Shown here: one piece after another, positions 1 through 64,000 of the stretch
Numbering within the stretch: position 1 is the first letter of the stretch
Layout: the number at the start of each line of letters is the position of its first letter
Source of the DNA: Thermoplasmata archaeon
Lineage (GTDB): Archaea; Thermoplasmatota; Thermoplasmata; Lutacidiplasmatales; UBA184
Direction of reading: 5' to 3'
Length of the DNA: 64,000 nucleotides
Assembly (NCBI GenBank): GCA_022750115.1
Contig: JAKIWI010000009.1
Coordinates: 1-64,000, forward strand
The notes under the pieces: model-generated
The model's input: only the letters and a program-made list of their open reading frames with translations
Databases searched by the model: none
What the model was told of the DNA's origin: nothing
Program-made: the position numbers and the translations under genes

Positions 1-46
1 CCGGGCGAAAGACTAATCCCCGGCCCGTCCTCGGCCGCCCGGGCGT

Positions 47-148
47 GGGCTGGTAGATCAGTCCGGAAGATCGCTACCTTGGCAAGGTAGAGGCCGCGAG
101 TTCAAAGGGATCCGGCGGCGCCGGATCCGGAGACTCTCGCCCAGTCCA
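47..148 (+). tRNA. tRNA-Ala(GGC) with an intron in the T-loop
   Basis: The sequence folds as a complete cloverleaf once 28 bases are removed. The acceptor stem is GGGCTGG (47-53) with CCAGTCC (141-147) and discriminator A148. The D-stem is GATC/GATC (56-59, 69-72). The anticodon stem is CTACC/GGTAG with loop TTGGCAA, giving anticodon GGC at 81-83. The T-stem is GCGAG (96-100) with CTCGC (136-140). The third acceptor pair is G49:T145, the G3:U70 pair that is the classic alanine identity element. The T-loop TTCAAA-T is interrupted between positions 59 and 60. CCA is not encoded. The identity is very secure; the intron boundaries are inferred from the fold. Confidence 0.93.
107..134 (+). other. 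tRNA intron at position 59/60 (28 nt)
   Basis: The intron holds a perfect 9-bp hairpin (108-116 with 120-128, loop GGC). The splice region can form a bulge-helix-bulge. The T-stem is the outer helix. ACT (133-135) forms one 3-nt bulge, cut as AC|T. TTCA (101-104) faces GGAG (129-132) with three pairs and one A-G mismatch. AAG (105-107) forms the other bulge, cut as AA|G. The inner helix is the intron hairpin. The predicted cuts reproduce exactly the tRNA exon ends, which supports splicing by the archaeal tRNA endonuclease. Confidence 0.85.
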
Positions 149-154
149 TCCCCG

Positions 155-176
155 CCGGCCGAGCCGGATCGGCCGG
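155..176. promoter_or_regulatory. perfect 8-bp dyad before the mevalonate-cluster regulator
   Basis: CCGGCCGA (155-162) and TCGGCCGG (169-176) are exact inverted repeats with a 6-base spacer. The dyad lies just after tRNA-Ala and 27 bases before the GTG of the XRE regulator, where a leaderless promoter would sit. It could be an operator bound by that regulator, or a stem that ends the tRNA transcript. The sequence alone cannot separate these. Confidence 0.35.
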
Positions 177-203
177 TCCCCCCACGACGAGGCCCATCGT
201 CCG

Positions 204-944
204 GTGTCGAACCCCCCGGACGACATCCAAGCGAACCGATTTATACATCGATTCCGAGACGGGCACGTGGACGCCGAGCTCTCCGAGAAGATCGCAGGAG
301 AGGTCGTGCTTTCCGCCCACCCGGGGCGCACGCTCCGGAAATGGCGGGAGGATTTCGGTATCTCGCAGCGCGATCTCGCGAAATCACTCGAGACCGTCCC
401 CTCGGTTGTGAGCGACTACGAGTCGGAGCGGCGCGCGAGCCCCGGCGCGGCGTTCATCCGGCGCTACGTCTCCGCGCTCATCGACGTCGACCAGCAGAAC
501 GGCGCCCGCGTGAGCCAGCGGCTCGGGCTTCGTCCGCACTCCGACGGCATCCTCGGCCTGCGCGAGTTCGCGGTCGCCGTACCGCTGAAGGCGCTCTCCG
601 ACCGGCTCGAGGCCGAGCCGGTGAGCCGCGTCGACCTCCACCGCGACATCCACGGCTTCACGCTGCTCGATGCCCCCCGCGCGATCCTCTCGATCGACGC
701 CAGTCGGTTCGTCGAGGTGTACGGGTGGACGACCCAGCGCGCGCTCATCTTCTCGAACGTGAAGTACGGTCGCTCCCCCATGGTCGCGATTCGCGCCCAC
801 CCGCTCAAGCCGGCGGCCGTCGTCTTCTCGAACCCGGGCCGGGTCGACCCGCTCGCCGTCCGGCTGAGCGAGGTCGAGAACATCCCGCTCCTGACGACCG
901 AGCTCGGCGCGAACGACGTCCTCGAGCGTCTCGAAGAACTGTAG
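204..944 (+). CDS. XRE-type HTH transcriptional regulator of the mevalonate cluster
   Basis: The protein has 246 residues. Residues about 41-82 form a Cro/C1-type helix-turn-helix ([19 protein letters not shown] followed by a [13 protein letters not shown] recognition segment). The rest is an alpha/beta domain without obvious catalytic residues that may sense a ligand. A regulator of this kind commonly stands before HMG-CoA synthase genes in Euryarchaeota, so control of the next three genes is likely; this is inference from context. The GTG at 204 was chosen because it follows the upstream dyad closely. The stop at 942-944 abuts the synthase coding region, so both are probably on one mRNA. 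Confidence 0.82.
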
Positions 945-949
945 GAGGG

Positions 950-2017
950 ATCTCCACGAACCCGAACTTCGGAATCGTCAGTTACGGCGCGCACGTGCCG
1001 CTCTACCGGATCACGCCCGCGGAGATCGGCCGCGTCTGGGGGACCGACGGCGCCGCAATGGGCGCGGCCCTCGGTGTCCGCCGAAAGAGCGTGCCGGCTC
1101 CGGACGAGGACACGATCACGATCAGCACCGAGGCGCTCCGCACCGCGCTCATCCGCGGCAAGATCGACCCCCAGGAGATCGGCGCCCTCTACGTCGGCAG
1201 CGAATCCCACCCCTACGCTGTCAAGCCGACCGCCTCCGTCGTCGCCCAGGCCGTCGGTGCCACGCCGAACCTGACCGCGTCGGACTTCGAGTTCGCCTGC
1301 AAGGCCGGCACCGCGGCGATCCAAACGTGCCTCGGGCTCGTCGGCGCGGAGATGGTCCGCTACGGAGTCGCGATCGGCTCCGACACGTCACAAGGAGCGC
1401 CCGGCGACGCACTCGAGTATTCGGCGAGCGCGGGCGGCGCCGCCTTCGTCATCGGCCGCGAACGCGTCATCGCCAAGATCCGCCACACCCTTTCCTACAC
1501 GACGGACACGCCCGATTTCTGGCGGCGCGAGGGCCAGCGCTACCCGAGCCACGGCGGTCGGTTCACGGGCGAGCCCGCCTATTTCCGGCACGTCACGGAG
1601 TGCGCCCAGCGCCTGATGGAGCGCGCCGGGACGAACCCGAAATCGTACGCCCACGTCGTCTTCCACCAGCCGAACGGGAAGTTCCCGCAGCGGGTGGGCC
1701 GCATGCTCGGATTCACCGAGGCGCAGATGCGCTACGGCCTCGTCACGCCGCAGATCGGCAACACCTACTCCGGCGCGGCCCTGATCGGTCTCGCGAACGT
1801 CCTCGACGTAGCGAAGGCCGGCGAGCAGGTCCTGATGGTCGGCTACGGGAGCGGCGCCGGCTCCGACGCGTTCGACATCGAGGTCACCGACGAGATCAAC
1901 CGGTTCGACCGCTCGTACGGCACGCCGGTCCAGCAATTCCTCGACGGCGGGGTCGAGATCCCGTACGCCGTCTACGCGAAGTTCCGCGGGAAAATCCGGA
2001 TGGGAGGGGAGTCGTAG
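950..2017 (+). CDS. mvaS: hydroxymethylglutaryl-CoA synthase
   Basis: The enzyme condenses acetyl-CoA with acetoacetyl-CoA to HMG-CoA for archaeal isoprenoid lipids. Thiolase-fold features and the family triad are visible: Glu85 (in GSESHPY), the nucleophile Cys117 (in FEFACKAGT) and His239 (in VVFHQPNG), counted from base 950. Length is about 355 residues, as in archaeal homologues. The start is a problem. No ATG, GTG or TTG lies in frame before the conserved first strand GIVSYG, although the frame is open far upstream. The first downstream GTG (992) would remove that strand. ATC at 950 or ACG at 956, the latter 7 bases after a GGAGG motif, are the candidates. The stop is followed directly by the thiolase ATG. 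Confidence 0.9.
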
Positions 2018-3187
2018 ATGCGCGACGTCGCGATCCTCGGCATCGGACAGACCCGGTTCGGGGAGCTCTGGGACCGGTCGTTCCGGGAGATCGGCATCGA
2101 GGCCGGCTTCCAGGCGCTCGTCGACGCGCGGCTTTCGAGCCAAGACCTTGGCGCGCTCTACCTCGGCAACATGGCGAGCGGTTCGCTCATCGCCCAGGAG
2201 CACATCGCCCCGCTCATCCTCGACTACGCCGGTCTCGCCGGCCACCACTTCGGCGCGATCCGCGTCGAGGGCGGCGGGGCGTCCGGTGCGCTCGCGCTCC
2301 ACGAGGGCTGGCTCGCCGTGGCGAGCGGCGCCCACGACTTCGTCGTCGTCGGCGGCGCGGAGAAGCTCACCGATGTCCCCGACACCGAGGCGAACCGCGT
2401 CGCCTCGGGGACCGCCGACCACGAGTGGGAGGCGGTGTTCGGGGCGACGCTGCCGGCGCTCTGGGCGCTCGTCGCCCGGCGCCACATGCACGAGTACGGC
2501 ACGACGCGCGAGGACCTCGCCCGGGTCGCCGTCCACGCCCACGAGATGGGCGCGAAGAACCCGAACGCGCACTATCGCAACCGCCTCTCCCTCGAGGCCG
2601 TCCTCGGCGCGAGCCCGGTCGCCGAGCCGCTCGGGATGCTCGACTGCGCCCCGCTCTCCGACGGCGCGGCCGCGATCGTCCTCGGTCCGCTCGAACGCGC
2701 ACGCAAGTTCACCGACACGCCGATCCGCCTCGCGGCGAGCCAGGTTGCCTGCGACACGATGGCGCTCCACCACCGACGGGACATGACGACCCTCGACTCC
2801 ACCGTCGTCGCGGCGAAGCGGGCGTTCGCCCAGGCTCGGCGCACCGCCGCCGATGTCCGCGTCGCCGAGATCCACGATGCCTACACGATCAGCGCCCTCG
2901 TCGCGCTCGAGGACCTCGGGTTCGTCGACAAGGGGCGTGCGGGCCCGGAGTTCGCCTCCGGCGCCTTCGGTCCGACGGGAAAGCTCACCGTGAACACGTC
3001 CGGCGGCCTGAAGGCGCAGGGGCGCCCGTTCGGCGCCGTCGGCGTCGCCCAGGTCGTCGAGATCGTGCGCCAACTGCGGGGCGAGGCCGGGGACCGGCAG
3101 GTGTCGGGCGCCGAGCTCGGACTCGCGCACGACGTCGGCGGCACGGGAGCGACCAGCGTGGTGCACCTCATGGAACGGGTGAACTAG
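2018..3187 (+). CDS. archaeal thiolase homologue lacking catalytic Cys and His
   Basis: This 389-residue protein has the thiolase fold of the archaeal HMG-CoA synthase cluster (GIGQTRFGELW start, LGNMASG, HDAYTISALVALEDLGF, DVGGTGAT). In active relatives the nucleophile lies in VEAACASG; here the motif is VEGGGASG with Gly at residue 87. The second catalytic motif GHPxGATG reads GRPFGAVG with Arg336 in place of His. The gene starts directly after the synthase stop and precedes the DUF35 gene. In methanogens thiolase, synthase and DUF35 protein form one complex that channels acetoacetyl-CoA. This copy may be a structural partner without thiolysis activity, which is inference. Confidence 0.88.
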   Translation: MRDVAILGIGQTRFGELWDRSFREIGIEAGFQALVDARLSSQDLGALYLGNMASGSLIAQEHIAPLILDYAGLAGHHFGAIRVEGGGASGALALHEGWLAVASGAHDFVVVGGAEKLTDVPDTEANRVASGTADHEWEAVFGATLPALWALVARRHMHEYGTTREDLARVAVHAHEMGAKNPNAHYRNRLSLEAVLGASPVAEPLGMLDCAPLSDGAAAIVLGPLERARKFTDTPIRLAASQVACDTMALHHRRDMTTLDSTVVAAKRAFAQARRTAADVRVAEIHDAYTISALVALEDLGFVDKGRAGPEFASGAFGPTGKLTVNTSGGLKAQGRPFGAVGVAQVVEIVRQLRGEAGDRQVSGAELGLAHDVGGTGATSVVHLMERVN

Positions 3188-3199
3188 GAAGGCAGTACG

Positions 3200-3694
3200 A
3201 TGTCGATCGCACGATTCTGGAGAGAGACGCCGGTCCGCTACAACCTCGGAGGCTGCCGGTGCCCGACCTGCCTCACGGTCTATTTCCCGCCGCGCTCCGT
3301 CTGCCCGGTCTGCGTCCAGCACCGTAGCTCGATCGGCCGGCTCGAGCCGTTCCAGCTGTCGGGCGAAGGCGAGGTGGTCTCCTACACCGTCGTGCACGAC
3401 GCCGCGGAGGGGTTCGAGATGCAGGTGCCGTACGCGCTCGCGATCGTGAAGACGCGCGAGGGTCCGCAACTCACGGCCCCGGTCGTGGACATCGACCCGA
3501 GCGAAGTCCGGATCGGGCTGAAGGTGCGAGCGACCTTCCGCAAGCTCCGGGAGGAAGGGAAGGCCGGCGTCATCCACTACGGCTACAAGTTCGCCCCGAT
3601 GGACGATGTCCACCGGCCGCCGGAGCGACCGACCCAATCCGAGACCGCGCCGTCGACCGCGCCCACGGCGGTCGCCTCGGAATCGCGGGCGTGA
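3200..3694 (+). CDS. DUF35 OB-fold protein with rubredoxin-like zinc ribbon
   Basis: The protein has 164 residues. An N-terminal helix (ARFWRETPVRYNL) is followed by a zinc ribbon with ligands C21-x2-C24 and C35-x2-C38, then an OB-fold (GEGEVVSYTVVH through GLKVRATFRKL, about 50-125). The last 40 residues are Pro/Ser/Thr-rich and probably disordered. In archaea this family bridges thiolase and HMG-CoA synthase and holds the CoA of the passing intermediate. It is the third structural gene of the cluster, 12 bases after the thiolase stop. ATG 3200 has a purine-rich stretch before it. The stop overlaps the next GTG. Confidence 0.9.
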   Translation: MSIARFWRETPVRYNLGGCRCPTCLTVYFPPRSVCPVCVQHRSSIGRLEPFQLSGEGEVVSYTVVHDAAEGFEMQVPYALAIVKTREGPQLTAPVVDIDPSEVRIGLKVRATFRKLREEGKAGVIHYGYKFAPMDDVHRPPERPTQSETAPSTAPTAVASESRA

Positions 3695-4458
3695 GCGCGG
3701 ACGACTCCGACGGCGAACCGCCGCGGAGCGCCACGCCCCGGGACGACGAGTTCATCGAGGGCTACTCGAAAGGCTACGGCGACGGCCTCCGCGAGGCGCT
3801 GCGCGAGCTCCGTGCCCACGCGGCGCGGGGGGCTTCGCCCCAAGAGCTCCGCATGCTGATCGCGAGCCGACTCGCGCGCATCCCCGAGGACGTGGAGGTG
3901 CGCCGCAAGGGGCTGCTCTCCCCGCCCGTCCGCGCCGCATGGTCGAGTCTACTTCGACCCCCGGCCGCACCCGCCTGGTCGCCCCCGAAGTCGACGCTCC
4001 CCGCCACCGCCGTGGCGGCCGGCGCAAGCGTCCTCGTCCGTGAAGATCGCCCGGATCGCGGGCTTGCCCTCCTCCGGGCTAGCGCGGCGAGCTTTCGGCA
4101 CGTTATCGTCGTGAGCCAGCGAGCACCGGCCCTCGAGGGCGTCCCAGCCGAGCATCTGGAATGGATCGTCCCAGCCCCGTTCCGCTCGGCGGGAGCGTCG
4201 ACGGTCCCGGGGCTCGACCCCAGCGTGTTCGCCGGGCGGATCCGCGAGTCGGTCGATGTCGGCGGGACCCTCACCTACCTCGACGCCATCGAGTTCCTCG
4301 CGAGCGAGTACGGCCCCGATTTCACCGTCCGCGTCGTCAGTTGGCTCGCCACCGAGGCGGTCCGCAACGGCTCGGCGGTCCTGGTGACGCTCGCCCCGCG
4401 CGCCCTCGACCAGCGCGACCTCTCCCGCGTCGAGCGTTCGTTCCAGAACGTTCGCTGA
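3691..4458 (+). CDS. DUF835-domain protein
   Basis: The protein has 255 residues. It starts with a charged segment and a helix (EFIEGYSKGYGDGLREALREL, residues about 20-40) and has a Pro/Ala-rich middle. The C-terminal half resembles the archaeal DUF835 domain: a strand (FRHVIVVSQ), then GTLTYLDAIEFLASEYG, then AVLVTLAPRALDQRDLSRVER. The biochemical role of DUF835 is unknown; such domains often occur in archaeal signalling proteins. The GTG start overlaps the DUF35 stop by four bases, so it is probably cotranscribed with the mevalonate genes. Confidence 0.7.
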   Translation: MSADDSDGEPPRSATPRDDEFIEGYSKGYGDGLREALRELRAHAARGASPQELRMLIASRLARIPEDVEVRRKGLLSPPVRAAWSSLLRPPAAPAWSPPKSTLPATAVAAGASVLVREDRPDRGLALLRASAASFRHVIVVSQRAPALEGVPAEHLEWIVPAPFRSAGASTVPGLDPSVFAGRIRESVDVGGTLTYLDAIEFLASEYGPDFTVRVVSWLATEAVRNGSAVLVTLAPRALDQRDLSRVERSFQNVR

Positions 4459-4484
4459 CCCCGAGCCGCCGCGAGAGAGTTCGG

Positions 4485-5693
4485 ATGGAGATCGCATTCT
4501 TCACGGAGAGCTATCTCCCGACGCGCGACGGCGTGGCCCACGAAGTGAGCGCGCTCGCGGGCGCCCTCACCCGGCTCGGCCACCGCGTCCGCGTCTACGC
4601 GCCGAACCCGGTGATCGGCGCTCCCCCGCGCCGCGAGGTCGTTGACGGGGTGCCGGTCCTTCGGATGCGTTCGCTGCCGGTACCCCTCTACCAAGAGTAT
4701 CGTTGGACGCTCTGGCCGTTCCCCGCCCTCCGGGGGGAACGGATCGCCGAGGAGGTCGACGTCGTCCACCTGCACACGCCCGGCATCTTGGGGAGCGCCG
4801 CGTTCATCTCGGCCCGGCGGTGGCACAAGCCGCTCGTCGGGACGTTCCATACGAACGTGTGGGAGATGCGGCATTCGTTCCCCCCGACGCTGCCGGTCCG
4901 GTTGTTCTTCCGGGCGGCGTGGTGGTACACGTTGGGTACGTACTCGCGGTGCGACGCGGTCACGGCGCCCACGGCGCCCGCTCGCGATGCGCTCCTGAAG
5001 GGCGCTCGCAAGCCGTTCGCTCGGGCCGTCGAGGTCGTGCCGAACGGCATCGAGGTGGACCGTTTCCGACCGGGCGTGACGACCCCGGATTGGCGCGCGC
5101 GCTGCGGCCTCCCCGAGGGGCCGCTCCTGACCTACCTCGGACGTTTGACGCAGGACAAGGGCGTCCACCGATTCCTCGACGCCGTCGCGAACCTCTCCGG
5201 ACGGAACGACGTCTCCGCGATCGTCGGCGGCGTTGGCCCCGAGGAGCCGAGCGTCCGGCGCCGCCTCGCGGACGACCCACGGCTCGCCGGCCGCGTTCGC
5301 TACGTCGGTCCGGTCGCCGAGGAGGAGAAGGCCGCCTTGCTGTCGCAGACCGACCTGTTCGTCCTTCCGTCGACCGCGGACACGAGCTCGGTCGCGCTCC
5401 TCGAGGCGATGGCCTGCGGGGCGGCGTGCGTCGCCTCCGACGTGGGCGGACCCAGCGAGGTCGTAAAGGACGGCCGGACGGGCCGCCTCGTCCCGGTCCT
5501 CGCCGAGGGGGCGCTGGCGAAGGCCGTCTCGGAGCTGCTGGACGACTCGGCCGAGCGGCGGCGGCTTGCGAGCGCCGCCCGCGCGTGGGTCGTCGGCTCC
5601 GCGTCGATCGAACAGACCGCCCGCCGGTTTATCTCTCTCTACGAACTACTTCTGACGGAGAAACGCCACGGTGCCGCCGGCGACGCTCCCTGA
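4485..5693 (+). CDS. GT4-family glycosyltransferase
   Basis: The protein has 402 residues and two Rossmann-like halves. The N-terminal half (MEIAFFTESYLPTRDGVAHEV, HLHTPGILG) binds the acceptor. The C-terminal half has the nucleotide-sugar site typical of family GT4 (VPNGIEVDRF, TYLGRLTQDKGV, then PSTADTSSVALLEAMACG with the conserved EX7E-like pair). It probably adds a sugar to a lipid or glycan at the inner membrane face; it resembles diacylglycerol glucosyltransferases, but the acceptor is not known. ATG 4485 is the first start giving the canonical first strand. The end overlaps the next gene by 23 bases. Confidence 0.9.
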   Translation: MEIAFFTESYLPTRDGVAHEVSALAGALTRLGHRVRVYAPNPVIGAPPRREVVDGVPVLRMRSLPVPLYQEYRWTLWPFPALRGERIAEEVDVVHLHTPGILGSAAFISARRWHKPLVGTFHTNVWEMRHSFPPTLPVRLFFRAAWWYTLGTYSRCDAVTAPTAPARDALLKGARKPFARAVEVVPNGIEVDRFRPGVTTPDWRARCGLPEGPLLTYLGRLTQDKGVHRFLDAVANLSGRNDVSAIVGGVGPEEPSVRRRLADDPRLAGRVRYVGPVAEEEKAALLSQTDLFVLPSTADTSSVALLEAMACGAACVASDVGGPSEVVKDGRTGRLVPVLAEGALAKAVSELLDDSAERRRLASAARAWVVGSASIEQTARRFISLYELLLTEKRHGAAGDAP

Positions 5694-6720
5694 CCTCGAA
5701 TCGTTCGCCCGCCAGACGCTCGGCGAGCGCCTCGACGCGGCGGCGTTGACCGCGGCGTACCACGAGTACCTTCCGCGGCGGACCGAACCGCTCGCCTCGT
5801 TCCGGTTCGACGCGGGCAACGGTTCCGACGGTTCGCTGTTCCACGCCATCGCGAATCCCGAGCTCTCGTTCCGGTCGGCGGAGATCACGCTCCGCGACCC
5901 GCCGCCGGCCGGCCCGCCCTGGGAGTTCCTGCGGCCATTCTCGCGGATCGTTCTCGCCCCCGACGGATCCGCCGAGGTCTACGGGCTCGACGGTGGCGCT
6001 CCGACGCGGGCGATGGTCCGCGTGCTCCTCCGCGAGCACTATGCGCCCCCGACCGAGGGGCGCGGACCGCGGGCGCTGCGGTCGGCGATGCGCGCCCTCG
6101 CGACTCCGGACCGCGCCGTCGAGTTCGTTCGCCAGAGTGGACTCGTGCCGTTCTCGGTCGCGCTGCTCCTCTACTTCTCGGAAGAACGGATCCGCATCGA
6201 GCTCGACGTCCTCGAGGACCGCCTGTTGCGCGACATGCGGGCGGGCCGGTTCCCCCTCGGCCGGCGCGTCCGGCGGCCGCCCCGAGTCGCCTATGCGGTC
6301 GACTCCTACGTCGCCCGCGGCACGCTCCCGATCGTCTCCGCGAGGGTGCTCGAGCTCCTCTCCGAGACCCACGGCACGACCGCGGTCGAGCTCTCGCCCG
6401 TGTTCGGCGGCGCTCGCGAGCTGGTCCAGACCACCCTCCACGGCCTCGCGGCCCGGCGACTCGCCTCCCTCGACCGGCGGACCGGTGTGTTCCGGCCCCG
6501 GTTCGAGACCATGGCTCCGGGAGACGGTCGCGCCGAGGGGGCAGAGAGCGCTTCGCCGGTGGCCAACCCGCAGCTGCGGACGAGCGTGCTCGAGTTGATT
6601 GCGGCCGCGGACTCGCGGGCGACCTGCCCGCTGTGCGGCGATTCGCTCCCGCCCGGCTACCGCGGGCTGCTGTGCGAGCGCTGCCAGGGCGAGGTCGGCT
6701 CCGCGCCCGATTCGGCGTAG
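5671..6720 (+). CDS. unknown protein with a C-terminal zinc ribbon
   Basis: I do not recognise this 349-residue protein. Residues 1-130 look like a mixed alpha/beta domain. Residues about 130-290 are helix-rich, with a segment (ARVLELLSETHGTTAVEL) that could be a winged helix. The end holds two CxxC pairs (TCPLCGD and LLCERCQGE) that should bind zinc. The GTG at 5671 overlaps the glycosyltransferase gene by 23 bases, which suggests cotranscription. The minus-strand tRNA-Arg gene follows 31 bases after the stop. Confidence 0.7.
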   Translation: MPPATLPDLESFARQTLGERLDAAALTAAYHEYLPRRTEPLASFRFDAGNGSDGSLFHAIANPELSFRSAEITLRDPPPAGPPWEFLRPFSRIVLAPDGSAEVYGLDGGAPTRAMVRVLLREHYAPPTEGRGPRALRSAMRALATPDRAVEFVRQSGLVPFSVALLLYFSEERIRIELDVLEDRLLRDMRAGRFPLGRRVRRPPRVAYAVDSYVARGTLPIVSARVLELLSETHGTTAVELSPVFGGARELVQTTLHGLAARRLASLDRRTGVFRPRFETMAPGDGRAEGAESASPVANPQLRTSVLELIAAADSRATCPLCGDSLPPGYRGLLCERCQGEVGSAPDSA

Positions 6721-6751
6721 GTACGCTCGGAACCCCGTCGGGCCGAGTTGG

Positions 6752-6857
6752 CGGGCCTGTCGGGAGTCTCCGCGCCGGTGGACCGCCGCCGGCGCCTTTG
6801 AACCCGAGTATGCTGGCTTAGAAGGCCAGTACTTCGTCCTGGCTAAGCTACAGGCCC
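6752..6857 (-). tRNA. tRNA-Arg(TCT) with an intron in the T-loop
   Basis: Read on the minus strand, the acceptor stem is GGGCCTG (6857-6851) with CAGGCCC (6759-6753) and discriminator G6752. The D-stem is GCTT/AAGT. The anticodon stem is CTGGC/GCCAG with loop CTTCTAA, giving anticodon TCT at 6822-6820. The variable loop is 5 nt. The T-stem is TCGGG/CCCGA. The T-loop TTCAAA-T is split between positions 59 and 60 by a 31-base intron, the same position as in tRNA-Ala at 47-148. CCA is not encoded. All five stems pair fully, allowing one G-U in the D-stem. Confidence 0.92.
6766..6796 (-). other. tRNA intron at position 59/60 (31 nt)
   Basis: The intron starts after TTCAAA and ends before TCCCGA. 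It contains an inverted repeat GCGCCGG / CCGGCGC and ends in GGAGAC, exactly as the tRNA-Ala intron does. The same bulge-helix-bulge can be drawn: bulge AA|G, TTCA facing GGAG, bulge AC|T. The loop and most of the stem sequence differ from the first intron, so only the splice-relevant parts are shared. Confidence 0.85.
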
Positions 6858-6887
6858 GAGCGTTCCATCGCGCGCCGCGAGATAATT

Positions 6888-7463
6888 CTATGCGGGGACC
6901 CGCGCCGCCCGCGCGACCATCCCGGCGAGCCGCAGCGGCTCGGGCCACCGTCCTTCGCGCACGGAGCGGCGCACCAGCGCGGCGGCCTCGGCGCGGGTCG
7001 CGCCGGCGACCGCGACCTCGAGCCAACCGCCGGTGACGGGAACCGGGAATAACGGCCGGGCCCGAAGCAGTCGCAGGCGCCGTCCCCGGTCGTTGGGGAA
7101 ATAGGTGCGAACGGCCGACTCGATCGCCGCGCGATCCGGCTTTCGTCGGGTGACGGCGATGACCGGCCGACGGACCGATCGCGCGAGCCCGGCGAGGTCG
7201 ACGACGTTGAACCCCGCGAGGGTGATCCCGTCGAGAAGGACCGCCCGGATCCCGGGGTAGTGTTCCGACCTTCGGATGGCGGCGGCGAGCCGCCCCGTCG
7301 CGTCCGAGCCATCGACCCCGACGTCGGTCATCCCAATCCCGTCGACCCGGTCCGGGAGCGACATCACGACGAGCGCAACGGGCGCCCGCGCGTCGGTTCT
7401 TCGGAACCGTCCGTCGTCCACGCCGACGACCCGAGGGTGGGGTTTCGCGAGGGCGCGCCCCAA
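6888..7463 (-). CDS. DUF99 family protein
   Basis: About 191 residues. The family pattern is clear: RVVGVDDGRF near the N-terminus, LVVMSLPDRVDGIG, VDGSDATGRLAAAI, then VLLDGITLAGFNVVDL. DUF99 proteins are archaeal and share a fold with endonuclease V; the Asp of VDDG and the Asp of LLDG match the expected metal-site positions. Function is not established. Start choice is uncertain: the TTG at 7463 lies just before the conserved region, and longer in-frame starts would run into the divergent gene at 7497. The stop lies 30 bases before the tRNA-Arg 5' end on the same strand. Confidence 0.78.
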   Translation of the reverse strand: MGRALAKPHPRVVGVDDGRFRRTDARAPVALVVMSLPDRVDGIGMTDVGVDGSDATGRLAAAIRRSEHYPGIRAVLLDGITLAGFNVVDLAGLARSVRRPVIAVTRRKPDRAAIESAVRTYFPNDRGRRLRLLRARPLFPVPVTGGWLEVAVAGATRAEAAALVRRSVREGRWPEPLRLAGMVARAARVPA

Positions 7464-7496
7464 CGATATACGGGGAGGGCCGCTTCGAGCCGGACC

Positions 7497-8429
7497 GTGA
7501 GCGGACCGAGCGTCACGATCCGGTGCGTTCGGTGCGGCCGGTTCCTGGTGGCCCCCGTGCCCCCGGGCCGCGACCCGGCGTGGTTTTCGTGTCCCCATTG
7601 CGGCCAGCCGGTCCCGGTCGTCGCGCCGCGGGACCCAGCCCCCTTGTTCTCGTGGGAAGTGTATCCGCACCTATACCCTCCGGCCAACCCGCCGCGAGTT
7701 CCCGGACCGGGGGTTGCGCGGCTCCTCGTCGCGCTCCTGCTCACGGCGACCGTCGTCCTCGGAGGCCTCGCGGGCGGGCTCGGGTGGGCGGGCGTCGCCT
7801 CCCTGCGCGCCGGCGGGTTCGCAGTCCATGGGGTTGTCGTCGACGCGACGGTGAGCGGCACCGCGCCGGCGGTCGGGGCCATCGTGAACCTGACGAGCGA
7901 GACCGGGATGACGGCGACCGTATTCACGGGCGCGGACGGGTCGTTCCTGTTCCCGAGCGTACCCGCGGGCGGGATCGCGATCAACATCACGCAGACGGGG
8001 TTCGGTCCGCTCCAGCTGCAGTTGTTCGCCTCGTCCGTCTACTCGTCGCCCGGGGTCGCGGGGACGCTGCACGTGGCGCTGGAGCCGGGACTTCCCGACA
8101 ACACGACGTACGAGTCGCTCACGCCGTTCGGCGACCTGAACGGATTCCTCACCAGCCTGTGGTCGTCCTCCGTGCTCCTGGCGTTCGGGGCGGTCGTCGC
8201 CGCGGTCGGGACGCTCGCCGCCTACCGGGACCGGCGGTTCCAGTTCGCGGTCGCGGGCGCGAGCGCCGCCGTGGCCGGACCGCTCGCTCCGGGACTCCTC
8301 GGGGTCACGACCGTGTTCCCGGTCGTCACCTGGTTCGCAGGACTCGTCGTGGCGTCGGGTGTGGTCGCGTTCGCGATCGCCGCGGTCCGTCTCGCGACCG
8401 TCGGCGCAACGCCGCCGAGCGGGGAGTAA
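7497..8429 (+). CDS. membrane protein with zinc ribbon and carboxypeptidase-regulatory-like domain
   Basis: About 310 residues. Residues 10-40 form a zinc ribbon (CVRCGRF and SCPHCGQ). A Pro-rich linker leads to a membrane helix (ARLLVALLLTATVVLGGLAG, about 75-95). A beta-sandwich domain follows (VHGVVVDATVSGTAPAVGAIV, GADGSFLFPSVPAG), of the kind often found in exported archaeal proteins. The C-terminus has three further hydrophobic segments. The domain order suggests a cytoplasmic ribbon, an external sandwich and a membrane anchor; function unknown. GTG 7497 gives the ribbon a short lead. Divergent from the DUF99 gene with about 33 bases between starts. Confidence 0.75.
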   Translation: MSGPSVTIRCVRCGRFLVAPVPPGRDPAWFSCPHCGQPVPVVAPRDPAPLFSWEVYPHLYPPANPPRVPGPGVARLLVALLLTATVVLGGLAGGLGWAGVASLRAGGFAVHGVVVDATVSGTAPAVGAIVNLTSETGMTATVFTGADGSFLFPSVPAGGIAINITQTGFGPLQLQLFASSVYSSPGVAGTLHVALEPGLPDNTTYESLTPFGDLNGFLTSLWSSSVLLAFGAVVAAVGTLAAYRDRRFQFAVAGASAAVAGPLAPGLLGVTTVFPVVTWFAGLVVASGVVAFAIAAVRLATVGATPPSGE

Positions 8430-8436
8430 GACCGCC

Positions 8437-8940
8437 CTACCGGGGCGTCCGACGGGCGTCGGGCGTGGTGCCCACGCGGTGGGGCGCGAGCGGGCGGCGG
8501 GTTCGGAAGCCTCCGTCGAGCCGATGGAAGAACCCGACCTCGGACTCTCCCCGGCGCCAGCAGAGGAAGACGACCTCCTGGTCCACGACGGCGTAGAAAT
8601 CGACGAGCCCGGCGTCAAGGTCCTTGATCTCGATGCCCTCGTCGTGGAGCGCGTGGACCTCCGCCTCGAGTTTGGAGCGGAGCGACTCGGATTCCTTGTC
8701 GAGCCGGTCGAGGAGCCCGCGGTCCGGATGATCCGGGGCGCGCACCTCGCCGCCCCAGAACGAGGTGAGGCGCTCGCACTCCGCGCTCACCGCCTGGAGC
8801 CGCACGGCCGAGGCGCGGACCCGGGCGAGCGTGCCTCGGAGACCCTCGAGGCGCTCGTTCGCCTCCGCGACGGTCCAGAACCGGGCGGGTTCTGGTGTCG
8901 GCAGGTCGTCGGTGGGGTCCCCCATCTTCTTGCCGTTCAA
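8437..8940 (-). CDS. DUF2203 family protein
   Basis: The protein has 167 residues. The N-terminal part is helical (FWTVAEANERLEGLRGTLARV and a long heptad-like stretch). The hallmark comes next: GIEIKDLDAGLVDFYAVVDQEVVFLCWRRGE, where GLVDF and LCWRxGE are the family signatures, then GFFHRLDGGF. The function of DUF2203 is unknown. Its ATG overlaps the stop of ilvA by four bases, so the two genes form an operon. The C-terminal 20 residues are Arg/Pro-rich. Confidence 0.85.
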   Translation of the reverse strand: MNGKKMGDPTDDLPTPEPARFWTVAEANERLEGLRGTLARVRASAVRLQAVSAECERLTSFWGGEVRAPDHPDRGLLDRLDKESESLRSKLEAEVHALHDEGIEIKDLDAGLVDFYAVVDQEVVFLCWRRGESEVGFFHRLDGGFRTRRPLAPHRVGTTPDARRTPR

Positions 8941-10241
8941 TCGATGCCCGGCAGTCTATTTACGGGTTCGCGGACCCCGGCGTTACCGTCGTCGGTGCGA
9001 CGGACGGCCCATCCCCGCTCCACGAAGCGGTCCACGATCTCCCGGCCGTGCTCCGCGTCGCGGACCTCGAGCTCCACCGCGATCGTGACATCCCGGGGGC
9101 CACGGGCCGCCGCGTCGCGGTCGTGAACGATGTGCCGGACGTTCGCGTTCGCCTCCGCGGCGACGGTCAGAAACTCCACGAGACGGCCCGGGGCGTCGGG
9201 CACGGAGGCGGTCAGCCGAAGCAGCCGCCCCTCGGCGGCGAGGCCGACGAACAGGACGCGGTCGATCAGGAACGGATCGAGGTTGCCGCCGCTGATCACC
9301 AGCACCGTCGGGCCGCCCTCGGCGAGGGCCGGGTCGGCGAGCAGCGCCGCGAGCGGGATCGCCCCCGCGCCCTCGGCGAGGACCTTCGCGTGCTCGAGAA
9401 GGAGGAAGCAGGCCCTCGCGATCGTACGGTCGTCGACGACGACGGACTTCGCCTGGTTCGCGAGGAGGAGGCGGAGCGGGAGGTTGCCGACGTGCCGGGT
9501 GGCGAGTCCGTCGGCGAACGTCGCCGGCCGGCCTCCGACGACGACGCGACCCTCCGAGAGCGACGCGCGGAGCGTGTCGGAGCCCTGCGGCTGGGTGCAG
9601 ATGATCTCGACGTCGGGTTTGAGCCCGCGGGCCCCGACGGCGATGCCCGCGGCGAGACCGCCCCCCCCGACGCCGACGATGATGCGGCGGACGGCGGGGA
9701 GGTCCTCGACGATCTCGAGGCCGACGGTCCCCTGGCCCGCGATGACGGCCGCGTCGTCGAACGCCGGGATGTACGTGAGGCCCTCCGACGAGACGCGGCG
9801 CAGCGCCTCCTCGTTCGCCTCGTCATAATCGGAGCCGAACAGGACGACCTTCGCCCCGAGCTCGCGCGTCGAGCGGACCTTGAGCGGCGATGCGGAGCGC
9901 GCCATGACGATGGTCGCCGGGATTCCCTTCGCGCGCGCTGCCCATGCGACGCCTTGCGCGTGATTGCCGGCCGACGCGGCGATCACACCGCGCTTCCCCT
10001 CCTCCGCCGTCAGGTGGGCGATCTTGTTCGTGGCGCCCCGGAGCTTGAACGCCCCGGTCCGCTGGAGGTTCTCGAGCTTGAGGTAGATCCCTTTCGCGGC
10101 GATCCCGGGGAACTCCGGGGCCGGGATCATCGGGGTCCGATGAACCGTCCCCGCGATCTCGCGCGCCGCCCGTTGGACGTCCGCGAGGGTGACCATCGGG
10201 CCGCCGGACGCGCTCGACGCCGCGGCCCCCGGACCGGTCAT
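8937..10241 (-). CDS. ilvA: threonine ammonia-lyase with C-terminal ACT domain
   Basis: The enzyme is PLP-dependent and turns threonine into 2-oxobutanoate and ammonia for isoleucine synthesis or threonine breakdown. Residues about 16-330 form the catalytic domain with the PLP lysine in TGAFKLRGA (Lys66), the AGNHAQG loop and the phosphate-binding GVGGGGLAAG. Residues about 340-425 form an ACT domain (RLTASVPDAPGRLVEFL), as in the biodegradative/CTN-type enzyme, so allosteric control is likely. ATG 10241 gives 434 residues; ATG 10196 starts nearer the conserved region (VTLADVQRAAREI) and is a good alternative. A TATA-like GTTATGC lies at 10266-10272 on the minus strand. Confidence 0.93.
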   Translation of the reverse strand: MTGPGAAASSASGGPMVTLADVQRAAREIAGTVHRTPMIPAPEFPGIAAKGIYLKLENLQRTGAFKLRGATNKIAHLTAEEGKRGVIAASAGNHAQGVAWAARAKGIPATIVMARSASPLKVRSTRELGAKVVLFGSDYDEANEEALRRVSSEGLTYIPAFDDAAVIAGQGTVGLEIVEDLPAVRRIIVGVGGGGLAAGIAVGARGLKPDVEIICTQPQGSDTLRASLSEGRVVVGGRPATFADGLATRHVGNLPLRLLLANQAKSVVVDDRTIARACFLLLEHAKVLAEGAGAIPLAALLADPALAEGGPTVLVISGGNLDPFLIDRVLFVGLAAEGRLLRLTASVPDAPGRLVEFLTVAAEANANVRHIVHDRDAAARGPRDVTIAVELEVRDAEHGREIVDRFVERGWAVRRTDDGNAGVREPVNRLPGID

Positions 10242-10395
10242 CGGCCGTTCGGACGGGGATTCCGGGCATAACGCTTCGCGTGCCGCGGGCCGCCGCCTCC
10301 TCTACGCGCGCGTTCGGAGCGCGCGGGCGGCCGCGGCCGTTCTCCGTCGAAAAACGCGTTCTCCGACGGCCCGTCGACGTTCCAACTTGCCAGCC

Positions 10396-10404
10396 GTTAT
10401 ATAG
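10396..10404 (+). promoter_or_regulatory. TATA box of the ribosomal protein array
   Basis: GTTATATAG stands out in GC-rich surroundings 49-57 bases before the L3 ATG. Transcription would start near 10427, leaving a leader of about 25 bases. Because the next genes are tightly coupled, this promoter may serve most of the array. Confidence 0.7.
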
Positions 10405-10452
10405 GGCACCTTTCTCCCCCGGCCCCACCGAGGCAGAGCCTCTTTCCGATCG

Positions 10453-11454
10453 ATGGCGCGTCGTCACCGACCCCGCCGCGGGTCACTAGGATTCTCGCCC
10501 CGCGTCCGGGCCGCACGGCCCGTCCCACGGATCCGCTCGTGGCCCGCGGGGCCGAAGCAGCCGGCGCTCGAAGGGTTCGCGGGCTTCAAAGTCGGCATGA
10601 CGCACGCCTTCATGGTCGATTACCGAAAGCGGTCGACGACCGCTGGCCAGGAGGTCTCCGTGCCGGTCACCGTCGTCGAGGTGCCGCCGATCCGCATCGT
10701 CGCGGCTCGCCTCTACCAGCGCGATCCGTACGGCATGCGCGTCGTCTCCGAGGTCTGGGGGGACGCCCCCTCGGACGACCTCGACCGAAAGATTCCCACC
10801 CATCCGCCATCGACCCCCGAACGACGCGCCGAATTCTCGAACACCCCGGGCACCGAGGTCCGCCTCGTGGTCTTCACGCAGCCCTCGCTCGTGACGGGCG
10901 TGCCGTCGAAGACCCCCTCGATCTTCGAGGTGCGCGTCTCGGGAGAAAAGTTCGAGGAGCGCCGTGCCTTCGCCCTCGCACAGCTCGGCAAGGAGCTCAC
11001 CGTCGACCAGCTCGCGAAGGAAGGAGAGTTCCTCGACGTCCTCGGGGTCACGAAGGGAAAGGGCTTCCAGGGCCACACCAAGCGATGGGGCGTCAAGCTC
11101 CAACCCCGCAAGAACTCCAAGCACCGCCGCATGATCGGCACGCTCGGTCCCCACAACCCGAGCTTCGTCACCTACCGGATCCCCCAGGCCGGCCAACAGG
11201 GCTACCATCGCCGCACGATCTACAACATGCGCGTCCTTCGCGTCGTGAAGGACCCGCGCACCGAACCGATCTCCCCCGCCGGTGGCTTCCACCACTACGG
11301 CGAGGTCCGCGCCGGCTGCATCGTTCTCCACGGCTCGCTCCCCGGCCCCGCCAAGCGGCTCCTGCGCTTCCGCCTCCCGATGCGGAGCCACGTCGCGGCC
11401 GTCGAGAAGGTCGACATCCGGTACTTCAGCACCCGGTCGAAGCAGGGCGGATGA
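10453..11454 (+). CDS. rpl3: 50S ribosomal protein L3 (uL3)
   Basis: The protein has 333 residues, the usual archaeal length. The conserved start (RRHRPRRGSLGFSPRVRA) follows the ATG directly. GFAGFKVGMTHAF and the loop reaching the peptidyl-transferase centre (GVTKGKGFQGHTKRWG, KHRRMIGTLGP) are present. It is an early assembly protein of the large subunit. It is the first gene of the array, 49 bases after the TATA box. Its stop overlaps the L4 start (ATGA). Confidence 0.98.
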   Translation: MARRHRPRRGSLGFSPRVRAARPVPRIRSWPAGPKQPALEGFAGFKVGMTHAFMVDYRKRSTTAGQEVSVPVTVVEVPPIRIVAARLYQRDPYGMRVVSEVWGDAPSDDLDRKIPTHPPSTPERRAEFSNTPGTEVRLVVFTQPSLVTGVPSKTPSIFEVRVSGEKFEERRAFALAQLGKELTVDQLAKEGEFLDVLGVTKGKGFQGHTKRWGVKLQPRKNSKHRRMIGTLGPHNPSFVTYRIPQAGQQGYHRRTIYNMRVLRVVKDPRTEPISPAGGFHHYGEVRAGCIVLHGSLPGPAKRLLRFRLPMRSHVAAVEKVDIRYFSTRSKQGG

Positions 11455-12281
11455 GCGCGGACGCGACGAAGGGGGCCGACGCCCCCACGGAACCGCACAC
11501 GCCGCGCCACCGCGTGCACCTCCTCAACCTCCAGGGGAAGGCCGGCGAGATGGTCTCGCTCCCCCTCGCGTTCTCCTCCCCCATCCGGCTCGACCTGATC
11601 CGCCGGGCCGTCGTCGCCTCGCGCTCCCATCGGATCCAGCCCCACGGGACGTCGCTCACGGCGGGGCGCCGCCACTCCGTCCGGTGGTCCGGCAAGGGGA
11701 AGGGCGTCGCCCGAACGCCCCGACTCATGGACAGCATGATCGGGGCGCAGGCCCCCAACACCGTCGGAGGCGGGGCCGCCCACCCCCCGAAGGTCAACAC
11801 GATCTGGGCGAAGAAGATCAACCGCAACGAGCGCCAGGCCGCGTTCGCCGCCGCGCTCGCGGCGACGCGCGAGACCCAACTCGCGAAGGGGCGCGGCCAC
11901 CGGGTCCCCGACGGGCTTCACCTCCCGGTCGTGCTCGAGAGCGCGATCGAAGCGATCGCGACGACCGCCGACGCCCGTTCGCTCCTCGCGAAGCTGAAGC
12001 TGTGGGACGACGTCGACCGCGCCCAGGCGGGGGTCCACGTCCGCGCCGGGCGCGGAAAGCGCCGCGGCCGCTTCCGCCGCCAGCCGAAGAGCCTCCTGTT
12101 CGTCACGAGCGCCCCCGGGAAGGCGCGCGGGTTCCGTAACCTCCCGGGCGTCGACGTGGTCGATGTCGGCCGGCTCGGCCCCGAGGACCTCGCTCCGGGC
12201 GGCGACCCGGGCCGATTGACGGTCTACTCGCTCGCGGCCGTCGAGAAGCTCACGCTGCGCCTCGAGGGGGTCGCGGCATGA
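11451..12281 (+). CDS. rpl4: 50S ribosomal protein L4 (uL4)
   Basis: The protein has 276 residues. The exit-tunnel loop is recognisable (RWSGKGKGVARTPR followed by GAQAPNTVGGGAAHPPK), as is the motif WAKKINRNERQAAFAAAL. The first 18 residues are an acidic/Pro tail not needed for the fold. It binds 23S rRNA domain I and lines the peptide exit tunnel. Start ATG 11451 overlaps the L3 stop, and the end overlaps the L23 start, so translation is probably coupled. Confidence 0.97.
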   Translation: MSADATKGADAPTEPHTPRHRVHLLNLQGKAGEMVSLPLAFSSPIRLDLIRRAVVASRSHRIQPHGTSLTAGRRHSVRWSGKGKGVARTPRLMDSMIGAQAPNTVGGGAAHPPKVNTIWAKKINRNERQAAFAAALAATRETQLAKGRGHRVPDGLHLPVVLESAIEAIATTADARSLLAKLKLWDDVDRAQAGVHVRAGRGKRRGRFRRQPKSLLFVTSAPGKARGFRNLPGVDVVDVGRLGPEDLAPGGDPGRLTVYSLAAVEKLTLRLEGVAA

Positions 12282-12544
12282 CGACGAACCTGCGCCACCG
12301 GATCATCCTCCACGCCTACGTCACCGAAAAGTCGATGGACGAGATGGAGCGGATGAACAAGCTCGAGTTCATGGTCGACCGGCGGGCGACGCGCGCCGAG
12401 ATCCGCCGCGCCATCGAGGGTCTCTACAACTGCAAGGTTGCCAAGGTCAACGTCAAGATCGTGCAATCCGGAAAGATCGCGACCGTCAAGTTCGCCCCGC
12501 CGTACTCGGCAGAGGACATCGGCGGCCGCGCCGGGGTGTTCTGA
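12278..12544 (+). CDS. rpl23: 50S ribosomal protein L23 (uL23)
   Basis: 88 residues, typical for archaea. The signature TEKSMDEMERMNKLEFMVD at the N-terminus is followed by RAEIRRAIEGLYNCKVAKVNV. L23 sits at the tunnel exit and is the docking site for SRP and SecY. Its ATG overlaps the L4 stop by four bases and its stop overlaps the L2 start by one base. Confidence 0.97.
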   Translation: MTTNLRHRIILHAYVTEKSMDEMERMNKLEFMVDRRATRAEIRRAIEGLYNCKVAKVNVKIVQSGKIATVKFAPPYSAEDIGGRAGVF

Positions 12545-13269
12545 TGGGCAAACGCATCATCTCCCGACGCCGCGGCGCCGGCACCGGACCGTACCGGTCC
12601 CCGAGCCACCGCCACCACGGGGCGGTCATCCACCCGTCCCCGTCGATCTCCGGCGAGGCGAAGGTCGTCGACCTCCGTCAGGCCCCGGGTCGCAGCGCCC
12701 CCGTGGCGCTCGTCCGGACCTCCGAGGGCGTCGAGATCCGGCTGCTCGCGTCCGCGGGCCTCAGCACGGGCGACTCCGTGTCGCTCCACGCGGGACCGGT
12801 CGTTCGTGGCAGCGTCCTCTCGCTCTCGAACATCCCGGACGGGACGCTCGTCTCGAACCTCGAGGTCAACCCCTTCGACGGTGGCCGCCTCGTCCGCGCG
12901 GCCGGCACGAGCGCGCTCGTCGTCGCCCACACCGATCGCGAGGTGACGATCCAGCTCCCCTCGGGCCGCTTCAAGACGTTCCTGCCGACGTGCCGGGCCC
13001 AGATCGGGACGGTCGGCGGCGGCGGTCGCCTCGAGCGCCCGATCATCAAGGCCGGCAAGAAGGTGAACTTCTACCACACGCTCTCCAAGCCCGCGTTCAA
13101 GGTCCGCGGGGTCGCGATGAACCCCGTCAACCACCCGCACGGCGGCGGCGCCCACCAGCACGTCGGTCGGCCCAGCACCGTCAGTTCCGGCACCTGGCCG
13201 GGCGCAAAGGTTGGACGATTCTCCCGGTCCCAACGCCGAAAGCGCCTCGGGCGCGGAGGGGGTCGCTAG
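12544..13269 (+). CDS. rpl2: 50S ribosomal protein L2 (uL2)
   Basis: 241 residues, normal for archaea. It begins MGKRIISRRRGAGTGPYRSPSHR. The C-terminal motif near the peptidyl-transferase centre is intact (VAMNPVNHPHGGGAHQHVG), with the conserved His of HPHGGG. The protein joins the subunits and supports peptidyl transfer. It is followed 3 bases later by S19. Confidence 0.98.
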   Translation: MGKRIISRRRGAGTGPYRSPSHRHHGAVIHPSPSISGEAKVVDLRQAPGRSAPVALVRTSEGVEIRLLASAGLSTGDSVSLHAGPVVRGSVLSLSNIPDGTLVSNLEVNPFDGGRLVRAAGTSALVVAHTDREVTIQLPSGRFKTFLPTCRAQIGTVGGGGRLERPIIKAGKKVNFYHTLSKPAFKVRGVAMNPVNHPHGGGAHQHVGRPSTVSSGTWPGAKVGRFSRSQRRKRLGRGGGR

Positions 13270-13272
13270 GCG

Positions 13273-13698
13273 ATGCCGAAGGGTCGGAAGGCGAAGAAGG
13301 TCGAGGTCCGCCGCAAGAAGGAGTTCACGCTCCGCGGCCGGACGCTCCCCGAGCTCAAGGAGCTCCCGATCAGCGAGCTCGCGAAGCTGCTGGGTTCGCG
13401 CGCGAAGCGCTCGATCCGCCGCGGGTTCAACATCGAGACGTCGACGTTCTTCGAGAAGATGCGGACGTCGGAGTCCGGCAAGGTCGTCCGCACCCACGCC
13501 CGCGACGCCCTCGTGCTGCCCGACCACGTCGGACGGCGCGTTGCGATCCACACGGGGAAGGAGTTCAAGGAGCTCGAGGTCCGGCCCGAGATGATCGGCC
13601 ACTTCTACGGCGAGTTCGCCCTCACCCGACGGTTCGAGAAGCACTCCGGTCCGGGCGTCGGCGCGACGCGCTCGTCGAAGTTCATGCCGCTGAAGTAG
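13273..13698 (+). CDS. rps19: 30S ribosomal protein S19 (uS19)
   Basis: 141 residues, the archaeal length. The core is typical: SIRRGFNIETSTFFEKM, VRTHARDALVLPDHVGRRVAIHTGKEF, and a C-terminal IGHFYGEFALTRRF. S19 contacts 16S rRNA in the head of the small subunit. A short Lys-rich N-terminus (PKGRKAKKVEVRRKKEF) precedes the core. ATG 13273 lies 3 bases after the L2 stop. Confidence 0.97.
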   Translation: MPKGRKAKKVEVRRKKEFTLRGRTLPELKELPISELAKLLGSRAKRSIRRGFNIETSTFFEKMRTSESGKVVRTHARDALVLPDHVGRRVAIHTGKEFKELEVRPEMIGHFYGEFALTRRFEKHSGPGVGATRSSKFMPLK

Positions 13699-13711
13699 GC
13701 AGAGAGTTCGG

Positions 13712-14164
13712 ATGCGGGGCTACACCTACCAGGGCGAGGGGACCGACGAGGTCGCCCGGGCGCGCGCGATCGAGCTCCCGATGTCGCCGAAGAAGACCTA
13801 CGAGGTCATGAACGCCATCCGGGGCCTCGCGCTCGCGAAGGCGAAGTCGCTGCTCGAGGACGTCATCGAGGAGCGCCGCGCCATCCCGTTCCGTCGCTAC
13901 AATCAAGAGACCGCCCACAAGCGCGGCGTCGGTCCGGGCCGCTACCCCAAGAAGGTCGCGCGCTCCGTCCTCCAGATCCTCCAGAACGCGGAGGCGAACG
14001 CCGAGTACGAAGGGATCGACACCGAGGACCTCGTCGTCCGCGTCGCCGCGTGCGCGCGCGGCCGCATCCGCAAGGCGAATATGCCGAGGGCGCACGGCCG
14101 CGCCACGGCGTGGAACGAGCAGACCACCAACGTCGAGATCGTCCTCGCCGAGCGGGGAGCCTAG
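13712..14164 (+). CDS. rpl22: 50S ribosomal protein L22 (uL22)
   Basis: 150 residues. The archaeal N-terminus MRGYTYQGEGTDEVARARA is followed by MSPKKTYEVMNAIRGL and the beta-hairpin that reaches into the exit tunnel (RAHGRATAWNEQTTNVEIVL). The ATG is 13 bases after the S19 stop with a GAGAG-type ribosome-binding motif before it. One base separates it from S3. Confidence 0.97.
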   Translation: MRGYTYQGEGTDEVARARAIELPMSPKKTYEVMNAIRGLALAKAKSLLEDVIEERRAIPFRRYNQETAHKRGVGPGRYPKKVARSVLQILQNAEANAEYEGIDTEDLVVRVAACARGRIRKANMPRAHGRATAWNEQTTNVEIVLAERGA

Positions 14165-14165
14165 G

Positions 14166-14882
14166 ATGGCGAGCGAGCGCCGCGTCATCCGGGAGGCGAC
14201 CCGCCGGGTCCTGCTCAAGGACTACCTGGTCGCCGAGAGCGCGCGCGCCGGCTTCGGCGGGCTCGACATCCAGCGCACCCCGATGGGGACGCGCGTCACG
14301 TTGATCTGCGAGCGGCCCGGCATCCTGATCGGCCGCCGCGGCGAACTCATCAAGCAGCTCACGCAGGACATCAAGGACCGATTCGACCTCGACAACCCGC
14401 AGATCGAGGTCCAGGAGGAGCGGCAGCCGTCGCTCAACGCCCAGCTGATGGCCGAGAAGCTCGCGAGCACGCTGGAACGCGGCTGGCACTTCCGCCGCGC
14501 CGGCCACTCGACGGTCCGGCGGATCATGGAGTCCGGCGCCCGCGGCTGCCAGGTGATCCTCTCGGGCAAGCTGACGGGCGAGCGGCACCGGACGGAGCGG
14601 TTCAAGGCCGGGACGATCAAGTACTGCGGCGAGGCCGTGCACCTCTGGATGGGGAAGGGGTTCTACCAGGCTCGCCTGAAGCCCGGCGTCATCGGCGTCA
14701 CCGTCTGGATCATGAAGCCGAACGCGAAGCTCCCCGACGAGATCCACGTCCTCGGCGTCGTCGCGCCCGCGGCCCCGGCGCCGCCGGAGCAACTGCCCCC
14801 GCTGGAGCCGGCCGAAGCGGCCGTCGCCGAGCTGCCCCCCGACGTCCCGATCGCGCTCCCTCCCGAGGGCCCGACCCCGTGA
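14166..14882 (+). CDS. rps3: 30S ribosomal protein S3 (uS3)
   Basis: 238 residues. An N-terminal KH domain with ERPGILIGRRGELIKQL (GxxG loop GRRG) is followed by the S3 C-terminal domain with RRIMESGARGCQVILSGKLTGER. About 45 C-terminal residues rich in Pro, Ala and Glu look disordered, as in several archaeal S3 proteins. S3 sits at the mRNA entry channel. The end overlaps the GTG of L29. Confidence 0.97.
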   Translation: MASERRVIREATRRVLLKDYLVAESARAGFGGLDIQRTPMGTRVTLICERPGILIGRRGELIKQLTQDIKDRFDLDNPQIEVQEERQPSLNAQLMAEKLASTLERGWHFRRAGHSTVRRIMESGARGCQVILSGKLTGERHRTERFKAGTIKYCGEAVHLWMGKGFYQARLKPGVIGVTVWIMKPNAKLPDEIHVLGVVAPAAPAPPEQLPPLEPAEAAVAELPPDVPIALPPEGPTP

Positions 14883-15109
14883 CGCTGCTCCGGATGAAGG
14901 ACCTCCGCGCCCTCGGCGACGAGGAGCTCAACACCAAGATCGCCCAGATCGAGAACGACCTGCTCCGCGAGCGCGGCATCGCGGCGATGGGTGGCGCCCC
15001 GCCGAGCCCGGGCCGCATGCGAGCGCTTCGGACCAACGTCGCCCGCGCGCTCACCGTCCTCGGCGAGCATGAGCGGGCCGCTCTCGCCCAGCCCACCAAG
15101 AGCCGATAG
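14879..15109 (+). CDS. rpl29: 50S ribosomal protein L29 (uL29)
   Basis: 76 residues. The helical hairpin is recognisable from LRMKDLRALGDEELNTKIAQI and a C-terminal RMRALRTNVARALTVL, matching the RxxxARxLT motif of L29. It binds near the tunnel exit next to L23. GTG 14879 overlaps the S3 stop by four bases; this is the normal length for archaeal L29. Confidence 0.95.
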   Translation: MTLLRMKDLRALGDEELNTKIAQIENDLLRERGIAAMGGAPPSPGRMRALRTNVARALTVLGEHERAALAQPTKSR

Positions 15110-15118
15110 GGGAGCCGA

Positions 15119-15421
15119 ATGGACGCGCCGACCGACCGTTCCATCGACGCCCTCGCCGGCGAGATTCTCGGCGCTCCCGTCGATCTCACGCACCCGGGCC
15201 TTCACGGCCGCGTCGTCGGAACGCTGGTCGATGAGAGCCTCGGAATGTTCGTGGTTCGGATTCCGAGCGGCCGGACCGTCCGCGTACCGAAGGCCGGGTC
15301 CTCCGGCGTGATCTCCCTCGGCGGCCGTGAGATACCGTTATCTGGCGACCCTCTACGCGTCCGTCCCGAGGACCGCACGAAGCGGCTTTCGTTGCGGCAC
15401 CCCCGGGGAGGATCTCGATGA
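15119..15421 (+). CDS. rnp1: RNase P protein component 1 (Rpp29/Pop4)
   Basis: 100 residues. The Sm-like barrel is seen from [22 protein letters not shown] and [14 protein letters not shown] to [22 protein letters not shown]. Rnp1 is a protein subunit of the archaeal ribozyme that matures the 5' ends of tRNA. The gene lies between L29 and S17 in many archaea; the usual aIF1/SUI1 gene is not present beside it here. The stop overlaps the S17 ATG by four bases. Confidence 0.93.
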
Positions 15422-15873
15422 GTCCGGCCCGTCCTGCCCCGAAGAAGAAGGCAGGCCCCCGCGCGAAAGACATCGGCCTCGATGTGCGCGGACCGAAGGT
15501 GGCCTGCGACGACCATCACTGCCCGTTCCACGGACGGCTCCCCGTCCGCGGTCAGGTGATCGAGGGGACCGTCGTCTCCCTCGCGATGGAGAAGACCGCC
15601 GTCGTCGAGCGCACGCTGCTCCACTTCGTTCCCAAGTACGAGCGCTACGAGAAGCGCCGCCGCCGCTACCTCGCGCACAACCCGCCGTGCCTCAAGATCC
15701 CGCTCGGCCACCGCGTGCGGATCGCCGAGACCCGGCCGTTGTCGAAGCTCGTCTCGTTCTGCATCGTCGAGGACCTCGGGGAGGCCGCCATGCGGATCCG
15801 CGCCGAGGACGCCCTCGTCCCGTCCACGCCGGACGAAGAGACGGTCGTCCCGCCCGCCGGAGGGAGCGCATGA
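15418..15873 (+). CDS. rps17: 30S ribosomal protein S17 (uS17)
   Basis: 151 residues; about 35 N-terminal and 20 C-terminal residues lie outside the OB-fold core. The core has [44 protein letters not shown] and [24 protein letters not shown], as in archaeal S17. It binds 16S rRNA early in assembly. ATG 15418 overlaps the rnp1 stop and its own stop overlaps the L14 ATG. Confidence 0.97.
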
Positions 15874-16268
15874 AGGGCCTGCCGGGCCGCCGTGGCCGCG
15901 GGCTCCCGAAGGGCGCGCGCCTCGACTGCGTCGACAACACGGGCGCCAAGGTCGTCGAGATCATCGCCGTCAAGAACTGGCACGGGACGCACCGCCGCTA
16001 CCCGCGCGCCGGCATCGCCGACCTCGTGATCGTCTCCGTGAAGAAGGGGACGCCCGAGATGCGACGCCAGGTCCTGCAGGCGGTCATCGTCCGCATGCGC
16101 TACCCGATGCGGCGCGCCGACGGCACCCGCGTCCAGTTCGAGGACAACGCCGCCGTCATCACGACGGAGACCGGCGAGATGAAGGGAAGCCAGGTGAAGG
16201 GGCCCGTCGCGAAGGAGGCGGCGGAGCGGTGGCCGCGCATCGCCGCGGCGTCGTCGATCATCCTCTGA
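15870..16268 (+). CDS. rpl14: 50S ribosomal protein L14 (uL14)
   Basis: 132 residues. Signature elements are [48 protein letters not shown], and [37 protein letters not shown]14 contributes to the intersubunit bridge and the factor-binding face. ATG 15870 overlaps the S17 stop; a longer frame upstream is not conserved. Confidence 0.97.
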
Positions 16269-16274
16269 GGTAAC

Positions 16275-16721
16275 ATGCCGAGCCGTTCCACCCAACCGAG
16301 GCGCCAGAGGAAGGCGGTGTTCACCGCCAACCACCAGGAGCGCCGGCGCATGATGGCCGTCGCGCTGTCGCGCGAGCTCCGCCAGCGCTACGGCCGCCGC
16401 TCGCTGCCGCTCCGCAAGGGCGACACCGTGCGCGTGCTCTCGGGCAGCTACAGCACGGTCGGCGAGGAGCGCCGGGTCGCGAAGGTCGACCGTCGCCACT
16501 ACCGCGTCACGCTGGACAACGTCACCACCAAGACGGCCGACGCGAAACTCAAGCCCCTCCCGATCCGAACGAGTCACCTCGTCCTCACGAAGCTCAACCT
16601 CTCCGACCCGTGGCGCCGGCGCGTGCTGCGCGTGCCCGAGTCCGAGGTCGAGACCACCGAGTCGACGAACGAGACACCCAGCGGCCCGTCGGCGACGCCC
16701 GCGAAGGAGGTTGGGCCATGA
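16275..16721 (+). CDS. rpl24: 50S ribosomal protein L24 (uL24)
   Basis: 148 residues. The core contains RRSLPLRKGDTVRVLSGSYSTVGEERRVAKVDRRHYRVTLDNV (the KOW motif). The N-terminus TQPRRQRKAVFTANHQERRRMM is the usual archaeal start. The C-terminal 35 residues (ESEVETTESTNETP...) are a low-complexity tail. It initiates assembly near the tunnel exit. The stop overlaps the S4e ATG. Confidence 0.96.
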   Translation: MPSRSTQPRRQRKAVFTANHQERRRMMAVALSRELRQRYGRRSLPLRKGDTVRVLSGSYSTVGEERRVAKVDRRHYRVTLDNVTTKTADAKLKPLPIRTSHLVLTKLNLSDPWRRRVLRVPESEVETTESTNETPSGPSATPAKEVGP

Positions 16722-17434
16722 CGTTCCGGCTGAAGCGTGGCGCTTCCCCGAAGTCGTGGACGACGCCCCGCAAGGGCACGAAGTGGATCAAGCGGCCCGC
16801 GCCCGGTCCCCATTCGCAGGACGCCGCCATCCCGATCCTCCTCGTGCTGCGAGATGTCCGCAAGGTCGTCGCGAGCGCCCGCGAAGCCCGCCTCCTGCTC
16901 CGGCAGGGGAACGTGCGGGTCGACGGCCGCATCGTCCGCGACCTCGCGTGGGGCGTTGGGCTGTTCGACACGATCTCGCTCGAGAAGCCACTCGACGAGC
17001 ACTTCCGCGTCCTCCGCGACCGTTCCGGTCGGCTCATCCTCCTCCCGATCGCCGCCAAGGAGGCGAACACCAAGATCGGCCGGGTGCGCTTCAAGCACGC
17101 CGTCCCCGGCGGAAAGGTCGAGGTGACGCTCCACGACGGCCGCAACCTCCTCGTCGCTCCGTCGAGCGTCTGGAAGGTCGGCGACTCCGTCCAGCTCGAA
17201 CTCCCGAAGCAGAAGGTCGTCGGCCACCTCCCGCTCGCGCCGGGCAAGCTCGCCTACGTGAGCGGCGGCACGCACGTCGGCCAGCTCGGCCGCGTCGAGC
17301 GCGTCGAGGTCCGCAACTCCTCCCAGCCGAACCTCGTCCACTTCAAGGAAGGCTTCTCGACGATCAAGGAGTACGTCTACATCGTCGGCGACCAGGCGCC
17401 CGTCGTCACGATGCCGGAGGGTCTCGCGGCATGA
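16718..17434 (+). CDS. rps4e: 30S ribosomal protein S4e (eS4)
   Basis: 238 residues. The S4-type RNA-binding segment (LLVLRDVRKVVASAREARLLLRQGNVRVDGRI) is followed by an archaeal S4e central domain and a C-terminal KOW region (YVSGGTHVGQLGRVERVEV). Found only in archaea and eukaryotes, so it supports the archaeal assignment. ATG 16718 overlaps the L24 stop; the stop overlaps the L5 ATG. Confidence 0.97.
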   Translation: MTFRLKRGASPKSWTTPRKGTKWIKRPAPGPHSQDAAIPILLVLRDVRKVVASAREARLLLRQGNVRVDGRIVRDLAWGVGLFDTISLEKPLDEHFRVLRDRSGRLILLPIAAKEANTKIGRVRFKHAVPGGKVEVTLHDGRNLLVAPSSVWKVGDSVQLELPKQKVVGHLPLAPGKLAYVSGGTHVGQLGRVERVEVRNSSQPNLVHFKEGFSTIKEYVYIVGDQAPVVTMPEGLAA

Positions 17435-17991
17435 GCGCCCCCGCGACCGCCGCTCCGGTGCCGGCCACGCCCGGTCCGGCCCAGAACCGCTGGCGGCAAC
17501 TGCGCATCGTGAAGGTCGTCGTGAACGCCGGCGTCGGCGAATCCGGCGAACCGCGCACGAAGGCCGAGAAGGTGCTCCAGATGGTGACCCGCCAGAAGCC
17601 GATCGCCACGCGCTCCCACTCGACGAACCGGGACTTCGGGATCCGCCTGGGGCAAGAGATCGGCGTCAAGGTCACCCTTCGTGGGCCCGTCGCCCTCGAG
17701 TTCCTCGAGCGCGCCTTCGAGGCGCGTGACCGCCAGTTCGACCCCGAGTCGATCGACCGCGCCGGGAACTTCTCGTTCGGGCTCTCCGACTACACCGATT
17801 TTGCCGGCATGAAGTACGACCCGCAGATCGGGATCCACGGCATGGACATCTCGGTCGAGGTGGGCCGCGCCGGCTACCGCGTCCGGGAGCGCCGTGTCGC
17901 GCCGCGGCGCCTGCCCCGCTCGGTCCGCGCGTCGCGCGAGGAGACCCGCGCGTTCCTGCTCGAGCGATTCCACCTGACGTTCTTGGAGTAG
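17431..17991 (+). CDS. rpl5: 50S ribosomal protein L5 (uL5)
   Basis: 186 residues. About 20 Ala/Pro-rich residues precede the core. The core shows [53 protein letters not shown], and [28 protein letters not shown]5 binds 5S rRNA and contacts the P-site tRNA. ATG 17431 overlaps the S4e stop. Confidence 0.97.
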
Positions 17992-17999
17992 ATCGGTCG

Positions 18000-18146
18000 A
18001 TGAAGCCCAAGAAGTTGTTCGGCCGGAAGGTCGGCTGCCTGCGGTGCGACCGCAAGCGCGGGATCGTCCGGCGCTACGGCCTCCACCTGTGCCGCCAGTG
18101 CTTCCGGGAGGTCGCGATGGACCTCGGCTTCAGGAAGTACCAGTAG
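18000..18146 (+). CDS. rps14: 30S ribosomal protein S14, zinc type (uS14)
   Basis: 48 residues, a short gene easily missed. It starts [20 protein letters not shown] and ends DLGFRKYQ. The zinc ligands are CLRC and CRQC, with [16 protein letters not shown] between core elements, as in the archaeal zinc-binding S14. It lies in the head of the small subunit. The ATG at 18000 is 8 bases after the L5 stop; 10 bases follow to S8. Confidence 0.95.
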
Positions 18147-18156
18147 GGAAGGGACC

Positions 18157-18546
18157 ATGCAGCACGACCTACTCAACGACGCCCTCGTCTCCCTCCGGCA
18201 CGCCGACCGCGAGGGGAAGGCGCGCGTGACGCTCCAGCCCACCTCGCGGCTCATCGGCGAGGTGCTACGGATCTTCCGCGAGCACAAGTACATCGAGGAG
18301 TTCACGTTCGTCGCCGACGGCCGCGGCGGCCAGTACGACGTCACGCTCGCGCGCCGGATCAACTCCTGCGGAGTCGTCAAGCCCCGCATCGCCGTTCGGG
18401 GGCGCGACCTGGAAGGGTACGAGTCGCGGTTCCTGCCGGCGCAGGACTTCGGACTCCTCGTGCTGTCCACGAACCAGGGCGTCATGAGCCACCAAAAGGC
18501 CCGCGAACTCAAGATCGGGGGGAAGCTCGTCGCCTATGTCTACTGA
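18157..18546 (+). CDS. rps8: 30S ribosomal protein S8 (uS8)
   Basis: 129 residues. The archaeal start MQHDLLNDALVSLRHADREGK is followed by LIGEVLRIFREHKYIEEFTFV and a C-terminal LVLSTNQGVMSHQKAREL, the typical STxxGxMxxxxA motif. S8 binds the central domain of 16S rRNA. The end overlaps the L6 start by 11 bases. Confidence 0.97.
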   Translation: MQHDLLNDALVSLRHADREGKARVTLQPTSRLIGEVLRIFREHKYIEEFTFVADGRGGQYDVTLARRINSCGVVKPRIAVRGRDLEGYESRFLPAQDFGLLVLSTNQGVMSHQKARELKIGGKLVAYVY

Positions 18547-19099
18547 CGACGCGACCCGCGACTCCGTCACCGTCGCCGTCCCGAAGGGCGTCACCCTGAC
18601 GGTCGGGCGCCGAACGCTCACCGCGAAGGGACCGCTCGGCACCGTCACCCGTCCGTTCCCGAACGACGTCCTCACCTTCGCCGCCAAGGGCGGCGAGGCG
18701 ACCCTCACGCTCCAGATCCCGGCGAACCGGCGCGAAGCGCAGGCGTTGCTCCACGCCTGGGAGCGGCACGTCGGCAACCTCACCGTCGGCGTGACCAAGG
18801 GGTTCGAGGCGCGCATGAAGGTCGTCGCCGCCCACTTCCCGATGAAGGTCCAGGCGAAGGAGGGCGAGCTCGTGATCGAGAACTTCCTCGGGGAGAAGTA
18901 CCCCCGGACCGCGCATCTCCTGCCGGGCGTCACCGCGACCGTAGACGGCGACTTCGTCACCCTCTCCGGCCGCGATGTCGAGATCGTCGGCCAGTCGGCG
19001 GCGAACATCGAGCGGACGACGAAGATCCGGGATTACGACCCGCGCGTCTTCCAGGACGGCATCTACCTCGTCGACCACGCCCACCCGAAGGAGGGCTAG
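18536..19099 (+). CDS. rpl6: 50S ribosomal protein L6 (uL6)
   Basis: 187 residues with the two L6 repeats. Visible markers are VPKGVTLTVGRRTLTAKGPLG, VTKGFEARMKVVAAHFPMK, NFLGEKYPRTAHLLPGV, and IERTTKIRDYDPRVFQDGIYLVDH at the C-terminus. It lies near the GTPase centre. ATG 18536 is within the last codons of S8. The L32e ATG follows the stop with no gap. Confidence 0.97.
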   Translation: MSTDDATRDSVTVAVPKGVTLTVGRRTLTAKGPLGTVTRPFPNDVLTFAAKGGEATLTLQIPANRREAQALLHAWERHVGNLTVGVTKGFEARMKVVAAHFPMKVQAKEGELVIENFLGEKYPRTAHLLPGVTATVDGDFVTLSGRDVEIVGQSAANIERTTKIRDYDPRVFQDGIYLVDHAHPKEG

Positions 19100-19708
19100 A
19101 TGGCCGACCCCGAACCGGCCGAGAAGCCGGCGGCCAAGGAGCCCGCGGCGACGAAGCCCACCGAGAAGAAGTCCGACGCGAAGGCGAAGTCGCCGGGCGA
19201 CAAGCGCCCGCGACGCGCGGCCCCGAAGGACGCGGACGACGATGCGAAGCCCGAGCCGAAGGCCGCTCGCAAGGAGGCTCCGAAGGCGCCCCGCCGCCCG
19301 ACCCTCGACCCCGCCCTCGCCCGACTCCTCTCCATCCGCGACGAGACCGACCGCCGCCGCCCGAAGTTCGTCCGCACGGCGTCCCACCGGTACGCCCGCA
19401 TCGGCCGCTGGGTCTCCTGGCGGACGCCGCGCGGTGTCCAGTCGAAGCAGCGCCGCCACTACGGCTACCGGCCCGTCGTCGTCTCGATCGGCTTCGGTTC
19501 GCCGCGGGCGACCCGTGGCCTCACGCCAACCGGCTTCCGCCCGGTCCTCGTGCGGACGACCGACATCCTCCCGACGCTCGACCCCACCCGCGACGCCGTC
19601 CTGATCGCCGGGACCGTCGGCACGCGCCGGCGGCTCGTCATCGAGGAGGCGGCGCGCCTCCGCGGCCTCCACGTGCTCAACCCGATCGTCCGCGAACGGG
19701 AGGAGTGA
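19100..19708 (+). CDS. rpl32e: 50S ribosomal protein L32e (eL32) with a long charged N-terminus
   Basis: 202 residues. The conserved core starts near residue 72 (LDPALARLLSIRDETDRRRPKFVR), with [35 protein letters not shown] following. The first 70 residues are an Ala/Lys/Pro/Glu-rich extension (AAKEPAATKPTEKKSDAKAK is part of it). Archaeal L32e proteins often have such tails, but this one is long. It is an archaeal/eukaryotic large-subunit protein. The stop overlaps the L19e GTG by four bases. Confidence 0.95.
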   Translation: MADPEPAEKPAAKEPAATKPTEKKSDAKAKSPGDKRPRRAAPKDADDDAKPEPKAARKEAPKAPRRPTLDPALARLLSIRDETDRRRPKFVRTASHRYARIGRWVSWRTPRGVQSKQRRHYGYRPVVVSIGFGSPRATRGLTPTGFRPVLVRTTDILPTLDPTRDAVLIAGTVGTRRRLVIEEAARLRGLHVLNPIVREREE

Positions 19709-20172
19709 ACGTGCCCGACCTCTCGAATCAGCGCCGGATGGCCGCGCAGATCCTCAAGTGCGGCCACGGCCGCGTCTGGATCGACCCGGCGAGCGAGCAG
19801 GAGATCGCCGACGCGGTGACGCGCGCGGACATCCGCAGCGCGATCAAGGCCCGCGTCATTCGACGCAAACCGATCCAGGGAACCTCGCGCGTCCGCGCGC
19901 GAATGCACGCCGCCGAGGTCGCCGACGGACGGCACCGCGGCCCGGGCTCGCGACGCGGCACGCCGCTCGCGCGCGTCCCGAAGAAGGAGCGGTGGATGCG
20001 CCGGATCCGCGCGCAGCGCTCGCTGCTCGCCGAGCTGCGGGAGACGAAGAAGATCACACCCGCGGTCTACCGGGCGTTCTACCGACGCGCGAAAGGCGGC
20101 ATGTTCCGCAGCCGGGCGCATCTTCTTATCAACCTGCGACTCGCCGGTCACCTCCCCGAGGTTGCTCCATGA
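19705..20172 (+). CDS. rpl19e: 50S ribosomal protein L19e (eL19)
   Basis: 155 residues. Typical elements are LSNQRRMAAQILKCGHGRVWIDP, RSAIKARVIRRKP, then GSRRGTPLARVPKKERWMRRIRAQRS and a helical C-terminus with YRAFYRRAKGGMFRSRAHL. GTG 19705 overlaps the L32e stop; GTG 19711 is an alternative start two codons later. Archaeal/eukaryotic protein that forms an intersubunit bridge. Confidence 0.96.
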   Translation: MNVPDLSNQRRMAAQILKCGHGRVWIDPASEQEIADAVTRADIRSAIKARVIRRKPIQGTSRVRARMHAAEVADGRHRGPGSRRGTPLARVPKKERWMRRIRAQRSLLAELRETKKITPAVYRAFYRRAKGGMFRSRAHLLINLRLAGHLPEVAP

Positions 20173-20699
20173 GCGAGGGCCCACGCCACCGCGTTCCGTT
20201 CCGCCGCCGGCGGGAGGGCCGCACCGACTACCGCTCGCGACTCGCGCTCCTCAAGTCCGGCCTGCCCCGCGCCGTCGTGCGGTTCTCCCGCGGACGCGTC
20301 ATCGTCTCGATCACCGCCTACGACCCGGTCGGGGACCGCGTGCTCGCGGTGGCCGAGAGCCGGGAACTCGGCCAGATCGGATTCCCGAAGCTCAACTCCG
20401 TCTCGACCCCCGCCGCCTACTTGACCGGCTACCTCGCCGGCCTGCGCGCGAAGGCGGGCGGCCACACGACCGCCGTCCTCGACGTCGGCCTGCGACGCCC
20501 GGCCGCGGGCGGGCGCATCCTCGGCGCGTTGAAAGGCCTCTTGGACGCCGGGATCGAGATCCCGCACGGGACCACGGCGTTCCCGAAACCGGACCGCCTG
20601 AACGGGACCCATCTCAAGCCGGCGCTGTCGAAGCCGGTGGAGTCCTTCAAGCTCGAACTCCCGAAGGTCGTCGACCGCGCCGCCGGGGCCACCGCATGA
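20169..20699 (+). CDS. rpl18: 50S ribosomal protein L18 (uL18)
   Basis: 176 residues. RVPFRRRREGRTDYRSRLALLKSG at the N-terminus, then PRAVVRFSRGRVIVSITAYDPVGDRVL, AAYLTGYLAGLRAK, and AVLDVGLRRPAAGGRILGALKGLLDAG. L18 binds 5S rRNA together with L5. ATG 20169 overlaps the L19e stop and the end overlaps the S5 ATG. Confidence 0.97.
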   Translation: MSEGPRHRVPFRRRREGRTDYRSRLALLKSGLPRAVVRFSRGRVIVSITAYDPVGDRVLAVAESRELGQIGFPKLNSVSTPAAYLTGYLAGLRAKAGGHTTAVLDVGLRRPAAGGRILGALKGLLDAGIEIPHGTTAFPKPDRLNGTHLKPALSKPVESFKLELPKVVDRAAGATA

Positions 20700-21610
20700 G
20701 CGGCGCGATGTCGGGCGGACCTCCGCCCTCCGAGGGACGACGGTTCGGGAGCGGCCCGCCGACGCCGGCTCCGCCTCCGCCCTGGGTCCCGAGGACCGAG
20801 CTCGGCCGCAAGGTCCATTCGGGCGAGATCACGACGATCGCCGACGCCCTCCGCTCGGGCCTCCCGCTGCGGGAATCTCAGGTCATCGACAAGCTTCTGC
20901 CGGGCCTCCACGACGAGGTCCTCGACGTCAACATGGTCCAGCGGATGACCGACTCCGGTCGCCGGTTCAAGTTCGCCGTGACGGTCGTCGTCGGGAATGG
21001 GGACGGCTACGTCGGCCTCGGACGCGCCAAGGGCCGCGAGGTCGGGCCGACGATCCGCCGCGCCATCGACCGCGCGAAGCTCCAGCTCGTCGAGGTGTTC
21101 CGGGGGTGCGGCTCGTGGGAATGCGGCTGCGGCCGTTCGCACACCGTTCCGTTCCAGGTCCGCGGACGCTCGGGCTCCGTGGTCGTCACGTTCAAGCCCG
21201 CACCCCGCGGCGTCGGGCTCGCGGTGGGGAACGTCGCGAAGCCGATCCTCCGGTTCGCCGGGATCACCGACGCGTGGGGCTACACCGCGGGGCACACCAA
21301 GACGACCGTCAACTACGCGCAGGCGGCGTTCCGGACGCTCGTCGCGCTCTCCGACCTCAAGATCACACCCGAGGACGCCCTGCGATTGAAGGTCGTCCGG
21401 GGCGGCATCGGCACCTCGATCCTCCCGCCGCGGGAGGAAGGGGCGCAGTCCGGCGGCCGCCGTGGGCCGGGTGGCCGCGGGCGCCGACCCGGCCGCGGTG
21501 GTCCTGGTCGTGGTGGACCGGGCCGTGGCGGTCCGGGACGCGGCGGACCGGGTGGCGGTGGCCCCGGGGGAGCTCGACCTCCCCCGCGACCGCCCGGTGG
21601 GGGTGCCTAG
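20696..21610 (+). CDS. rps5: 30S ribosomal protein S5 (uS5) with an RGG-rich C-terminal tail
   Basis: 304 residues against about 210-240 in most archaea. The core is normal: EVLDVNMVQRMTDSGRRFKFAVTVVVGNGDGYVGLGRAKGREV is the dsRNA-binding region, then GVGLAVGNVAKPILRFAGITDAWG. From about residue 253 to the end the protein is almost only Gly, Arg and Pro, with several GRGGP units. The tail keeps the same frame and the same stop context before L30 (ATG directly after the TAG), so it looks genuine. Such RGG tails bind RNA in other proteins. S5 controls decoding accuracy and helicase action at the mRNA entry. Confidence 0.95.
   Translation: MSGAMSGGPPPSEGRRFGSGPPTPAPPPPWVPRTELGRKVHSGEITTIADALRSGLPLRESQVIDKLLPGLHDEVLDVNMVQRMTDSGRRFKFAVTVVVGNGDGYVGLGRAKGREVGPTIRRAIDRAKLQLVEVFRGCGSWECGCGRSHTVPFQVRGRSGSVVVTFKPAPRGVGLAVGNVAKPILRFAGITDAWGYTAGHTKTTVNYAQAAFRTLVALSDLKITPEDALRLKVVRGGIGTSILPPREEGAQSGGRRGPGGRGRRPGRGGPGRGGPGRGGPGRGGPGGGGPGGARPPPRPPGGGA
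21494..21560 (+). repeat. imperfect 15-base tandem repeat coding for GRGGP units
   Basis: At least four consecutive 15-base units of the type ggNcgNggNggNccN encode Gly-Arg-Gly-Gly-Pro, with third-position variation between copies. The varied wobble bases argue for protein-level conservation rather than a very recent slippage event. Confidence 0.75.
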
Positions 21611-22069
21611 ATGGCGTGGATGGTCATCCGCGTTCGCGGCTCGATCCACGCCCGTCACGACATCGTCCAGACGCTCGACATGCTCCATCTCACCCGCCCG
21701 AACCACGCGACGGTCGTCCCCGAGGCGAGCTCGGTCCGCGGGATGCTCACGAAGGTCCAAGGATACGTCACCTGGGGCGAGGCCGAGCCCGAGACGCTCG
21801 GACTTCTCCTGAAGGAGCGCGGCGAGAGCGTGACGGGCGAGCGGCTCGACGACACCGTGGCGCGCGAGCTTTCGCACACCAGGGACATGAACGACCTCAC
21901 TCGGGCGGTCCTGTCGAACGGCCTCGCCCGAACCCCGGGCATCCGCCCGTTGTTCCGTCTCAAGGCGCCGAAGGGCGGCTGGCGCTCCACGAAGAAGCCG
22001 TTCGCGCTCGGCGGCGCGCTCGGCTACCGCGGCCGCGCGGTCAATGACCTCGCGCGCCGGATGATGTAG
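21611..22069 (+). CDS. rpl30: 50S ribosomal protein L30 (uL30)
   Basis: 152 residues, the long archaeal form. MAWMVIRVRGSIHARHDIVQTLDMLHL is followed by NHATVVPEASSVRGMLTKVQGYVTWGE and a C-terminal FRLKAPKGGWRSTKKPFALGGALGYRG. The ATG follows the S5 stop directly. Binds 23S rRNA domain II. Confidence 0.97.
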   Translation: MAWMVIRVRGSIHARHDIVQTLDMLHLTRPNHATVVPEASSVRGMLTKVQGYVTWGEAEPETLGLLLKERGESVTGERLDDTVARELSHTRDMNDLTRAVLSNGLARTPGIRPLFRLKAPKGGWRSTKKPFALGGALGYRGRAVNDLARRMM

Positions 22070-22075
22070 GTCGAC

Positions 22076-22498
22076 ATGCCGAGCCGCACGAGGAAGTTCC
22101 GCGGGCTGCGCACCCACGGCCGGGGCGTCAAGGCGGGCCGCGGCGCCGGCAAGCAGGGGGGCCGCGGGAACGCGGGCCTTCATAAATACAAGTTCAAGTC
22201 GATGCTGATCTACGCGCCCGACCATTTCGGCCGGCACGGGTTCAAGCGGCCACCCGAGATCGTCGAGCAACCGGTGGCGCTCAACATCGGCCAGCTCGAT
22301 GGGCTCGTCCCGTTCCTGAAGGCCGCGAAAGCGCTCACCGAGTCGGGCGACGTCTACGTCGCCGACCTGTCGCGCGTCGGGGTCGACCGACTGCTCGGCG
22401 GGGGGGCGACGGGCCACACCTGGAAGGTGTTCGTCGCCCACGCCACGAAGCACGCGCGCGAGAAGGTCGAGGTCCTCGCCGAGGCCCCGGCGTCGTAG
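22076..22498 (+). CDS. rpl15: 50S ribosomal protein L15 (uL15)
   Basis: 140 residues. The Gly/Arg-rich N-terminus (RTHGRGVKAGRGAGKQGGRGNAG) and the archaeal HKYKFKSMLIYAPDHFGRHGFKRP segment are characteristic. A C-terminal domain follows (VYVADLSRVGVDRLLGGG). It is the last ribosomal protein gene of the array. A separate promoter for secY follows in the 56-base gap. Confidence 0.97.
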   Translation: MPSRTRKFRGLRTHGRGVKAGRGAGKQGGRGNAGLHKYKFKSMLIYAPDHFGRHGFKRPPEIVEQPVALNIGQLDGLVPFLKAAKALTESGDVYVADLSRVGVDRLLGGGATGHTWKVFVAHATKHAREKVEVLAEAPAS

Positions 22499-22519
22499 TC
22501 TCGCCGCGCTCCCCGAAGA

Positions 22520-22529
22520 GAATATAAGC
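22520..22529 (+). promoter_or_regulatory. TATA box of secY
   Basis: GAATATAAGC lies 26-35 bases before the secY ATG, so a secY mRNA would start a few bases before or at the start codon. It gives secY and its followers a promoter of their own apart from the ribosomal protein array. Confidence 0.75.
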
Positions 22530-22554
22530 AGCGGACGGGCTCGAGCGGCAGTTC

Positions 22555-24321
22555 ATGGCCGACGAGGAGATCCCCCGCGACTACCGGTGGGGCATTCCGC
22601 TCCTGGTGGTCGGCGCCGGCCTGCTCGGGATCGATTGGGCGTGGGCCCACCCGACCCCGATCGGCTTCGGGATTACGGCGGTCGTCCTGGTCGCGATCTT
22701 CGGGCTGTTCTTCCTCGGGCTCTCCTACGACGGCCCGAAGTCGAAGCTGTACGGGCTGAAGCCGGTGACGTCGCGGATGCCCGCCGTCGCCCAGCCGAAG
22801 GGCCACGTCCAGTTCCGGACCAAGATGTTCTGGACCGTCGGGGTCCTGCTGCTGTACTTCGTTCTGACGAACATCTTCCTCTACGGGGTCGACCAGGCGA
22901 CCGTCATCGACCTGTTCCAGAGCTACCGAGCGATCCTCGCCGGCCAGCAGGGGACCCTGATGCATCTGGGCATCGGACCGATCGTCACCGGTTCGATCAT
23001 CATGCAACTGTTCACCGGGGCGAAGATCATCAACCTCGACCTCACCGACGACGAGGACAAGGGGATGTACCAGGGGACCCAGAAAGTCATGGTCGTCGCC
23101 ATGATCTTCGTCGAGGCGGTCCCGCAGGTCTTCGGCTACCTGTCGCCCTCGGCGAGCCTCATCTCGAGCCTGAACGTGAGCTCGCCCGGCAACGGGATGC
23201 TGCTCGCGGACAGCGTCATCGTCGCGCAGCTGGTCTTCGGCAGCTACCTCGTCTTCCTGATGGACGAGGTCGTCTCGAAGTGGGGGATCGGCAGCGGCAT
23301 CTCCCTGTTCATCGCCGCCGGCGTGAGCCAGCAGATCGTCCAAGGGACGCTGAACTGGCTTCCCGCGAGCTCGACGGTACCGATCAGCGCGACCAATCCG
23401 CCGAGCGGCACGATCCCGAAGGCGTTCTGGTTCTTCACCCACCTCAACGCTGGCCAGATGGCGGGGGGCGGTTGGGAACAGGTCCTACTCCATACGCCCA
23501 ATCCCGTCGTCGCGTTGGCCGGCACGGCGGCGATCTTCTTCCTCGTCGCGTGGACGGAATCGACCCGGATCGAGCTTCCGCTGTCGCACGCCGAGGCGCG
23601 CGGCGCCCGCGGCCGCTACCCGTTGCGATTGATCTACGCGAGCAACATTCCGGTCATCTTGATGGCGGCGTTGCTCGCCAACGTCTCGATGTTCTCGATC
23701 CTGCTCTGGTCGAATCCGACGCTCAGCCACTTCCCACTCCTTGGCCATCAATGGTGGATCGGGTCGTACCCGGCGAGCCAGGCGGCGGCGACCCAGATGG
23801 GCGTGAGCGCCACGACACCGCTCACCGGGGGCGCCTACTACCTATCCACGGTCAATGGCCTCGAGTCCTGGCTGCTCCCGCTCCTGAACGCCCAGACGTA
23901 CGGCTCGCTCCTCGTCGGCCACGTCTGGTGGCAGGACCTCGCGCACGTCATGATCTACTTCTCCGTGATGGTCATTGGATCGATCATCTTCGCCCGGTTC
24001 TGGATCCAGACGACGAACATGGGTCCCGAAGCGGTGGCGCGCCAGATCGAGGCGTCGGGGATGCAGATCCCCGGGTTCCGTCGGGAGCCGCGCGTGCTGC
24101 GGCGCGTCCTCGAGCGCTACATCCCGGTCATCACGATCATCTCGGGGGCCGCCGTCGGCGCCCTCGCCGCCGGGGCCGACCTCATCGGCACCGTCGGGAA
24201 CGCGAGCGGCACCGGGGTGCTGCTCACCGTCGGCATCATCATCAATCTCTACGAGGCGATGGGCCGCGAGCAGCTGATGGAGATGAACCCGCTGCTCCGT
24301 CGGTTCCTGGGAGGCGAATAG
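22555..24321 (+). CDS. secY: preprotein translocase subunit SecY
   Basis: 588 residues, longer than the usual 430-490. About ten to twelve hydrophobic segments are visible. Recognisable parts are QSYRAILAGQQGTLMHLGIGPIVTGSIIMQL (plug/TM2 region), VVSKWGIGSGISLFIAAGV, and a C-terminal ESGMQIPGFRREPRVLRRVLERYIP loop ahead of the last helices. The extra length lies in the external loops around 230-310 and 370-450. SecY forms the membrane channel that receives nascent chains from the ribosome. The DUF106 gene follows 4 bases after the stop. Confidence 0.96.
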   Translation: MADEEIPRDYRWGIPLLVVGAGLLGIDWAWAHPTPIGFGITAVVLVAIFGLFFLGLSYDGPKSKLYGLKPVTSRMPAVAQPKGHVQFRTKMFWTVGVLLLYFVLTNIFLYGVDQATVIDLFQSYRAILAGQQGTLMHLGIGPIVTGSIIMQLFTGAKIINLDLTDDEDKGMYQGTQKVMVVAMIFVEAVPQVFGYLSPSASLISSLNVSSPGNGMLLADSVIVAQLVFGSYLVFLMDEVVSKWGIGSGISLFIAAGVSQQIVQGTLNWLPASSTVPISATNPPSGTIPKAFWFFTHLNAGQMAGGGWEQVLLHTPNPVVALAGTAAIFFLVAWTESTRIELPLSHAEARGARGRYPLRLIYASNIPVILMAALLANVSMFSILLWSNPTLSHFPLLGHQWWIGSYPASQAAATQMGVSATTPLTGGAYYLSTVNGLESWLLPLLNAQTYGSLLVGHVWWQDLAHVMIYFSVMVIGSIIFARFWIQTTNMGPEAVARQIEASGMQIPGFRREPRVLRRVLERYIPVITIISGAAVGALAAGADLIGTVGNASGTGVLLTVGIIINLYEAMGREQLMEMNPLLRRFLGGE

Positions 24322-24325
24322 GCGC

Positions 24326-25111
24326 ATGGCGGCCGAGAAGCCGCTCCCGTCGAAGGCCGAAGAGACCGTGGAGGAGGAGGAGCTCGACGAGATGGAGGCG
24401 GAGGAGGGCGACGCCGCGGCGACGACCGCCCCGGCGAAACCTCCCGCTCCTTCGGGATTCAAGGTCTCCACGTTCCTGTTGACGTTCCTGTTCATCCTCG
24501 GCCTCTGGATGATCTTCGACACCGCGACCCGCACCGGCGTGGCCGTCTCGTTCGGACTCGTGCTCGTGCCCTCGATCGGCTTCGGCCACAGCTACCTGTT
24601 GCTGACGATGTTCCTCGCCGCGGTGATCGAGATGCTGCTGACCGCGCTCGCCTACAACTGGACGACCGACTGGGTGAAGGCCGCGAAGGTCCAGGCGTGG
24701 AGCGCGGCGTTCCGCAAGGTCCAGATGGCCGCGATGAAGTCCGGCAAGAAGGACCGCATCGAGGCGCTGAAGACCCATCAGGCGACGCTGACGAAGCTCT
24801 CCGGAGAGGTCTCCATCGCTCAGCTGAAGGGGATGGCCGTGACCTGGTTCCTGGTGATCGCGATCTACACCTGGGTCGGGATCTTCATCACCCAGGCGGC
24901 GAGCCCGAACGTCAACCTCGGCGGGGCGACGGTCAACCTCCTCGCGCCGCTCCACCCGCTCCCGATCCCGGTCTGGTTCCTCCTGTTCACCCTCTACACG
25001 GTGCCGCTCTCCCTCGTCTTCCGGCGGATCCTGAAGCACTACGCCCTCCAGCGCTACGCGGCCGCGAACGGCCACGTGCCCGGCGGCGGTGCGGCGGGGC
25101 CGGTGGCGTGA
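24326..25111 (+). CDS. DUF106 membrane protein (EMC3/YidC-Oxa1 superfamily)
   Basis: 261 residues. An acidic N-terminus (EEEELDEMEAEEGDAAA) is followed by a helix (STFLLTFLFILGLWMIFD), the family core with helices near LLLTMFLAAVIEMLLTALAY, a charged coiled-coil loop (FRKVQMAAMKSGKKDRIEALK) and two more helices. DUF106 proteins are the archaeal Oxa1/YidC-like insertases. The position after secY is conserved in Euryarchaeota. Usually an adenylate kinase gene lies between them; none is present here. The stop overlaps the cmk GTG. Confidence 0.92.
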   Translation: MAAEKPLPSKAEETVEEEELDEMEAEEGDAAATTAPAKPPAPSGFKVSTFLLTFLFILGLWMIFDTATRTGVAVSFGLVLVPSIGFGHSYLLLTMFLAAVIEMLLTALAYNWTTDWVKAAKVQAWSAAFRKVQMAAMKSGKKDRIEALKTHQATLTKLSGEVSIAQLKGMAVTWFLVIAIYTWVGIFITQAASPNVNLGGATVNLLAPLHPLPIPVWFLLFTLYTVPLSLVFRRILKHYALQRYAAANGHVPGGGAAGPVA

Positions 25112-25653
25112 CCGACCCGCTCGTCACGATCGGCGGTCCCCCGGGCAGCGGGAAGTCGACGGCGGGGCGCGCCGTCGCGGCCCAGCGCCACCTCGAGTTC
25201 GTGAGCGCCGGCGAGCTGTTCCGCGCGGAGGCGCGTCGCCGCAGGATCTCGCTCGCGGAGCTCGGCACGCTCGCGGAGACGGACGAGACCATCGACCGCG
25301 GCCTCGACGACGAGATGCTGCGTCGCGCGACGCCCGGGCGTCTCCTCGACGGCCGGGTGACCGGGCCGCTCTGCCGCCGGCGCGGGATCGACGTTCGCTA
25401 CATCGTCGTCACGGCCGACCCCGAGGTGCGCTTCCAGCGCCTCGCGAGGCGCGACGGCGGCGATGTGGCCGAGGTCGAGCGTCTCACCCGCGCCCGGGAG
25501 GAGAGCGAGCGCCGGCGGTACTCCAAGTACTACCAGATCGACCTCAGCCAGGAGCGGACCGACCTCACGGTCGACTCCACGAACGGCTCGCCGGACGAGG
25601 TCGTGCGCGCGATCCTGGACTTCCTCTCCTCCCCCGAAGGTCGACCGGCATGA
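25108..25653 (+). CDS. cmk: archaeal cytidylate kinase
   Basis: 181 residues, the short archaeal type. The P-loop GGPPGSGKST is at residues 8-17. ELFRAEARRRRISLAELG and a lid segment with RLARRDGGDVAEVERLTRAREESERRRY follow, ending in the archaeal KYYQIDL motif. It phosphorylates CMP and dCMP. GTG 25108 overlaps the DUF106 stop and the cmk stop overlaps the cbf5 ATG, so the four genes form one unit. The L34e and L14e genes that often flank cmk in archaea are absent. Confidence 0.93.
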   Translation: MTDPLVTIGGPPGSGKSTAGRAVAAQRHLEFVSAGELFRAEARRRRISLAELGTLAETDETIDRGLDDEMLRRATPGRLLDGRVTGPLCRRRGIDVRYIVVTADPEVRFQRLARRDGGDVAEVERLTRAREESERRRYSKYYQIDLSQERTDLTVDSTNGSPDEVVRAILDFLSSPEGRPA

Positions 25654-26609
25654 GCGTCGAACTCCCCGCCCCCGTCGGCGAGAAACTGGCGGCCGGTGCC
25701 TTCCTCCTCATCGACAAGCCCCGCGGACCGTCGTCCCACCAGGTCACGGCGTGGGTCCGCGACCTCCTCGGACTGAAGAGCGCCGGTCACGCCGGCACCC
25801 TCGACCCGAACGTATCGGGCGTCCTCTGGGTCGGGGTCGGACCCGCGCTGAAGCTCCTCCCGCTCGTCCTCCAGTTCCCGAAGCGCTACGTCGGGGTCGT
25901 CGCCCTCCACGGCGACGCCTCCGACGCCGCGGTCCGCGCGGTGCTGGCGGAGTTCCGCGGGCCGGTCTACCAGACCCCACCCGTCCGCTCCGCCGTGAAG
26001 CGCGAACGGCGCGTTCGGACGATCCACCGATTGGACCTGATCGAGCGCAACGGCCCGCGTCTCCTGATCGACGTCGTCGGCGACTCCGGCACCTACGTGC
26101 GGACGCTCGCCGTCGACGTCGGGGACGCCCTCGGGGTCGGCGGCAATCTCGAGGAGTTGCGTCGCACGGGGACGGGCCCGTTCCGCGAGGAGGACTCGGT
26201 CGGGGTCACCGTGCTCTCGGACGCGGTCGCGCAAGCCTCCGAAGGCAATTCGGAACCTCTCCTCAAGCTCCTCCACCCGATGGAGCAGGTCTGGCAGGAG
26301 TTCCCCCAGATCGTGCTCCGGGACTCGGCGGCGGCGGCGATCGCCCACGGCGCCGACCTCGCGAGCGGCGGCATTGAACGGATCCTCAAGCCATTCTCCG
26401 CGGGGCAACGGGTCGTCCTCATCACGCGCACGGGACGACTCCTCGCGCTGGGGCGCGCCCTCGTCGATTCGGAGGAGGCGAGCCGTCGCCGCCATGGTTG
26501 GGTCGTCGACGCGGAGCGCGTCCTCGCCGACGCCTCCGAGTTCCCGGCGAGCTGGCGGAAGCCTCCGGCGGCCCCCCCGATCCCCGACGTTCCCCCTTCG
26601 CCGGGCTAG
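25650..26609 (+). CDS. cbf5: tRNA/rRNA pseudouridine synthase Cbf5 (archaeal TruB/dyskerin)
   Basis: 319 residues. The catalytic Asp52 lies in SAGHAGTLDPNVSG. KPRGPSSHQVTAWVRDLLG, YQTPPVRSAVKRERRVR and GDSGTYVRTLAVDVG are further family motifs. A C-terminal PUA domain follows (LRDSAAAAIAHGADLASGGI with FSAGQRVVLITRTGRLLALGRA). Cbf5 is the catalytic subunit of H/ACA RNPs and can also modify tRNA position 55. ATG 25650 overlaps the cmk stop. A Pro-rich tail of about 15 residues ends the protein. Confidence 0.95.
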   Translation: MSVELPAPVGEKLAAGAFLLIDKPRGPSSHQVTAWVRDLLGLKSAGHAGTLDPNVSGVLWVGVGPALKLLPLVLQFPKRYVGVVALHGDASDAAVRAVLAEFRGPVYQTPPVRSAVKRERRVRTIHRLDLIERNGPRLLIDVVGDSGTYVRTLAVDVGDALGVGGNLEELRRTGTGPFREEDSVGVTVLSDAVAQASEGNSEPLLKLLHPMEQVWQEFPQIVLRDSAAAAIAHGADLASGGIERILKPFSAGQRVVLITRTGRLLALGRALVDSEEASRRRHGWVVDAERVLADASEFPASWRKPPAAPPIPDVPPSPG

Positions 26610-26639
26610 CGTTATTCCCCCCCCGGCTCCGGGTCGGCC

Positions 26640-29600
26640 GTGACCGGCGGCCTCGCGGAATCGACCTATGGTGCCCGCGCCTTTGGCCGTCTCGGACGCG
26701 GCATCCAGCGCCACCCGTGGTGGCCGGTGATCTTCTGGATCCTGTTGCTTGTCGTCGCGCTCCCGCTCCTTCCCAAGGTCGGAACCGTCACGACGAACTC
26801 GGCAACGAATCTCCCGTCGTCGGCGCCGAGCGCGCAAGCGGCGAACGAGATCGCCCAGTACTTCCCGAATGAGACCGCACCGTCGGCCAGCTTCGTGCTG
26901 CTCGTGGGACCGGACATCTCCGGGCCGACCGGTCAGGCCGCAACGGTCGCGGTCACGCAACGCATCTCGACCGACCCGAACCTGACGTACCTCGGTGCCG
27001 TTTCGAGCTTGTACACCGCCTACGGCGGCTACCTCGGTGGGATGGCGGAGCTCGCAAACGGGGTCGTCGCCCAGGGCACGGTCGGTCCCGGGTCGGCGCT
27101 CACCGGTGTCAACGGCTCCGCGCGGTACCTCTGGGGCCCTCCCGCGAGCTACGTCGCCGACTGGCAATCGTACGTCACCGCGCATCCGGGGAACCCGACG
27201 GCGGCGAACGCACCCTCGTACAACCAGACCCTCGCGAGCCTCGGCGGCAACGCGTCGTCCATCGCGGTCCTGAACGCGTTCTATGAGGGCCAAGGCACGG
27301 GCTTCAACGCCTCCGCCGACTGCGCGGCGGCACCAGCGACGGTCGTCGCGTGCGCCGACCGGGCGGCCCGTGTCGGTGAGGTGGCCCTCTTCCCGACCGG
27401 CCCCGCCGCCGTCCCGCGGGACGTCGTGCTCGCCGCTTCCTTGACCGATCTCGGCATCGAGAATTTCACGAATTGGCCGAGCGTACGGTTCGCGACCGCC
27501 GCCGTCCTCGGCGGGGGAGGGGGGCTCGCTCCATCGTGGATTAACTCGGTGTGGTCCGCCTGGCCCTCGTCCGGTCCGTCGGCGAGCGCGGCCCTCTCGT
27601 GGGCGCGCGGCGTCGCGAACACGACGGCGGTGGCGCAGTATCCCCTCGCGATCCCCTTGTCGATCCGCCAGCAGTTCCTCTCCTCCGACGGCTCCGCGAC
27701 GCTCGTCATCGTCACCTACACCCAGGTCGACGGGTACACCACCGCCTCGGGGGCGACCCCGGTTTTCTCCGACGTCCTCGAACTGGATCGAGTGGTGCCG
27801 GCCGCGATCACCGCCTCGGGGGCGGCCGGGACGATTCGGTACTACCAGACAGGTGGGGCCGCGCTCGACCAGAACGAATCGACCGACCTCAGCTCGAGCC
27901 TCGCGATCGTCCTCCCGCTGACCCTCCTCGTTCTGGTTCTGATCACAATCGCCTACTTCCGGGCCCCCCTCGCCCCGTTGATCACGTTCAGCGCCCTCGG
28001 GCTCGCGCTCGGCCTCGCCACGGCCGGCGTGGTCGTGGTCGGGACCCTGGTCGCCCACGTCGACGTCACGTCCGTCGAGCTCGTGACCACGTTCGTTCTG
28101 GGGGTGGGGACCGACTATGCGATCTTCCTAGTCGCGCGGTACCGCGAGGAGCTGATCGCGGGCCGAACTCCCCAGGAGGCCCTGGTCATTTCGACGACCT
28201 GGGCGGGCCAATCGATTGCCACCAGCGGAGGGACCGCGATCCTCTCGACGCTCGCCCTCACGTTCTCCGGCGTCGCCCTCCTGAGCCAATGGGGCTCGGT
28301 CCTCTCGCTGGCCATCCTGATCACGGTCCTGATCTCCCTCACGCTGGTCCCCGCGCTGCTCACGCTGATCGGCCCCCGCGTCTTCTGGCCGGAGACGGGG
28401 GCGAAGTTCACGGCGGCCGCCGAGAAACGGCGGGCGCGCATCGCCGGCGAGGCAGGGTATTTCTACCGCGCCGGTCGCCTGAGCCAGCGACGGCCGCGCA
28501 CCATCATCGCAGTCATCCTACTCCTTTCCATTCCGCTTCTGTACGTCGCCATCAACGTCCCCGAATCCTACGATTTCTACGGTCAGTTGCCCGCGGGTCA
28601 CCCCGCCACGGACGGGCTCACCGAACTGAACCAGAAGTTCGGGAACGGGTTCGCGTTCCCGACCGACGTCCTCGTGACCTTCTCCCAACCGCTCGTCGTC
28701 GGGACGACCCCCGATCCGACAGAGTTCCGGGACGTCGCGGCCCTGACCCAAACGTTTTCGAACACCTCGGGCGTCGCTTCTGTGCGGTCGCCGACCGGCG
28801 CCGCCGGTGCCTCCCTGGGTGCCTGGCTGAACTGGTCGACCTCACCGCCCGCCGTCCAGGCGATGCTCTCCGGGACGCTCGCCTCCTACGTCGGCACCGA
28901 CGGCAAGACGGTCTGGCTCACGGTCCTGCCGACGTCCGCCGGGCTCTCGGCCAGCGCGGTCAATCTGCTGCGCACGCTGAAGTCCGATGGATCGTCGTTC
29001 GCGTCCTCCCATCCCGAGGTGACCGGAGTCTCGTACGGCGGGGGAGCCTCGGAGACTTCCGACATCCAGGCGCAAACCGCGGTCGCGCTCGAACGCATGG
29101 CGATTCTCGTGTCGATCGGTCTCATCATCGTCCTGTTCGTCGCGCTGCGATCCTACGTGATCCCCCCGATGGCGGTCGCGACGATCGGCCTCTCCATCGG
29201 CTGGTCGTGGGCCGTCACCTACCTCGTCCTCGACCTCGGGCTCGGCATCCCGCTGTTCTACTTCGTCCCGGTCGTCCTCTTCGTCCTCATCCTCGGGCTC
29301 GGGATCGACTACAATATCTTCCTGCTCACCCGGGTCCGGGAGGAACGACTTCGCGGACGTACCTCCACCGAGGCGGTCGTCGAGGCGGTGGGCCGCACCG
29401 GCGGGATCATCACGGCCGCCGCGGTGATCCTCGCGAGCGCCTTCGCGATCTTGATCACGGGAAACTTCCTGCTGCTCCGGGCGATCGGTTTCGCGGTCGC
29501 GACAGCGATCGTGCTCGATGCGATGGTCGTGCGGACCTACCTGGTGCCGGCGCTCCTCCACGTCATGGGGGATCGCGTCTGGGGCGGTGAAAGGGCCTCC

Positions 29601-29642
29601 GCTGCCACCGGGCCGACGGCCGCGCGGTCGAACGACCCGTAG
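26640..29642 (+). CDS. MMPL/RND-family exporter
   Basis: 1000 residues in two similar halves. Each half has a first membrane helix (PWWPVIFWILLLVVALPLLP; RTIIAVILLLSIPLLYVAI), a large external loop and a bundle of five to six helices. Signature segments are FVLGVGTDYAIFLVARYREEL and LGLGIDYNIFLLTRVREERL, with proton-relay Asp residues in GxDY motifs of helix 4 type. The first external loop (about 45-410) is larger than in bacterial MmpL and rich in Ser, Thr and Asn. Substrate unknown; lipids or hydrophobic compounds are typical. GTG 26640 is 30 bases after cbf5. Confidence 0.92.
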   Translation: MTGGLAESTYGARAFGRLGRGIQRHPWWPVIFWILLLVVALPLLPKVGTVTTNSATNLPSSAPSAQAANEIAQYFPNETAPSASFVLLVGPDISGPTGQAATVAVTQRISTDPNLTYLGAVSSLYTAYGGYLGGMAELANGVVAQGTVGPGSALTGVNGSARYLWGPPASYVADWQSYVTAHPGNPTAANAPSYNQTLASLGGNASSIAVLNAFYEGQGTGFNASADCAAAPATVVACADRAARVGEVALFPTGPAAVPRDVVLAASLTDLGIENFTNWPSVRFATAAVLGGGGGLAPSWINSVWSAWPSSGPSASAALSWARGVANTTAVAQYPLAIPLSIRQQFLSSDGSATLVIVTYTQVDGYTTASGATPVFSDVLELDRVVPAAITASGAAGTIRYYQTGGAALDQNESTDLSSSLAIVLPLTLLVLVLITIAYFRAPLAPLITFSALGLALGLATAGVVVVGTLVAHVDVTSVELVTTFVLGVGTDYAIFLVARYREELIAGRTPQEALVISTTWAGQSIATSGGTAILSTLALTFSGVALLSQWGSVLSLAILITVLISLTLVPALLTLIGPRVFWPETGAKFTAAAEKRRARIAGEAGYFYRAGRLSQRRPRTIIAVILLLSIPLLYVAINVPESYDFYGQLPAGHPATDGLTELNQKFGNGFAFPTDVLVTFSQPLVVGTTPDPTEFRDVAALTQTFSNTSGVASVRSPTGAAGASLGAWLNWSTSPPAVQAMLSGTLASYVGTDGKTVWLTVLPTSAGLSASAVNLLRTLKSDGSSFASSHPEVTGVSYGGGASETSDIQAQTAVALERMAILVSIGLIIVLFVALRSYVIPPMAVATIGLSIGWSWAVTYLVLDLGLGIPLFYFVPVVLFVLILGLGIDYNIFLLTRVREERLRGRTSTEAVVEAVGRTGGIITAAAVILASAFAILITGNFLLLRAIGFAVATAIVLDAMVVRTYLVPALLHVMGDRVWGGERASAATGPTAARSNDP

Positions 29643-29651
29643 CCGACCCGG

Positions 29652-30092
29652 CTACCCGGTCAGGAACCGGGCCTTCGCCGCGTCGACGTGGGCGGTCGGG
29701 ATGTTCGACTCGACCCGCTCGAGGATCCGGCCATCCGGTCCGATGAGGAATGTGATTCGGCGGGCCTTCCCGGTGTTCCCGATCACCCCGAACGCCGTGC
29801 CGATCTTGGTGTCCAGGTCGGCCACGAGCCCGAACGGGATGCCGCACTTCGTCGCGAACTTCGACTCGTCTTCGGGGGTGTCGACGCTCACGCCGACGAC
29901 CGTGACGTGCCGCTTCGCGAACTCCGGATGCACGTCGCGGAACGCCTTCGTCTCGATCGTGCAGCCCGACGTGTCGGCCTTCGGGAAGAAGTAGACCACG
30001 ACGGGATGGCCCTTCTTCTCCGAGAGACGGAACATTCCGCCGAGCGAGGTGGGGCCTTGGAAATCCGGAGCGGGGTCACCGACGTCGACCAT
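29652..30092 (-). CDS. peroxiredoxin (BCP/AhpC-TSA type)
   Basis: 146 residues with a thioredoxin fold. The peroxidatic Cys44 lies in PKADTSGCTIETKAFRD; the usual PGC is SGC here. VVGVSVDTPEDESKFATKCGIPFGLVAD contains a second Cys near residue 80 which could be the resolving residue. The enzyme reduces peroxides. TATA-like GATAAATACC sits at 30120-30111 on the minus strand, about 20-28 bases before the ATG, so the mRNA is probably leaderless. Confidence 0.93.
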   Translation of the reverse strand: MVDVGDPAPDFQGPTSLGGMFRLSEKKGHPVVVYFFPKADTSGCTIETKAFRDVHPEFAKRHVTVVGVSVDTPEDESKFATKCGIPFGLVADLDTKIGTAFGVIGNTGKARRITFLIGPDGRILERVESNIPTAHVDAAKARFLTG

Positions 30093-30110
30093 GCCCGTCG
30101 AACTCGACGC

Positions 30111-30120
30111 GGTATTTATC
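30111..30120 (-). promoter_or_regulatory. TATA box of the peroxiredoxin gene
   Basis: GATAAATACC on the minus strand lies 19-28 bases before the ATG at 30092, within the 56 bases between the peroxiredoxin and the RAM-domain gene. This spacing fits a leaderless mRNA. Confidence 0.6.
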
Positions 30121-30148
30121 CGCCGACCCAGCGGCGCGGGGGGAGGGC

Positions 30149-30385
30149 CTACGCCGCCCCGACGGTGACGAGGGTCTCGGTCCCCTTGATGCCGGGGACC
30201 TTGCGGATGCGGCTCACGACGATGTCGAGGGCCGTGTTGATGTGCTCCGCCTGGACCTTGACGATCAGGTCGAACGGCCCGGTGACCGCCTCGACCTCGA
30301 CGACGTTGGAGACCGCCTTCAGGCGGCGCATGACCTCCTCGAGGCGGCCGACCTCGGTCTCGACGAGCAGGTAGAGGGTCTCCAT
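30149..30385 (-). CDS. Lrp/AsnC ligand-binding (RAM) domain protein
   Basis: 78 residues from ATG 30385 (METLYLLVETEVGRLEEVM). The fold is the bare alpha/beta RAM domain: AVSNVVEVEAVTGPFDLIVKV and IRKVPGIKGTETLVTV are the typical second half with the GxxDxxxxV pattern. There is no DNA-binding domain, so it may bind amino acids and act on other Lrp proteins. Such stand-alone RAM proteins are common in archaea. An in-frame start at 30415 exists but adds only an Arg-rich stretch. Confidence 0.85.
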   Translation of the reverse strand: METLYLLVETEVGRLEEVMRRLKAVSNVVEVEAVTGPFDLIVKVQAEHINTALDIVVSRIRKVPGIKGTETLVTVGAA

Positions 30386-30507
30386 CGCGTCCGACGCTCG
30401 GCTCCGGCGTCGCACGGAGGCCGGGCCTCTTGAAGGTAGCGAGCCGGGGTCAGCCGGGGGCGCTCCGAAAAGGCTTATGCCGCCCGACCCGACGAGACGG
30501 GCGTACG

Positions 30508-31770
30508 ATGTTTCTCTCCTTCCACGAGACCCTCCACGACTCCGTCCGCCGCTTCCACCCCCCCGCGGGGCGGCCCGTCCACCTCTACGTCTGCGGCCCG
30601 ACCGTCTACGACCGGGCCCACGTGGGACACGCGCGGACGTACCTGTATTTCGACGTCGTCCGGCGGTTCCTCGAAGCCGAGGGCCGCACCGTCCGCTACG
30701 TCATGAACATCACCGACTTCGAGGACAAGATCTCGATCCGCGCCGCCGCGCTCGGCATCCCCTCGCGCACGCTCGCTCGGCGCGAGGAGGCGCGGTTCTT
30801 CCGCGACATCGACCGGTTGGGCATCCGCCCTCCGACGGACCGGCCGCGGGCAAGCGAGTACGTGCCCGAGATGGTCCGCGTCATCCGGCGGCTCGAGCGT
30901 CAGGGGTTCGCCGAGAAGAGCGAGGGTGCGCTCCTCTACTCCCCCCGGCGCAACCTCTGCACGCGCAACTTCCCCCTCGCCCACTCGCTCGAGCAGCTGA
31001 TCGTGCCCGAGCCCGGCGCGCCGTCGCCGCCGACCGACGGGACGGCGAGCGGGTTCGTCCTCTGGCGGCCCCCGACCCCGCCGTGCCCCTCGTGGCCCAG
31101 TCCGTGGGGCCGCGGTTCCCCCGGCTGGCACCTCGAGTGTTACGCGATGGCCCACCACCTGCTGGGGCTGCCCGTCGACCTCCACGGAGGGGGAGCCGAC
31201 CTGAAATTCCCGCACCACTACACGGAGAACGAGCTCGCCTGTTCGCTCGACCAGGTGTTGTTCTCCCGCTCGTTCCTCCACCTCCCGTTCGTGACCCAGA
31301 ACGGGGAGAAGATGTCGAAGTCGACGGGGAACCTGATCTCGCTCGCCGAGGCGCTCGACCACGCCGACGCCGACGCGCTCCGGTGGTACCTCCTCGGGAC
31401 GCCGTCGACCGACCGCCTCGAGTGGTCGACGCAGGGCTTCGACGACGCGATCCGGAGGTCGCGCGACGCGCATGCGACGCTCGCCGCGGCGGTCCCCGAC
31501 GGCGCCGGAGGTTCGCTCTCCGTCGCCGGCCTTCGCACGCTGCGACGCGGGGTCGCCCACGACATCGCGGACCGCCTGGGGGTCGACCGGGCCCTGGGCC
31601 GCATCGAGACGTACACGACGGGCATCGCGCGGCGCTCCAACCCCCGGTATCCCCGGGGGTCCCGCCGCGAAGTGAACGCGGAGCTCGGCGCGATCGACCG
31701 GCTGCTCGGGATGCGGTTCTCGAAGCCCGCGTCCGGCGCTACCGGCGCTCGCGCTCGACGAGCAGGCTGA
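30508..31770 (+). CDS. cysS: cysteinyl-tRNA synthetase
   Basis: 420 residues, somewhat shorter than the usual 460-480. The class I motifs are HVGH (38-41) and KMSKS (268-272). The zinc ligand Cys29 lies in YVCGPTVYDRAHVGHARTY; PGWHLECYAMAHHLLG and GGGADLKFPHHYTENELA are also typical. The anticodon-binding end appears trimmed, and the last 15 residues (GATGARARRAG) are Arg-rich. The 3' end overlaps the convergent thiolase gene by 32 bases. A TATA-like GCTTATGC at 30472-30479 lies about 30 bases before ATG 30508. Confidence 0.95.
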   Translation: MFLSFHETLHDSVRRFHPPAGRPVHLYVCGPTVYDRAHVGHARTYLYFDVVRRFLEAEGRTVRYVMNITDFEDKISIRAAALGIPSRTLARREEARFFRDIDRLGIRPPTDRPRASEYVPEMVRVIRRLERQGFAEKSEGALLYSPRRNLCTRNFPLAHSLEQLIVPEPGAPSPPTDGTASGFVLWRPPTPPCPSWPSPWGRGSPGWHLECYAMAHHLLGLPVDLHGGGADLKFPHHYTENELACSLDQVLFSRSFLHLPFVTQNGEKMSKSTGNLISLAEALDHADADALRWYLLGTPSTDRLEWSTQGFDDAIRRSRDAHATLAAAVPDGAGGSLSVAGLRTLRRGVAHDIADRLGVDRALGRIETYTTGIARRSNPRYPRGSRREVNAELGAIDRLLGMRFSKPASGATGARARRAG

Positions 31771-32935
31771 GCCCGTTCCCGCCCCCCATGCAGAGGGTGG
31801 CGAGGCCGAGATGGGAGTTCGACCGCAGCATCTCGTGGACGAGCGTGACGACGATCCGGGCGCCGCTCGCCCCGATGGGGTGACCGAGCGCGACGGCGCC
31901 GCCGTGGACGTTGAACTGCTGGTCGGTGAAGCCGAAGGCGCGCTGGACCGCGATCGAGGAGGAGGCGAACGCCTCGTTGTGCTCGACGCGGTCGATGTCG
32001 GTTGGCGCGACCCCCACGCGAGCGAGGTGCGCCCGCACGGTCGGGATCGGGGCTTCCATCACCTCCGAAGGGTCGACGCCTCCGACCTCGTGGGAGTGCA
32101 GGTAGGCGATCGGGGACCGGCCAAGCCGATGGGCCTCCTCCTCGCTGGTCAAGACGAGGGCGGCGGCCCCGTCGGAGAGCTGGGAGGAGTTGCCGGCGGT
32201 GAGGAGGCCGTCGGGGCGGAACGAGGGCTTGAGCCGTCCGAGGCTCTCGAGCGTGGAGTCCCCGCGGGGTCCCTCATCGTGGACGAACGGGGCCTTCGGG
32301 CCGAGGGACGCCGGAACCGGCACCGTCTCGGCGTCGAACGTTCCGTCGGCGTTCGCCCGGGCCGCCAGGCGGTGGCTGCGGACGGAGAACGCATCGACGT
32401 CGGCGCGGGTCAGATGGAGCTTCTGCGCGATCCGCTCTCCCGAGTGGCCCATCGCCTCGTGTTCGCCGTAGGCGTCGAGGAGGCTGTCGCGCATCATCTC
32501 GTCGTCGAGTGTGGTCGCCCCGGGCTTCATCCCCCAGCGGACCGCCGAGGGCACGAGGAACGGTGCGCTGGACATCGATTCCATGCCCCCGACGAGGGCG
32601 ACCGAGACGTCGCCGGCGCGGATCATCGCTGAGGCGAGGAGGATCGCGCGCATCCCCGAGCCGCAGACCATGTTGACCGTCACGGCCCCCGACGAGTCGG
32701 GGATCCCGACGGCGCGGAGGACCTGACGGGCCGGGTTCTGGCCGGTGCCCGCCTGCAGGCAGTGTCCCAGGACGACGTCGGGGACCTGGTCGGGGGGTAC
32801 GCCGCTCCGGGTCAGGGCGGCCTGGGCGGCGAGAGCGCCGAGCTGGACCGCCGGGACCGTGCGGAGGGTTCCGCCGTACTTCCCGATCGGCGTGCGCGCC
32901 GCCGAGAGGATCGCAACGCGGCGAGGAGCGCTCAT
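31739..32935 (-). CDS. acetyl-CoA acetyltransferase (thiolase) with full active site
   Basis: 398 residues. All three motifs of an active thiolase are present: nucleophile Cys91 in NMVCGSGM, His in GGAVALGHPIGASG, and Cys in LCMGGGNG near the C-terminus. It can make acetoacetyl-CoA from two acetyl-CoA or split 3-ketoacyl-CoA in beta-oxidation. No pathway partner is adjacent. It may supply the HMG-CoA synthase at 1-2 kb, since the thiolase homologue there has lost its catalytic residues; that is inference. ATG 32935 is 22-32 bases after a TATA-like CCTCTTAATCC (minus strand). Confidence 0.95.
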   Translation of the reverse strand: MSAPRRVAILSAARTPIGKYGGTLRTVPAVQLGALAAQAALTRSGVPPDQVPDVVLGHCLQAGTGQNPARQVLRAVGIPDSSGAVTVNMVCGSGMRAILLASAMIRAGDVSVALVGGMESMSSAPFLVPSAVRWGMKPGATTLDDEMMRDSLLDAYGEHEAMGHSGERIAQKLHLTRADVDAFSVRSHRLAARANADGTFDAETVPVPASLGPKAPFVHDEGPRGDSTLESLGRLKPSFRPDGLLTAGNSSQLSDGAAALVLTSEEEAHRLGRSPIAYLHSHEVGGVDPSEVMEAPIPTVRAHLARVGVAPTDIDRVEHNEAFASSSIAVQRAFGFTDQQFNVHGGAVALGHPIGASGARIVVTLVHEMLRSNSHLGLATLCMGGGNGLSLLVERERR

Positions 32936-32956
32936 GGCGATTTCCGACCGGGGCCC

Positions 32957-32967
32957 GGATTAAGAGG
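32957..32967 (-). promoter_or_regulatory. TATA box of the thiolase gene
   Basis: CCTCTTAATCC on the minus strand lies 22-32 bases before the ATG at 32935. It is in the 63-base gap after PCNA and suggests that the thiolase has its own leaderless transcript. Confidence 0.5.
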
Positions 32968-32998
32968 CTGGCGGGTTCCGGGACCGAAATCCGACTCG

Positions 32999-33736
32999 CT
33001 AGTCCTCTTCGACACGCGGCGCGAGGAGGAACCGTCCTTCCCCTTTGCCGCCGGCGAGGGTGAACTCGATCTTCAGGGGGTACTCGTTCCCGACGTGAAG
33101 GGTCACCTCGTCCGAGGAGGTGATCGACTTCACCATGCTCGAGAAGAAATCGAGCGGGTACATGCTGCGGACCGTGTCCTTGACCTCGAGCTTCGCGAGG
33201 CTCTCCTTGCCGAGCTTCATGTCGACGCGGTCCGTCTCGCCTTCCGAGAACATCGTGAAGCTGTCGGCCTCGAGCGTGATCGTCACGTGGTCGGAGATGC
33301 TCTCGCTGCCCCGGATCCCCTGCCGGAGCTCGTCCATCTTGACGACGACCATCCCCGGCGGCGTGACGTTCGGGACCTTGGGGTCCGTGATCCCCGCCGG
33401 GTCGACGACGGACATGTGGCGGGTGACCTTCCCGACCTTGATCACGAGGCGGTTCTTCCCGCCGTCGTACTGCAGGTCGAGGGTGTCGCCGGGCTTCGAG
33501 AGGCGCAGGACCTCCTTCAGCTTCTCGACGTCGACGCCGATCTCGGTCGGTTCCCCGGTGAACTCCTCGAACGCCGACTTGTTCAGCTTGAGCACCAGCA
33601 TCGCGACGTGCGATGGGTCGACGGCCTTGACCTCGAGACCGTCCTTGGAGACGGTGATCTTCACTTCGGAGACCAGGGTGGAGATCACTTCGACGAGCTC
33701 CCGAAGGACCTCCATCTTGACGCGCGCCTTGAACAT
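32999..33736 (-). CDS. pcn: DNA polymerase sliding clamp (PCNA)
   Basis: 245 residues, the usual length. It starts MFKARVKMEVLRELVEVISTLV and has VKAVDPSHVAMLVLKLNKSAFEEF, the interdomain connector region near VTPPGMVV, and SMYPLDFFSSMVKSI with LKIEFTLAGGKGEGRFLLAPRVEED at the C-terminus. PCNA forms a trimeric ring that tethers polymerases, ligase and FEN1 to DNA. ATG 33736 follows a TATA-like CCTTTTTA (33777-33770 minus) by about 34 bases. Confidence 0.97.
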   Translation of the reverse strand: MFKARVKMEVLRELVEVISTLVSEVKITVSKDGLEVKAVDPSHVAMLVLKLNKSAFEEFTGEPTEIGVDVEKLKEVLRLSKPGDTLDLQYDGGKNRLVIKVGKVTRHMSVVDPAGITDPKVPNVTPPGMVVVKMDELRQGIRGSESISDHVTITLEADSFTMFSEGETDRVDMKLGKESLAKLEVKDTVRSMYPLDFFSSMVKSITSSDEVTLHVGNEYPLKIEFTLAGGKGEGRFLLAPRVEED

Positions 33737-33769
33737 TCGATCCTCGGTCGCGCCTACCTGAGGCCTTGG

Positions 33770-33777
33770 TAAAAAGG
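33770..33777 (-). promoter_or_regulatory. TATA-like box of PCNA
   Basis: CCTTTTTA on the minus strand, the only AT-rich stretch in the gap between PCNA and the MFS transporter gene, lies 34-41 bases before the PCNA ATG. Confidence 0.45.
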
Positions 33778-33843
33778 TTACCGAACTCGGCGGAGCCCCG
33801 TCGACGGTGCGCTCCTCCGTCGAGGGGGGCGGGAACGGGGCGT

Positions 33844-35145
33844 TCAACCGCCCGGCGATGGGGCTCCCGGGGCCCTGGCCAGGACCCGGTCGCTGAGCTC
33901 CCGGGCGGGGCGCGAGGTGAGCAGGACGAACGAGGAGGCGGCCGTTCCGAGGCCGGCGATCAGGAACGCGAGGTCGACCCCCGCCGTCACGACGAGGATC
34001 CCGCCGACGATCTGACCCAGCGGGATGACCGCGAAGCTGCCGACCTCGTCGATCGCGAAGAACCGCCCGAGGAGCGGTCCGGGAACGACCCGTTGGACGC
34101 AGGTGAGGTACGACGTGTTGGCGACCCCCGACAGGATGCCGACGGCCGGAGCGACGGCCAGGAGGACCCCGATCGTGGGCGCGATCGCAAGGACCGTGAT
34201 CAGGAGACCGACGGCCCCCCAGCCGAAGATGTAGACGTACCCGGCCCGCCGGGCGAGGCGATAGCGGCCGACGAGGAGGGAACCGATGCCGTAGCCGAGC
34301 CCCGACATCGCGACCGCGGCTCCGTAGACGCTCGCGCCGGCGTGGAGCCCGAGCGGGACGTAGACGACGAGGTAGAGGAGGTAGAACGCCAGGAAAAAGT
34401 TCGCGACGAGCGAGGCGAGGATCGTCCAGAGCAGGGCGGGCTGCGACCGGACGAAGTCGAACCCCTCCCGCAGGTCGGCGAGGTAGGAGGGGTGGGCGGC
34501 CGGGGGGGCCGCTCCCGACGGACGGGTCGATCCCGCGACCCGGGGGATCACGAGAAGGAACAGCATCGCGGCGGAGAGGGCGTACGTGAGGGCGTTGAGG
34601 GAGAAGCCGGCGACGGCCCCCACTGTGATGATGAACAGTCCGCCGACCGCGCTCCCGACGAAGGCGCCGAGGGTCGCCCCTGCAAGGAGGAGGCCATTGG
34701 CATCCCCGAGCTCCTCTCCCCCGACGAGGCTCGGCAGGATCGCGTTCGAGGCCGGGCGGAACAGCGCACTGAACGCGGCCACCACGACGACGACTCCGAG
34801 GATGACCGGGAAGTCGAACCCCCGGAAGATCAGGAACACGGCGAGCGCGCCGACCGCGACCGCTCGGACCGCGTCGGCGCGCAGCATGAGGCGCCGCCGC
34901 TCGAAGCGGTCCGCGAGGACGCCCGCGAACAGCCCGACGACCAGCGACGGGCCGAAATTTGCGAGGCCGATGATCGTGATCGCGAAGGCGCTCTGGGTCG
35001 AAGAGAAGACGATCCACGAGAGCGCGACGGTCGTGGTGGCCGCCCCCACGGAGGAGGCGGTGCTGCCCGTCCACAGGAGGCGGAAGTTCCGCACCCGGAA
35101 CAGCCGAGCGGGATTCCGGTCCTCCGTCGCGGCGATTTCCCCCAT
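33844..35145 (-). CDS. major facilitator superfamily transporter (MFS_3/enterobactin-exporter type)
   Basis: 433 residues with 12 hydrophobic segments. The start region LFRVRNFRLLWTGSTASSVGAATTTVALSW and GVLADRFERRRLML (MFS motif A) match the MFS_3/EntS-like group of exporters. SLVGGEELGDANGLLLAG and CVQRVVPGPLLGRFFAIDEV are other family features. Substrate unknown. ATG 35145 gives a short N-terminus (MGEIAATEDRNPARLF); an upstream in-frame ATG at 35202 adds 19 non-conserved residues. Confidence 0.88.
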   Translation of the reverse strand: MGEIAATEDRNPARLFRVRNFRLLWTGSTASSVGAATTTVALSWIVFSSTQSAFAITIIGLANFGPSLVVGLFAGVLADRFERRRLMLRADAVRAVAVGALAVFLIFRGFDFPVILGVVVVVAAFSALFRPASNAILPSLVGGEELGDANGLLLAGATLGAFVGSAVGGLFIITVGAVAGFSLNALTYALSAAMLFLLVIPRVAGSTRPSGAAPPAAHPSYLADLREGFDFVRSQPALLWTILASLVANFFLAFYLLYLVVYVPLGLHAGASVYGAAVAMSGLGYGIGSLLVGRYRLARRAGYVYIFGWGAVGLLITVLAIAPTIGVLLAVAPAVGILSGVANTSYLTCVQRVVPGPLLGRFFAIDEVGSFAVIPLGQIVGGILVVTAGVDLAFLIAGLGTAASSFVLLTSRPARELSDRVLARAPGAPSPGG

Positions 35146-35281
35146 CGCACGGATGGCGGCGCTCGGCAAGAATCTAGCGTCGGACGGCGCGCAGCGAACC
35201 ACCGCGCGGGCCTGCGCGTCGCACCCACCGTTCGTCGCGAAACCGTATGTTCTCCGCCGGGCGTGGCGGGGGGATTCGAGC

Positions 35282-36040
35282 GTGACCGAACTCGCCTACC
35301 TCAGTTCCGCGCCGGCGGCGTACGAGCGCGCCTTCACCGCGAAGGTCGTTGCTCTGCCCCCGGGAGCCGTGGTGCTCGACCGAACCTTGTTCTACCCCGC
35401 GGGTGGTGGTCAACCTGCCGACCGGGGCGCGCTCTCGGGCTCGGACGGCGCGAAGCTCGACGTGGTCGACGTCGTAAAATCCGGGGCGGTCGTGGTGCAC
35501 CGGCTGCGCCGCGGAAGTCGACCCGCTCTCGCCCTCGGAGACGAGGTCCGAGGCGAGCTCGATTGGGAGCGACGGTACGGCCACATGCGGCTCCACACCG
35601 CCCAGCACCTGCTGAGCGCGGTCATCTACCGACGGACCGGCCTCAAGACCCGACAGGCGACGTTCGGGGGAGGCACGGGGACGATCGTCGTCGAAGGAAC
35701 GTGGCCGAACGACGCGACCTCGGAGACCCTCGGCGAGGCGCTGCAAGCGTGCCTCGAACCGCCTCGGGGCGTGAAGCTCCGCTTCCTGTCCCGGGCCGAG
35801 TGGACCGCGAACCCGTCGGCCCGGTCCGGGCTCGTTCCGCTCCCGCCCATGGTCGACCCGGTCCGCGTCATCGAGATCGCCGACATCGATGCGTGCCCGT
35901 GCGGGGGGACCCACCTCGCCTCGACGGGGGAGGTCGGCGAGTTCTCGGTCGAGCCGCCGGCCGCTCAGGCCGCCGACGCGACCCGAATCGGGTTCTCGTT
36001 GCGGACCGCCGTCGCCCACTCGGCGCGGGTGACCCCGTAG
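35282..36040 (+). CDS. alaX: AlaX-type alanyl-tRNA editing protein
   Basis: 252 residues. FYPAGGGQPADRG (about 38-49) is the AlaX/AlaRS glycine-rich motif. Zinc ligands are His105 and His109 (HTAQH), Cys207 and His211 (CGGTH). The protein hydrolyses Ser-tRNA(Ala) or Gly-tRNA(Ala) made in error by AlaRS. Presence of the GGGQPADRG motif and the length suggest the longer AlaX class. GTG 35282 starts the motif at the usual distance. The last 76 bases overlap the convergent GNAT gene, so the final 25 residues may be a read-on tail. Confidence 0.93.
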   Translation: MTELAYLSSAPAAYERAFTAKVVALPPGAVVLDRTLFYPAGGGQPADRGALSGSDGAKLDVVDVVKSGAVVVHRLRRGSRPALALGDEVRGELDWERRYGHMRLHTAQHLLSAVIYRRTGLKTRQATFGGGTGTIVVEGTWPNDATSETLGEALQACLEPPRGVKLRFLSRAEWTANPSARSGLVPLPPMVDPVRVIEIADIDACPCGGTHLASTGEVGEFSVEPPAAQAADATRIGFSLRTAVAHSARVTP

Positions 36041-36552
36041 ATCGCCACGTCGTGCCATCGGCCGTGGTGGAACAGCGCCGCGGTCAGCGTGCCCTCGCGA
36101 CGGAACCCGATCCGCTCGAGGAGGCGGTACGACGGCACGTTGTCGGTGTCGCACGTCGCGCCGACGCGGGCGAGCCCGGTCGAATGGAACAGGTAGTCGA
36201 CGAGGAGCCCGACCGCCTCGCGACCGTAGCCCTTGTGCCGCTCCGATCGGTCGCCGAGCACGTACCAGACGTCGGTGAGCTCGAGCACCGGGTGGGCCTG
36301 GTAGTGGCCGACGAACCCGAGGACCCGGTGGTCGGCCGTCCGCTCCACCACGAACCTCGGGGCGAGCGAGCGAGGGTCGTCGGGGGCCAGGTCCACCGCG
36401 CGGGAGAACTCCTCGAACGAGTCGATCGAGAAGCGGTCGAACGGCGCGACGGTCTCGGGGTCGTTGTACCAGCCGAACAGCGTCATCATGTCGGCGGGCC
36501 GGGGCGCCCGGAGTCGGAGCTCGAACCCCTGGAGGGTGGGAACCTCGGTCAC
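35965..36552 (-). CDS. GNAT acetyltransferase (RimJ/RimL type)
   Basis: 195 residues. ELRLRAPRPADMMTLFGWYNDPE is the typical N-terminus, VVERTADHRVLGFVGH a core strand, and RSERHKGYGREAVGLLVDYLF the acetyl-CoA motif A. It ends GFRREGTLTAALFHHGRWHDVAIYGVTRAEW, a signature of this subfamily. It may acetylate a protein N-terminus or a small molecule. ATG 36552 overlaps the stop of the upstream winged-helix gene (36549) by four bases, so the two are cotranscribed. Confidence 0.9.
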   Translation of the reverse strand: MTEVPTLQGFELRLRAPRPADMMTLFGWYNDPETVAPFDRFSIDSFEEFSRAVDLAPDDPRSLAPRFVVERTADHRVLGFVGHYQAHPVLELTDVWYVLGDRSERHKGYGREAVGLLVDYLFHSTGLARVGATCDTDNVPSYRLLERIGFRREGTLTAALFHHGRWHDVAIYGVTRAEWATAVRNENPIRVASAA

Positions 36553-36917
36553 GCGCCCGATTCCCGGGGCGCGACCACCTGGCCGGGGAGGATCGCGATC
36601 TCGCTCTCGCCCGACTCCTCGCCGCCGTCCTCCCGACGGAGGTCGAGCGCCTTGCGGTGACCGCTCGGCGTGAGCGAGTAGACGAGCTTCGGCTCCGAGT
36701 ATCCGATGACGTACTGGACCCGCCGGTAGATGTAGCGGGTCATCTCGAGCGCCCGAAGGCAGTTCTTCAGCTCCGGGAGGTCCTCATGGGCGAACGCCCG
36801 GAAGATCCCGAACTCGGTCGTCCACTGGTCCGCCTCGAAGCGGACCTGCTGGCCGCGGTGCTCGAGAAGGTGGAGGAGGACGGAGCGCTCCAGCCGGGTT
36901 GGCCCTTCGCGCTCCAT
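36549..36917 (-). CDS. putative winged-helix protein
   Basis: 122 residues from ATG 36917 (MEREGPTRLERSVLLHLLEHRG). Residues about 8-95 look like a winged helix: RSVLLHLLEHRGQQV, LPELKNCLRALEMTRYIYRRVQYVIGY and LVYSLTPSGHRKAL, where the LTPxGxRKAL wing is typical of transcription-factor wHTH domains. A charged tail (EDGGEESGESE) follows. It is the middle gene of a three-gene unit (36935-37159, this gene, GNAT). Specific function unknown. Confidence 0.7.
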   Translation of the reverse strand: MEREGPTRLERSVLLHLLEHRGQQVRFEADQWTTEFGIFRAFAHEDLPELKNCLRALEMTRYIYRRVQYVIGYSEPKLVYSLTPSGHRKALDLRREDGGEESGESEIAILPGQVVAPRESGA

Positions 36918-36934
36918 CGTGGAAAATTCCGCGT

Positions 36935-37159
36935 TCAGGAGATCGTCGTGATCTCGTAGTTCACGTCGAGGCCCTTCATGCGGGCGTGCATCTTCCCGAC
37001 CAACTGGATGACCTCGTCGAGGGACGCGCGGTCCTTCCACTTGAAGACGAAATCGTGCATCCCCATCGACTCCTCGAATCCGAGTTCTCGCATCACTTTC
37101 AGCACGTCGAGCGGGCTCGCCCCCTCGGAGTGAAAGACCATCCGGACGTAGGTGCGCAT
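36935..37159 (-). CDS. small conserved-looking protein of unknown function
   Basis: 74 residues (MRTYVRMVFHSEGASPLDVL, ending GLDVNYEITTIS). Predicted beta-alpha-beta arrangement with SPLDVLKVMRELGFEESMGMHDFVFKWKDR in the middle. I do not recognise a named family. It leads a three-gene operon with the winged-helix protein (17 bases between) and the GNAT gene. A weak TATA-like CCTAAAGAA on the minus strand lies about 30 bases before its ATG. Confidence 0.65.
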   Translation of the reverse strand: MRTYVRMVFHSEGASPLDVLKVMRELGFEESMGMHDFVFKWKDRASLDEVIQLVGKMHARMKGLDVNYEITTIS

Positions 37160-37210
37160 CGACGACCCGCCCGAAGCTCTGGGCAGGCGTTCTTTAGGCG
37201 GCCGTCCTCT

Positions 37211-37218
37211 TATATATG
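37211..37218 (+). promoter_or_regulatory. TATA box of the sugar epimerase gene
   Basis: TATATATG lies 28-35 bases before ATG 37246 and is one of the clearest AT-rich boxes in the window. The spacing fits a leaderless mRNA. Confidence 0.75.
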
Positions 37219-37245
37219 CTTCCGTGAAGAGAACCCTCTCACGCG

Positions 37246-38199
37246 ATGACCGGAGCGGGACACACGGTGGTGACCGGCGGGGCCGGCGCGATCGGCCACC
37301 TCCTCGTCGGCCGGATGTTGGAGGCCGGCGCGGCGGTCCGCGTCATCGACAACCTCTCGAGCGGCCGCCGCGACCACTTGGCGGCCTTCGCCGCGCGCGA
37401 CGGATTCTCGTTCGTCGAGGCCGACCTCCGGGAACCGAAGGCGTACGAGGAGACGTTCCGGGGCGCTTCGTCGGTCTGGCACCTCGCCGCGAACCCGGAC
37501 ATTCGGCTCGGCACCGCTGACCCGTCGGTCGACCTCGAGCTCGGCACGGTCGCGACGTTCCGCGTGCTCGAGGCGGCGCGGAAGATGGACGTTCCCAAGG
37601 TCCGGTTCTCCTCCTCGTCCGTCGTCTACGGGTATCCGAACGTCTTCCCGACCCCCGAGTCGTACGGTCCGCTCCTGCCGCAGTCCCAGTACGGGGCGGC
37701 GAAGCTCGCGAGCGAGGCGCTCGTCAGCGCCTACGCCCACTCCTACGGGATCGAGGGCCACGTGTTCCGGTTCGCGAACATCATCGGTCCCCGGATGACC
37801 CATGGCGTGATCTTCGACTTCTTCGAGAAGCTCCGCCGCGACCCGACCCGGCTCGAGGTCCTCGGGGACGGTCGCCAGGCGAAGAGCTACCTCCGGACCG
37901 AGGAGGTCATCGACGGGATGCTCCTCGCCACCGAGCGGGCCCACGAGCGCGTGAACGTCTTCAACCTCGGGACCGCGGACCGGATCAGTGTCAAAGAGAT
38001 CGCCGAGAAGGTCGTGCGAGCGCACGGCGGCTCCGCGCGGATCGAGTACACGGGTGGCAGCACGGGCTGGGTCGGCGACATCCCGCAACAACTGCTCGCG
38101 GTGGATCGGCTCCGCGCCCTCGGATGGACCGCCCAGCGGAGCTCGGCGGAAGCGGTCGACATGACGATCGCCGAGATGGTCCGTGCCCGCGGCGGCTGA
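37246..38199 (+). CDS. NAD-dependent nucleotide-sugar epimerase/dehydratase
   Basis: 317 residues of the extended SDR family. The NAD-binding loop GGAGAIG is at 11-17. SSSSVVYGYP and the catalytic pair Tyr149/Lys153 (QYGAAKLASE) follow, with the third residue in FSSSS. FRFANIIGPRM and LGDGRQAKSYLRTEEVIDGML match UDP-glucose 4-epimerase-like enzymes. It prepares activated sugars for glycolipids or N-glycans. The neighbouring GT2 gene overlaps its 3' end by 17 bases, so the two probably act in one pathway. Confidence 0.93.
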   Translation: MTGAGHTVVTGGAGAIGHLLVGRMLEAGAAVRVIDNLSSGRRDHLAAFAARDGFSFVEADLREPKAYEETFRGASSVWHLAANPDIRLGTADPSVDLELGTVATFRVLEAARKMDVPKVRFSSSSVVYGYPNVFPTPESYGPLLPQSQYGAAKLASEALVSAYAHSYGIEGHVFRFANIIGPRMTHGVIFDFFEKLRRDPTRLEVLGDGRQAKSYLRTEEVIDGMLLATERAHERVNVFNLGTADRISVKEIAEKVVRAHGGSARIEYTGGSTGWVGDIPQQLLAVDRLRALGWTAQRSSAEAVDMTIAEMVRARGG

Positions 38200-39238
38200 C
38201 CCCGCGGCCCGACCCGGCCGCGTCACGGTCATCGTCACCGTCCTCAACGACCCACGGGTCGGCGAGACGCTCGAAAGCCTCCAGAAGCAGACCCGTCGCC
38301 CCGACGAAGTGCTCGTCGACGATGGCGGGGTCACCGACGTCGTGCGGACGATCGCCGAACGGGTCCACGCCGCGGACCCGTGGGTCCGGTACCTGTACGC
38401 TCCCGGCAACATCCCCGAGAGCCGGAACACCGCGATCGCCGTCGCGACGGGCGATCTCCTCGCCTTCCTGGACGCCGACGAGGTCGCCCCGCCGGGGTGG
38501 CTCGAGGCGTTGGTTCGGCCGTTCGACGACCCTTTGGTCGGGTTTACGGGAGGACCGACCCCCGGCCGGCCCGGCACGGTCCGGACCGTCGGGGCTCGCT
38601 ACTACGACGCCTACCTGCAGAAGTTCTACGAGACCGTCGCCCGGACGAAGCCCCACGCGCTCCCGATGGGGAACTCGGCGTGGCGGAAAGCCGCGCTCGA
38701 CCGCGTCGGTCCCCTCGACACGACACTCTACCGCCGGGCCGCGAGCGAGGACCAGGAGATCGCGGACCGGGTCCTGAAGGCCGGGTATCGCGGCGTCTAC
38801 GTTCCGGAAGCCTGGGTCCATCACGACTTCTCGGACCTCAGCGTGCCGAGGCTCCTGCGGAAGCAGCGGATCTACGCGGAGGGGGGCTACGTCGTCTGGC
38901 GAAGGCGCGGCACGACCTACGAGGCATCGGGCGGGCGCGTGTTTCCGTACGTCGTCCTCCCCCTGCTCCTCGTCGTCGGAGCGACCCTCGTCCTACCTCC
39001 CTGGACCCGCCTCGCCGGCGAGGTGCTCGGCGCGGTGGCCCTGGCCGGCCTCGGCCTGCTCGCCCTCGGCCTGACGGTGAGTGGCTGGCGCGACGAGTCG
39101 CGCTACCCCGGCGCGAAGTTCCGGGCGCTCGAGATCCCGCGCCGGTGGGCGACGCTCTACGGCGCGTTCCGGGGCTTCCTCACGTACGGCTGGAGCGGTC
39201 GGCGTTCTCCCGACGGTGGGCTCGCCGGAAAACCTTAA
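38183..39238 (+). CDS. GT2-family glycosyltransferase with membrane segment
   Basis: 351 residues. The GT-A core has VTVIVTVLNDPRVGETLESLQKQT, EVLVDDGG and the metal-binding FLDADE motif, with a later AASEDQEIADRVLKAGYRGVYVPEAWVHH. About residues 250-300 form two hydrophobic helices (YVVLPLLLVVGATLVLPPW), so the enzyme is membrane-bound and resembles dolichol-phosphate-sugar or surface-glycan transferases. GTG 38183 lies inside the end of the epimerase gene. The stop is directly before the FKBP promoter. Confidence 0.9.
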   Translation: MPAAADPAARPGRVTVIVTVLNDPRVGETLESLQKQTRRPDEVLVDDGGVTDVVRTIAERVHAADPWVRYLYAPGNIPESRNTAIAVATGDLLAFLDADEVAPPGWLEALVRPFDDPLVGFTGGPTPGRPGTVRTVGARYYDAYLQKFYETVARTKPHALPMGNSAWRKAALDRVGPLDTTLYRRAASEDQEIADRVLKAGYRGVYVPEAWVHHDFSDLSVPRLLRKQRIYAEGGYVVWRRRGTTYEASGGRVFPYVVLPLLLVVGATLVLPPWTRLAGEVLGAVALAGLGLLALGLTVSGWRDESRYPGAKFRALEIPRRWATLYGAFRGFLTYGWSGRRSPDGGLAGKP

Positions 39239-39240
39239 GC
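39234..39240 (+). promoter_or_regulatory. TATA-like box of the FKBP gene
   Basis: CTTAAGC, in AAAACCTTAAGC, overlaps the stop of the preceding gene and lies 25-31 bases before ATG 39265. Confidence 0.5.
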
Positions 39241-39264
39241 GGGGTCGGCTTTCGGCGGCCCCAT

Positions 39265-40116
39265 ATGACGGGCCACTCCGACGACAAGGCTCCGGCGAAG
39301 GACGGCGACATCGTCCTCCTCGAGCACGAGCTGTGGTCGGAGATGGGCGGCCGCACGGAGCTTGTCGATACCACGAAGGAAGACGTGGCGCGCGACGCCA
39401 AGATCCCGATCCCGGACGGAACGACGTTCGGTGCGCGGGCGCATCTCCTCGGCGGGGACGAGTTTCCGAGCGCCATCGAGAAGGCGATCGTCGGTGCGAA
39501 GGTCGGCGAGGAGGTCGAGCGCGAGTTCGCCCCGGCCGAGGCGTTCGGCGAGCGCGACCCGAAGCTCATCGAGCTGTTCAGCATGCACGAGATCTCCCGG
39601 CTTCCCGAGATGCGCCGCGAGGACGCCGAGCTCGACGTCGGCACGGTCCTCACGATCGGCGGCCGGCGCGGCCGTGTCGTCTCCCTTACGGCGGCCCGGG
39701 TCCGGGTCGACTTCAACCCCCCCCTCGCGGGCCGCAAGATCCGCGCCAAGTTCCGGGTCCTCGAGCGGGTCAGCGACCCCGCCGACCAGGCGAAGGCGTT
39801 CATCGAGCTCGGCTACGGGCGCTCGAAGGAGTTCGACGTCACTTTCGAGGAGAAGGTCGTCACGATCCGAGTCCCCGAGCGCTCGAAGTTCGACTTCAAC
39901 TGGATGGCCGCGAAGCCGCGTGTGATCGACCGGATCCGCACGCACCTGAAGCCCCACTCGATCCGCGTCGTCGAGGAGTACGTCACCCCGACCCCGGCGA
40001 AGGAGAAGGCCGCGGAGAAAGCGAAGGACGCCGACGCCGCCGAGCCCCCGGTCGCCAAGCCTTCCGGCCACCACCACGCCCCGAAGGGCGAGGCGACGAA
40101 GACCGCCTCGGACTAG
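39265..40116 (+). CDS. FKBP-type peptidyl-prolyl isomerase, long archaeal form
   Basis: 283 residues. DGDIVLLEHELWSEMGGRTELVDTT and IPDGTTFGARAHLLGGDEFPSAIEKAIVGAKVGEEVEREFAP form the FKBP half with the insert-in-flap region. FNPPLAGRKIRAKFRVLERV closes it. The C-terminal third is the extra domain of the 26-30 kDa archaeal FKBPs. The last 35 residues are Lys/Glu/Ala-rich and include three His in a row (SGHHHAPKGE). It acts as a folding helper in the cytoplasm. Confidence 0.93.
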   Translation: MTGHSDDKAPAKDGDIVLLEHELWSEMGGRTELVDTTKEDVARDAKIPIPDGTTFGARAHLLGGDEFPSAIEKAIVGAKVGEEVEREFAPAEAFGERDPKLIELFSMHEISRLPEMRREDAELDVGTVLTIGGRRGRVVSLTAARVRVDFNPPLAGRKIRAKFRVLERVSDPADQAKAFIELGYGRSKEFDVTFEEKVVTIRVPERSKFDFNWMAAKPRVIDRIRTHLKPHSIRVVEEYVTPTPAKEKAAEKAKDADAAEPPVAKPSGHHHAPKGEATKTASD

Positions 40117-40144
40117 AAGCGGTCGGCGCGCCCTCGATGGGCGA

Positions 40145-40894
40145 TTAGGCCGAGGTCGCGGTTCCGCTCGGCCGGAACATCGACTCGACGACCGACGCGA
40201 GCAGCCCGCCGAGGATCGGCGCGACCCAGAACAGCCACGACTCCTGGATCGCCCACCGGGCGCTCGACCAGTAGGTCGCAAGGAGCGCCGGGGAGAAGCT
40301 GCGGACGGGGTTGATCGACGCGCCGTCGACGTTGATCGCGACGAGGTTGGTCACGACGAGCGTGAGCCCGATCGCGATCGGGGCGAGGTTTTTCGCGCCG
40401 TTCTCCGGGCGCGTGACGAACTGGATGATGAGGACGAAGACGAACGTTGCCGCCAGCTCCATCAGGAAGACCGAGCCGACCGAGAAGCCGCAACCCAGCG
40501 GAGCCCCGCTCCCCGAGTAGCATTGGGAGCCGAGCGCGGCGCTCTGGGCGAGCCCCAGCGGGCCCGGGGAGCCGGCGACGATCCCGAACACGACCGCGAT
40601 CCCCACGATGCCACCGAGGATCTGAGCGACCAGGTATGGGACGACGTCCTTCATCGGCATCCGGCGCGACAGCGCCATCGACAGCGTCACGGCCGGGTTG
40701 AAGTGGCCGCCGGAGATCTCGCCGAACGCGTAGGCGAGACCGAGCACGGTGATCCCGAACGCGAACGAGACCAGGATGACCCGGGCGTTCCCGAGCTGAC
40801 CGAGGCTGAACACCGCGGCGCCGCCGCCGAACAACAGCAGGCCGAACGTTCCGAGAAATTCGGCCATGTACTTCTGGACGGGGGACCACGCCAT
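40145..40894 (-). CDS. aquaporin / MIP channel with NPV second motif
   Basis: 249 residues, six membrane helices and two half-helices. The first NPA is in GGHFNPAVT (66-68). The second reads NPV (195-197, SINPVRSFSPALL), followed by the conserved Arg198. Family features EFLGTFGLLLFGGG and ELAATFVFVLIIQFV are present. It conducts water, glycerol or other small neutral solutes. Val at the second NPA is uncommon and may affect selectivity. The ATG lies 24 bases beyond the end of the TrmB-like gene, with a TATA-like GGTTTAATTCC in between. Confidence 0.92.
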   Translation of the reverse strand: MAWSPVQKYMAEFLGTFGLLLFGGGAAVFSLGQLGNARVILVSFAFGITVLGLAYAFGEISGGHFNPAVTLSMALSRRMPMKDVVPYLVAQILGGIVGIAVVFGIVAGSPGPLGLAQSAALGSQCYSGSGAPLGCGFSVGSVFLMELAATFVFVLIIQFVTRPENGAKNLAPIAIGLTLVVTNLVAINVDGASINPVRSFSPALLATYWSSARWAIQESWLFWVAPILGGLLASVVESMFRPSGTATSA

Positions 40895-40912
40895 CGGGGG
40901 CGTACCGGGGTC

Positions 40913-40923
40913 CGGAATTAAAC
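40913..40923 (-). promoter_or_regulatory. TATA box of the aquaporin gene
   Basis: GGTTTAATTCC on the minus strand lies 19-29 bases before ATG 40894 and overlaps the stop codon region of the upstream regulator gene. The aquaporin can therefore be transcribed separately from the regulator. Confidence 0.6.
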
Positions 40924-41787
40924 CTTCCGAGAGGAGCGAACCACCCGAGCCCCTCCCGCCGAGCGGACGACCGCCATCGGCGGCGGGTGCAGGGACGCCG
41001 AGCCCGCGCCGTCCCAGACGACGTTGAAATAGTGCAATTGGCCGAGGACGAACGCCGGGTTGTTCGTCCAAACGGCGAGCTCCTCGACCTGGCCGGTCCT
41101 CGCTTCGGGCACGAGGAACAGCATCGCCTCGGCGCGGTCGACGATCGTGAGCCGCGTGGGCTGCGGGGAAAGTTGTCGGAGCTCGGCGAGCGGGTAGCGG
41201 CGCGCCACCTTCTCGAACCGCTGGACGAGCTGTCGTACCCGGGCGTCGGACTCGACGATGAGCCGGAACCGGCCCCCCGACTTGAGGAGCCGCGGCAGCT
41301 CGACGGGAAGTCCGTAGTCAACGGAGCCGCGCAGCGCCCGGTGGGTGACCATAGCGCAGACCTCTTCCTGGGCCCGTCGGAGCATCTCCCCGAGGTAGGA
41401 GAAGATCGCCGGAGTACCCTGGAGCACCTGGAAGCGCGGCGCGGAGTCCTCGACCTCCCGAACGAGCCGCGGCAGGTGTTCGGCGAGGGTCGTCGCGAGC
41501 GTCTGGTCCTCGGACAACTGCGACGCGCGCTCCCGGAGCGCTCGCTCGAACAACGCTCTCGCGGGCACTGCGGCGTAGCGGCGGGGCCGTTCCGCGGTGA
41601 CCTCGACGATTCCGCGCGCGCGCAGGGAGTCGAGCATGCGGTAGCCGAGCACCCGGTCGACGCCCGCTTCGTGGGCGAGCTCCCGCGCGCTGGCCCGTCC
41701 CTTTCGGAGCAGGGACAGGTAGAGCCGGGCTTCCCGCTCGCTCAGGCCGAAGCGGGCGACCGAACTGACGAGTTCCTCGAACTCCAT
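40918..41787 (-). CDS. TrmB-like transcriptional regulator
   Basis: 289 residues. The N-terminal TrmB winged helix is clear: FGLSEREARLYLSLLRKGRASARELAHEAGVDRVLGYRMLDSL with RGIVEVTAERPRRYAAVP as the wing. A helical linker follows, then a PLD-like alpha/beta domain typical of the TrmB effector part (VCAMVTHRALRGSVDYGLPVE, FRLIVESDARVRQLV, MLFLVPEARTGQVEELAVWTNN). It may control the aquaporin downstream or the divergent cupredoxin gene. The inverted repeats at 41807-41853 are candidate operators. Confidence 0.88.
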   Translation of the reverse strand: MEFEELVSSVARFGLSEREARLYLSLLRKGRASARELAHEAGVDRVLGYRMLDSLRARGIVEVTAERPRRYAAVPARALFERALRERASQLSEDQTLATTLAEHLPRLVREVEDSAPRFQVLQGTPAIFSYLGEMLRRAQEEVCAMVTHRALRGSVDYGLPVELPRLLKSGGRFRLIVESDARVRQLVQRFEKVARRYPLAELRQLSPQPTRLTIVDRAEAMLFLVPEARTGQVEELAVWTNNPAFVLGQLHYFNVVWDGAGSASLHPPPMAVVRSAGGARVVRSSRKV

Positions 41788-41806
41788 GGCGGGCTACTGC
41801 CTGGTC

Positions 41807-41822
41807 GTACCGTACGGGGTAC
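41807..41822. promoter_or_regulatory. inverted repeat before the TrmB-like gene
   Basis: GTACC (41807-41811) and GGTAC (41818-41822) with a 6-base spacer lie 20-35 bases before the ATG of the TrmB-like regulator, which could bind here and control itself. Short arms make chance possible. Confidence 0.3.
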
Positions 41823-41837
41823 TTCTCCGTTGTTGCT

Positions 41838-41853
41838 GGCTGTTGCCACAGCC
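41838..41853. promoter_or_regulatory. perfect 6-bp dyad in the TrmB/cupredoxin divergent region
   Basis: GGCTGT and ACAGCC flank TGCC. With the neighbouring repeat at 41807-41822 it makes two dyads in a 184-base divergent spacer. Candidate operator or short hairpin; no direct evidence. Nothing else is evident in the rest of the spacer. Confidence 0.3.
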
Positions 41854-41971
41854 GGATCCGTTCGGCCTCGGAGGGCGCGCGGGGGGATTCGACCGTCGCA
41901 TCGGAGGGAGCGGATGCCTCGGCACCGGAACGGACCGCACGCAGAAAAACCGCCGTGGGCCTGCCCGCCCA

Positions 41972-42628
41972 ATGGCGGCCTCGCCACCTCAACCGCCCCC
42001 CACTCGAGCGACGGGGTTCATCGTGGGCTTGTTCGTCTTCTCCCTGTTGATCGGGGTCGTAGTGCTGTATCTCGGGCTCTCCGGGGGCTTGGGTGGCCCG
42101 ATCCCCGGCACGCACCCGGGAAACGGTATCTCCGGGCCTCCGAGCCCCACATCCTGCGAAGGGAAGGACAAGCTCGGCAACTTCACCTTCAGCTTCGTCG
42201 CGGGGATCCGGGGGAGCTTCTCCTACAACGGGAGTCATCCCGGGCCGTGCGTCGCCGTCGTCGTGGGGAGTCACGTGACGGTGAAGTTCTCCGTCGCCGA
42301 GGACGCCGGACAGAACCACACATGGGTCCTGGTGAACGCGTCGAACGCCTCGACCGCCCTCTCGCAGCCCGCGTTCCCGGGCGCGGGGTTCTCGGGGCCC
42401 CAGCGGTTCGTCGGCATCGCGCCGGGCGAGGCGAAGACGTTCCAATTCAACGCCACGACCGTCGGGGCGTACCAGTACATTTGCGAGGTCTCCGGCCACT
42501 ACGATGTCGGGATGTGGGGATGGTTCAACGTGACGGCCCCGGGCGGCGCGACCGCGGTCGGCATCGGCGACCCCTCCGCACCGGTCTCCGCGGCCGGAGT
42601 GAGCCTTCGTTCGGACTCCCCGAGATAA
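41972..42628 (+). CDS. membrane-anchored cupredoxin (type 1 copper protein)
   Basis: 218 residues. A membrane helix (TGFIVGLFVFSLLIGVVVLYLGL, about 14-36) anchors the protein. The external part has a plastocyanin/azurin-like fold with the copper ligands His116 (QNHTW), Cys171 (YICEVSGH), His176 and Met181. It probably carries electrons at the outer membrane face, for example to a terminal oxidase, none of which is in the window. ATG 41972 puts the helix at the N-terminus. A 37-residue membrane protein gene follows after 28 bases. Confidence 0.92.
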   Translation: MAASPPQPPPTRATGFIVGLFVFSLLIGVVVLYLGLSGGLGGPIPGTHPGNGISGPPSPTSCEGKDKLGNFTFSFVAGIRGSFSYNGSHPGPCVAVVVGSHVTVKFSVAEDAGQNHTWVLVNASNASTALSQPAFPGAGFSGPQRFVGIAPGEAKTFQFNATTVGAYQYICEVSGHYDVGMWGWFNVTAPGGATAVGIGDPSAPVSAAGVSLRSDSPR

Positions 42629-42630
42629 AC
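42621..42630 (+). promoter_or_regulatory. TATA-like box before the 37-residue gene
   Basis: GAGATAAACC overlaps the cupredoxin stop codon (TAA at 42626-42628) and lies 27-36 bases before ATG 42657. Confidence 0.4.
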
Positions 42631-42656
42631 CCGGAGGCGCCTCCCCAGGTAGGGCC

Positions 42657-42770
42657 ATGACCGGCACGACCAACGTCGACGACGGCGGCAACCTCGGCTG
42701 GATCGCGGGGTTCGCGATCATCCTGGCCGTGCTGGCGGGCGCCGCCTCGCTCTGGATCTACTACCACTGA
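42657..42770 (+). CDS. 37-residue single-helix membrane protein
   Basis: A short gene: MTGTTNVDDGGNLGWIAGF then a hydrophobic helix with AIILAVLAGAASLWIYYH at the end. It has one membrane span and an acidic outside or inside tail. A TATA-like GAGATAAACC at 42621-42630 gives a leaderless start 27-36 bases downstream, and ATG follows a GGTAGGG stretch. The partner is probably the cupredoxin just upstream, like the small subunits of respiratory complexes; this is inference. Confidence 0.6.
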   Translation: MTGTTNVDDGGNLGWIAGFAIILAVLAGAASLWIYYH

Positions 42771-42789
42771 GAGCGATATGCCGCCCCGG

Positions 42790-43314
42790 TCACGGGCGAC
42801 GGTACAGGTAGACCCGCGTCTCGGGGTCGAAGGAGGTCGGGGTCCAGCCCGGCACCGGATGCCAGTGGCTGACGACCCGGCTCCCCGACCGCAGTTGCGC
42901 CTCGAACGTCGGTCGCAGCCGCTCCATCGCGGCGGGCCACAGGAACACCGCGACGACGGTCGCCTCGCGGAAGTCGAGCGCGAACAGGTTCCCCCATCGG
43001 ATCGTCACGCGCTCCGCCGGTCCGCCGAGCCAACGCCGCAGCCGCAGGACCGCGACCCGAACGGGCTCCACCTCGACGCCGACGACCCTCGCGCCCCGTT
43101 CGCGCGCCGCCCGGAACACGATCGCGCCCGTGCCCGCGCCGAGGTCGAACACGACGTCCGCGGGGCCGACGTCGGCCCGCGATAGCATCGTGTCGACGAC
43201 GCGCCGGGGCGCCGGTTGATACCCCGCACCGAATGCGAACGAGGCGAACACGAAGTAGACGACGACGATCACGAATGCGGTCGCCGCGACCGCGAGAAGG
43301 ATCAGGAAGCTCAT
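42790..43314 (-). CDS. membrane-anchored SAM-dependent methyltransferase
   Basis: 174 residues. One N-terminal membrane helix (LILLAVAATAFVIVVVYFVFASF) is followed by a Rossmann methyltransferase core: VVFDLGAGTGAIVF (motif I), ARVVGVEVEPVRVAVLRLR (motif II region) and a NLFALDF strand. No NPPY motif is seen. Substrate unknown; anchoring suggests a lipid or quinone. Its ATG overlaps the meaB stop by four bases, so it is the last gene of the B12 unit. Confidence 0.82.
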   Translation of the reverse strand: MSFLILLAVAATAFVIVVVYFVFASFAFGAGYQPAPRRVVDTMLSRADVGPADVVFDLGAGTGAIVFRAARERGARVVGVEVEPVRVAVLRLRRWLGGPAERVTIRWGNLFALDFREATVVAVFLWPAAMERLRPTFEAQLRSGSRVVSHWHPVPGWTPTSFDPETRVYLYRRP

Positions 43315-44297
43315 TTCCGGCGAGCTCGCCGCGCGGGTTTCCGGTGGTCCTCGTAGATCCGGTCGGCGGCGCTCCGCGGGTCGATCCGTCGTCCGACCAC
43401 GTCGTCGAGTAGCCGCGCATCGTCCTCGCTCTGGGCGAGCCGCTCCGAGGTCTCCCGGGCGAGTCGGGCCTGGACGAGACCGACGATCTCTTTGGCGACG
43501 CGGCCGCGTTCGGCCGCCGCGCGCCGCCCGGGTTCGGCGTCCAAAAACGCCTCGTGAGCCTCGATCGCGGTCCACAGTTCGGCGACGCCGGTCCGCTCGC
43601 GGGCGCTCGTCCGGACGACGACCGGGCGCCACCCGTCGCGGGGGGCGCCGAGGCTGACGAGCTCCGAGAGGTCCTTCTCGGCGGCTTCCGCGCCGGGGAG
43701 GTCGGATTTGTTCACCGCGAAGACGTCGGCGATCTCGAACAGCCCGGCCTTCAGACTCTGGACCTCGTCGCCCAAGTGCGGGACGAGGACCACGACGTTC
43801 GTGGAGGCGATGTCGCGGATCTCCACGTCCACCTGACCGCTCCCGACGGTCTCGACGAGGATGACGTCGAATCCGGCGGCATCGAGGAGCCGGACCGTCT
43901 CGCGGGTCGCGGCCGACACCCCGCCCGAACGGCCGCGGCTCGCCATCGACCGGATGAACACGCCGGCATCGGCCGGGTCCCGCTCGATGCGAATTCGATC
44001 CCCGAGGACCGAGCCGCCCGAGAATGGACTCGACGGGTCAACGGCAACGACGGCGACACGATGACCCTTCTCCCGCAGATGCGCGAGGAGGATGTTCAGC
44101 ACCGACGATTTCCCGACGCCGAGGGGGCCGGTGATCCCGATCACGCGGGCTCGCCCCGTGCGGGCGTGGAGAGCTCGCAGCACGGGGCCGACCGCGGGGT
44201 CGCCCCGTTCCACCTGGGAGATCAGTCGAGCGAGCGCGCGCCGGTCGCCGCGCAGAAGGGCGCGAGCGGCCGCGGGAAGGGGCCGGGCCGCCGTCAT
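43311..44297 (-). CDS. meaB: methylmalonyl-CoA mutase-associated GTPase MeaB
   Basis: 328 residues of the G3E family. P-loop GPLGVGKSS (57-65), [24 protein letters not shown], the [44 protein letters not shown] region and NKSDLPGAE are all present. MeaB chaperones delivery of adenosylcobalamin and protects methylmalonyl-CoA mutase. It overlaps the B12-binding subunit gene upstream (44294) and the methyltransferase gene downstream by four bases each. Confidence 0.95.
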
Positions 44298-44710
44298 GAG
44301 GGACGGCGGGCGATCCCTCGGGCGGTCCGAACGATCTCTTCGAGGGAGGTTCCAGGCCCGAACACGGCGCGGATCCCAATGCGGCGCAGGCGTTTCGCGT
44401 CGTCGTCGGGGATGATGCCCCCGGCAAACACCGGAACGTCGCGGACCTTGCGCGCCTTCAGGAGCTTGAGAACGCGGGGGAACAGGGCCATGTGGGCTCC
44501 CGAGAGACAGGAGAGTCCGATGAGGTCGACATCCTCCTCGATCGCCGACTCGACGATCTCCTCCGGGGTCTGGCGAAGGCCGGCGTAGATCACTTCCATC
44601 CCGGCGTCGCGGAGGGCCCGGGCCACGACCTTGGCACCGCGGTCGTGACCGTCGAGGCCGGGCTTCGCGATCAGCACCCGGATGGGAGTCTCCGCCGTCG
44701 GCTTCGGCAT
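44294..44710 (-). CDS. mcmA2: methylmalonyl-CoA mutase small, cobalamin-binding subunit
   Basis: 138 residues. The B12 motif is [21 protein letters not shown] (Asp20, His22, Gly25 of DxHxxG), followed by [12 protein letters not shown] and [17 protein letters not shown] with the GG loop. As in archaea and some bacteria, the cobalamin domain is a separate protein. The large substrate-binding subunit is not in the window. ATG 44710 is the only good start. It heads a three-gene unit with meaB and the methyltransferase. Confidence 0.95.
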
Positions 44711-44759
44711 CCGTCGTACCGAGGGAGCTACGGGGAAAAGGCTTGCGAGGACGCCGACG

Positions 44760-45662
44760 TCAGAGGAGCGCGAACGCGTCCGCGACGAGGTTCCCGAACA
44801 CGGCTCCGAGGATCGCGCCGACCGCGAGCAGGACCACGAACGGGACCTGGGGGGTGACCCACACGAAGGCAACCCCCTTCGCGCGGAGCTCGTCGCGCAG
44901 CCGGATCCGGAGCTGCCGGTCATCGTCCGAACTCTCGATGTCGTCGTCCCGACGGAACGTCGGGTCGGTCACCCAGACGAACCGGTCGGGGAGCTGCTCG
45001 ACCGAGAGGGGATAGCCCGTGAACGTCCGCAGTCCGTTCCAGTGACCGTGGCGGGCGTTTCGGAGCACGAGCGCGAGTGGCACGACAATGGCCGCCAACG
45101 CCCCGTTCATCAGCACCGTCACGGCGAACGGATAGAACGAGAGGATCGAAGCGGCCGGGCCGTTCGGCGCGAGGAGCGTCATCGTATCGAACGGGACCGC
45201 CGCCGCGGCGACCATGACCGCCTTCGCGTCCGCGCCCCCGTAAAGGAGGTTCGCCTCGAACAGGGCGCGGGCGAGGAGCACGCTGACGTACACGGCGATC
45301 GCGGCGACCGGCAGCCCGGTCGGGCCGACCCCGTCGCGCCAACCCACGATCGCCAGGATCACTCCGACCCCGACATAGGTCACGAGCTCGAGGTAGCCGG
45401 CCCACGCCGAGCGCTGTTCGGAGATCATCTCGTCCCAGGGGAGGAGATGCTGGATCACGAAGGCGAGGACGAGGAGCCAGACGAGCAGCGGGACCGTTCC
45501 GCCGGCCCCGACAACGACCCCCTGGAGCCCGCCGCCGAGGAGCGCGATGGCGAGCCAGAGACGGTCATCGACCTCGCGGGTCCGGAGGTCCACGATCGCG
45601 CCGACCGCGAGCCCAACGACCAACACCGCGATCGCGGCGTACGAAAAGTCGACGAGCTGCAT
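44760..45662 (-). CDS. archaeal prepilin peptidase (A24 family)
   Basis: 300 residues with about six to seven membrane helices. Catalytic aspartates are Asp25 ([13 protein letters not shown]) and Asp145 (GGADAKAV), matching the paired Asp of GxGD-type peptidases. A soluble loop ([21 protein letters not shown]) lies between the last helices and extends the C-terminal part. It cleaves the positively charged leader of type IV pilins and archaellins. Likely substrates are the two pilins at 50.9-52.1 kb. A TATA-like CCTAAATC on the minus strand sits about 20 bases before the ATG. Confidence 0.9.
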
Positions 45663-45696
45663 CGAGGCGCCGGGGCCGATTTAGGTCCCCGCTACC

Positions 45697-45706
45697 TATT
45701 TAAACC
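45697..45706 (+). promoter_or_regulatory. TATA box of the S6e/aIF2-gamma operon
   Basis: TATTTAAACC lies 37-46 bases before ATG 45743 in the divergent gap with the prepilin peptidase gene. The sequence is a near-ideal archaeal box. Confidence 0.65.
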
Positions 45707-45742
45707 GAGTGAAACTGGCGCGGCCGTTTCCGACGAGGCCAC

Positions 45743-46120
45743 ATGGTCGAGTTCAAGCTGGTAATCTCCGACGGGGGGACGTCGTACGCCCGGACCGTCG
45801 GCGATCCACAGTCGGCCGGGTTCCTGGGTAAGCGGATCGGCGAGTCGGTCGGTGGTGAACTGATCGGGCTCGCGGGCTACACGTTCGCGATCCGTGGCGG
45901 GACCGACAAGAGCGGTTTCCCACTTCGCCCGGACCTGCCCGGCGCCCGCCAGACGCGCATCCTGGTCGGCGAGGGATTCGGCTTCCACGCCCCGCGCCAC
46001 GGGATGCGACGGCGGCGGACCTACCGCGGCAACGCGATCAGCGAAGACACCGTCCAGGTGAACCTCGTCGTCGAGCAGAAGGGGCCGAAGCCGCTCCCGG
46101 AGCTGCTCGGCGCGTCATGA
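45743..46120 (+). CDS. rps6e: 30S ribosomal protein S6e (eS6)
   Basis: 125 residues, the archaeal form without the long eukaryotic tail. FKLVISDGGTSYARTVGDPQSAGFLGKRIGE and GYTFAIRGGTDKSGFPLRPDLPGARQTRILV are characteristic, with GMRRRRTYRGNAISEDTVQVNLVV at the end. It is an archaeal/eukaryotic small-subunit protein. Its stop overlaps the aIF2-gamma ATG, a conserved archaeal pairing. Confidence 0.97.
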   Translation: MVEFKLVISDGGTSYARTVGDPQSAGFLGKRIGESVGGELIGLAGYTFAIRGGTDKSGFPLRPDLPGARQTRILVGEGFGFHAPRHGMRRRRTYRGNAISEDTVQVNLVVEQKGPKPLPELLGAS

Positions 46121-47352
46121 AGGCTCCGCGACAACCCGAGGTCAACATCGGCCTGGTCGGCCACGTCGACCACGGGAAGACCACCCTCACTCAGTCGCTC
46201 ACCGGCGAGTGGACCGACCGCCACTCCGAGGAACTGCGTCGGGGCATCTCGATCAAGCTCGGCTACGCCGACGCCGCGTTCTACAACTGCCCGAACGAGC
46301 CGTTCCCCACGGGCTACGGCACCGAGCCGAAGTGTCCGATCGATGGCGCGAAGGCGACGTTCCTGCGCGCGGTCTCGTTCGTCGACGCACCCGGCCACGA
46401 GACCCTCATGGCAACGATGCTCAGCGGCGCCGCGATCATGGACGGCGCGCTGCTCCTCGTCGCCGGGAATGAGCACTGCCCCCAGCCCCAGACGCGGGAA
46501 CACCTCTACGCCCTCGATATCATCGGCGTCCGAAAGGTCGTCGTCGTGCAGAACAAGATCGACCTGCTCACCGACGAGCAGGCGAAGGCGAACTACGAGG
46601 AGATCGTCCAATTCCTGAAGGACTCTCCGATCGAGGGGGCGCCGGTGGTGCCGATCTCGGCGAACCATCGCGTCAACATCGATGCCCTGATCGCCACGAT
46701 CGAGGCCACGATCCCGACCCCCGTGCGTGACCCGACCAAGCCGCCGCTGATGTACGTCGCGCGGTCGTTCGATGTCAACCGGCCCGGAACCACGGCGAAG
46801 GACCTCCGCGGCGCCGTGCTCGGCGGCTCGCTCGTCGCGGGCCACCTCGCCATCGGCGACGAGATCGAGATCCGGCCGGGGGGCGCCGGGCTTCCCGAGG
46901 GCCGCGCGGAGTCGCTCCGGACGAAGATCACGAGTCTCGTGTCGGGGGGCATCTCGCTTGACAAGTTGAAGCCGGGCGGCCTCGCCGCCGTCGGCACCAG
47001 CCTCGACCCGGCGCTCGCGAAGGCGGACGGCCTCACCGGCCGGCTCGTGGGAACTCCCGGCACGCTCCCCCCCGTCACCCAGAAGATCCGCCTGAAGGTC
47101 ACGCTCCTCGACCGGGTCCTCGGCGCCACCCGCGAGACCAAGGTCGAGAAGATCCGCTCGAGCGAGCTCCTCGGTCTCACCGTTGGAACCACGATCACCG
47201 CCGGCAAGGTCACGAGCGCCCGGAACGACGAGATCGAGCTCACGCTCAGCCGGTCCGTCACCGTGTTTCCGGGGAGCCGAGTCGCCATCTCCCGCAAGCT
47301 GAACGCCTGGCGATTGATCGGCTACGGCCTCGTCGAGGGGGGCGGAAAGTGA
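46117..47352 (+). CDS. eif2g: translation initiation factor aIF2 subunit gamma
   Basis: 411 residues. GTPase motifs are GHVDHGKTT (15-23), DAPGHE and NKID; the switch region has [18 protein letters not shown]. Domains II and III follow ([22 protein letters not shown]). The zinc knuckle normally has four Cys; here only Cys58 and Cys73 are seen (YNCPN and EPKCPID), so the site may be degenerate. The factor carries Met-tRNAi to the small subunit. ATG overlaps S6e, and the Trm112-like GTG overlaps its stop. Confidence 0.97.
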
Positions 47353-47531
47353 AGCCGGACCTGATGGAGATCCTCTGCTGCCCAGTCTGCAAGGGCGACC
47401 TGACGCTCACGACGACGAAGAAGGACGGGCCCGAGATCGTCGTCGGCAACCTGCACTGCGCGAAGTGCAAGATCGACTACCCGATCGAGGATGGGATCCC
47501 GAACCTCCTCCCGCCCGAAGACCGCGACTAG
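47349..47531 (+). CDS. Trm112-like zinc protein
   Basis: 60 residues. It starts [20 protein letters not shown] and has a second pair in [21 protein letters not shown]. This CPxCxG...CxxC...YPIxxGIPxLLP layout marks the Trm112/YcaR family. Trm112 proteins activate and stabilise methyltransferases that modify tRNA, rRNA and release factor. GTG 47349 overlaps the aIF2-gamma stop. A palindrome (GGGGGCCCCC near 47542-47551) follows the stop and may end the transcript. Confidence 0.9.
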
Positions 47532-47555
47532 GGCGCCGAACGGGGGGCCCCCTCG

Positions 47556-47987
47556 CTAGGGGTGTCCGAAGTAGTAGCCGAACAGAACGAAGAACAGCAC
47601 TCCGCAGGCGATCACCGACGGAAGGAGCCAAGCGGCCGAGCCCCGGGTCCGCCCCTCGACGGAGCTCCCGACGGTCACGACGGGGATCGAGAAGGTGAGC
47701 CAGTAGCCGGAGAGCACGACCTGGTAGAGCGCGCGGGACGTTCGGTTTCCCGACGGGTCATGGATCGAGAGAGAGACCACGAGGATCACGGACAGCACGA
47801 GGAAAGCGAGGTCGACGCCCGCCGCCTCGAAGAACCCCTCGAGGGCCCGCTTCCGCCGCGGGTAGCGTCGCTGCAGCACCCACAGCATGAGCACGAACAG
47901 GCCGAGGGACGCGACGAGGACGAAGAAGCCGGGCACGCCGAGCGCGAGGGAGTAGGGCCCGGGGCCCGGTGCTGGTGGCCACCCCAT
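47556..47987 (-). CDS. small membrane protein of unknown function
   Basis: 143 residues with four hydrophobic segments (LGVPGFFVLVASLGLFVLML; VDLAFLVLSVILVVSL; YQVVLSGYWLTFSIPVVTV; LLPSVIACGVLFFVLFGYYF). A basic loop (QRRYPRRKRALEGFFEAAG) lies after the first segment. No family recognised. It starts 9 bases after the cyclase gene stop and is probably cotranscribed with it. Confidence 0.65.
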   Translation of the reverse strand: MGWPPAPGPGPYSLALGVPGFFVLVASLGLFVLMLWVLQRRYPRRKRALEGFFEAAGVDLAFLVLSVILVVSLSIHDPSGNRTSRALYQVVLSGYWLTFSIPVVTVGSSVEGRTRGSAAWLLPSVIACGVLFFVLFGYYFGHP

Positions 47988-47996
47988 ACCGATGTC

Positions 47997-48641
47997 CTAG
48001 GTCGGGAGGAGGACGGCGCGGCACGGGGCTCCGTCGCCGCCGGCGAGGCGGAGCGGGAGACACCGGAGCTCGTACGAACCCGCGGGGGCGCCCGCCAGCT
48101 GCAACCCCTCGAGGATCAGCACGCCGCGACCGAGAAGGGCGTGGTGGACCGGGAACTTCCCCGTCGGGTCCGACTCGATGCTCAGCGCGTCGATCCCGAC
48201 GAGCCGGACCGCGGTGGAAGCCAGAGCGACGGCGCCCGATGGCGAGAGGGCAACGAAGTCGTCGAAAAAGGCGCTCCCGGCCGCCCAACGGGACGAGTTC
48301 GCCGTACGGAACAGTACCCGCGTCGTCCTGGTCGGAATCTTGGCGACCTCGGCGGGGCCGATCGCCCGTGTCCCCGGTTCCACGTCAACGACCTGGCATG
48401 GGCCGTTCAGGACACCGAGGTCCAGGGCATCGGTCGCGAGTCCTCCCGGAAGGAAGTGGAGCGGCGGATCGACATGGGTTCCCGTGTGCGAGCCGAACGT
48501 CCAGAGCGACAAGTTGTACGGGTCCCCCCGGTCGATCCGGTGGACCGGTGCCGTCACAACGGCCGGGTCGCCCGGGAACGATGGCATGCCGGGGTGCACG
48601 GCCATCGAAACGTCGATCGGACGCGCGCGATCTCCCGCCAT
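47997..48641 (-). CDS. cyclase family / kynurenine formamidase-like metal hydrolase
   Basis: 214 residues. The cyclase (PF04199) metal-binding motif is HTGTHVDPPLHF with the preceding DVSMAVHPGMPSFPGDP strand; a second part has RLVGIDALSIESDPTGKFPVHHALLG. The metal ligands are His, His and Asp of HxGTHxDxPxH. Members hydrolyse formamides or cyclic carboxylates; the substrate here is unknown. ATG 48641 shares a 65-base divergent gap with the membrane protein at 48707. Confidence 0.9.
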   Translation of the reverse strand: MAGDRARPIDVSMAVHPGMPSFPGDPAVVTAPVHRIDRGDPYNLSLWTFGSHTGTHVDPPLHFLPGGLATDALDLGVLNGPCQVVDVEPGTRAIGPAEVAKIPTRTTRVLFRTANSSRWAAGSAFFDDFVALSPSGAVALASTAVRLVGIDALSIESDPTGKFPVHHALLGRGVLILEGLQLAGAPAGSYELRCLPLRLAGGDGAPCRAVLLPT

Positions 48642-48674
48642 TGGAGTTCCTCGTGCGACTGCCGCCGCCCGCGC

Positions 48675-48682
48675 GTTAATAC
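48675..48682 (+). promoter_or_regulatory. TATA-like box of the two-repeat membrane protein gene
   Basis: GTTAATAC lies 25-32 bases before ATG 48707, again matching leaderless transcription. Confidence 0.55.
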
Positions 48683-48706
48683 GTTCGCCCGCATCGGGCC
48701 GCCCGG

Positions 48707-49414
48707 ATGCTCTCGCTCGCGCTCTCCGTCCCGGCGCTGATCATCGCGTTCGTGATCACGGTCACCGAAATGACCGAGGTCGTCGCTCTGGTCTTCGCGG
48801 TATCCTCGGAGGCCGACCGGCTCCGCGCGGGAGCCCTCGGGGCCATTGCCGGCACGGGGGTGATCGCCCTGATCGCAATCGTTGCCGGGGCCGCCCTCGA
48901 AGCGCTCCCGTCGAAGGACCTGCTCGGCGCCGCGGCGGTCGTCCTCGGGGCGTTCGGCGTGTTCCTGTTCCGCAGCACCCTGAAGAGCTACCGGAAGGCC
49001 CGCAACCCTGCCTCGGCACACGCTCCAGCGGCCCACCGCGCCCTCCACTTCGCGAGCGGCTTCTCCGTCGGCGCCGTCGAGGCGACCGAGGCGGTCATCG
49101 TGCTGCTTGCCCTGGCGGCCGGCGGCGCCGCGACGTCGGCGATCCTCGGGGCTCTCGCGGGGGGCGGCATCCTGGTCGTCGCCGCGCTGATCGTCCGCGA
49201 GCGGATCCGCCGGATCAAGGTCCCGACGCTCAAGCTCGCGGGCACCTCCATGCTGTTCTCGTTCGCGGTCTTCTGGGCGGGTGAGGTCTACGGCGTCAGC
49301 TGGCCCGGCTCGGACCTTATCCTGATCCCAATGTTCCTGGTCGCCGTCGTCCTCGTCCGGGGCGCCGTCGCCCTCGTGATGTCGCGCGACGTGCCGGTCG
49401 AGCCCAAGGGTTAA
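48707..49414 (+). CDS. two-repeat membrane protein, putative cation transporter
   Basis: 235 residues with six to seven hydrophobic helices arranged as an internal repeat. The first repeat has ITVTEMTEVVALVF, the second GAVEATEAVIVLLAL. The repeated E-x-TE acidic motif in a membrane helix resembles GDT1/TMEM165-type or COG4280-type transporters, which carry Ca2+ or Mn2+ or are uncharacterised. Assignment to a family is tentative; the repeated acidic motif is seen directly. ATG 48707 follows the TATA-like box closely. Confidence 0.7.
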   Translation: MLSLALSVPALIIAFVITVTEMTEVVALVFAVSSEADRLRAGALGAIAGTGVIALIAIVAGAALEALPSKDLLGAAAVVLGAFGVFLFRSTLKSYRKARNPASAHAPAAHRALHFASGFSVGAVEATEAVIVLLALAAGGAATSAILGALAGGGILVVAALIVRERIRRIKVPTLKLAGTSMLFSFAVFWAGEVYGVSWPGSDLILIPMFLVAVVLVRGAVALVMSRDVPVEPKG

Positions 49415-49439
49415 GGGTCGCGGAGAGCGCGAAGGCACG

Positions 49440-50780
49440 ATGCCGGCGCGCCGACGACCGGACCCCGAGGACGACGTCCCGGAGGACGAGGAGGAGCCGG
49501 TCGCACCGCGGCGCCCGACCCATCCGAGGCGCTCGCATCGGTCCGCCGGACGCCGAACAAGGTCCGCGCCCGAACCGTGGTCGATCCGGGGCGACGACCC
49601 GGACGAGGAGCCGCCCGTCGAGGAGTCTGAGGCCGCCGACGACGAGCCGGGATTCTTCCACCGACCGAAGCGCCCCGTGTTCTACCGCGCGCGCGACGCG
49701 TGGTGGTTCGAGCCGCTCATCGCGCTGATGATCATCGTCGTCCTGCTCGCCGGCCTCTACGCCTACACCCAGAACTGGCCGCCGATGTACGTCGTCGAGT
49801 CGTCCAGCATGCAGCATGGAACGAACGACGTCGTCGGGCTGATCAACACGGGGGACCTCGTCCTTGCCCAGCAGACGACGGCCAGCACGATCGTGCCGTA
49901 CATCGTCGGCCTGCAGACCGGCTATCGTACTTACGGCGAGTACGGGGACGTGCTCCTCTACCACCCGAACGGGGACACGGCGCCCGCCCCGATCATCCAT
50001 CGGGCGATCCTCTACCTCTCCTACAACGCGAACGGCAGCTACGATGCCTCCCAGCTCGGGAGTCTCGCGTGCGGCCCGGCGGCCGACCGGGTGTACCAGG
50101 CGTCCACGCCCAACGGCTGCGGCACCGTTGGCCTCCGAGGGACGCTCGAGTTGTTCGACATCGGTTGGCAGTCGGTCACCGTCAACATCACGCTCAGCGA
50201 CCTCGGCCACCACTCGGGCTTCCTCACGATGGGGGACAACAACATCAACCCCGGGACTCAGACCGGGGACCAGGACCAACCCGGGCTGTCCACGCTCGTG
50301 TCGCCCAGCTGGGTCATCGGCGTGGCGCGCGGGATGCTCCCGTGGGTGGGGGCGCTCAAGCTCCTCCTGGGCGGCGACTCGAGCGAGGTCCCCTCCCAGT
50401 CGTGGGCGTTCCTCGGCATCTCCATTGCCGGGATCTTCCTCCTCGGGGCGCTCATCCACTTCGGGCTGCGCGCCGAAGGCGTCGAGGACGAGCGGCGCAA
50501 GGCGCTCGAAGAGGAAGAGGCACAATCGGAAGTCGACCGCCCCTCCCGCCTCGGTGGCCTACGCGGCTGGTTCTCCCGTTCCGCTGACGACGAGGAGGAG
50601 GAAGGGTCCGACGGCGATTCCGCGGACGATCCCGAATCCCCCCGGCACGGCCGGCCGAAGCCCGGGCGGTCGCTCCGGAGGGTGGGAGGGCGACCCCGAC
50701 CTACAGTTCGTCGGGGTGAGTCCCGATCGAAGGACTCCAAGCGCTCCCGGCCCCCGGGCGGCGAAGCGGGCGAACTCTAG
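49440..50780 (+). CDS. signal peptidase I, archaeal Sec11 type, with long disordered tails
   Basis: 446 residues; the catalytic core is only about 220. A 75-residue Pro/Asp/Glu/Arg-rich N-terminus precedes the first membrane helix (PLIALMIIVVLLAGLYAY). Catalytic Ser123 lies in VVESSSMQHG, His187 in APIIHRAILYL and Asp266 in TMGDNN; the His instead of Lys marks the archaeal/ER type. A second helix (FLGISIAGIFLLGALIHFGL) is followed by about 100 charged residues. It cleaves Sec signal peptides at the outer membrane face, possibly those of the proteins at 60-62 kb. Confidence 0.93.
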   Translation: MPARRRPDPEDDVPEDEEEPVAPRRPTHPRRSHRSAGRRTRSAPEPWSIRGDDPDEEPPVEESEAADDEPGFFHRPKRPVFYRARDAWWFEPLIALMIIVVLLAGLYAYTQNWPPMYVVESSSMQHGTNDVVGLINTGDLVLAQQTTASTIVPYIVGLQTGYRTYGEYGDVLLYHPNGDTAPAPIIHRAILYLSYNANGSYDASQLGSLACGPAADRVYQASTPNGCGTVGLRGTLELFDIGWQSVTVNITLSDLGHHSGFLTMGDNNINPGTQTGDQDQPGLSTLVSPSWVIGVARGMLPWVGALKLLLGGDSSEVPSQSWAFLGISIAGIFLLGALIHFGLRAEGVEDERRKALEEEEAQSEVDRPSRLGGLRGWFSRSADDEEEEGSDGDSADDPESPRHGRPKPGRSLRRVGGRPRPTVRRGESRSKDSKRSRPPGGEAGEL

Positions 50781-50798
50781 GCCCGACCCGATCGCCGA

Positions 50799-50820
50799 GC
50801 CCCCCTCCTACCAGGGGGGC
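50799..50820 (+). terminator. perfect 8-bp GC hairpin after signal peptidase
   Basis: GCCCCCCT and AGGGGGGC enclose a 6-base loop, 19 bases after the signal peptidase stop. No strong T-run follows on the plus strand. It may end or protect the mRNA 3' end. Confidence 0.4.
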
Positions 50821-50867
50821 CCAGTTCTGCGTCGCATGGTCGGCTTCGAGCCCGGTCCGAATTTCGG

Positions 50868-50925
50868 AAAAAAGGGTTGGCTGGAAAGGGTTGGTCCGCG
50901 ACTCTCCCGAGCCCTTACGGGAGAG
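50868..50925 (-). terminator. hairpin and T-tracts at the end of the pilin genes
   Basis: CTCTCCCG (50902-50909) and CGGGAGAG (50918-50925) form a perfect 8-bp stem whose loop contains the TAA stop of the downstream pilin. Reading on in the minus direction, pyrimidine tracts follow, ending in CCCTTTTTT (about 50878-50870). Archaeal termination relies on T-runs, so this is a plausible end of pilin transcription. Confidence 0.55.
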
Positions 50926-51460
50926 GGGCGGAGACCTGGCCCGAGAACGAGCCGACTCCGATCGAGACCAGCTTGTCGCCCGCGCCCGCGATGGACGCGG
51001 AGGCGGTGAAGCTGTACTGCATCCCGCTCGAGAGCACGGTCGTCGAGGTCGTACCCGCGCACGGGTTCGCGCCCGAGACGGCCCAGCTGTTCGTCGAGAA
51101 CGTGTAGGTCTGCACGTTGCAGCCCGTCACGCCGACGATCGTCAGCGTCGTGCCGGTCCCGAGGATCGTGCCCGAGGAGCTGACCAGCTCAAAGTTCAGG
51201 CTCGCCGGGGTCAGTCCGCTCGACGGGTTGATGTTCATCGTGTAGACCGTCCCGCCCGCGGAGGCCGTCGCCGACCCGACCGCGAGAGCGCTGCCGAGGG
51301 GGGTGTTGCCGGGCCCCTTGGTCAGTCCCGAGATCAGGATGTACAGCACGGCGGCCAGCACGACCGTAATCGCGACCAGCAAGATCGTCGCGATGATCGG
51401 CGACACACCGCGTTGTCCGGTCTTTCGCCAGCGCCGCGCGTTTCCCTTCGTCTTCTGCAT
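50915..51460 (-). CDS. type IV pilin-like protein, copy 1
   Basis: 181 residues. A short basic leader (MQKTKGNARRWRKTGQRG) ends at Gly18, followed by the pilin motif VSPIIATILLVAITVVLAAV and a Ser/Thr/Gly-rich beta domain. Two Cys (GCNVQTYTF and NPCAGTT) may form a disulfide. The archaeal prepilin peptidase should cut after Gly18. The first 50 residues are nearly the same as in the upstream copy at 51512-52084; the outer domains differ. A run of TGTTCCT repeats precedes the gene. Confidence 0.9.
   Translation of the reverse strand: MQKTKGNARRWRKTGQRGVSPIIATILLVAITVVLAAVLYILISGLTKGPGNTPLGSALAVGSATASAGGTVYTMNINPSSGLTPASLNFELVSSSGTILGTGTTLTIVGVTGCNVQTYTFSTNSWAVSGANPCAGTTSTTVLSSGMQYSFTASASIAGAGDKLVSIGVGSFSGQVSAPLP
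51293..51412 (-). repeat. 120-base direct repeat, copy 1 (pilin N-terminal coding region)
   Basis: This stretch matches 51917-52036 at 114 of 120 positions by my count, without gaps. All six differences are synonymous. The repeat covers pilin residues from GVSPII to NTPLG. The flanking gene parts differ much more. Confidence 0.9.
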
Positions 51461-51465
51461 TCTTC

Positions 51466-51488
51466 TGTTCCTCTGTTCCTGTGTTCCT
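51466..51488. repeat. three tandem TGTTCCT heptamers with 8-base period
   Basis: TGTTCCT occurs at 51466, 51474 and 51482. On the minus strand this reads AGGAACA three times within 30 bases before the pilin copy 1 ATG (51460). Each AGGA could act as a ribosome-binding site, or the array may be a slippage-prone regulatory tract. A single related GGTTCCT lies before copy 2. Confidence 0.7.
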
Positions 51489-51511
51489 GTGGTGGATCGA
51501 GTTCCTTGGTC

Positions 51512-52084
51512 CTACGGGAGCGCCTCGTTGACCGTTCCGGAGAACGATCCGGTGCCGATGGCCACAAGGCTGTCTCCCTGACCCTGGAGGTTGGTGGCGG
51601 CGGGGGTCGTCAGGACGATCTGCATGCCGCTCGTGAGCACCGTGGTCGTGGTGCCGGGCGGGGTGCAGTGGTTCGCCGCGGTGACGGGTCCGATCGCCCA
51701 CGAGTTGGTCGAGAACGTATAGATCGCGACCAGGCACGCCTGCGGGCCGATGAGCGAGATCGACGAGCCCGCGATCGACTGGATCGCGTTAGCCGAGTTG
51801 ACGATCTGGAAGTTCAAGCTCGCCGGGGTCAGCCCGCTCGATGGGACGATGGGGATCGAGTAGGTGTTCAGCGTTCCGTTGTTCCCGGCCGTGGGCGAGT
51901 TCATCGCGAACGCGGTGCCGAGGGGGGTGTTACCCGGTCCCTTGGTCAGCCCCGAGATCAGGATGTACAGCACGGCGGCCAGCACGACCGTAATCGCGAC
52001 GAGCAAGATCGTCGCAATGATCGGCGACACACCGCGCCGGCCCTTCTTTCGCCAGCGGCGTTGGCTCTCGGTCCACATCTGCAT
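51512..52084 (-). CDS. type IV pilin-like protein, copy 2
   Basis: 190 residues. Leader MQMWTESQRRWRKKGRRG ends at Gly18, then VSPIIATILLVAITVVLAAV as in copy 1. The beta domain is related (SSGLTPASLNFQIVNSA; VAIYTFSTNSWAIGP; LTSGMQIVLTTPA; DSLVAIGTGSFSGTVNEALP) but clearly diverged. Two Cys are conserved in position. The pair probably forms a pilus or archaellum-like fibre, with different surface properties. A TATA-like GGTTCAAATACGG sits at 52152-52140 on the minus strand, so this is the first gene of the pair. Confidence 0.9.
   Translation of the reverse strand: MQMWTESQRRWRKKGRRGVSPIIATILLVAITVVLAAVLYILISGLTKGPGNTPLGTAFAMNSPTAGNNGTLNTYSIPIVPSSGLTPASLNFQIVNSANAIQSIAGSSISLIGPQACLVAIYTFSTNSWAIGPVTAANHCTPPGTTTTVLTSGMQIVLTTPAATNLQGQGDSLVAIGTGSFSGTVNEALP
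51917..52036 (-). repeat. 120-base direct repeat, copy 2 (pilin N-terminal coding region)
   Basis: Partner of 51293-51412, same orientation, 624 bases apart. The near identity limited to this part suggests gene conversion or strong codon-level conservation of the pilin N-terminus. Confidence 0.9.
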
Positions 52085-52304
52085 TCGTTGGTTCCTCCAG
52101 GGATGTTCTCCCTGTGGGAACTGCGAGGGCTAGGTTGCCGTATTTGAACCTTCCGCGACGAGAATCGGCAATTGTCGATATCGAATTCGACACGCATCAA
52201 TGCGCATCGTCGTCGCCGGAGCGCCGTGCGCAAGCGACACACGGAGGACGGGGTAACCGACGCCGTCAGGGTTATCGCGGCCCGCCCCGCTGACCGGCCG
52301 AAAG

Positions 52305-53852
52305 ATGGAGTTTCGGACCAAGACCCTCCTCGTCGTCTGCGTCGGGAGCCTCATGGGGGCGATCGACAGCACGGTCCTGATCATCGCCTTCCCGGCGATC
52401 GCCCGCGACCTCTCCGCGAGCCTCGCCGAGATGGTCTGGGCGATCATGGTGTACACCCTGATGGGCACGGCCCTCGTGCTCTCCCTCGGCCGCATCTCCG
52501 ACATGAAGGGTCGGAAGCGGATGTACAACGCCGGCTTCGTGGTGTTCATCGTCGGGAGCGCGCTCTGCGGCCTCGCCTCCGACGGGCTCTCCCTCGTCCT
52601 CTTCCGCGGCCTCCAGGGCATCGGCGGGGCGATGCTCGTCGCCAACGGCTTCGCAATCCTCTCCGACGTCTACCCGCCCAACGAGCGGGGCAAGGCGTTC
52701 GGGGCGATCTCCGTCGTCTGGGGGGTCGGCTCGGTCCTCGGCATCGGCGTCGGGGGCCTCATCCTCTCGTTCGCCTCCTGGCGGTGGATCTTCTGGGTCA
52801 ACGTCCCGATCGGCATCGTGGCGACGGCGCTCGCCTTCCTGATCCTTCGGGAATCCGTCACCCCGAACCCGAAGGACACGTTCGACCTGCCCGCGGCGGC
52901 CCTGTTCACGGCGGGCCTCGCCGCCCTCCTGCTGGGGATCACCGAGGGGATCCTGAACGGCTGGCGGGCCCCGATCACGGTCTACCCGCTGCTCGCCTCG
53001 GTCCCGCTCCTCGTCGCGTTCCTCCTTTGGGAGGGGTATGTGAGCCGCGACCCGATCCTGCCGTTCGACCTGTTCCGGAGCTGGCTGTTCAGCGCCTCGC
53101 TGATCTCCTCGGTCCTGCAGGGGGTCGCGCTGTTCGCGACCAACTTCCTCCTGATGGTCTACTTCCAGGGGATCCGGGGCACCCCGGTCCTCACCGCGGC
53201 TTTCCTCCTCATCCCCCTCTCCGCCACTCTCGCCATCTTCGGGCCGATCGGCGGGCGCCTCTCCGACCGCTACGGCGCCCGGGTGGTCTCCACCATCGGG
53301 CTGCTCCTCCAGGCGGGGGTCCTGCTCGCGTTCTCGACGATCGAGCCCGGCACTTCGCTCTGGGTCGTCGCCGGCTACGAGGCCGCGCTCGGCGTCGGCG
53401 CCGGCCTGTTCTTCCCGGCGAACACGTCCGCCGTGATGTCGGGCGTTCCGAAGGCCCGGTACGGGGTCGCCTCCGGCGTGATGATGACGCTGCGGAACTC
53501 CTCGATGGCTCTGAGCTTCGCCGTGGGCCTCGTGGCCCTGACCGCCTCCCTGCCCGCCGGAACGGCCGCGGCGATCTTCGGCGGGGCGTTCTCCCCCCAG
53601 ATGCAGGCGTCGCTCGGGCTCAGCCGCGCGGCCCTGACGGCCGTCTTCATCGGCGGGATGCGCACGGTGTTCCGGGTCGCCGCCGTCCTCGTCCTGGCGA
53701 GCGCGGTGTTCTCCGCCCTCCGAGGACGCGAGTACCGCGAGGGGGCCGCGACGACCGGGCGGATCCGGTCGGTCCGGGAGCCGTCGCTCGGCGGCCAGCC
53801 CGAATCGATGGGCGGCTCGCCGGCCTCCCGTCGCCCCGTCTCCGACCACTAA
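52305..53852 (+). CDS. DHA2-family drug:H+ antiporter (MFS, 14 helices)
   Basis: 515 residues with about 14 hydrophobic helices. The DHA2 signature LMGAIDSTVLIIAFPAIARDL is at the N-terminus, then MVWAIMVYTLMGTALVLSLGRISDMKGRKRMY (motif A), LFRGLQGIGGAM (motif B) and VLGIGVGGLILSFASWRWIFWVNVPIG (motif C and the WRWIFWVNVPIG hallmark). It probably exports toxic compounds. ATG 52305 gives a typical short N-terminus. The gap from 52085 to 52304 contains only the promoter elements of the divergent pilins. Confidence 0.93.
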   Translation: MEFRTKTLLVVCVGSLMGAIDSTVLIIAFPAIARDLSASLAEMVWAIMVYTLMGTALVLSLGRISDMKGRKRMYNAGFVVFIVGSALCGLASDGLSLVLFRGLQGIGGAMLVANGFAILSDVYPPNERGKAFGAISVVWGVGSVLGIGVGGLILSFASWRWIFWVNVPIGIVATALAFLILRESVTPNPKDTFDLPAAALFTAGLAALLLGITEGILNGWRAPITVYPLLASVPLLVAFLLWEGYVSRDPILPFDLFRSWLFSASLISSVLQGVALFATNFLLMVYFQGIRGTPVLTAAFLLIPLSATLAIFGPIGGRLSDRYGARVVSTIGLLLQAGVLLAFSTIEPGTSLWVVAGYEAALGVGAGLFFPANTSAVMSGVPKARYGVASGVMMTLRNSSMALSFAVGLVALTASLPAGTAAAIFGGAFSPQMQASLGLSRAALTAVFIGGMRTVFRVAAVLVLASAVFSALRGREYREGAATTGRIRSVREPSLGGQPESMGGSPASRRPVSDH

Positions 53853-53943
53853 CCGCGGCCGGTCGCTTTCGGTCGTCTCCGCGCGCGCCGGCGGCACAAC
53901 CTTTTTCGTCGTCCTCCCGTCCGGAGGCGGGGGAACTGAGGGA

Positions 53944-54822
53944 GTGCACGTCATCGGGGGGTCGGCGTCGACGGCGCTCGCCGAGCGGATCTCGCGCGAG
54001 CTCGGCAACGCCCCGTTCGCGATCCCGTTCGTCAAGCGGTTCCCCGACGGCGAGCTGTACGTCCGGACCGGGGGCCGGCTCACGAACGAGCACGTCGTGC
54101 TCGTCCAGTCCACGCGGACCGACCAGGACATCATCGAGCTGTTCCTCCTCGAGGACGCGATCCGGGAGGCCGGTGCGACGCGGCTCACCGTCGTGGTGCC
54201 GTACTTCGGCTACGCCCGGCAGGACCGCTCGTTCTTCCCCGGCGAGCCAATCAGCGCGCGCTCACTCGCGCGCCACATCGAGCAGGACGCCGACGCCGTC
54301 GTGACCGTCGACCTCCATTCGCCGTCGACCCGCTCGGTGTTCTCGAAACCCGCCTACGAAGCGAGCGGGATCCCCGCGATCGCCCGCCTTCTGAGGGAGC
54401 GGCCGCTCGACGTGCTCGTCTCCCCGGACAAGGGCGGGGTCGACCGGGTCCGCAGGATGGCGGTGATCCTCGACAAGCCGTGGCTCGCGCTCGAGAAGAA
54501 GCGGATCGACAGCGAACATGTCGAGCTCTCCCTCCCCGAGCAGATCCCGATCGAACTCGAGGGAAAGCACGCCGTGATCCTCGACGACGTCATCTCCACG
54601 GGAGGGACGATCGTCGAGGCCGCGAAGCTCCTCAAACGCCGCAAGGTCGGCGCCATCGCCGCCGCCTGCACCCACGGGCTGTTCCTCCGCGACGCATTCG
54701 AGCGGATCAAGGCGGTCACGGACGAGATCTACTCGACCGACACGCTCGTCAACCCCGCCGAGAAGGCGTCGGTCGCGCCCGATATCGCCCAGATCCTTCA
54801 GCGGGAAGACCCGTCCCCGTAG
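53944..54822 (+). CDS. prs: ribose-phosphate pyrophosphokinase (PRPP synthetase)
   Basis: 292 residues, the archaeal length. FVKRFPDGELYVR and VVPYFGYARQDRSFFPGEPISARSLARHIE are ATP/ribose-5-phosphate binding regions; VTVDLHSPS precedes the flexible loop, and HAVILDDVISTGGTIVEAAKLL is the PRPP motif. The enzyme makes PRPP for nucleotide, His and NAD synthesis; nadB is 2.4 kb away but not linked. GTG 53944 starts the HVIGGSAS strand; a CCTTTTTCG stretch at 53900-53908 could be its TATA-like box. Confidence 0.96.
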   Translation: MHVIGGSASTALAERISRELGNAPFAIPFVKRFPDGELYVRTGGRLTNEHVVLVQSTRTDQDIIELFLLEDAIREAGATRLTVVVPYFGYARQDRSFFPGEPISARSLARHIEQDADAVVTVDLHSPSTRSVFSKPAYEASGIPAIARLLRERPLDVLVSPDKGGVDRVRRMAVILDKPWLALEKKRIDSEHVELSLPEQIPIELEGKHAVILDDVISTGGTIVEAAKLLKRRKVGAIAAACTHGLFLRDAFERIKAVTDEIYSTDTLVNPAEKASVAPDIAQILQREDPSP

Positions 54823-54830
54823 AGCGCGAC

Positions 54831-55796
54831 GTGGCGCTCCCCGACCCCCGACCGGCCACCGAGGCGCGGCCGGACGTACTCCTCGAGCTCGTGCAGGGGG
54901 TCCGGAAGTCCCTCGCGCTCCGCGGCGAGGTGATCGCCTCGACCTGGGTCGAGGACGCGGCGCGGGAAATGAAGGCCGGCCGGCAGCTCGGTTGGACGCT
55001 CGGCGACAGCGCGATCGCGTTCGTCTCCGACCGCCCCGCCCGCACCTTTGGCCACGTCCACGTGGCGGAGGGGGATCACCGCCTCGAACGCGCGGAGACG
55101 CTGCTCGCCGTGTTGGTCGCGCACCTGGAACCGGGCACCCGCCGACTCGACGCCGGCATCTCGGGGATCACGGACGAGGAGGAGACCACGCTCGCGGAGC
55201 GGTTTCTCCGCGTCGAGGGCGCGTCGATCCTCCGGCGGGCGCGCATGGAGCGACCGGTTCCCCGCCCGCTGCCGGGTCCCGGCCTCGACGACCCGACGGG
55301 CGTCGCGCGAATCTCGCCCCACAAGATCCCGCTCGACGCGCTCGCCGAGCTCGACTGGCGCTCGTTCCGCGGCACGCCGGACGAGAACCTGGTCGCCGAC
55401 ACGCCGGAGGAGAACCGCCACACCATCTCCGATGTCCTCGACGGGCGCCTCGGCCGATTCCTCGACGAGGCCTCGACGGCCCTCGTGCAAGACGACGGGG
55501 CGCTGGTGGGCGCACTGCTGACGGCCGAACACGACCCGAGGACGGCCGTCTTCCTCGACCTCCTCGTCGAACCGTCCCACCGCCGGCAGGGCTTCGGAAA
55601 GTTCCTCGTGCTGTGGGGTCTTCGAGCCTTGACCGCCCTCGGCTTCACGACCGCGCGACTCTGGGTGACCGAGACGAACCGGCCGGCGTGGCTCCTCTAC
55701 ACGTCCGTCGGGTTCGAGGTTGTCGGGCGTTCGCGGATCTTCCGCTACTCCCCACCGGGAGCCGTCCCTGGACCGCAGCCACAGACCCCGCGGTGA
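54831..55796 (+). CDS. two-part GNAT acetyltransferase
   Basis: 321 residues. The C-terminal half is a GNAT domain: DGALVGALLTAEHDPRTAVFLDLLV, then acetyl-CoA motif PSHRRQGFGKFLVLWGLRAL, then VTETNRPAWLLYTSVGFEVVGRSRIFRY. The N-terminal half (LLAVLVAHLEPGTRRLDAGI, LAERFLRVEGASILRRARMERP) looks like a decayed first GNAT domain. Substrate unknown. GTG 54831 follows the prs stop by 8 bases, so the two may share an mRNA. The last 52 bases overlap the convergent nuclease gene. Confidence 0.85.
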   Translation: MALPDPRPATEARPDVLLELVQGVRKSLALRGEVIASTWVEDAAREMKAGRQLGWTLGDSAIAFVSDRPARTFGHVHVAEGDHRLERAETLLAVLVAHLEPGTRRLDAGISGITDEEETTLAERFLRVEGASILRRARMERPVPRPLPGPGLDDPTGVARISPHKIPLDALAELDWRSFRGTPDENLVADTPEENRHTISDVLDGRLGRFLDEASTALVQDDGALVGALLTAEHDPRTAVFLDLLVEPSHRRQGFGKFLVLWGLRALTALGFTTARLWVTETNRPAWLLYTSVGFEVVGRSRIFRYSPPGAVPGPQPQTPR

Positions 55797-57103
55797 GGGC
55801 ACCCCTCGAACATCCACGCCGGGCAGCGCGGCAAGCCAGCGGCCCCCCCCCGGCGCCGTGCGCCCGTGAGCTGCGCCGCCCGCCGTCCGACGAGGTCGGT
55901 CAATCGCGACGGTTCCCGGAACTGCACGCGTTGGACCCGGATCCACTCCCCCTCGGAGGGGACTCGCTCCAGCCCCAGGATGAGCCATCCCGCCGACACA
56001 CCGAGGCCCCCGCAGCGGAGCGCGAGCTCGAGTAGGTAGTGCGGCCGGTCGGCCGCGAGAGACGCGGCAGGAATGGGCCGAGCCGCCCGCGTGCTCTTCA
56101 CGAGGCACGGTTCGGAGCGAAAACACTCGACCGGCTCCTCGGGTGTGCCCGAGGGGGCGTACCGGAGCTCGTACTCCCCCGCTGGGCCATCTTCGAGAAT
56201 GGCGTGGAGCGCGCTCCAGGTCTCGTCGGGCTCGCCCGCCTCGGGGACCCCCGGCGGAGTCGCCTCTTCGGCCCACGAGTCGAAGAATGCTCTCCGAGGA
56301 TAGGCAAGTTCGCGGAACCGCGCCACCTCGGTCGCGGGCGGGGTTGGCTGGTCGAGCAAGTCCGCGATCCGCTGGCCCTCGGAAGGGTTCGGGAGGGGCG
56401 ACTCCACCGCGTCGAGGATCGCGGGGGATAGGGGTACTTCCTGCCCCGAGCAGTCGCAGGCGGAGGCGCGCCGGTAGGGGCACCCGCGGTCGAACCAGGC
56501 GCACCGGGGCAGCCCGCTCGGATCGTGCCGGTCACGGGCGGTCCGCAAGGCGGCCGCCCGAGCGTTCATTTCGGCCCGGACCGCGACGGGGTCCCGGAGT
56601 CGAAGGTCCCACACTCCGACCGGACTGGGGCCTGGTGCGCCGGCGCGCACGATGACCAGACGGCCGTCGGTCCGGTCGACGAGGGCAGCGTACATCGCCA
56701 GCTGCTCGAGGTACGAGGGCCGCGACGCGCGAAGGTCCTCGCCCTCCCGCGGCGGCGAGTCGGTCGACTTCAGCTCGATCGGGCGGCCGTCGAGGACGTC
56801 GATCCGGCCGACGATGCCGTCGCGTCGGACCCGGAACTCCCGCGTCGCCGCTGGCCCGAGCCGCCGGCCGAGGGTCTCGTGGAGGCTTTGGCCCGCACGA
56901 AGGCGTGCGAACTGTTCGGGCGTCGGGGGGATGGGGGAAACGACCCGCCAGTACGCCGGCCGCGGGTCGATCAGGTCGGTCACCCCGACCCCCCGCACGG
57001 GCCGGTGACTCCGGTACCGACCGAGGAGTTCGGCGGCGAGCTCCGGGGCCTCGCGGACCGAAGGTCCCGCCGGCACGAGCTCCGTCGGGTCGTCGGCGCG
57101 CAT
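55745..57103 (-). CDS. duplicated PD-(D/E)XK nuclease-like protein with two Cys clusters
   Basis: 452 residues in two related halves. The first half has the Cas4/RecB-type core: His75, Asp102 in GIVGRIDVLDG, Glu110-x-Lys112 in PIELKST and Gln134 in YLEQLAMYAAL, followed by a cluster GLPRCAWFDRGCPYRRASACDC (Cys201, 208, 216, 218). The second half repeats the plan with PCLVKST, YLLELALRC and GLPRCPAWMFEGCPHRGVCGC (Cys427, 435, 441, 443). There the catalytic Glu is replaced by Leu, so the copy looks inactive. The Cys clusters probably bind iron-sulfur centres. No CRISPR or cas genes are nearby. Confidence 0.82.
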   Translation of the reverse strand: MRADDPTELVPAGPSVREAPELAAELLGRYRSHRPVRGVGVTDLIDPRPAYWRVVSPIPPTPEQFARLRAGQSLHETLGRRLGPAATREFRVRRDGIVGRIDVLDGRPIELKSTDSPPREGEDLRASRPSYLEQLAMYAALVDRTDGRLVIVRAGAPGPSPVGVWDLRLRDPVAVRAEMNARAAALRTARDRHDPSGLPRCAWFDRGCPYRRASACDCSGQEVPLSPAILDAVESPLPNPSEGQRIADLLDQPTPPATEVARFRELAYPRRAFFDSWAEEATPPGVPEAGEPDETWSALHAILEDGPAGEYELRYAPSGTPEEPVECFRSEPCLVKSTRAARPIPAASLAADRPHYLLELALRCGGLGVSAGWLILGLERVPSEGEWIRVQRVQFREPSRLTDLVGRRAAQLTGARRRGGAAGLPRCPAWMFEGCPHRGVCGCGPGTAPGGE

Positions 57104-57152
57104 GGGAGCTGAGGCAGCGCGACCGGCCTATACGGGCGTCCCCCCCGCGTCG

Positions 57153-57160
57153 CTCTTTAG
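57153..57160 (+). promoter_or_regulatory. TATA-like box of nadB
   Basis: CTCTTTAG lies 23-30 bases before GTG 57183, in the short divergent gap with the nuclease gene. It supports the GTG start over longer frames. Confidence 0.45.
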
Positions 57161-57182
57161 CCGTTCGTCGCGTGGGCCGCCC

Positions 57183-58736
57183 GTGGCGAGTCGTGGCCCG
57201 CTGATCGTCGGAAGCGGCATCGCGGGGCTCTACGTCGCGCTGCGGGCGCGCGAGCTCGGGCTCCGACCGACCGTCGTCACGAAGTCGCGCCTCGAGGAAT
57301 CGAACACCCGCTACGCCCAGGGCGGCATCGCGGCCGCGGTCGGGTCGGACGATTCGGTCGACCGCCATCTCGCCGACACCGAGCGGGCGGGCGGCGGGCT
57401 CGTCGACCGGTCGGCCGCCCGCGTCCTGACCGAGGAGGCGCCACGGCGCATCGCGGACCTGGTCCGGATGGGGGTCCCGTTCGACACGGTCGAAGGCCAC
57501 GTGGCGCTCGGCCGAGAGGCAGCCCACTCCCGGTCCCGGATCCTCCACGCCGGGGGCGACGCCACGGGCCTTCAGATCGAGGAGACGCTGCGGAGCCGGG
57601 CGCTCGCCGAGGGGATCGAGGCGCGGGAGAGGACCGTCCTGCGGCGGTTGGAACGCCGGGACGGCGGCCTCGCCGCCACCCTTTCCCGCGACGATGGGAG
57701 CGGGGTCGAGACCGTCGACACGGGAGCCGTCGTGCTGGCCACGGGCGGCGCGGGGGGACTCTACCAGTACAGCTCGAACCCCTCGGTGACGACGGGAGAG
57801 GGGATCGGGATCGCCTTTCGAGCCGGCGCGACGGTCACCGACCTCGAGTTCGTCCAGTTCCACCCGACGACGTTCTTCCGAGACGGCGCCCCCCGGTTCC
57901 TGATGACCGAGGCGATCCGGGGGGAAGGGGCGTTCCTTCGCAACGACGCCGGGGAGCGATTCGTGCTCCGCTACGACCCCGCCGCCGAGCTCGCCTCGCG
58001 CGACGTCGTCGCCCGGGCCATTCACCTCGAACTGCGGCGCACCGGAGCACCCTGCGTCTGGCTCGATGCGACGGGTATCCCCCGCGACCGGCTGTTCGCC
58101 CGGTTTCCGACGATCACCCGGTTCCTCGCGGCCTACGGCCTCGACCCGTCGCGCGACCGGATCCCGGTCGCTCCGGCGGCGCACTACACGGTGGGAGGCG
58201 TAGCGACCGACCTCGAAGGGCACAGCAGGGTGCCGGGGTTGTTCGCGGTCGGCGAGTCGGCGGCCACCGGCGTCCACGGGGCGAATCGCCTCGCCTCGAA
58301 CTCACTGCTCGAGGGGCTCGTGTTCGGGGAACGGGTGGCGCGGGAACTCCTCCACCCTACCACAGGCGGTCCGGCGGAGTTTCGACGGCGGGCGACGGTC
58401 CGGCTCGGCCCGGGGCGCGGGCGCCCCCTCGAGACCGCTACGTGGGCGGAGCTTCGGTCGACCCTGTGGCGCGAAGTGGGGATCGTCCGGACCGGCCCGG
58501 GGCTCGGGACCGCGGTGCGGAAGCTGGCGGCCATCCTCCACGAGCTGGAGGCGGCGACCCCGGGCGACCTCCCCTCCCCCGGGTCGAACGTCGCCCTCAC
58601 CGCGCTTCTGATCGCGACGGCCGCTCGCACGCGGACCGAAAGCCGGGGATCCCATTACCGGACCGACCATCCCCGGCCCGTCACCGCCTGGCAGACCCAC
58701 CTCGGGCTCGAGGTCGGGCGCGCCGCGGCGGCGTAG
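57183..58736 (+). CDS. nadB: L-aspartate oxidase
   Basis: 517 residues from GTG 57183 ([20 protein letters not shown]). FAD-binding GSGIAGL, the [15 protein letters not shown] loop, [37 protein letters not shown] and [20 protein letters not shown] are diagnostic for NadB. It oxidises L-aspartate to iminoaspartate for quinolinate and NAD synthesis. No nadA or nadC is adjacent. The start was preferred because it sits 23 bases after a TATA-like box and gives the usual short N-terminus. Confidence 0.96.
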
Positions 58737-58753
58737 CGCGACGGCGCGGCAAC

Positions 58754-58761
58754 GGTTATCC
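58754..58761 (+). promoter_or_regulatory. TATA-like box of the acyl-CoA dehydrogenase gene
   Basis: GGTTATCC lies 22-29 bases before GTG 58783. Confidence 0.5.
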
Positions 58762-58782
58762 TTCGGCCGCTTTCGCCGGAAC

Positions 58783-59952
58783 GTGGAGTTCGCCCTCTCG
58801 GAGATCGAGCGCGACCTGCAGGCGGCGGCCCGCCGCTTCGTCGACCGGAACATCCGCCCGATCGCGGCGCGGATGGACCGCGAGGACTGGTTCCCTCGCG
58901 ACGTCTTCCGGGCCCTCGGGGAGGCGGGATTCCTCGGCCTGACGGTGCCCGAGGAGTTTGGCGGGCTCGGTCTCCCGTACACCGCCCAGGCGGTCGTTCT
59001 GGAGGAGATCGCGCGCTCGAGCCCGGCGCTCGCTCTGAGTGTCGGGGCCCACGCGAACTTGTGTGCCGACAACCTCGCCCGCAATGGGACGGATGCCCAG
59101 CGCCGGCGGTTCCTACCTCCGCTCCTCAAGGGCGACCAAGTCGGAGCCCTCGCCCTCACCGAACCCGGCGCCGGCTCGGACGCGGTCGGGATCACCACGA
59201 CCGCGCGCCGCGACGGGCAGCACTACGTCCTGAACGGCTCGAAGCAGTTCATCACCAACGGCCCCGTCGCGGACACACTGATCGTCTACGCGAAGACCGA
59301 GCCCTCGAGGGGGGCGCGCGGGATCTCGGCGTTCGTGGTCGAGAGCGCCTCGCCCGGATTCTCGGTCGCGCGGGCGCTCGACAAGATGGGGATGCGAGGG
59401 TCGCCGACCGGCGAGCTCGCGTTCCAGGACGTCCGCGTTCCCGCCGACCAGCTCCTCGCCGCCGAGAACGCGGGCGTCGCGATCATGATGGGCGGCTTGA
59501 ACGTCGAACGCGCCGTGTTGAGCGCGATCCCGGTCGGGATCATCGCGGAGTGCCTCGCTCTCTCGACCGAGTATGCCCGAACGCGCGAGCAGTTCGGGGA
59601 GAAGATCGGACGCTTCCAGCTCATCCAGGAGAAGCTCGCGAACATGTACCTCGCGCTCGAGTCGTCGCGGCTCCTCATGTTCGCTGCCCTCGCCTCGGTC
59701 CAGTCGGACAAACGGAGCGGTCGCCAGAGCGCCGCCGCCCTGACCTATGCCAGCGAGGCGTCCACGCGCGTCGCCCTCGACGCCATCCAGGTCCACGGCG
59801 GCTACGGCTACACCCGGGACTATCCGGTCGAGCGTCTCGCCCGCGATGCGAAGCTGCTCGAGATCGGCGCGGGGACCAGCGAGATCCGGCGCCTGCTCAT
59901 CGCCCGCGAGCTGCTCGGGCCCGGGTTCGAACCCGAACGAACGCCTTCGTGA
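58783..59952 (+). CDS. acyl-CoA dehydrogenase, isovaleryl-CoA type active site
   Basis: 389 residues. [65 protein letters not shown] and [20 protein letters not shown] are family motifs. The usual catalytic Glu of YEGT near the C-terminus is Ala363 ([11 protein letters not shown]). This is the pattern of isovaleryl-CoA and long-chain enzymes, whose base lies in helix G; Glu242 in NVERAVLS matches it. It oxidises acyl-CoA with FAD; a branched substrate from leucine breakdown is possible. No ETF or partner genes are near. Confidence 0.93.
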
Positions 59953-60005
59953 CCCTCGGGCCGGGACGGGGCGCTCGCGCCCAGGGAGCGCCTTCGCCCG
60001 CCGGA

Positions 60006-60539
60006 TCAGACGATGGCGAGGTCGAGAAGGTCGATCCCACCGGTCGGTGCGGAGACCGAGCCGTAGTCGACGTAGATGTGTACGGTCGCGACCATCGGGA
60101 GGGGGAGCCCGAGAACGCCCAACTTCACGGCCTCCGAATTGAATCCATGCGCCCCCCCGCCACTCGCCGTGGTGACATGGAACGCGTTGGTTTGGGTGGC
60201 GATCGTCGCGGAGAAGGAGAGCGTGAGCTCGACCGCGTAGTCCCCCGCCGTGCAGGTCGTCCCCCCGGTGGACGAGGAAAACACCAGGTTCGCGGAGCCG
60301 AGGGTCAGGGGGATGTTCTTCGTTCCCGTGGTACACACGGTGGTTCCCCCCGGCACGGTGGTCACGGCGAGCGTCGCGGCCGAGTAGCCGTTGGCCCCGT
60401 CGCTGCCGACTTCGTACTCTCGGATCGACTCGCTCACCGGGAGGACCGTCAGCACCGCTCCGCGCGCCGTCGGGGCCGACCCGACGACGACGAGCAGCAG
60501 CGCCGCGGCGACGACGATCCACGGGGTCGAGGGCTTCAC
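60006..60539 (-). CDS. secreted protein, paralogue B
   Basis: 177 residues from GTG 60539. A signal peptide (PWIVVAAALLLVVVGSAPTARGA) is followed by a beta-rich domain: GANGYSAATLAVTTVP, VCTTGTKN, SSSTGGTTCTAGDYAVELTLSFSATI, TQTNAFHVTT and VDYGSVSAPTGGIDLLD. The protein is clearly related to paralogue A at 61620-62153, which has the same length. Two conserved Cys may form a disulfide. The GTG overlaps the stop of the zinc-binding membrane protein gene by four bases. Family not recognised. Confidence 0.75.
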   Translation of the reverse strand: MKPSTPWIVVAAALLLVVVGSAPTARGAVLTVLPVSESIREYEVGSDGANGYSAATLAVTTVPGGTTVCTTGTKNIPLTLGSANLVFSSSTGGTTCTAGDYAVELTLSFSATIATQTNAFHVTTASGGGAHGFNSEAVKLGVLGLPLPMVATVHIYVDYGSVSAPTGGIDLLDLAIV

Positions 60540-61474
60540 GGCCGGCCCCCGGATCGGAACAACAGGCTGTCGCAGTTGGGGCAAACGCCCTTGTGACCGG
60601 CGGCGCGGGCACGGATCTCGCAGCCCGCGCACAGCGGCTCCCCGCACACCGTGCACGATTCGTTGCCCGTCTTCGGCACGATGAGGGCGCTGCAGCCCGT
60701 GCATCGAACGGGAGACGGCGTCGGACGGGGCGGAAGTGCCGGTGCGGGGCTCCGAGGGGCCGCTCGCGGGAGGCGCGCCGCGGGGAGTACACTGGGGGCC
60801 GGCGAGGACTTCGCGGGGCCTTTGCTCGGCCGCACCGGCGCCGGGGCAGGCCGTTCCGCGGAGTGGAGGATCTCGTCCAACGCGGTCTCCACGTCGCGCA
60901 TCGTTTTCTCGACCTCGCCCGGGGCTCGTGGTTCCACCCGCTCGGCCGGCGCCGTGGTCGGCGGCGGAGGGGAGGGTCGCCGAGGCTCCGCCACGGTGGG
61001 GACGGTCAGGCCCCGGATCGGAGGAGACGGCCCCGCCGAGGGTGCGCGAACGGGAATCGAGCTCTCATCGTACTCCAGCCCCGCGAGGATCGAGGTCGCC
61101 GACCAGGTGGAATTCGACCGCCGGGCGGTCGGGTCGCAGACGATGGCGCTCTCGCCGAGGTACTCGTCGCCTCCCGCGAGGATCACGGTGACTCCGCCCG
61201 CGAACACGACCCCACCGACGGCGGTGAACGTCGACCAGAGGGGCACCCGGCCCGCGACGAGTCCCGCGCCGGTCAGGGCGTGGGCCACCACGGCCAGGAC
61301 GAGCGCCGCGCCGCCGAGGAGCAGGAGAGGAACGGCATCGGGGAGTCGCTCCTGCCACCCCGCCAGGGGGCCCGGCTTGGGCGAGTCCGCTTCCGAACGC
61401 CCCGTCGGTGGGGGAGACGGCGTGGGAGCGGCCCCAGTGGCCCGGCCACCCGCCGGCGCACCCTGCGAGACCAT
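60536..61474 (-). CDS. membrane protein with C-terminal double zinc ribbon
   Basis: 312 residues. After a Pro-rich N-terminus come two membrane helices (AVPLLLLGGAALVLAVVAHAL and FTAVGGVVFAGGVTVILAG), then a long Pro/Ala-rich linker with a short amphipathic helix (VEKTMRDVETALDEILHSAE). The last 50 residues hold four CxxC pairs (CTGC, CTVC, CAGC, CPNC), which should bind two zinc ions. The gene lies between two genes for related secreted proteins. A role in their assembly or display is possible but inferred only from position. Confidence 0.75.
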   Translation of the reverse strand: MVSQGAPAGGRATGAAPTPSPPPTGRSEADSPKPGPLAGWQERLPDAVPLLLLGGAALVLAVVAHALTGAGLVAGRVPLWSTFTAVGGVVFAGGVTVILAGGDEYLGESAIVCDPTARRSNSTWSATSILAGLEYDESSIPVRAPSAGPSPPIRGLTVPTVAEPRRPSPPPPTTAPAERVEPRAPGEVEKTMRDVETALDEILHSAERPAPAPVRPSKGPAKSSPAPSVLPAARLPRAAPRSPAPALPPRPTPSPVRCTGCSALIVPKTGNESCTVCGEPLCAGCEIRARAAGHKGVCPNCDSLLFRSGGRP

Positions 61475-61578
61475 GTCCCGGGTCGCGGAGACTCAACTCC
61501 CGAGGATAGTCCTGTCGGCCGACTGGAAACGGCCCTGGCGGGCGCCGACGCGGCGTTGGCTGCGTCGAGGGTTGGGGG

Positions 61579-61603
61579 GAGGGGAGGGGGAAACCCTCCC
61601 CTC
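61579..61603 (-). terminator. perfect 10-bp hairpin after paralogue A
   Basis: GAGGGGAGGG and CCCTCCCCTC enclose a 5-base loop, starting 17 bases after the paralogue A stop in its reading direction. It lies in the 145-base gap before the zinc-ribbon membrane protein. It can end or slow transcription, leaving paralogue A at higher level than the next genes. The rest of the gap shows nothing clear. Confidence 0.5.
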
Positions 61604-61619
61604 GGGACGACGAGGCCGT

Positions 61620-62153
61620 CTACTGGACGACCGTGTCGAGGACCGTCACACCGCCCGCGGGTGGGTTGACGGCGCCGTAGTCGACGAAGACGTCGACCGA
61701 CTGGGTGAACGCGCTGCTCGAGCCGGTTCCGAGGGTGACCGACTCCGAGTTGGTCTCAACGCTCCCCGCGCCCACCTGGGTCGTGACCGTGATCGCGTTG
61801 GTCTGGGTCGTGATCGTGGCGGAGAACGAGAAAACGAACTCCTCCGCGAAGTCGCCGGTCGTGCAGACCGTGCCGCCCGTCGTGGACGACAGCACCAAGG
61901 TGACCGTGCCCGCCGAGCTCGCGCCGGTCTTCGTACCCGACGTGCACGCCGCGATGGCGGCCGGGACCGTGGAGACCGAGAGCGTTGCCGACGAGTAGCC
62001 GTTCGCCCCCGTGTTCCCACCTTGGTAGTAGTTCGCGCTCTGGTTCGTGGTCGTGCTGGTCAGAACGGCCGCAAGAGCGAACCCTCCCGCCAAGGCCAAG
62101 GCCAAAACCGTCGTGGCGAGGTAGATCGTCCGAACGCGCTGGTTCCCTCTCAT
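61620..62153 (-). CDS. secreted protein, paralogue A
   Basis: 177 residues from ATG 62153. A basic start (MRGNQRVR) and hydrophobic core (LATTVLALALAGGFALAAVL) form a signal peptide or anchor. The outer part matches paralogue B: GANGYSSATLSVSTVP, ACTSGTKTG, STTGGTVCTTGDFAEEFVFSFSATI, TQTNAITVTT and VDYGAVNPPAGGVTVLD. Two Cys are conserved. It may be a cell-surface or fibre protein. A TATA-like CTAAATAC lies about 47-54 bases before the ATG. The frame stays open for 55 codons upstream, but that part is not signal-like. Confidence 0.78.
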   Translation of the reverse strand: MRGNQRVRTIYLATTVLALALAGGFALAAVLTSTTTNQSANYYQGGNTGANGYSSATLSVSTVPAAIAACTSGTKTGASSAGTVTLVLSSTTGGTVCTTGDFAEEFVFSFSATITTQTNAITVTTQVGAGSVETNSESVTLGTGSSSAFTQSVDVFVDYGAVNPPAGGVTVLDTVVQ

Positions 62154-62199
62154 TGTTTCAGTGTCCCGCGGGGAGCGGCGACTGTTCTCGGAGAGCGTG

Positions 62200-62207
62200 G
62201 TATTTAG
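62200..62207 (-). promoter_or_regulatory. TATA box of paralogue A
   Basis: CTAAATAC on the minus strand is the main AT-rich box of the 204-base divergent gap and lies 47-54 bases before ATG 62153. Confidence 0.55.
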
Positions 62208-62324
62208 ACGCACACGCTCGAAGCGAACCTTCTTCCCGGCGCCGTCCCACCACTGATACTTCGGCGCGGGCGGGCGCCGGTTCGCGGGAGCCGGGCCCCG
62301 GTTTCGTTCTGCCCCCACACCAAC

Positions 62325-62332
62325 CTATATAG
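62325..62332 (+). promoter_or_regulatory. TATA box of the coiled-coil gene
   Basis: CTATATAG lies 26-33 bases before ATG 62358, a near-perfect leaderless promoter layout. Confidence 0.75.
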
Positions 62333-62357
62333 TGGACGGACCCCCATTCGACGACGA

Positions 62358-63095
62358 ATGAGCGGGCGACCGGCCGCCCCACCCGGCGCGTCCACGCTCC
62401 GGGTCGAGGTCCTCAAGGAGCTCCAGCAGCTCATCGACAACCGAGACGCCCGCGACCGTCTCGAGAAGAGCGCCTTCGGCGAGGTCAAGGGAAAGGAGCA
62501 CTGGGTCCTCCATCTCCTCCTCCGCTCGCAGGAATCGACCAACACCCACTTCGACACGCTGATCGGCACTGCCTACTCGAATCTCGTCGCGCGCCTCCAG
62601 GGGCTCGACGACCGGCTCGGCCGGTTCGAGGAGCACCAGAGCGCCGCCGAGTCCGACGTCCGTTCCCGGCTCGACGCGCTCGACACCACCCTGCTCGCCC
62701 GCGTCGACAAGGGCCTCGCCGACGCCAACGATCGCCTCGTGAAATCCGTCGGCGACGCGGTCTCGGAGAACCTCGACGTGAAGTGGAAGCCCGTCGGAGA
62801 ATCCATCGAGACGTTCGCGCAGGGCTCCCGGCAGATCCTGAAGGACGTCAGCGACACCTACCGGGTCGCGACCCAGACCCGCCTCTTGCTCAACGAGAAC
62901 GCCCGGCGGATCGCCGACCTCGGGCGGGACATCGTCGCGCTCGAGGAGAGCCTGAAGCTCGTCGTCCAGAAGACGATCGAGGACGGACTCGCACCGCTCG
63001 AGGCGAGGGTCGCCGCCCTCGAGTCCCATGCCGGGCTCGGCGCCCCAACTTCGACGAACGGGGAGCGACCGGCGCCCCCGTCGACGGAACCGTAG
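62358..63095 (+). CDS. coiled-coil protein of unknown function
   Basis: 245 residues, mainly helical, without membrane segments. RVEVLKELQQLIDNRDARDRLEKSAFGEVKGKEHWVLHLLL is a compact N-terminal part. Long heptad-like stretches follow (LQGLDDRLGRFEEHQSAAESDV; LARVDKGLADANDRLVKSVGDAV; IADLGRDIVALEESLKLVVQKTIEDG). The tail is Pro/Ser/Thr-rich. No family recognised; it could be structural or a partner of a larger complex. It is divergent from paralogue A and followed after 20 bases by the phosphopantoate-beta-alanine ligase gene. Confidence 0.75.
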   Translation: MSGRPAAPPGASTLRVEVLKELQQLIDNRDARDRLEKSAFGEVKGKEHWVLHLLLRSQESTNTHFDTLIGTAYSNLVARLQGLDDRLGRFEEHQSAAESDVRSRLDALDTTLLARVDKGLADANDRLVKSVGDAVSENLDVKWKPVGESIETFAQGSRQILKDVSDTYRVATQTRLLLNENARRIADLGRDIVALEESLKLVVQKTIEDGLAPLEARVAALESHAGLGAPTSTNGERPAPPSTEP

Positions 63096-63115
63096 ACCGG
63101 GATCGCCTCGCGCGC

Positions 63116-63931
63116 ATGACCCGCATCTCCCCCCGTCACCCGCGCTACCGGAGCTTGCGAACCCGCGCCACCCTTGCCGAGCTCGCGCGGAGCGGATTGG
63201 TCGCGCCCGAGGGGCTGATCGCCCACGGCCGGGGCGAGGCGTTCGACTACTTCCTCGGGGAGCGGACGACGCCCAGCGCCCGCCGGGCGATCCGCGCGGC
63301 GGCCCGGTGGCTCGTGAACGCCCGGACTCCCGTGATCTCCGTGAACGGCAACGTCGCGGCGCTCGCGGCCCCCGAGGTCGCTCGCCTTCAGCGGGCCGTT
63401 CCCTCGCTCCGGGTCGAGGTGAACCTGTTCCACCGCACCCCCACGCGGGTGCGGCAGATCGCTCACCTCCTCGAGGCGGCCGGTGTCCGGGACGTCCTCG
63501 GCCTGGTCGCCACGGGGCGGATACCGGGACTTCCGAGCGACCGGGCCATCGTGGACCGGCGGGGGATCCTCGCGGCGGACGTTTGCCTCGTTCCGCTCGA
63601 GGATGGGGATCGGACGCTGGCGCTCCGCCGCCTCGGGAAGAAGGTGATCGCCATCGACCTGAACCCGCTGTCGCGGACCGCGGAGACCGCGGACCTCCCC
63701 ATCATCGACGAGCTGACCCGCGCGCTGACCCAGATGGCGGTCGAGGTCGGACGCCCAAGGCCGAGGCGCGCGGGGGAGTTCCCCCCGTTCGACGCTACGG
63801 GCGCACTACGGGCAGCGCGCCGGACGATGTCGCGGCGCTTGGCGGCGGGTCCACGACGTCGCGCGCCGGGGCGATCAGCTTCGCCGCGACGTGTCCGAGG
63901 AACGACGCGTCGCTCCCGTCGAACGCCTTGA
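63116..63931 (+). CDS. 4-phosphopantoate-beta-alanine ligase (archaeal phosphopantothenate synthetase)
   Basis: 271 residues. ISPRHPRYRSLRTRATLAELARSGLV, GLIAHGRGEAFDYFLGERT, TPVISVNGNVAAL, EVNLFHRTPTRV, LVPLEDGDRTLALRRLGKKVIAIDLNPLSRTAETADLPIIDEL are diagnostic for this archaea-specific enzyme. It joins 4-phosphopantoate and beta-alanine to make 4'-phosphopantothenate in archaeal CoA synthesis. The final 45 residues are Arg-rich and overlap the convergent GAF gene by 137 bases, so they may be a non-conserved extension. ATG 63116 starts directly before the conserved N-terminus. Confidence 0.95.
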   Translation: MTRISPRHPRYRSLRTRATLAELARSGLVAPEGLIAHGRGEAFDYFLGERTTPSARRAIRAAARWLVNARTPVISVNGNVAALAAPEVARLQRAVPSLRVEVNLFHRTPTRVRQIAHLLEAAGVRDVLGLVATGRIPGLPSDRAIVDRRGILAADVCLVPLEDGDRTLALRRLGKKVIAIDLNPLSRTAETADLPIIDELTRALTQMAVEVGRPRPRRAGEFPPFDATGALRAARRTMSRRLAAGPRRRAPGRSASPRRVRGTTRRSRRTP

Positions 63932-64000
63932 CCTCGTTGCCGTCGACGTCGATCTCCCCGAGGACCCGCTCCCCGTCGAGGATCGGCACCACGATCTCCG
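63795..64000 (-). CDS. GAF-domain protein, 3' part only
   Basis: The gene continues past the window edge. The visible C-terminal 68 residues or so read EIVVPILDGERVLGEIDVDG then AFDGSDASFLGHVAAKLIAP, a typical last third of a GAF domain. The pattern resembles free methionine-R-sulfoxide reductase or other small GAF proteins, but the catalytic Cys region is outside the window. No start codon can be assigned; in-frame GTG codons near 63992 are probably internal. It overlaps the ligase gene tail to tail. Confidence 0.7.
   Translation of the reverse strand, partial: EIVVPILDGERVLGEIDVDGNEVKAFDGSDASFLGHVAAKLIAPARDVVDPPPSAATSSGALPVVRP

Follow-up and report, generated by a model that had tools for sequence, protein, structure and literature searches.

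The window (the whole 64,000-nucleotide stretch of DNA analysed here) carries an HMG-CoA synthesis operon at 941-3694, in which the HMG-CoA synthase (HMGCS) gene is followed by a thiolase gene and a DUF35 gene. The operon, the gene before it, three codons of the thiolase and a second thiolase gene are listed below.

204-944, + strand: HTH (XRE-like) regulator gene just ahead of the operon, of side interest here; an ORF whose HTH nature was judged by eye from the sequence
941-2017, + strand: archaeal HMG-CoA synthase with catalytic Glu88, Cys120 and His242 (numbering from base 941); TIGR00748 521.7 bits, PRK04262 530.7 bits
2018-3187, + strand: catalytically degenerate acetoacetyl-CoA thiolase subunit (putative pseudo-thiolase), a 389 aa ORF; 6esq_A, E 1.3e-104
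2276-2278, + strand: codon 87, GGG (Gly), at the nucleophilic Cys position, from codon reading and 6esq_A alignment
2879-2881, + strand: codon 288, GCC (Ala), at the HDCF Cys position (reads HDAYT), from codon reading and alignment
3023-3025, + strand: codon 336, CGC (Arg), at the GHP His position, from codon reading and alignment
3200-3694, + strand: DUF35 / ChsH2-type bridging subunit, zinc ribbon plus OB-fold; PF01796, PF12172; 6esq_E, E 4.4e-37
31739-32935, - strand: intact class-I acetyl-CoA C-acetyltransferase, the proposed catalytic replacement; TIGR01930 410 bits; Cys91, NEAF, His352 and Cys382

The HMGCS had its best PDB match in 6esq_I (E 3.6e-137), and all three operon products matched one solved complex best, 6ESQ/6ET9. 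The ATG of the thiolase gene directly abuts the HMGCS stop codon. The regulator gene, for which no NCBIfam match was found, overlaps the start of the operon, and a similar gene lies before the operon at locus L367 (343-1011); genes of this type are suggested to be operon-specific regulators.

Catalytic residues of the operon thiolase

We compared the 2018-3187 protein with solved structures using HMMER. The best solved relative was the M. thermolithotrophicus acetoacetyl-CoA thiolase, which is chain A of 6ESQ. In the archaeal thiolase/HMG-CoA synthase/DUF35 complex, the ORF's ortholog is the acetoacetyl-CoA thiolase. In the alignment, Gly87 lay opposite Cys85 (RVEGGGASG in the window, RVEAACASG in 6esq_A), the active Cys of the M. 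thermolithotrophicus subunit (PMC6392133), and Arg336 lay opposite the His of the GHA/GHP motif (GLKAQGRPFGAVG in the window, GLKAAGHALGATG in 6esq_A). The initial annotation had claimed both replacements, and codons and alignment agreed with it. A third catalytic loss, absent from that annotation, was found at the HDCF Cys, which is Ala288; the HDCF His is retained as His286, although some relatives lack it. The annotation had also called for alignment with archaeal thiolases of the same cluster, and in the 6esq_A alignment no other Cys or His of the protein fell into the lost catalytic places.

The AlphaFold2 model of the protein had a pLDDT of 91.2 and superposed on 6esq_A with a TM-score of 0.97 and an rmsd of 1.1 Å, placing it, as predicted, in the thiolase fold. 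This result and the intact gene order agree with the earlier claim that fold and operon position were kept despite the catalytic loss. In profile searches, the protein scored 493.4 bits against PRK06064, above the cut-off of 420, and 499.1 bits against NF053570, below the equivalog cut-off of 600. By sequence relationship and operon, it belongs with the archaeal HMGCS-associated acetoacetyl-CoA thiolases (NF053570 / PRK06064). A functional thiolase (EC 2.3.1.9) has a nucleophilic Cys in a CxS motif, an HDCF Cys and a GHP His, at which positions this protein has Gly87, Ala288 and Arg336.

The archaeal thiolase/HMG-CoA synthase complex has been described as a channelling machine that avoids the release of acetoacetyl-CoA; Vogeli et al. 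2018 is reportedly the original structure paper of the 6ESQ complex. The window operon shares with 6ESQ the three subunits, the gene order, the predicted fold of the thiolase subunit and the HMGCS active site. It differs in that its thiolase has no Cys85 equivalent, HDCF Cys or GHP His, so that channelling of acetoacetyl-CoA from the thiolase subunit could not operate as described for 6ESQ. No mention of this catalytic loss was found in the open-access literature searched, a scope outside which Vogeli 2018 lies, so prior notice is possible.

Spread of the loss in Thermoplasmatota

Orthologs of the operon thiolase were sampled densely in one phylum, Thermoplasmatota. All 61 sampled genomes of the window's family had a match, nearly always one clear ortholog with 68-92% identity, and the next paralog in these genomes was far below this range (about 43%). 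The initial annotation had proposed looking for the same substitutions in related genomes, and they recurred: the nucleophilic Cys was absent in 51 of 51 same-family orthologs read (VEGGGASG or VEAGGASG, mostly with GRP or GQP) and in 132 of the 175 operon orthologs across the phylum, with 43 retaining it. Residue 87 of the Cys-less orthologs was Gly in 93, Ser in 13, Asp in 13, Thr in 9, Glu in 3 and Asn in 1. The second (HDCF) Cys was retained in 3/132 Cys-less versus 40/43 Cys-containing orthologs, and the GHP His in 25/132 versus 42/43, with Arg (39), Gln (29), Asn (13), Asp (12), Tyr (11), Cys (2) or Phe (1) replacing it in the Cys-less proteins. At the HDCF His position (286), Cys-less relatives mostly have His, and sometimes Asn, Asp, Phe or Tyr.

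The partner genes were conserved. HMGCS, thiolase and DUF35 genes were adjacent in the same order at 173 of 174 loci, and the HMGCS Glu/Cys/His triad was complete in all 167 fully readable orthologs, 125 of which adjoin a Cys-less thiolase. The four Cys of the DUF35 zinc ribbon were conserved in all common patterns at related loci. No mixed family occurred among those sampled, the Cys having been lost family by family. The catalytic loss is an old, lineage-wide trait of almost all sampled Thermoplasmata, the class to which the window belongs, beyond a local oddity of the window.

Among the best 80 loci of a contig scan, named groups outside Thermoplasmatota kept the Cys (Methanobacteriales, Methanosarcinales, Altarchaeales, Wukongarchaeota and several bacteria). 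The Cys-less exceptions bore loose labels such as Euryarchaeota. One more exception, a MAG with the label Halobacteriales (L328), reads VEAADASG/GHPPGA, the motif of families f36 and f41 of Thermoplasmatota. Genomes G095, G073 and G061, in which the operon thiolase had appeared to be missing, contain fragments of it with the same degenerate motifs. In families f38 and f44, this HMGCS type was not found at E 1e-20; genomes such as G178, G185, G194 and G206 had no archaeal-type HMGCS at that threshold and no operon thiolase, but did have class-I thiolases, and these families may use another HMGCS type.

Class-I thiolase as candidate replacement

The initial annotation had named the gene at 31739-32935 as a second, complete thiolase, and its TIGR01930 score and four catalytic motifs confirmed this. 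We looked for class-I relatives in two sets, 147 genomes from the phylum and 120 from the class. A class-I thiolase was present in 90 of 94 Cys-less versus 17 of 43 Cys-containing genomes (Fisher p 9e-13) and in 32 of 34 Cys-less versus 5 of 11 Cys-containing families (p 0.001), p-values that overstate the link because the independent losses are too few. The four Cys-less genomes without class I were 74, 74, 83 and 90% complete, and the 90% assembly is split into 590 contigs. Class I also occurs outside the Cys-less genomes, in the Cys-containing families f37, f33, f35, f40 and f42. The Cys, NE, His and Cys motifs were intact in 54 of 54 class-I loci checked, some being the same gene counted twice. 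In a PF00108 scan of 27 genomes, nine genomes of the Methanomassiliicoccales type (f7) had two thiolases and no more, the Cys-less one plus class I; in six Cys-containing genomes the operon thiolase was the sole thiolase.

To place the loss on a phylogeny, a 117-row tree was built without the catalytic columns. Parsimony on this tree gave at least four changes of the Cys trait; a single Cys-less clade had an AU test p of 0.08, so monophyly was not rejected. Independent pairs yielded 2-4 contrasts, almost all of which pointed the expected way; their number is too small for significance. One lies within a supported clade that holds f14 (Cys kept, no class I; related to DHVE2 records) together with f26 and f18 (Cys-less, class I present), and another sets f6 and f11 (Cys kept, no class I) against a large Cys-less clade. 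Independent losses of the Cys thus number about two to four, and the co-occurrence of class I with Cys loss is strong as a pattern and weak as an event count.

Gene neighbourhoods of the class-I genes were then examined, and no mevalonate operon was found around them. The gene stands between unrelated genes in f7 and f21, where loci L359-L363 show conserved TiaS-like (xxVAxDDTDS) and peptidase-like neighbours (names guessed from motifs). In f26, class-I and 3-hydroxyacyl-CoA dehydrogenase-like genes divergently adjoin the HMGCS operon, and in single genomes of f18, f35 and f8 the class-I gene adjoins the same kind of dehydrogenase-like gene (names judged from N-terminal motifs); this pairing in several lineages suggests that class I has other duties. 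At locus L358 (G147:C13:8500-17500), class-I and 3-hydroxyacyl-CoA dehydrogenase-like genes lie next to and divergent from an HMGCS operon whose thiolase carries Ser in place of the Cys and retains the GHP His, possibly an early stage of replacement.

These findings indicate that the stand-alone, bacterial-type class-I thiolase, instead of the operon subunit, most likely makes acetoacetyl-CoA. The proposed replacement is firmest in the methanogens, because no other thiolase was found there. It appears less firm for the window genome, given further intact SCP2-type thiolases (L002, L003 and L005). Two more SCP2-type paralogs of this genome lack the nucleophilic Cys and keep GHP: L004 (G000:C5:244922-246031; VEAASASG) and L006-L008 (G000:C18, about 68090-69247; RLEWGGATGG).

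Role of the retained subunit

Selection on the thiolase gene was assessed within the window's family and across the Cys-less proteins. Within the family, dN/dS was 0.08-0.28 (NG86), the same range as for HMGCS. Column entropy, compared between 43 Cys-containing and 74 Cys-less sequences, ranked the catalytic positions among the most relaxed of 386 sites (336 second, 87 fourth, 288 twentieth). The permutation p for this relaxation was about 1e-4, with position 87 itself defining the groups and the Cys-less set being more diverse for all three subunits. Stretches 125-132 and 140-149 were also among the most relaxed, and 58 positions were near-invariant in Cys-less proteins. With dN/dS of about 0.1-0.3 and the gene order kept, the thiolase gene shows no decay and remains tied to its partners. 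Drift of the catalytic sites into many residues fits lost catalysis better than one new shared chemistry.

We favour, as a likely though not secure explanation, that class I took over the condensation and that the dead subunit was kept in the complex in a structural, non-catalytic and possibly CoA-binding role. The operon thiolase has lost both Cys residues, the acyl-accepting one and the second, and in most cases also the GHP His; the Cys-less subunit could presumably not form acetoacetyl-CoA through thiolase chemistry any more. Acetoacetyl-CoA would come from the stand-alone class-I thiolase and then be used by HMG-CoA synthase. The dead subunit would hold the complex together and may still complete a shared CoA pocket; DUF35 and HMG-CoA synthase are assembled around it, which is presumably why it was kept, and without it the complex would probably fall apart. 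In the M. thermolithotrophicus complex, DUF35 ties the thiolase to HMGCS and CoA lies at the interface of all three proteins (PMC6392133; PMC12329534). The PhlABC acyltransferase of Pseudomonas protegens (PDB 5M3K) is a homologous three-part complex with one dead subunit of the thiolase-superfamily fold: its HMGCS-like PhlA has Gly for Cys and no Glu, and active enzyme was obtained only from whole-operon expression (PMC6392133). In PhlABC, however, the thiolase-like PhlC is active and the HMGCS-like subunit dead, the reverse of the window operon, so that it would offer a mirror precedent for a dead subunit kept in a complex. As in PhlA, lost catalytic residues occur here together with an intact partner enzyme and purifying selection.

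If the subunit is dead, the larger part of a major archaeal class, with Ferroplasma, Methanomassiliicoccales and numerous uncultured lineages among its members, has kept a complex without its first active site, and the first enzyme complex of isoprenoid (membrane-lipid) synthesis is affected. This would amount to a natural experiment on the functions that the complex has besides channelling, and it predicts an essential role of a stand-alone thiolase in membrane lipid synthesis. The acetyl-CoA acetyltransferase annotation of these operon genes is probably wrong about function.

Other readings were weighed against this structural role. The subunit could go beyond a plain scaffold as a substrate-receiving or regulatory part that binds acetoacetyl-CoA made by class I (or acetyl-CoA) and hands it on to HMGCS via the shared CoA site, which we consider possible but rather unlikely. 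The CoA at the three-protein interface speaks for it, as do the structures of the thiolase-like SLP of T. brucei with bound acetoacetyl-CoA and malonyl-CoA (5ab6/5ab7) and the GGLK and GxG around the C-terminal loops, which are among the 58 near-invariant positions; against it, 125-132 and 140-149, expected to lie close to the active site, belong to the most relaxed stretches. Its strict form, an obligate acyl-CoA-receiving subunit whose dead cavity is kept in Thermoplasmata as a port for class-I acetoacetyl-CoA into HMG-CoA synthase, seems doubtful to us. The incomplete 27-contig assembly of the window genome might raise the suspicion of an error in sequencing or assembly, or of a pseudogene in decay. 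Such an explanation has practically no chance and is refuted by the same loss in orthologs from 132 assemblies, including complete genomes such as that of Ferroplasma acidarmanus Fer1, by the open frames and by dN/dS well below 1.

The initial annotation had offered either a scaffold or a different chemistry. The scaffold fits better, with operon, fold and purifying selection kept; an enzyme with different chemistry and Gly87 in a new active site, aldolase-like as Ltp2/CtSal or decarboxylase-like, is quite improbable, since positions 87, 286, 288 and 336 vary between and within families and the operon is purely one of HMG-CoA synthesis. KSQ-type decarboxylases have Gln at the Cys position; none of the 132 Cys-less proteins has Gln at 87, and this candidate was rejected. 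The steroid side-chain aldolases Ltp2-ChsH2(DUF35) and CtSal-CtShy share the thiolase fold, a DUF35 partner and the lack of a nucleophilic Cys, and CtSal shows that a DUF35-partnered thiolase-fold protein with Gly at this position can be an aldolase (PMC12329534). Their catalytic Tyr in YDCY/YDHF is nevertheless His here (His286, HDAYT) and in most relatives, and their operons differ. Retained thiolase activity with a substitute nucleophile (Ser or Asp at 87, or Cys at 89) is very improbable. Some relatives have Ser or Asp at 87, and a subclade (L064-L067, L074, L276, L280 and L317) reads VEGGGACG, the nucleophilic Cys being gone and a new Cys standing two residues on; but the window protein has Gly87 and Ser89, and the reading was rejected for want of conservation at 87/89 among relatives. 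Exchange of the nucleophilic Cys for Ala or Ser is the usual way to inactivate SCP2 thiolases, and 3zbk/3zbl are constructs of this kind.

Thiolase-fold proteins more distant from the retained subunit were also compared. ST0096 of Sulfolobus tokodaii (PDB 4YZO) and T. brucei SLP (5AB4-5AB7) share the fold, and ST0096 lacks the nucleophilic Cys in the alignment; both are only about 30% identical to the window protein, and ST0096 keeps GHP.
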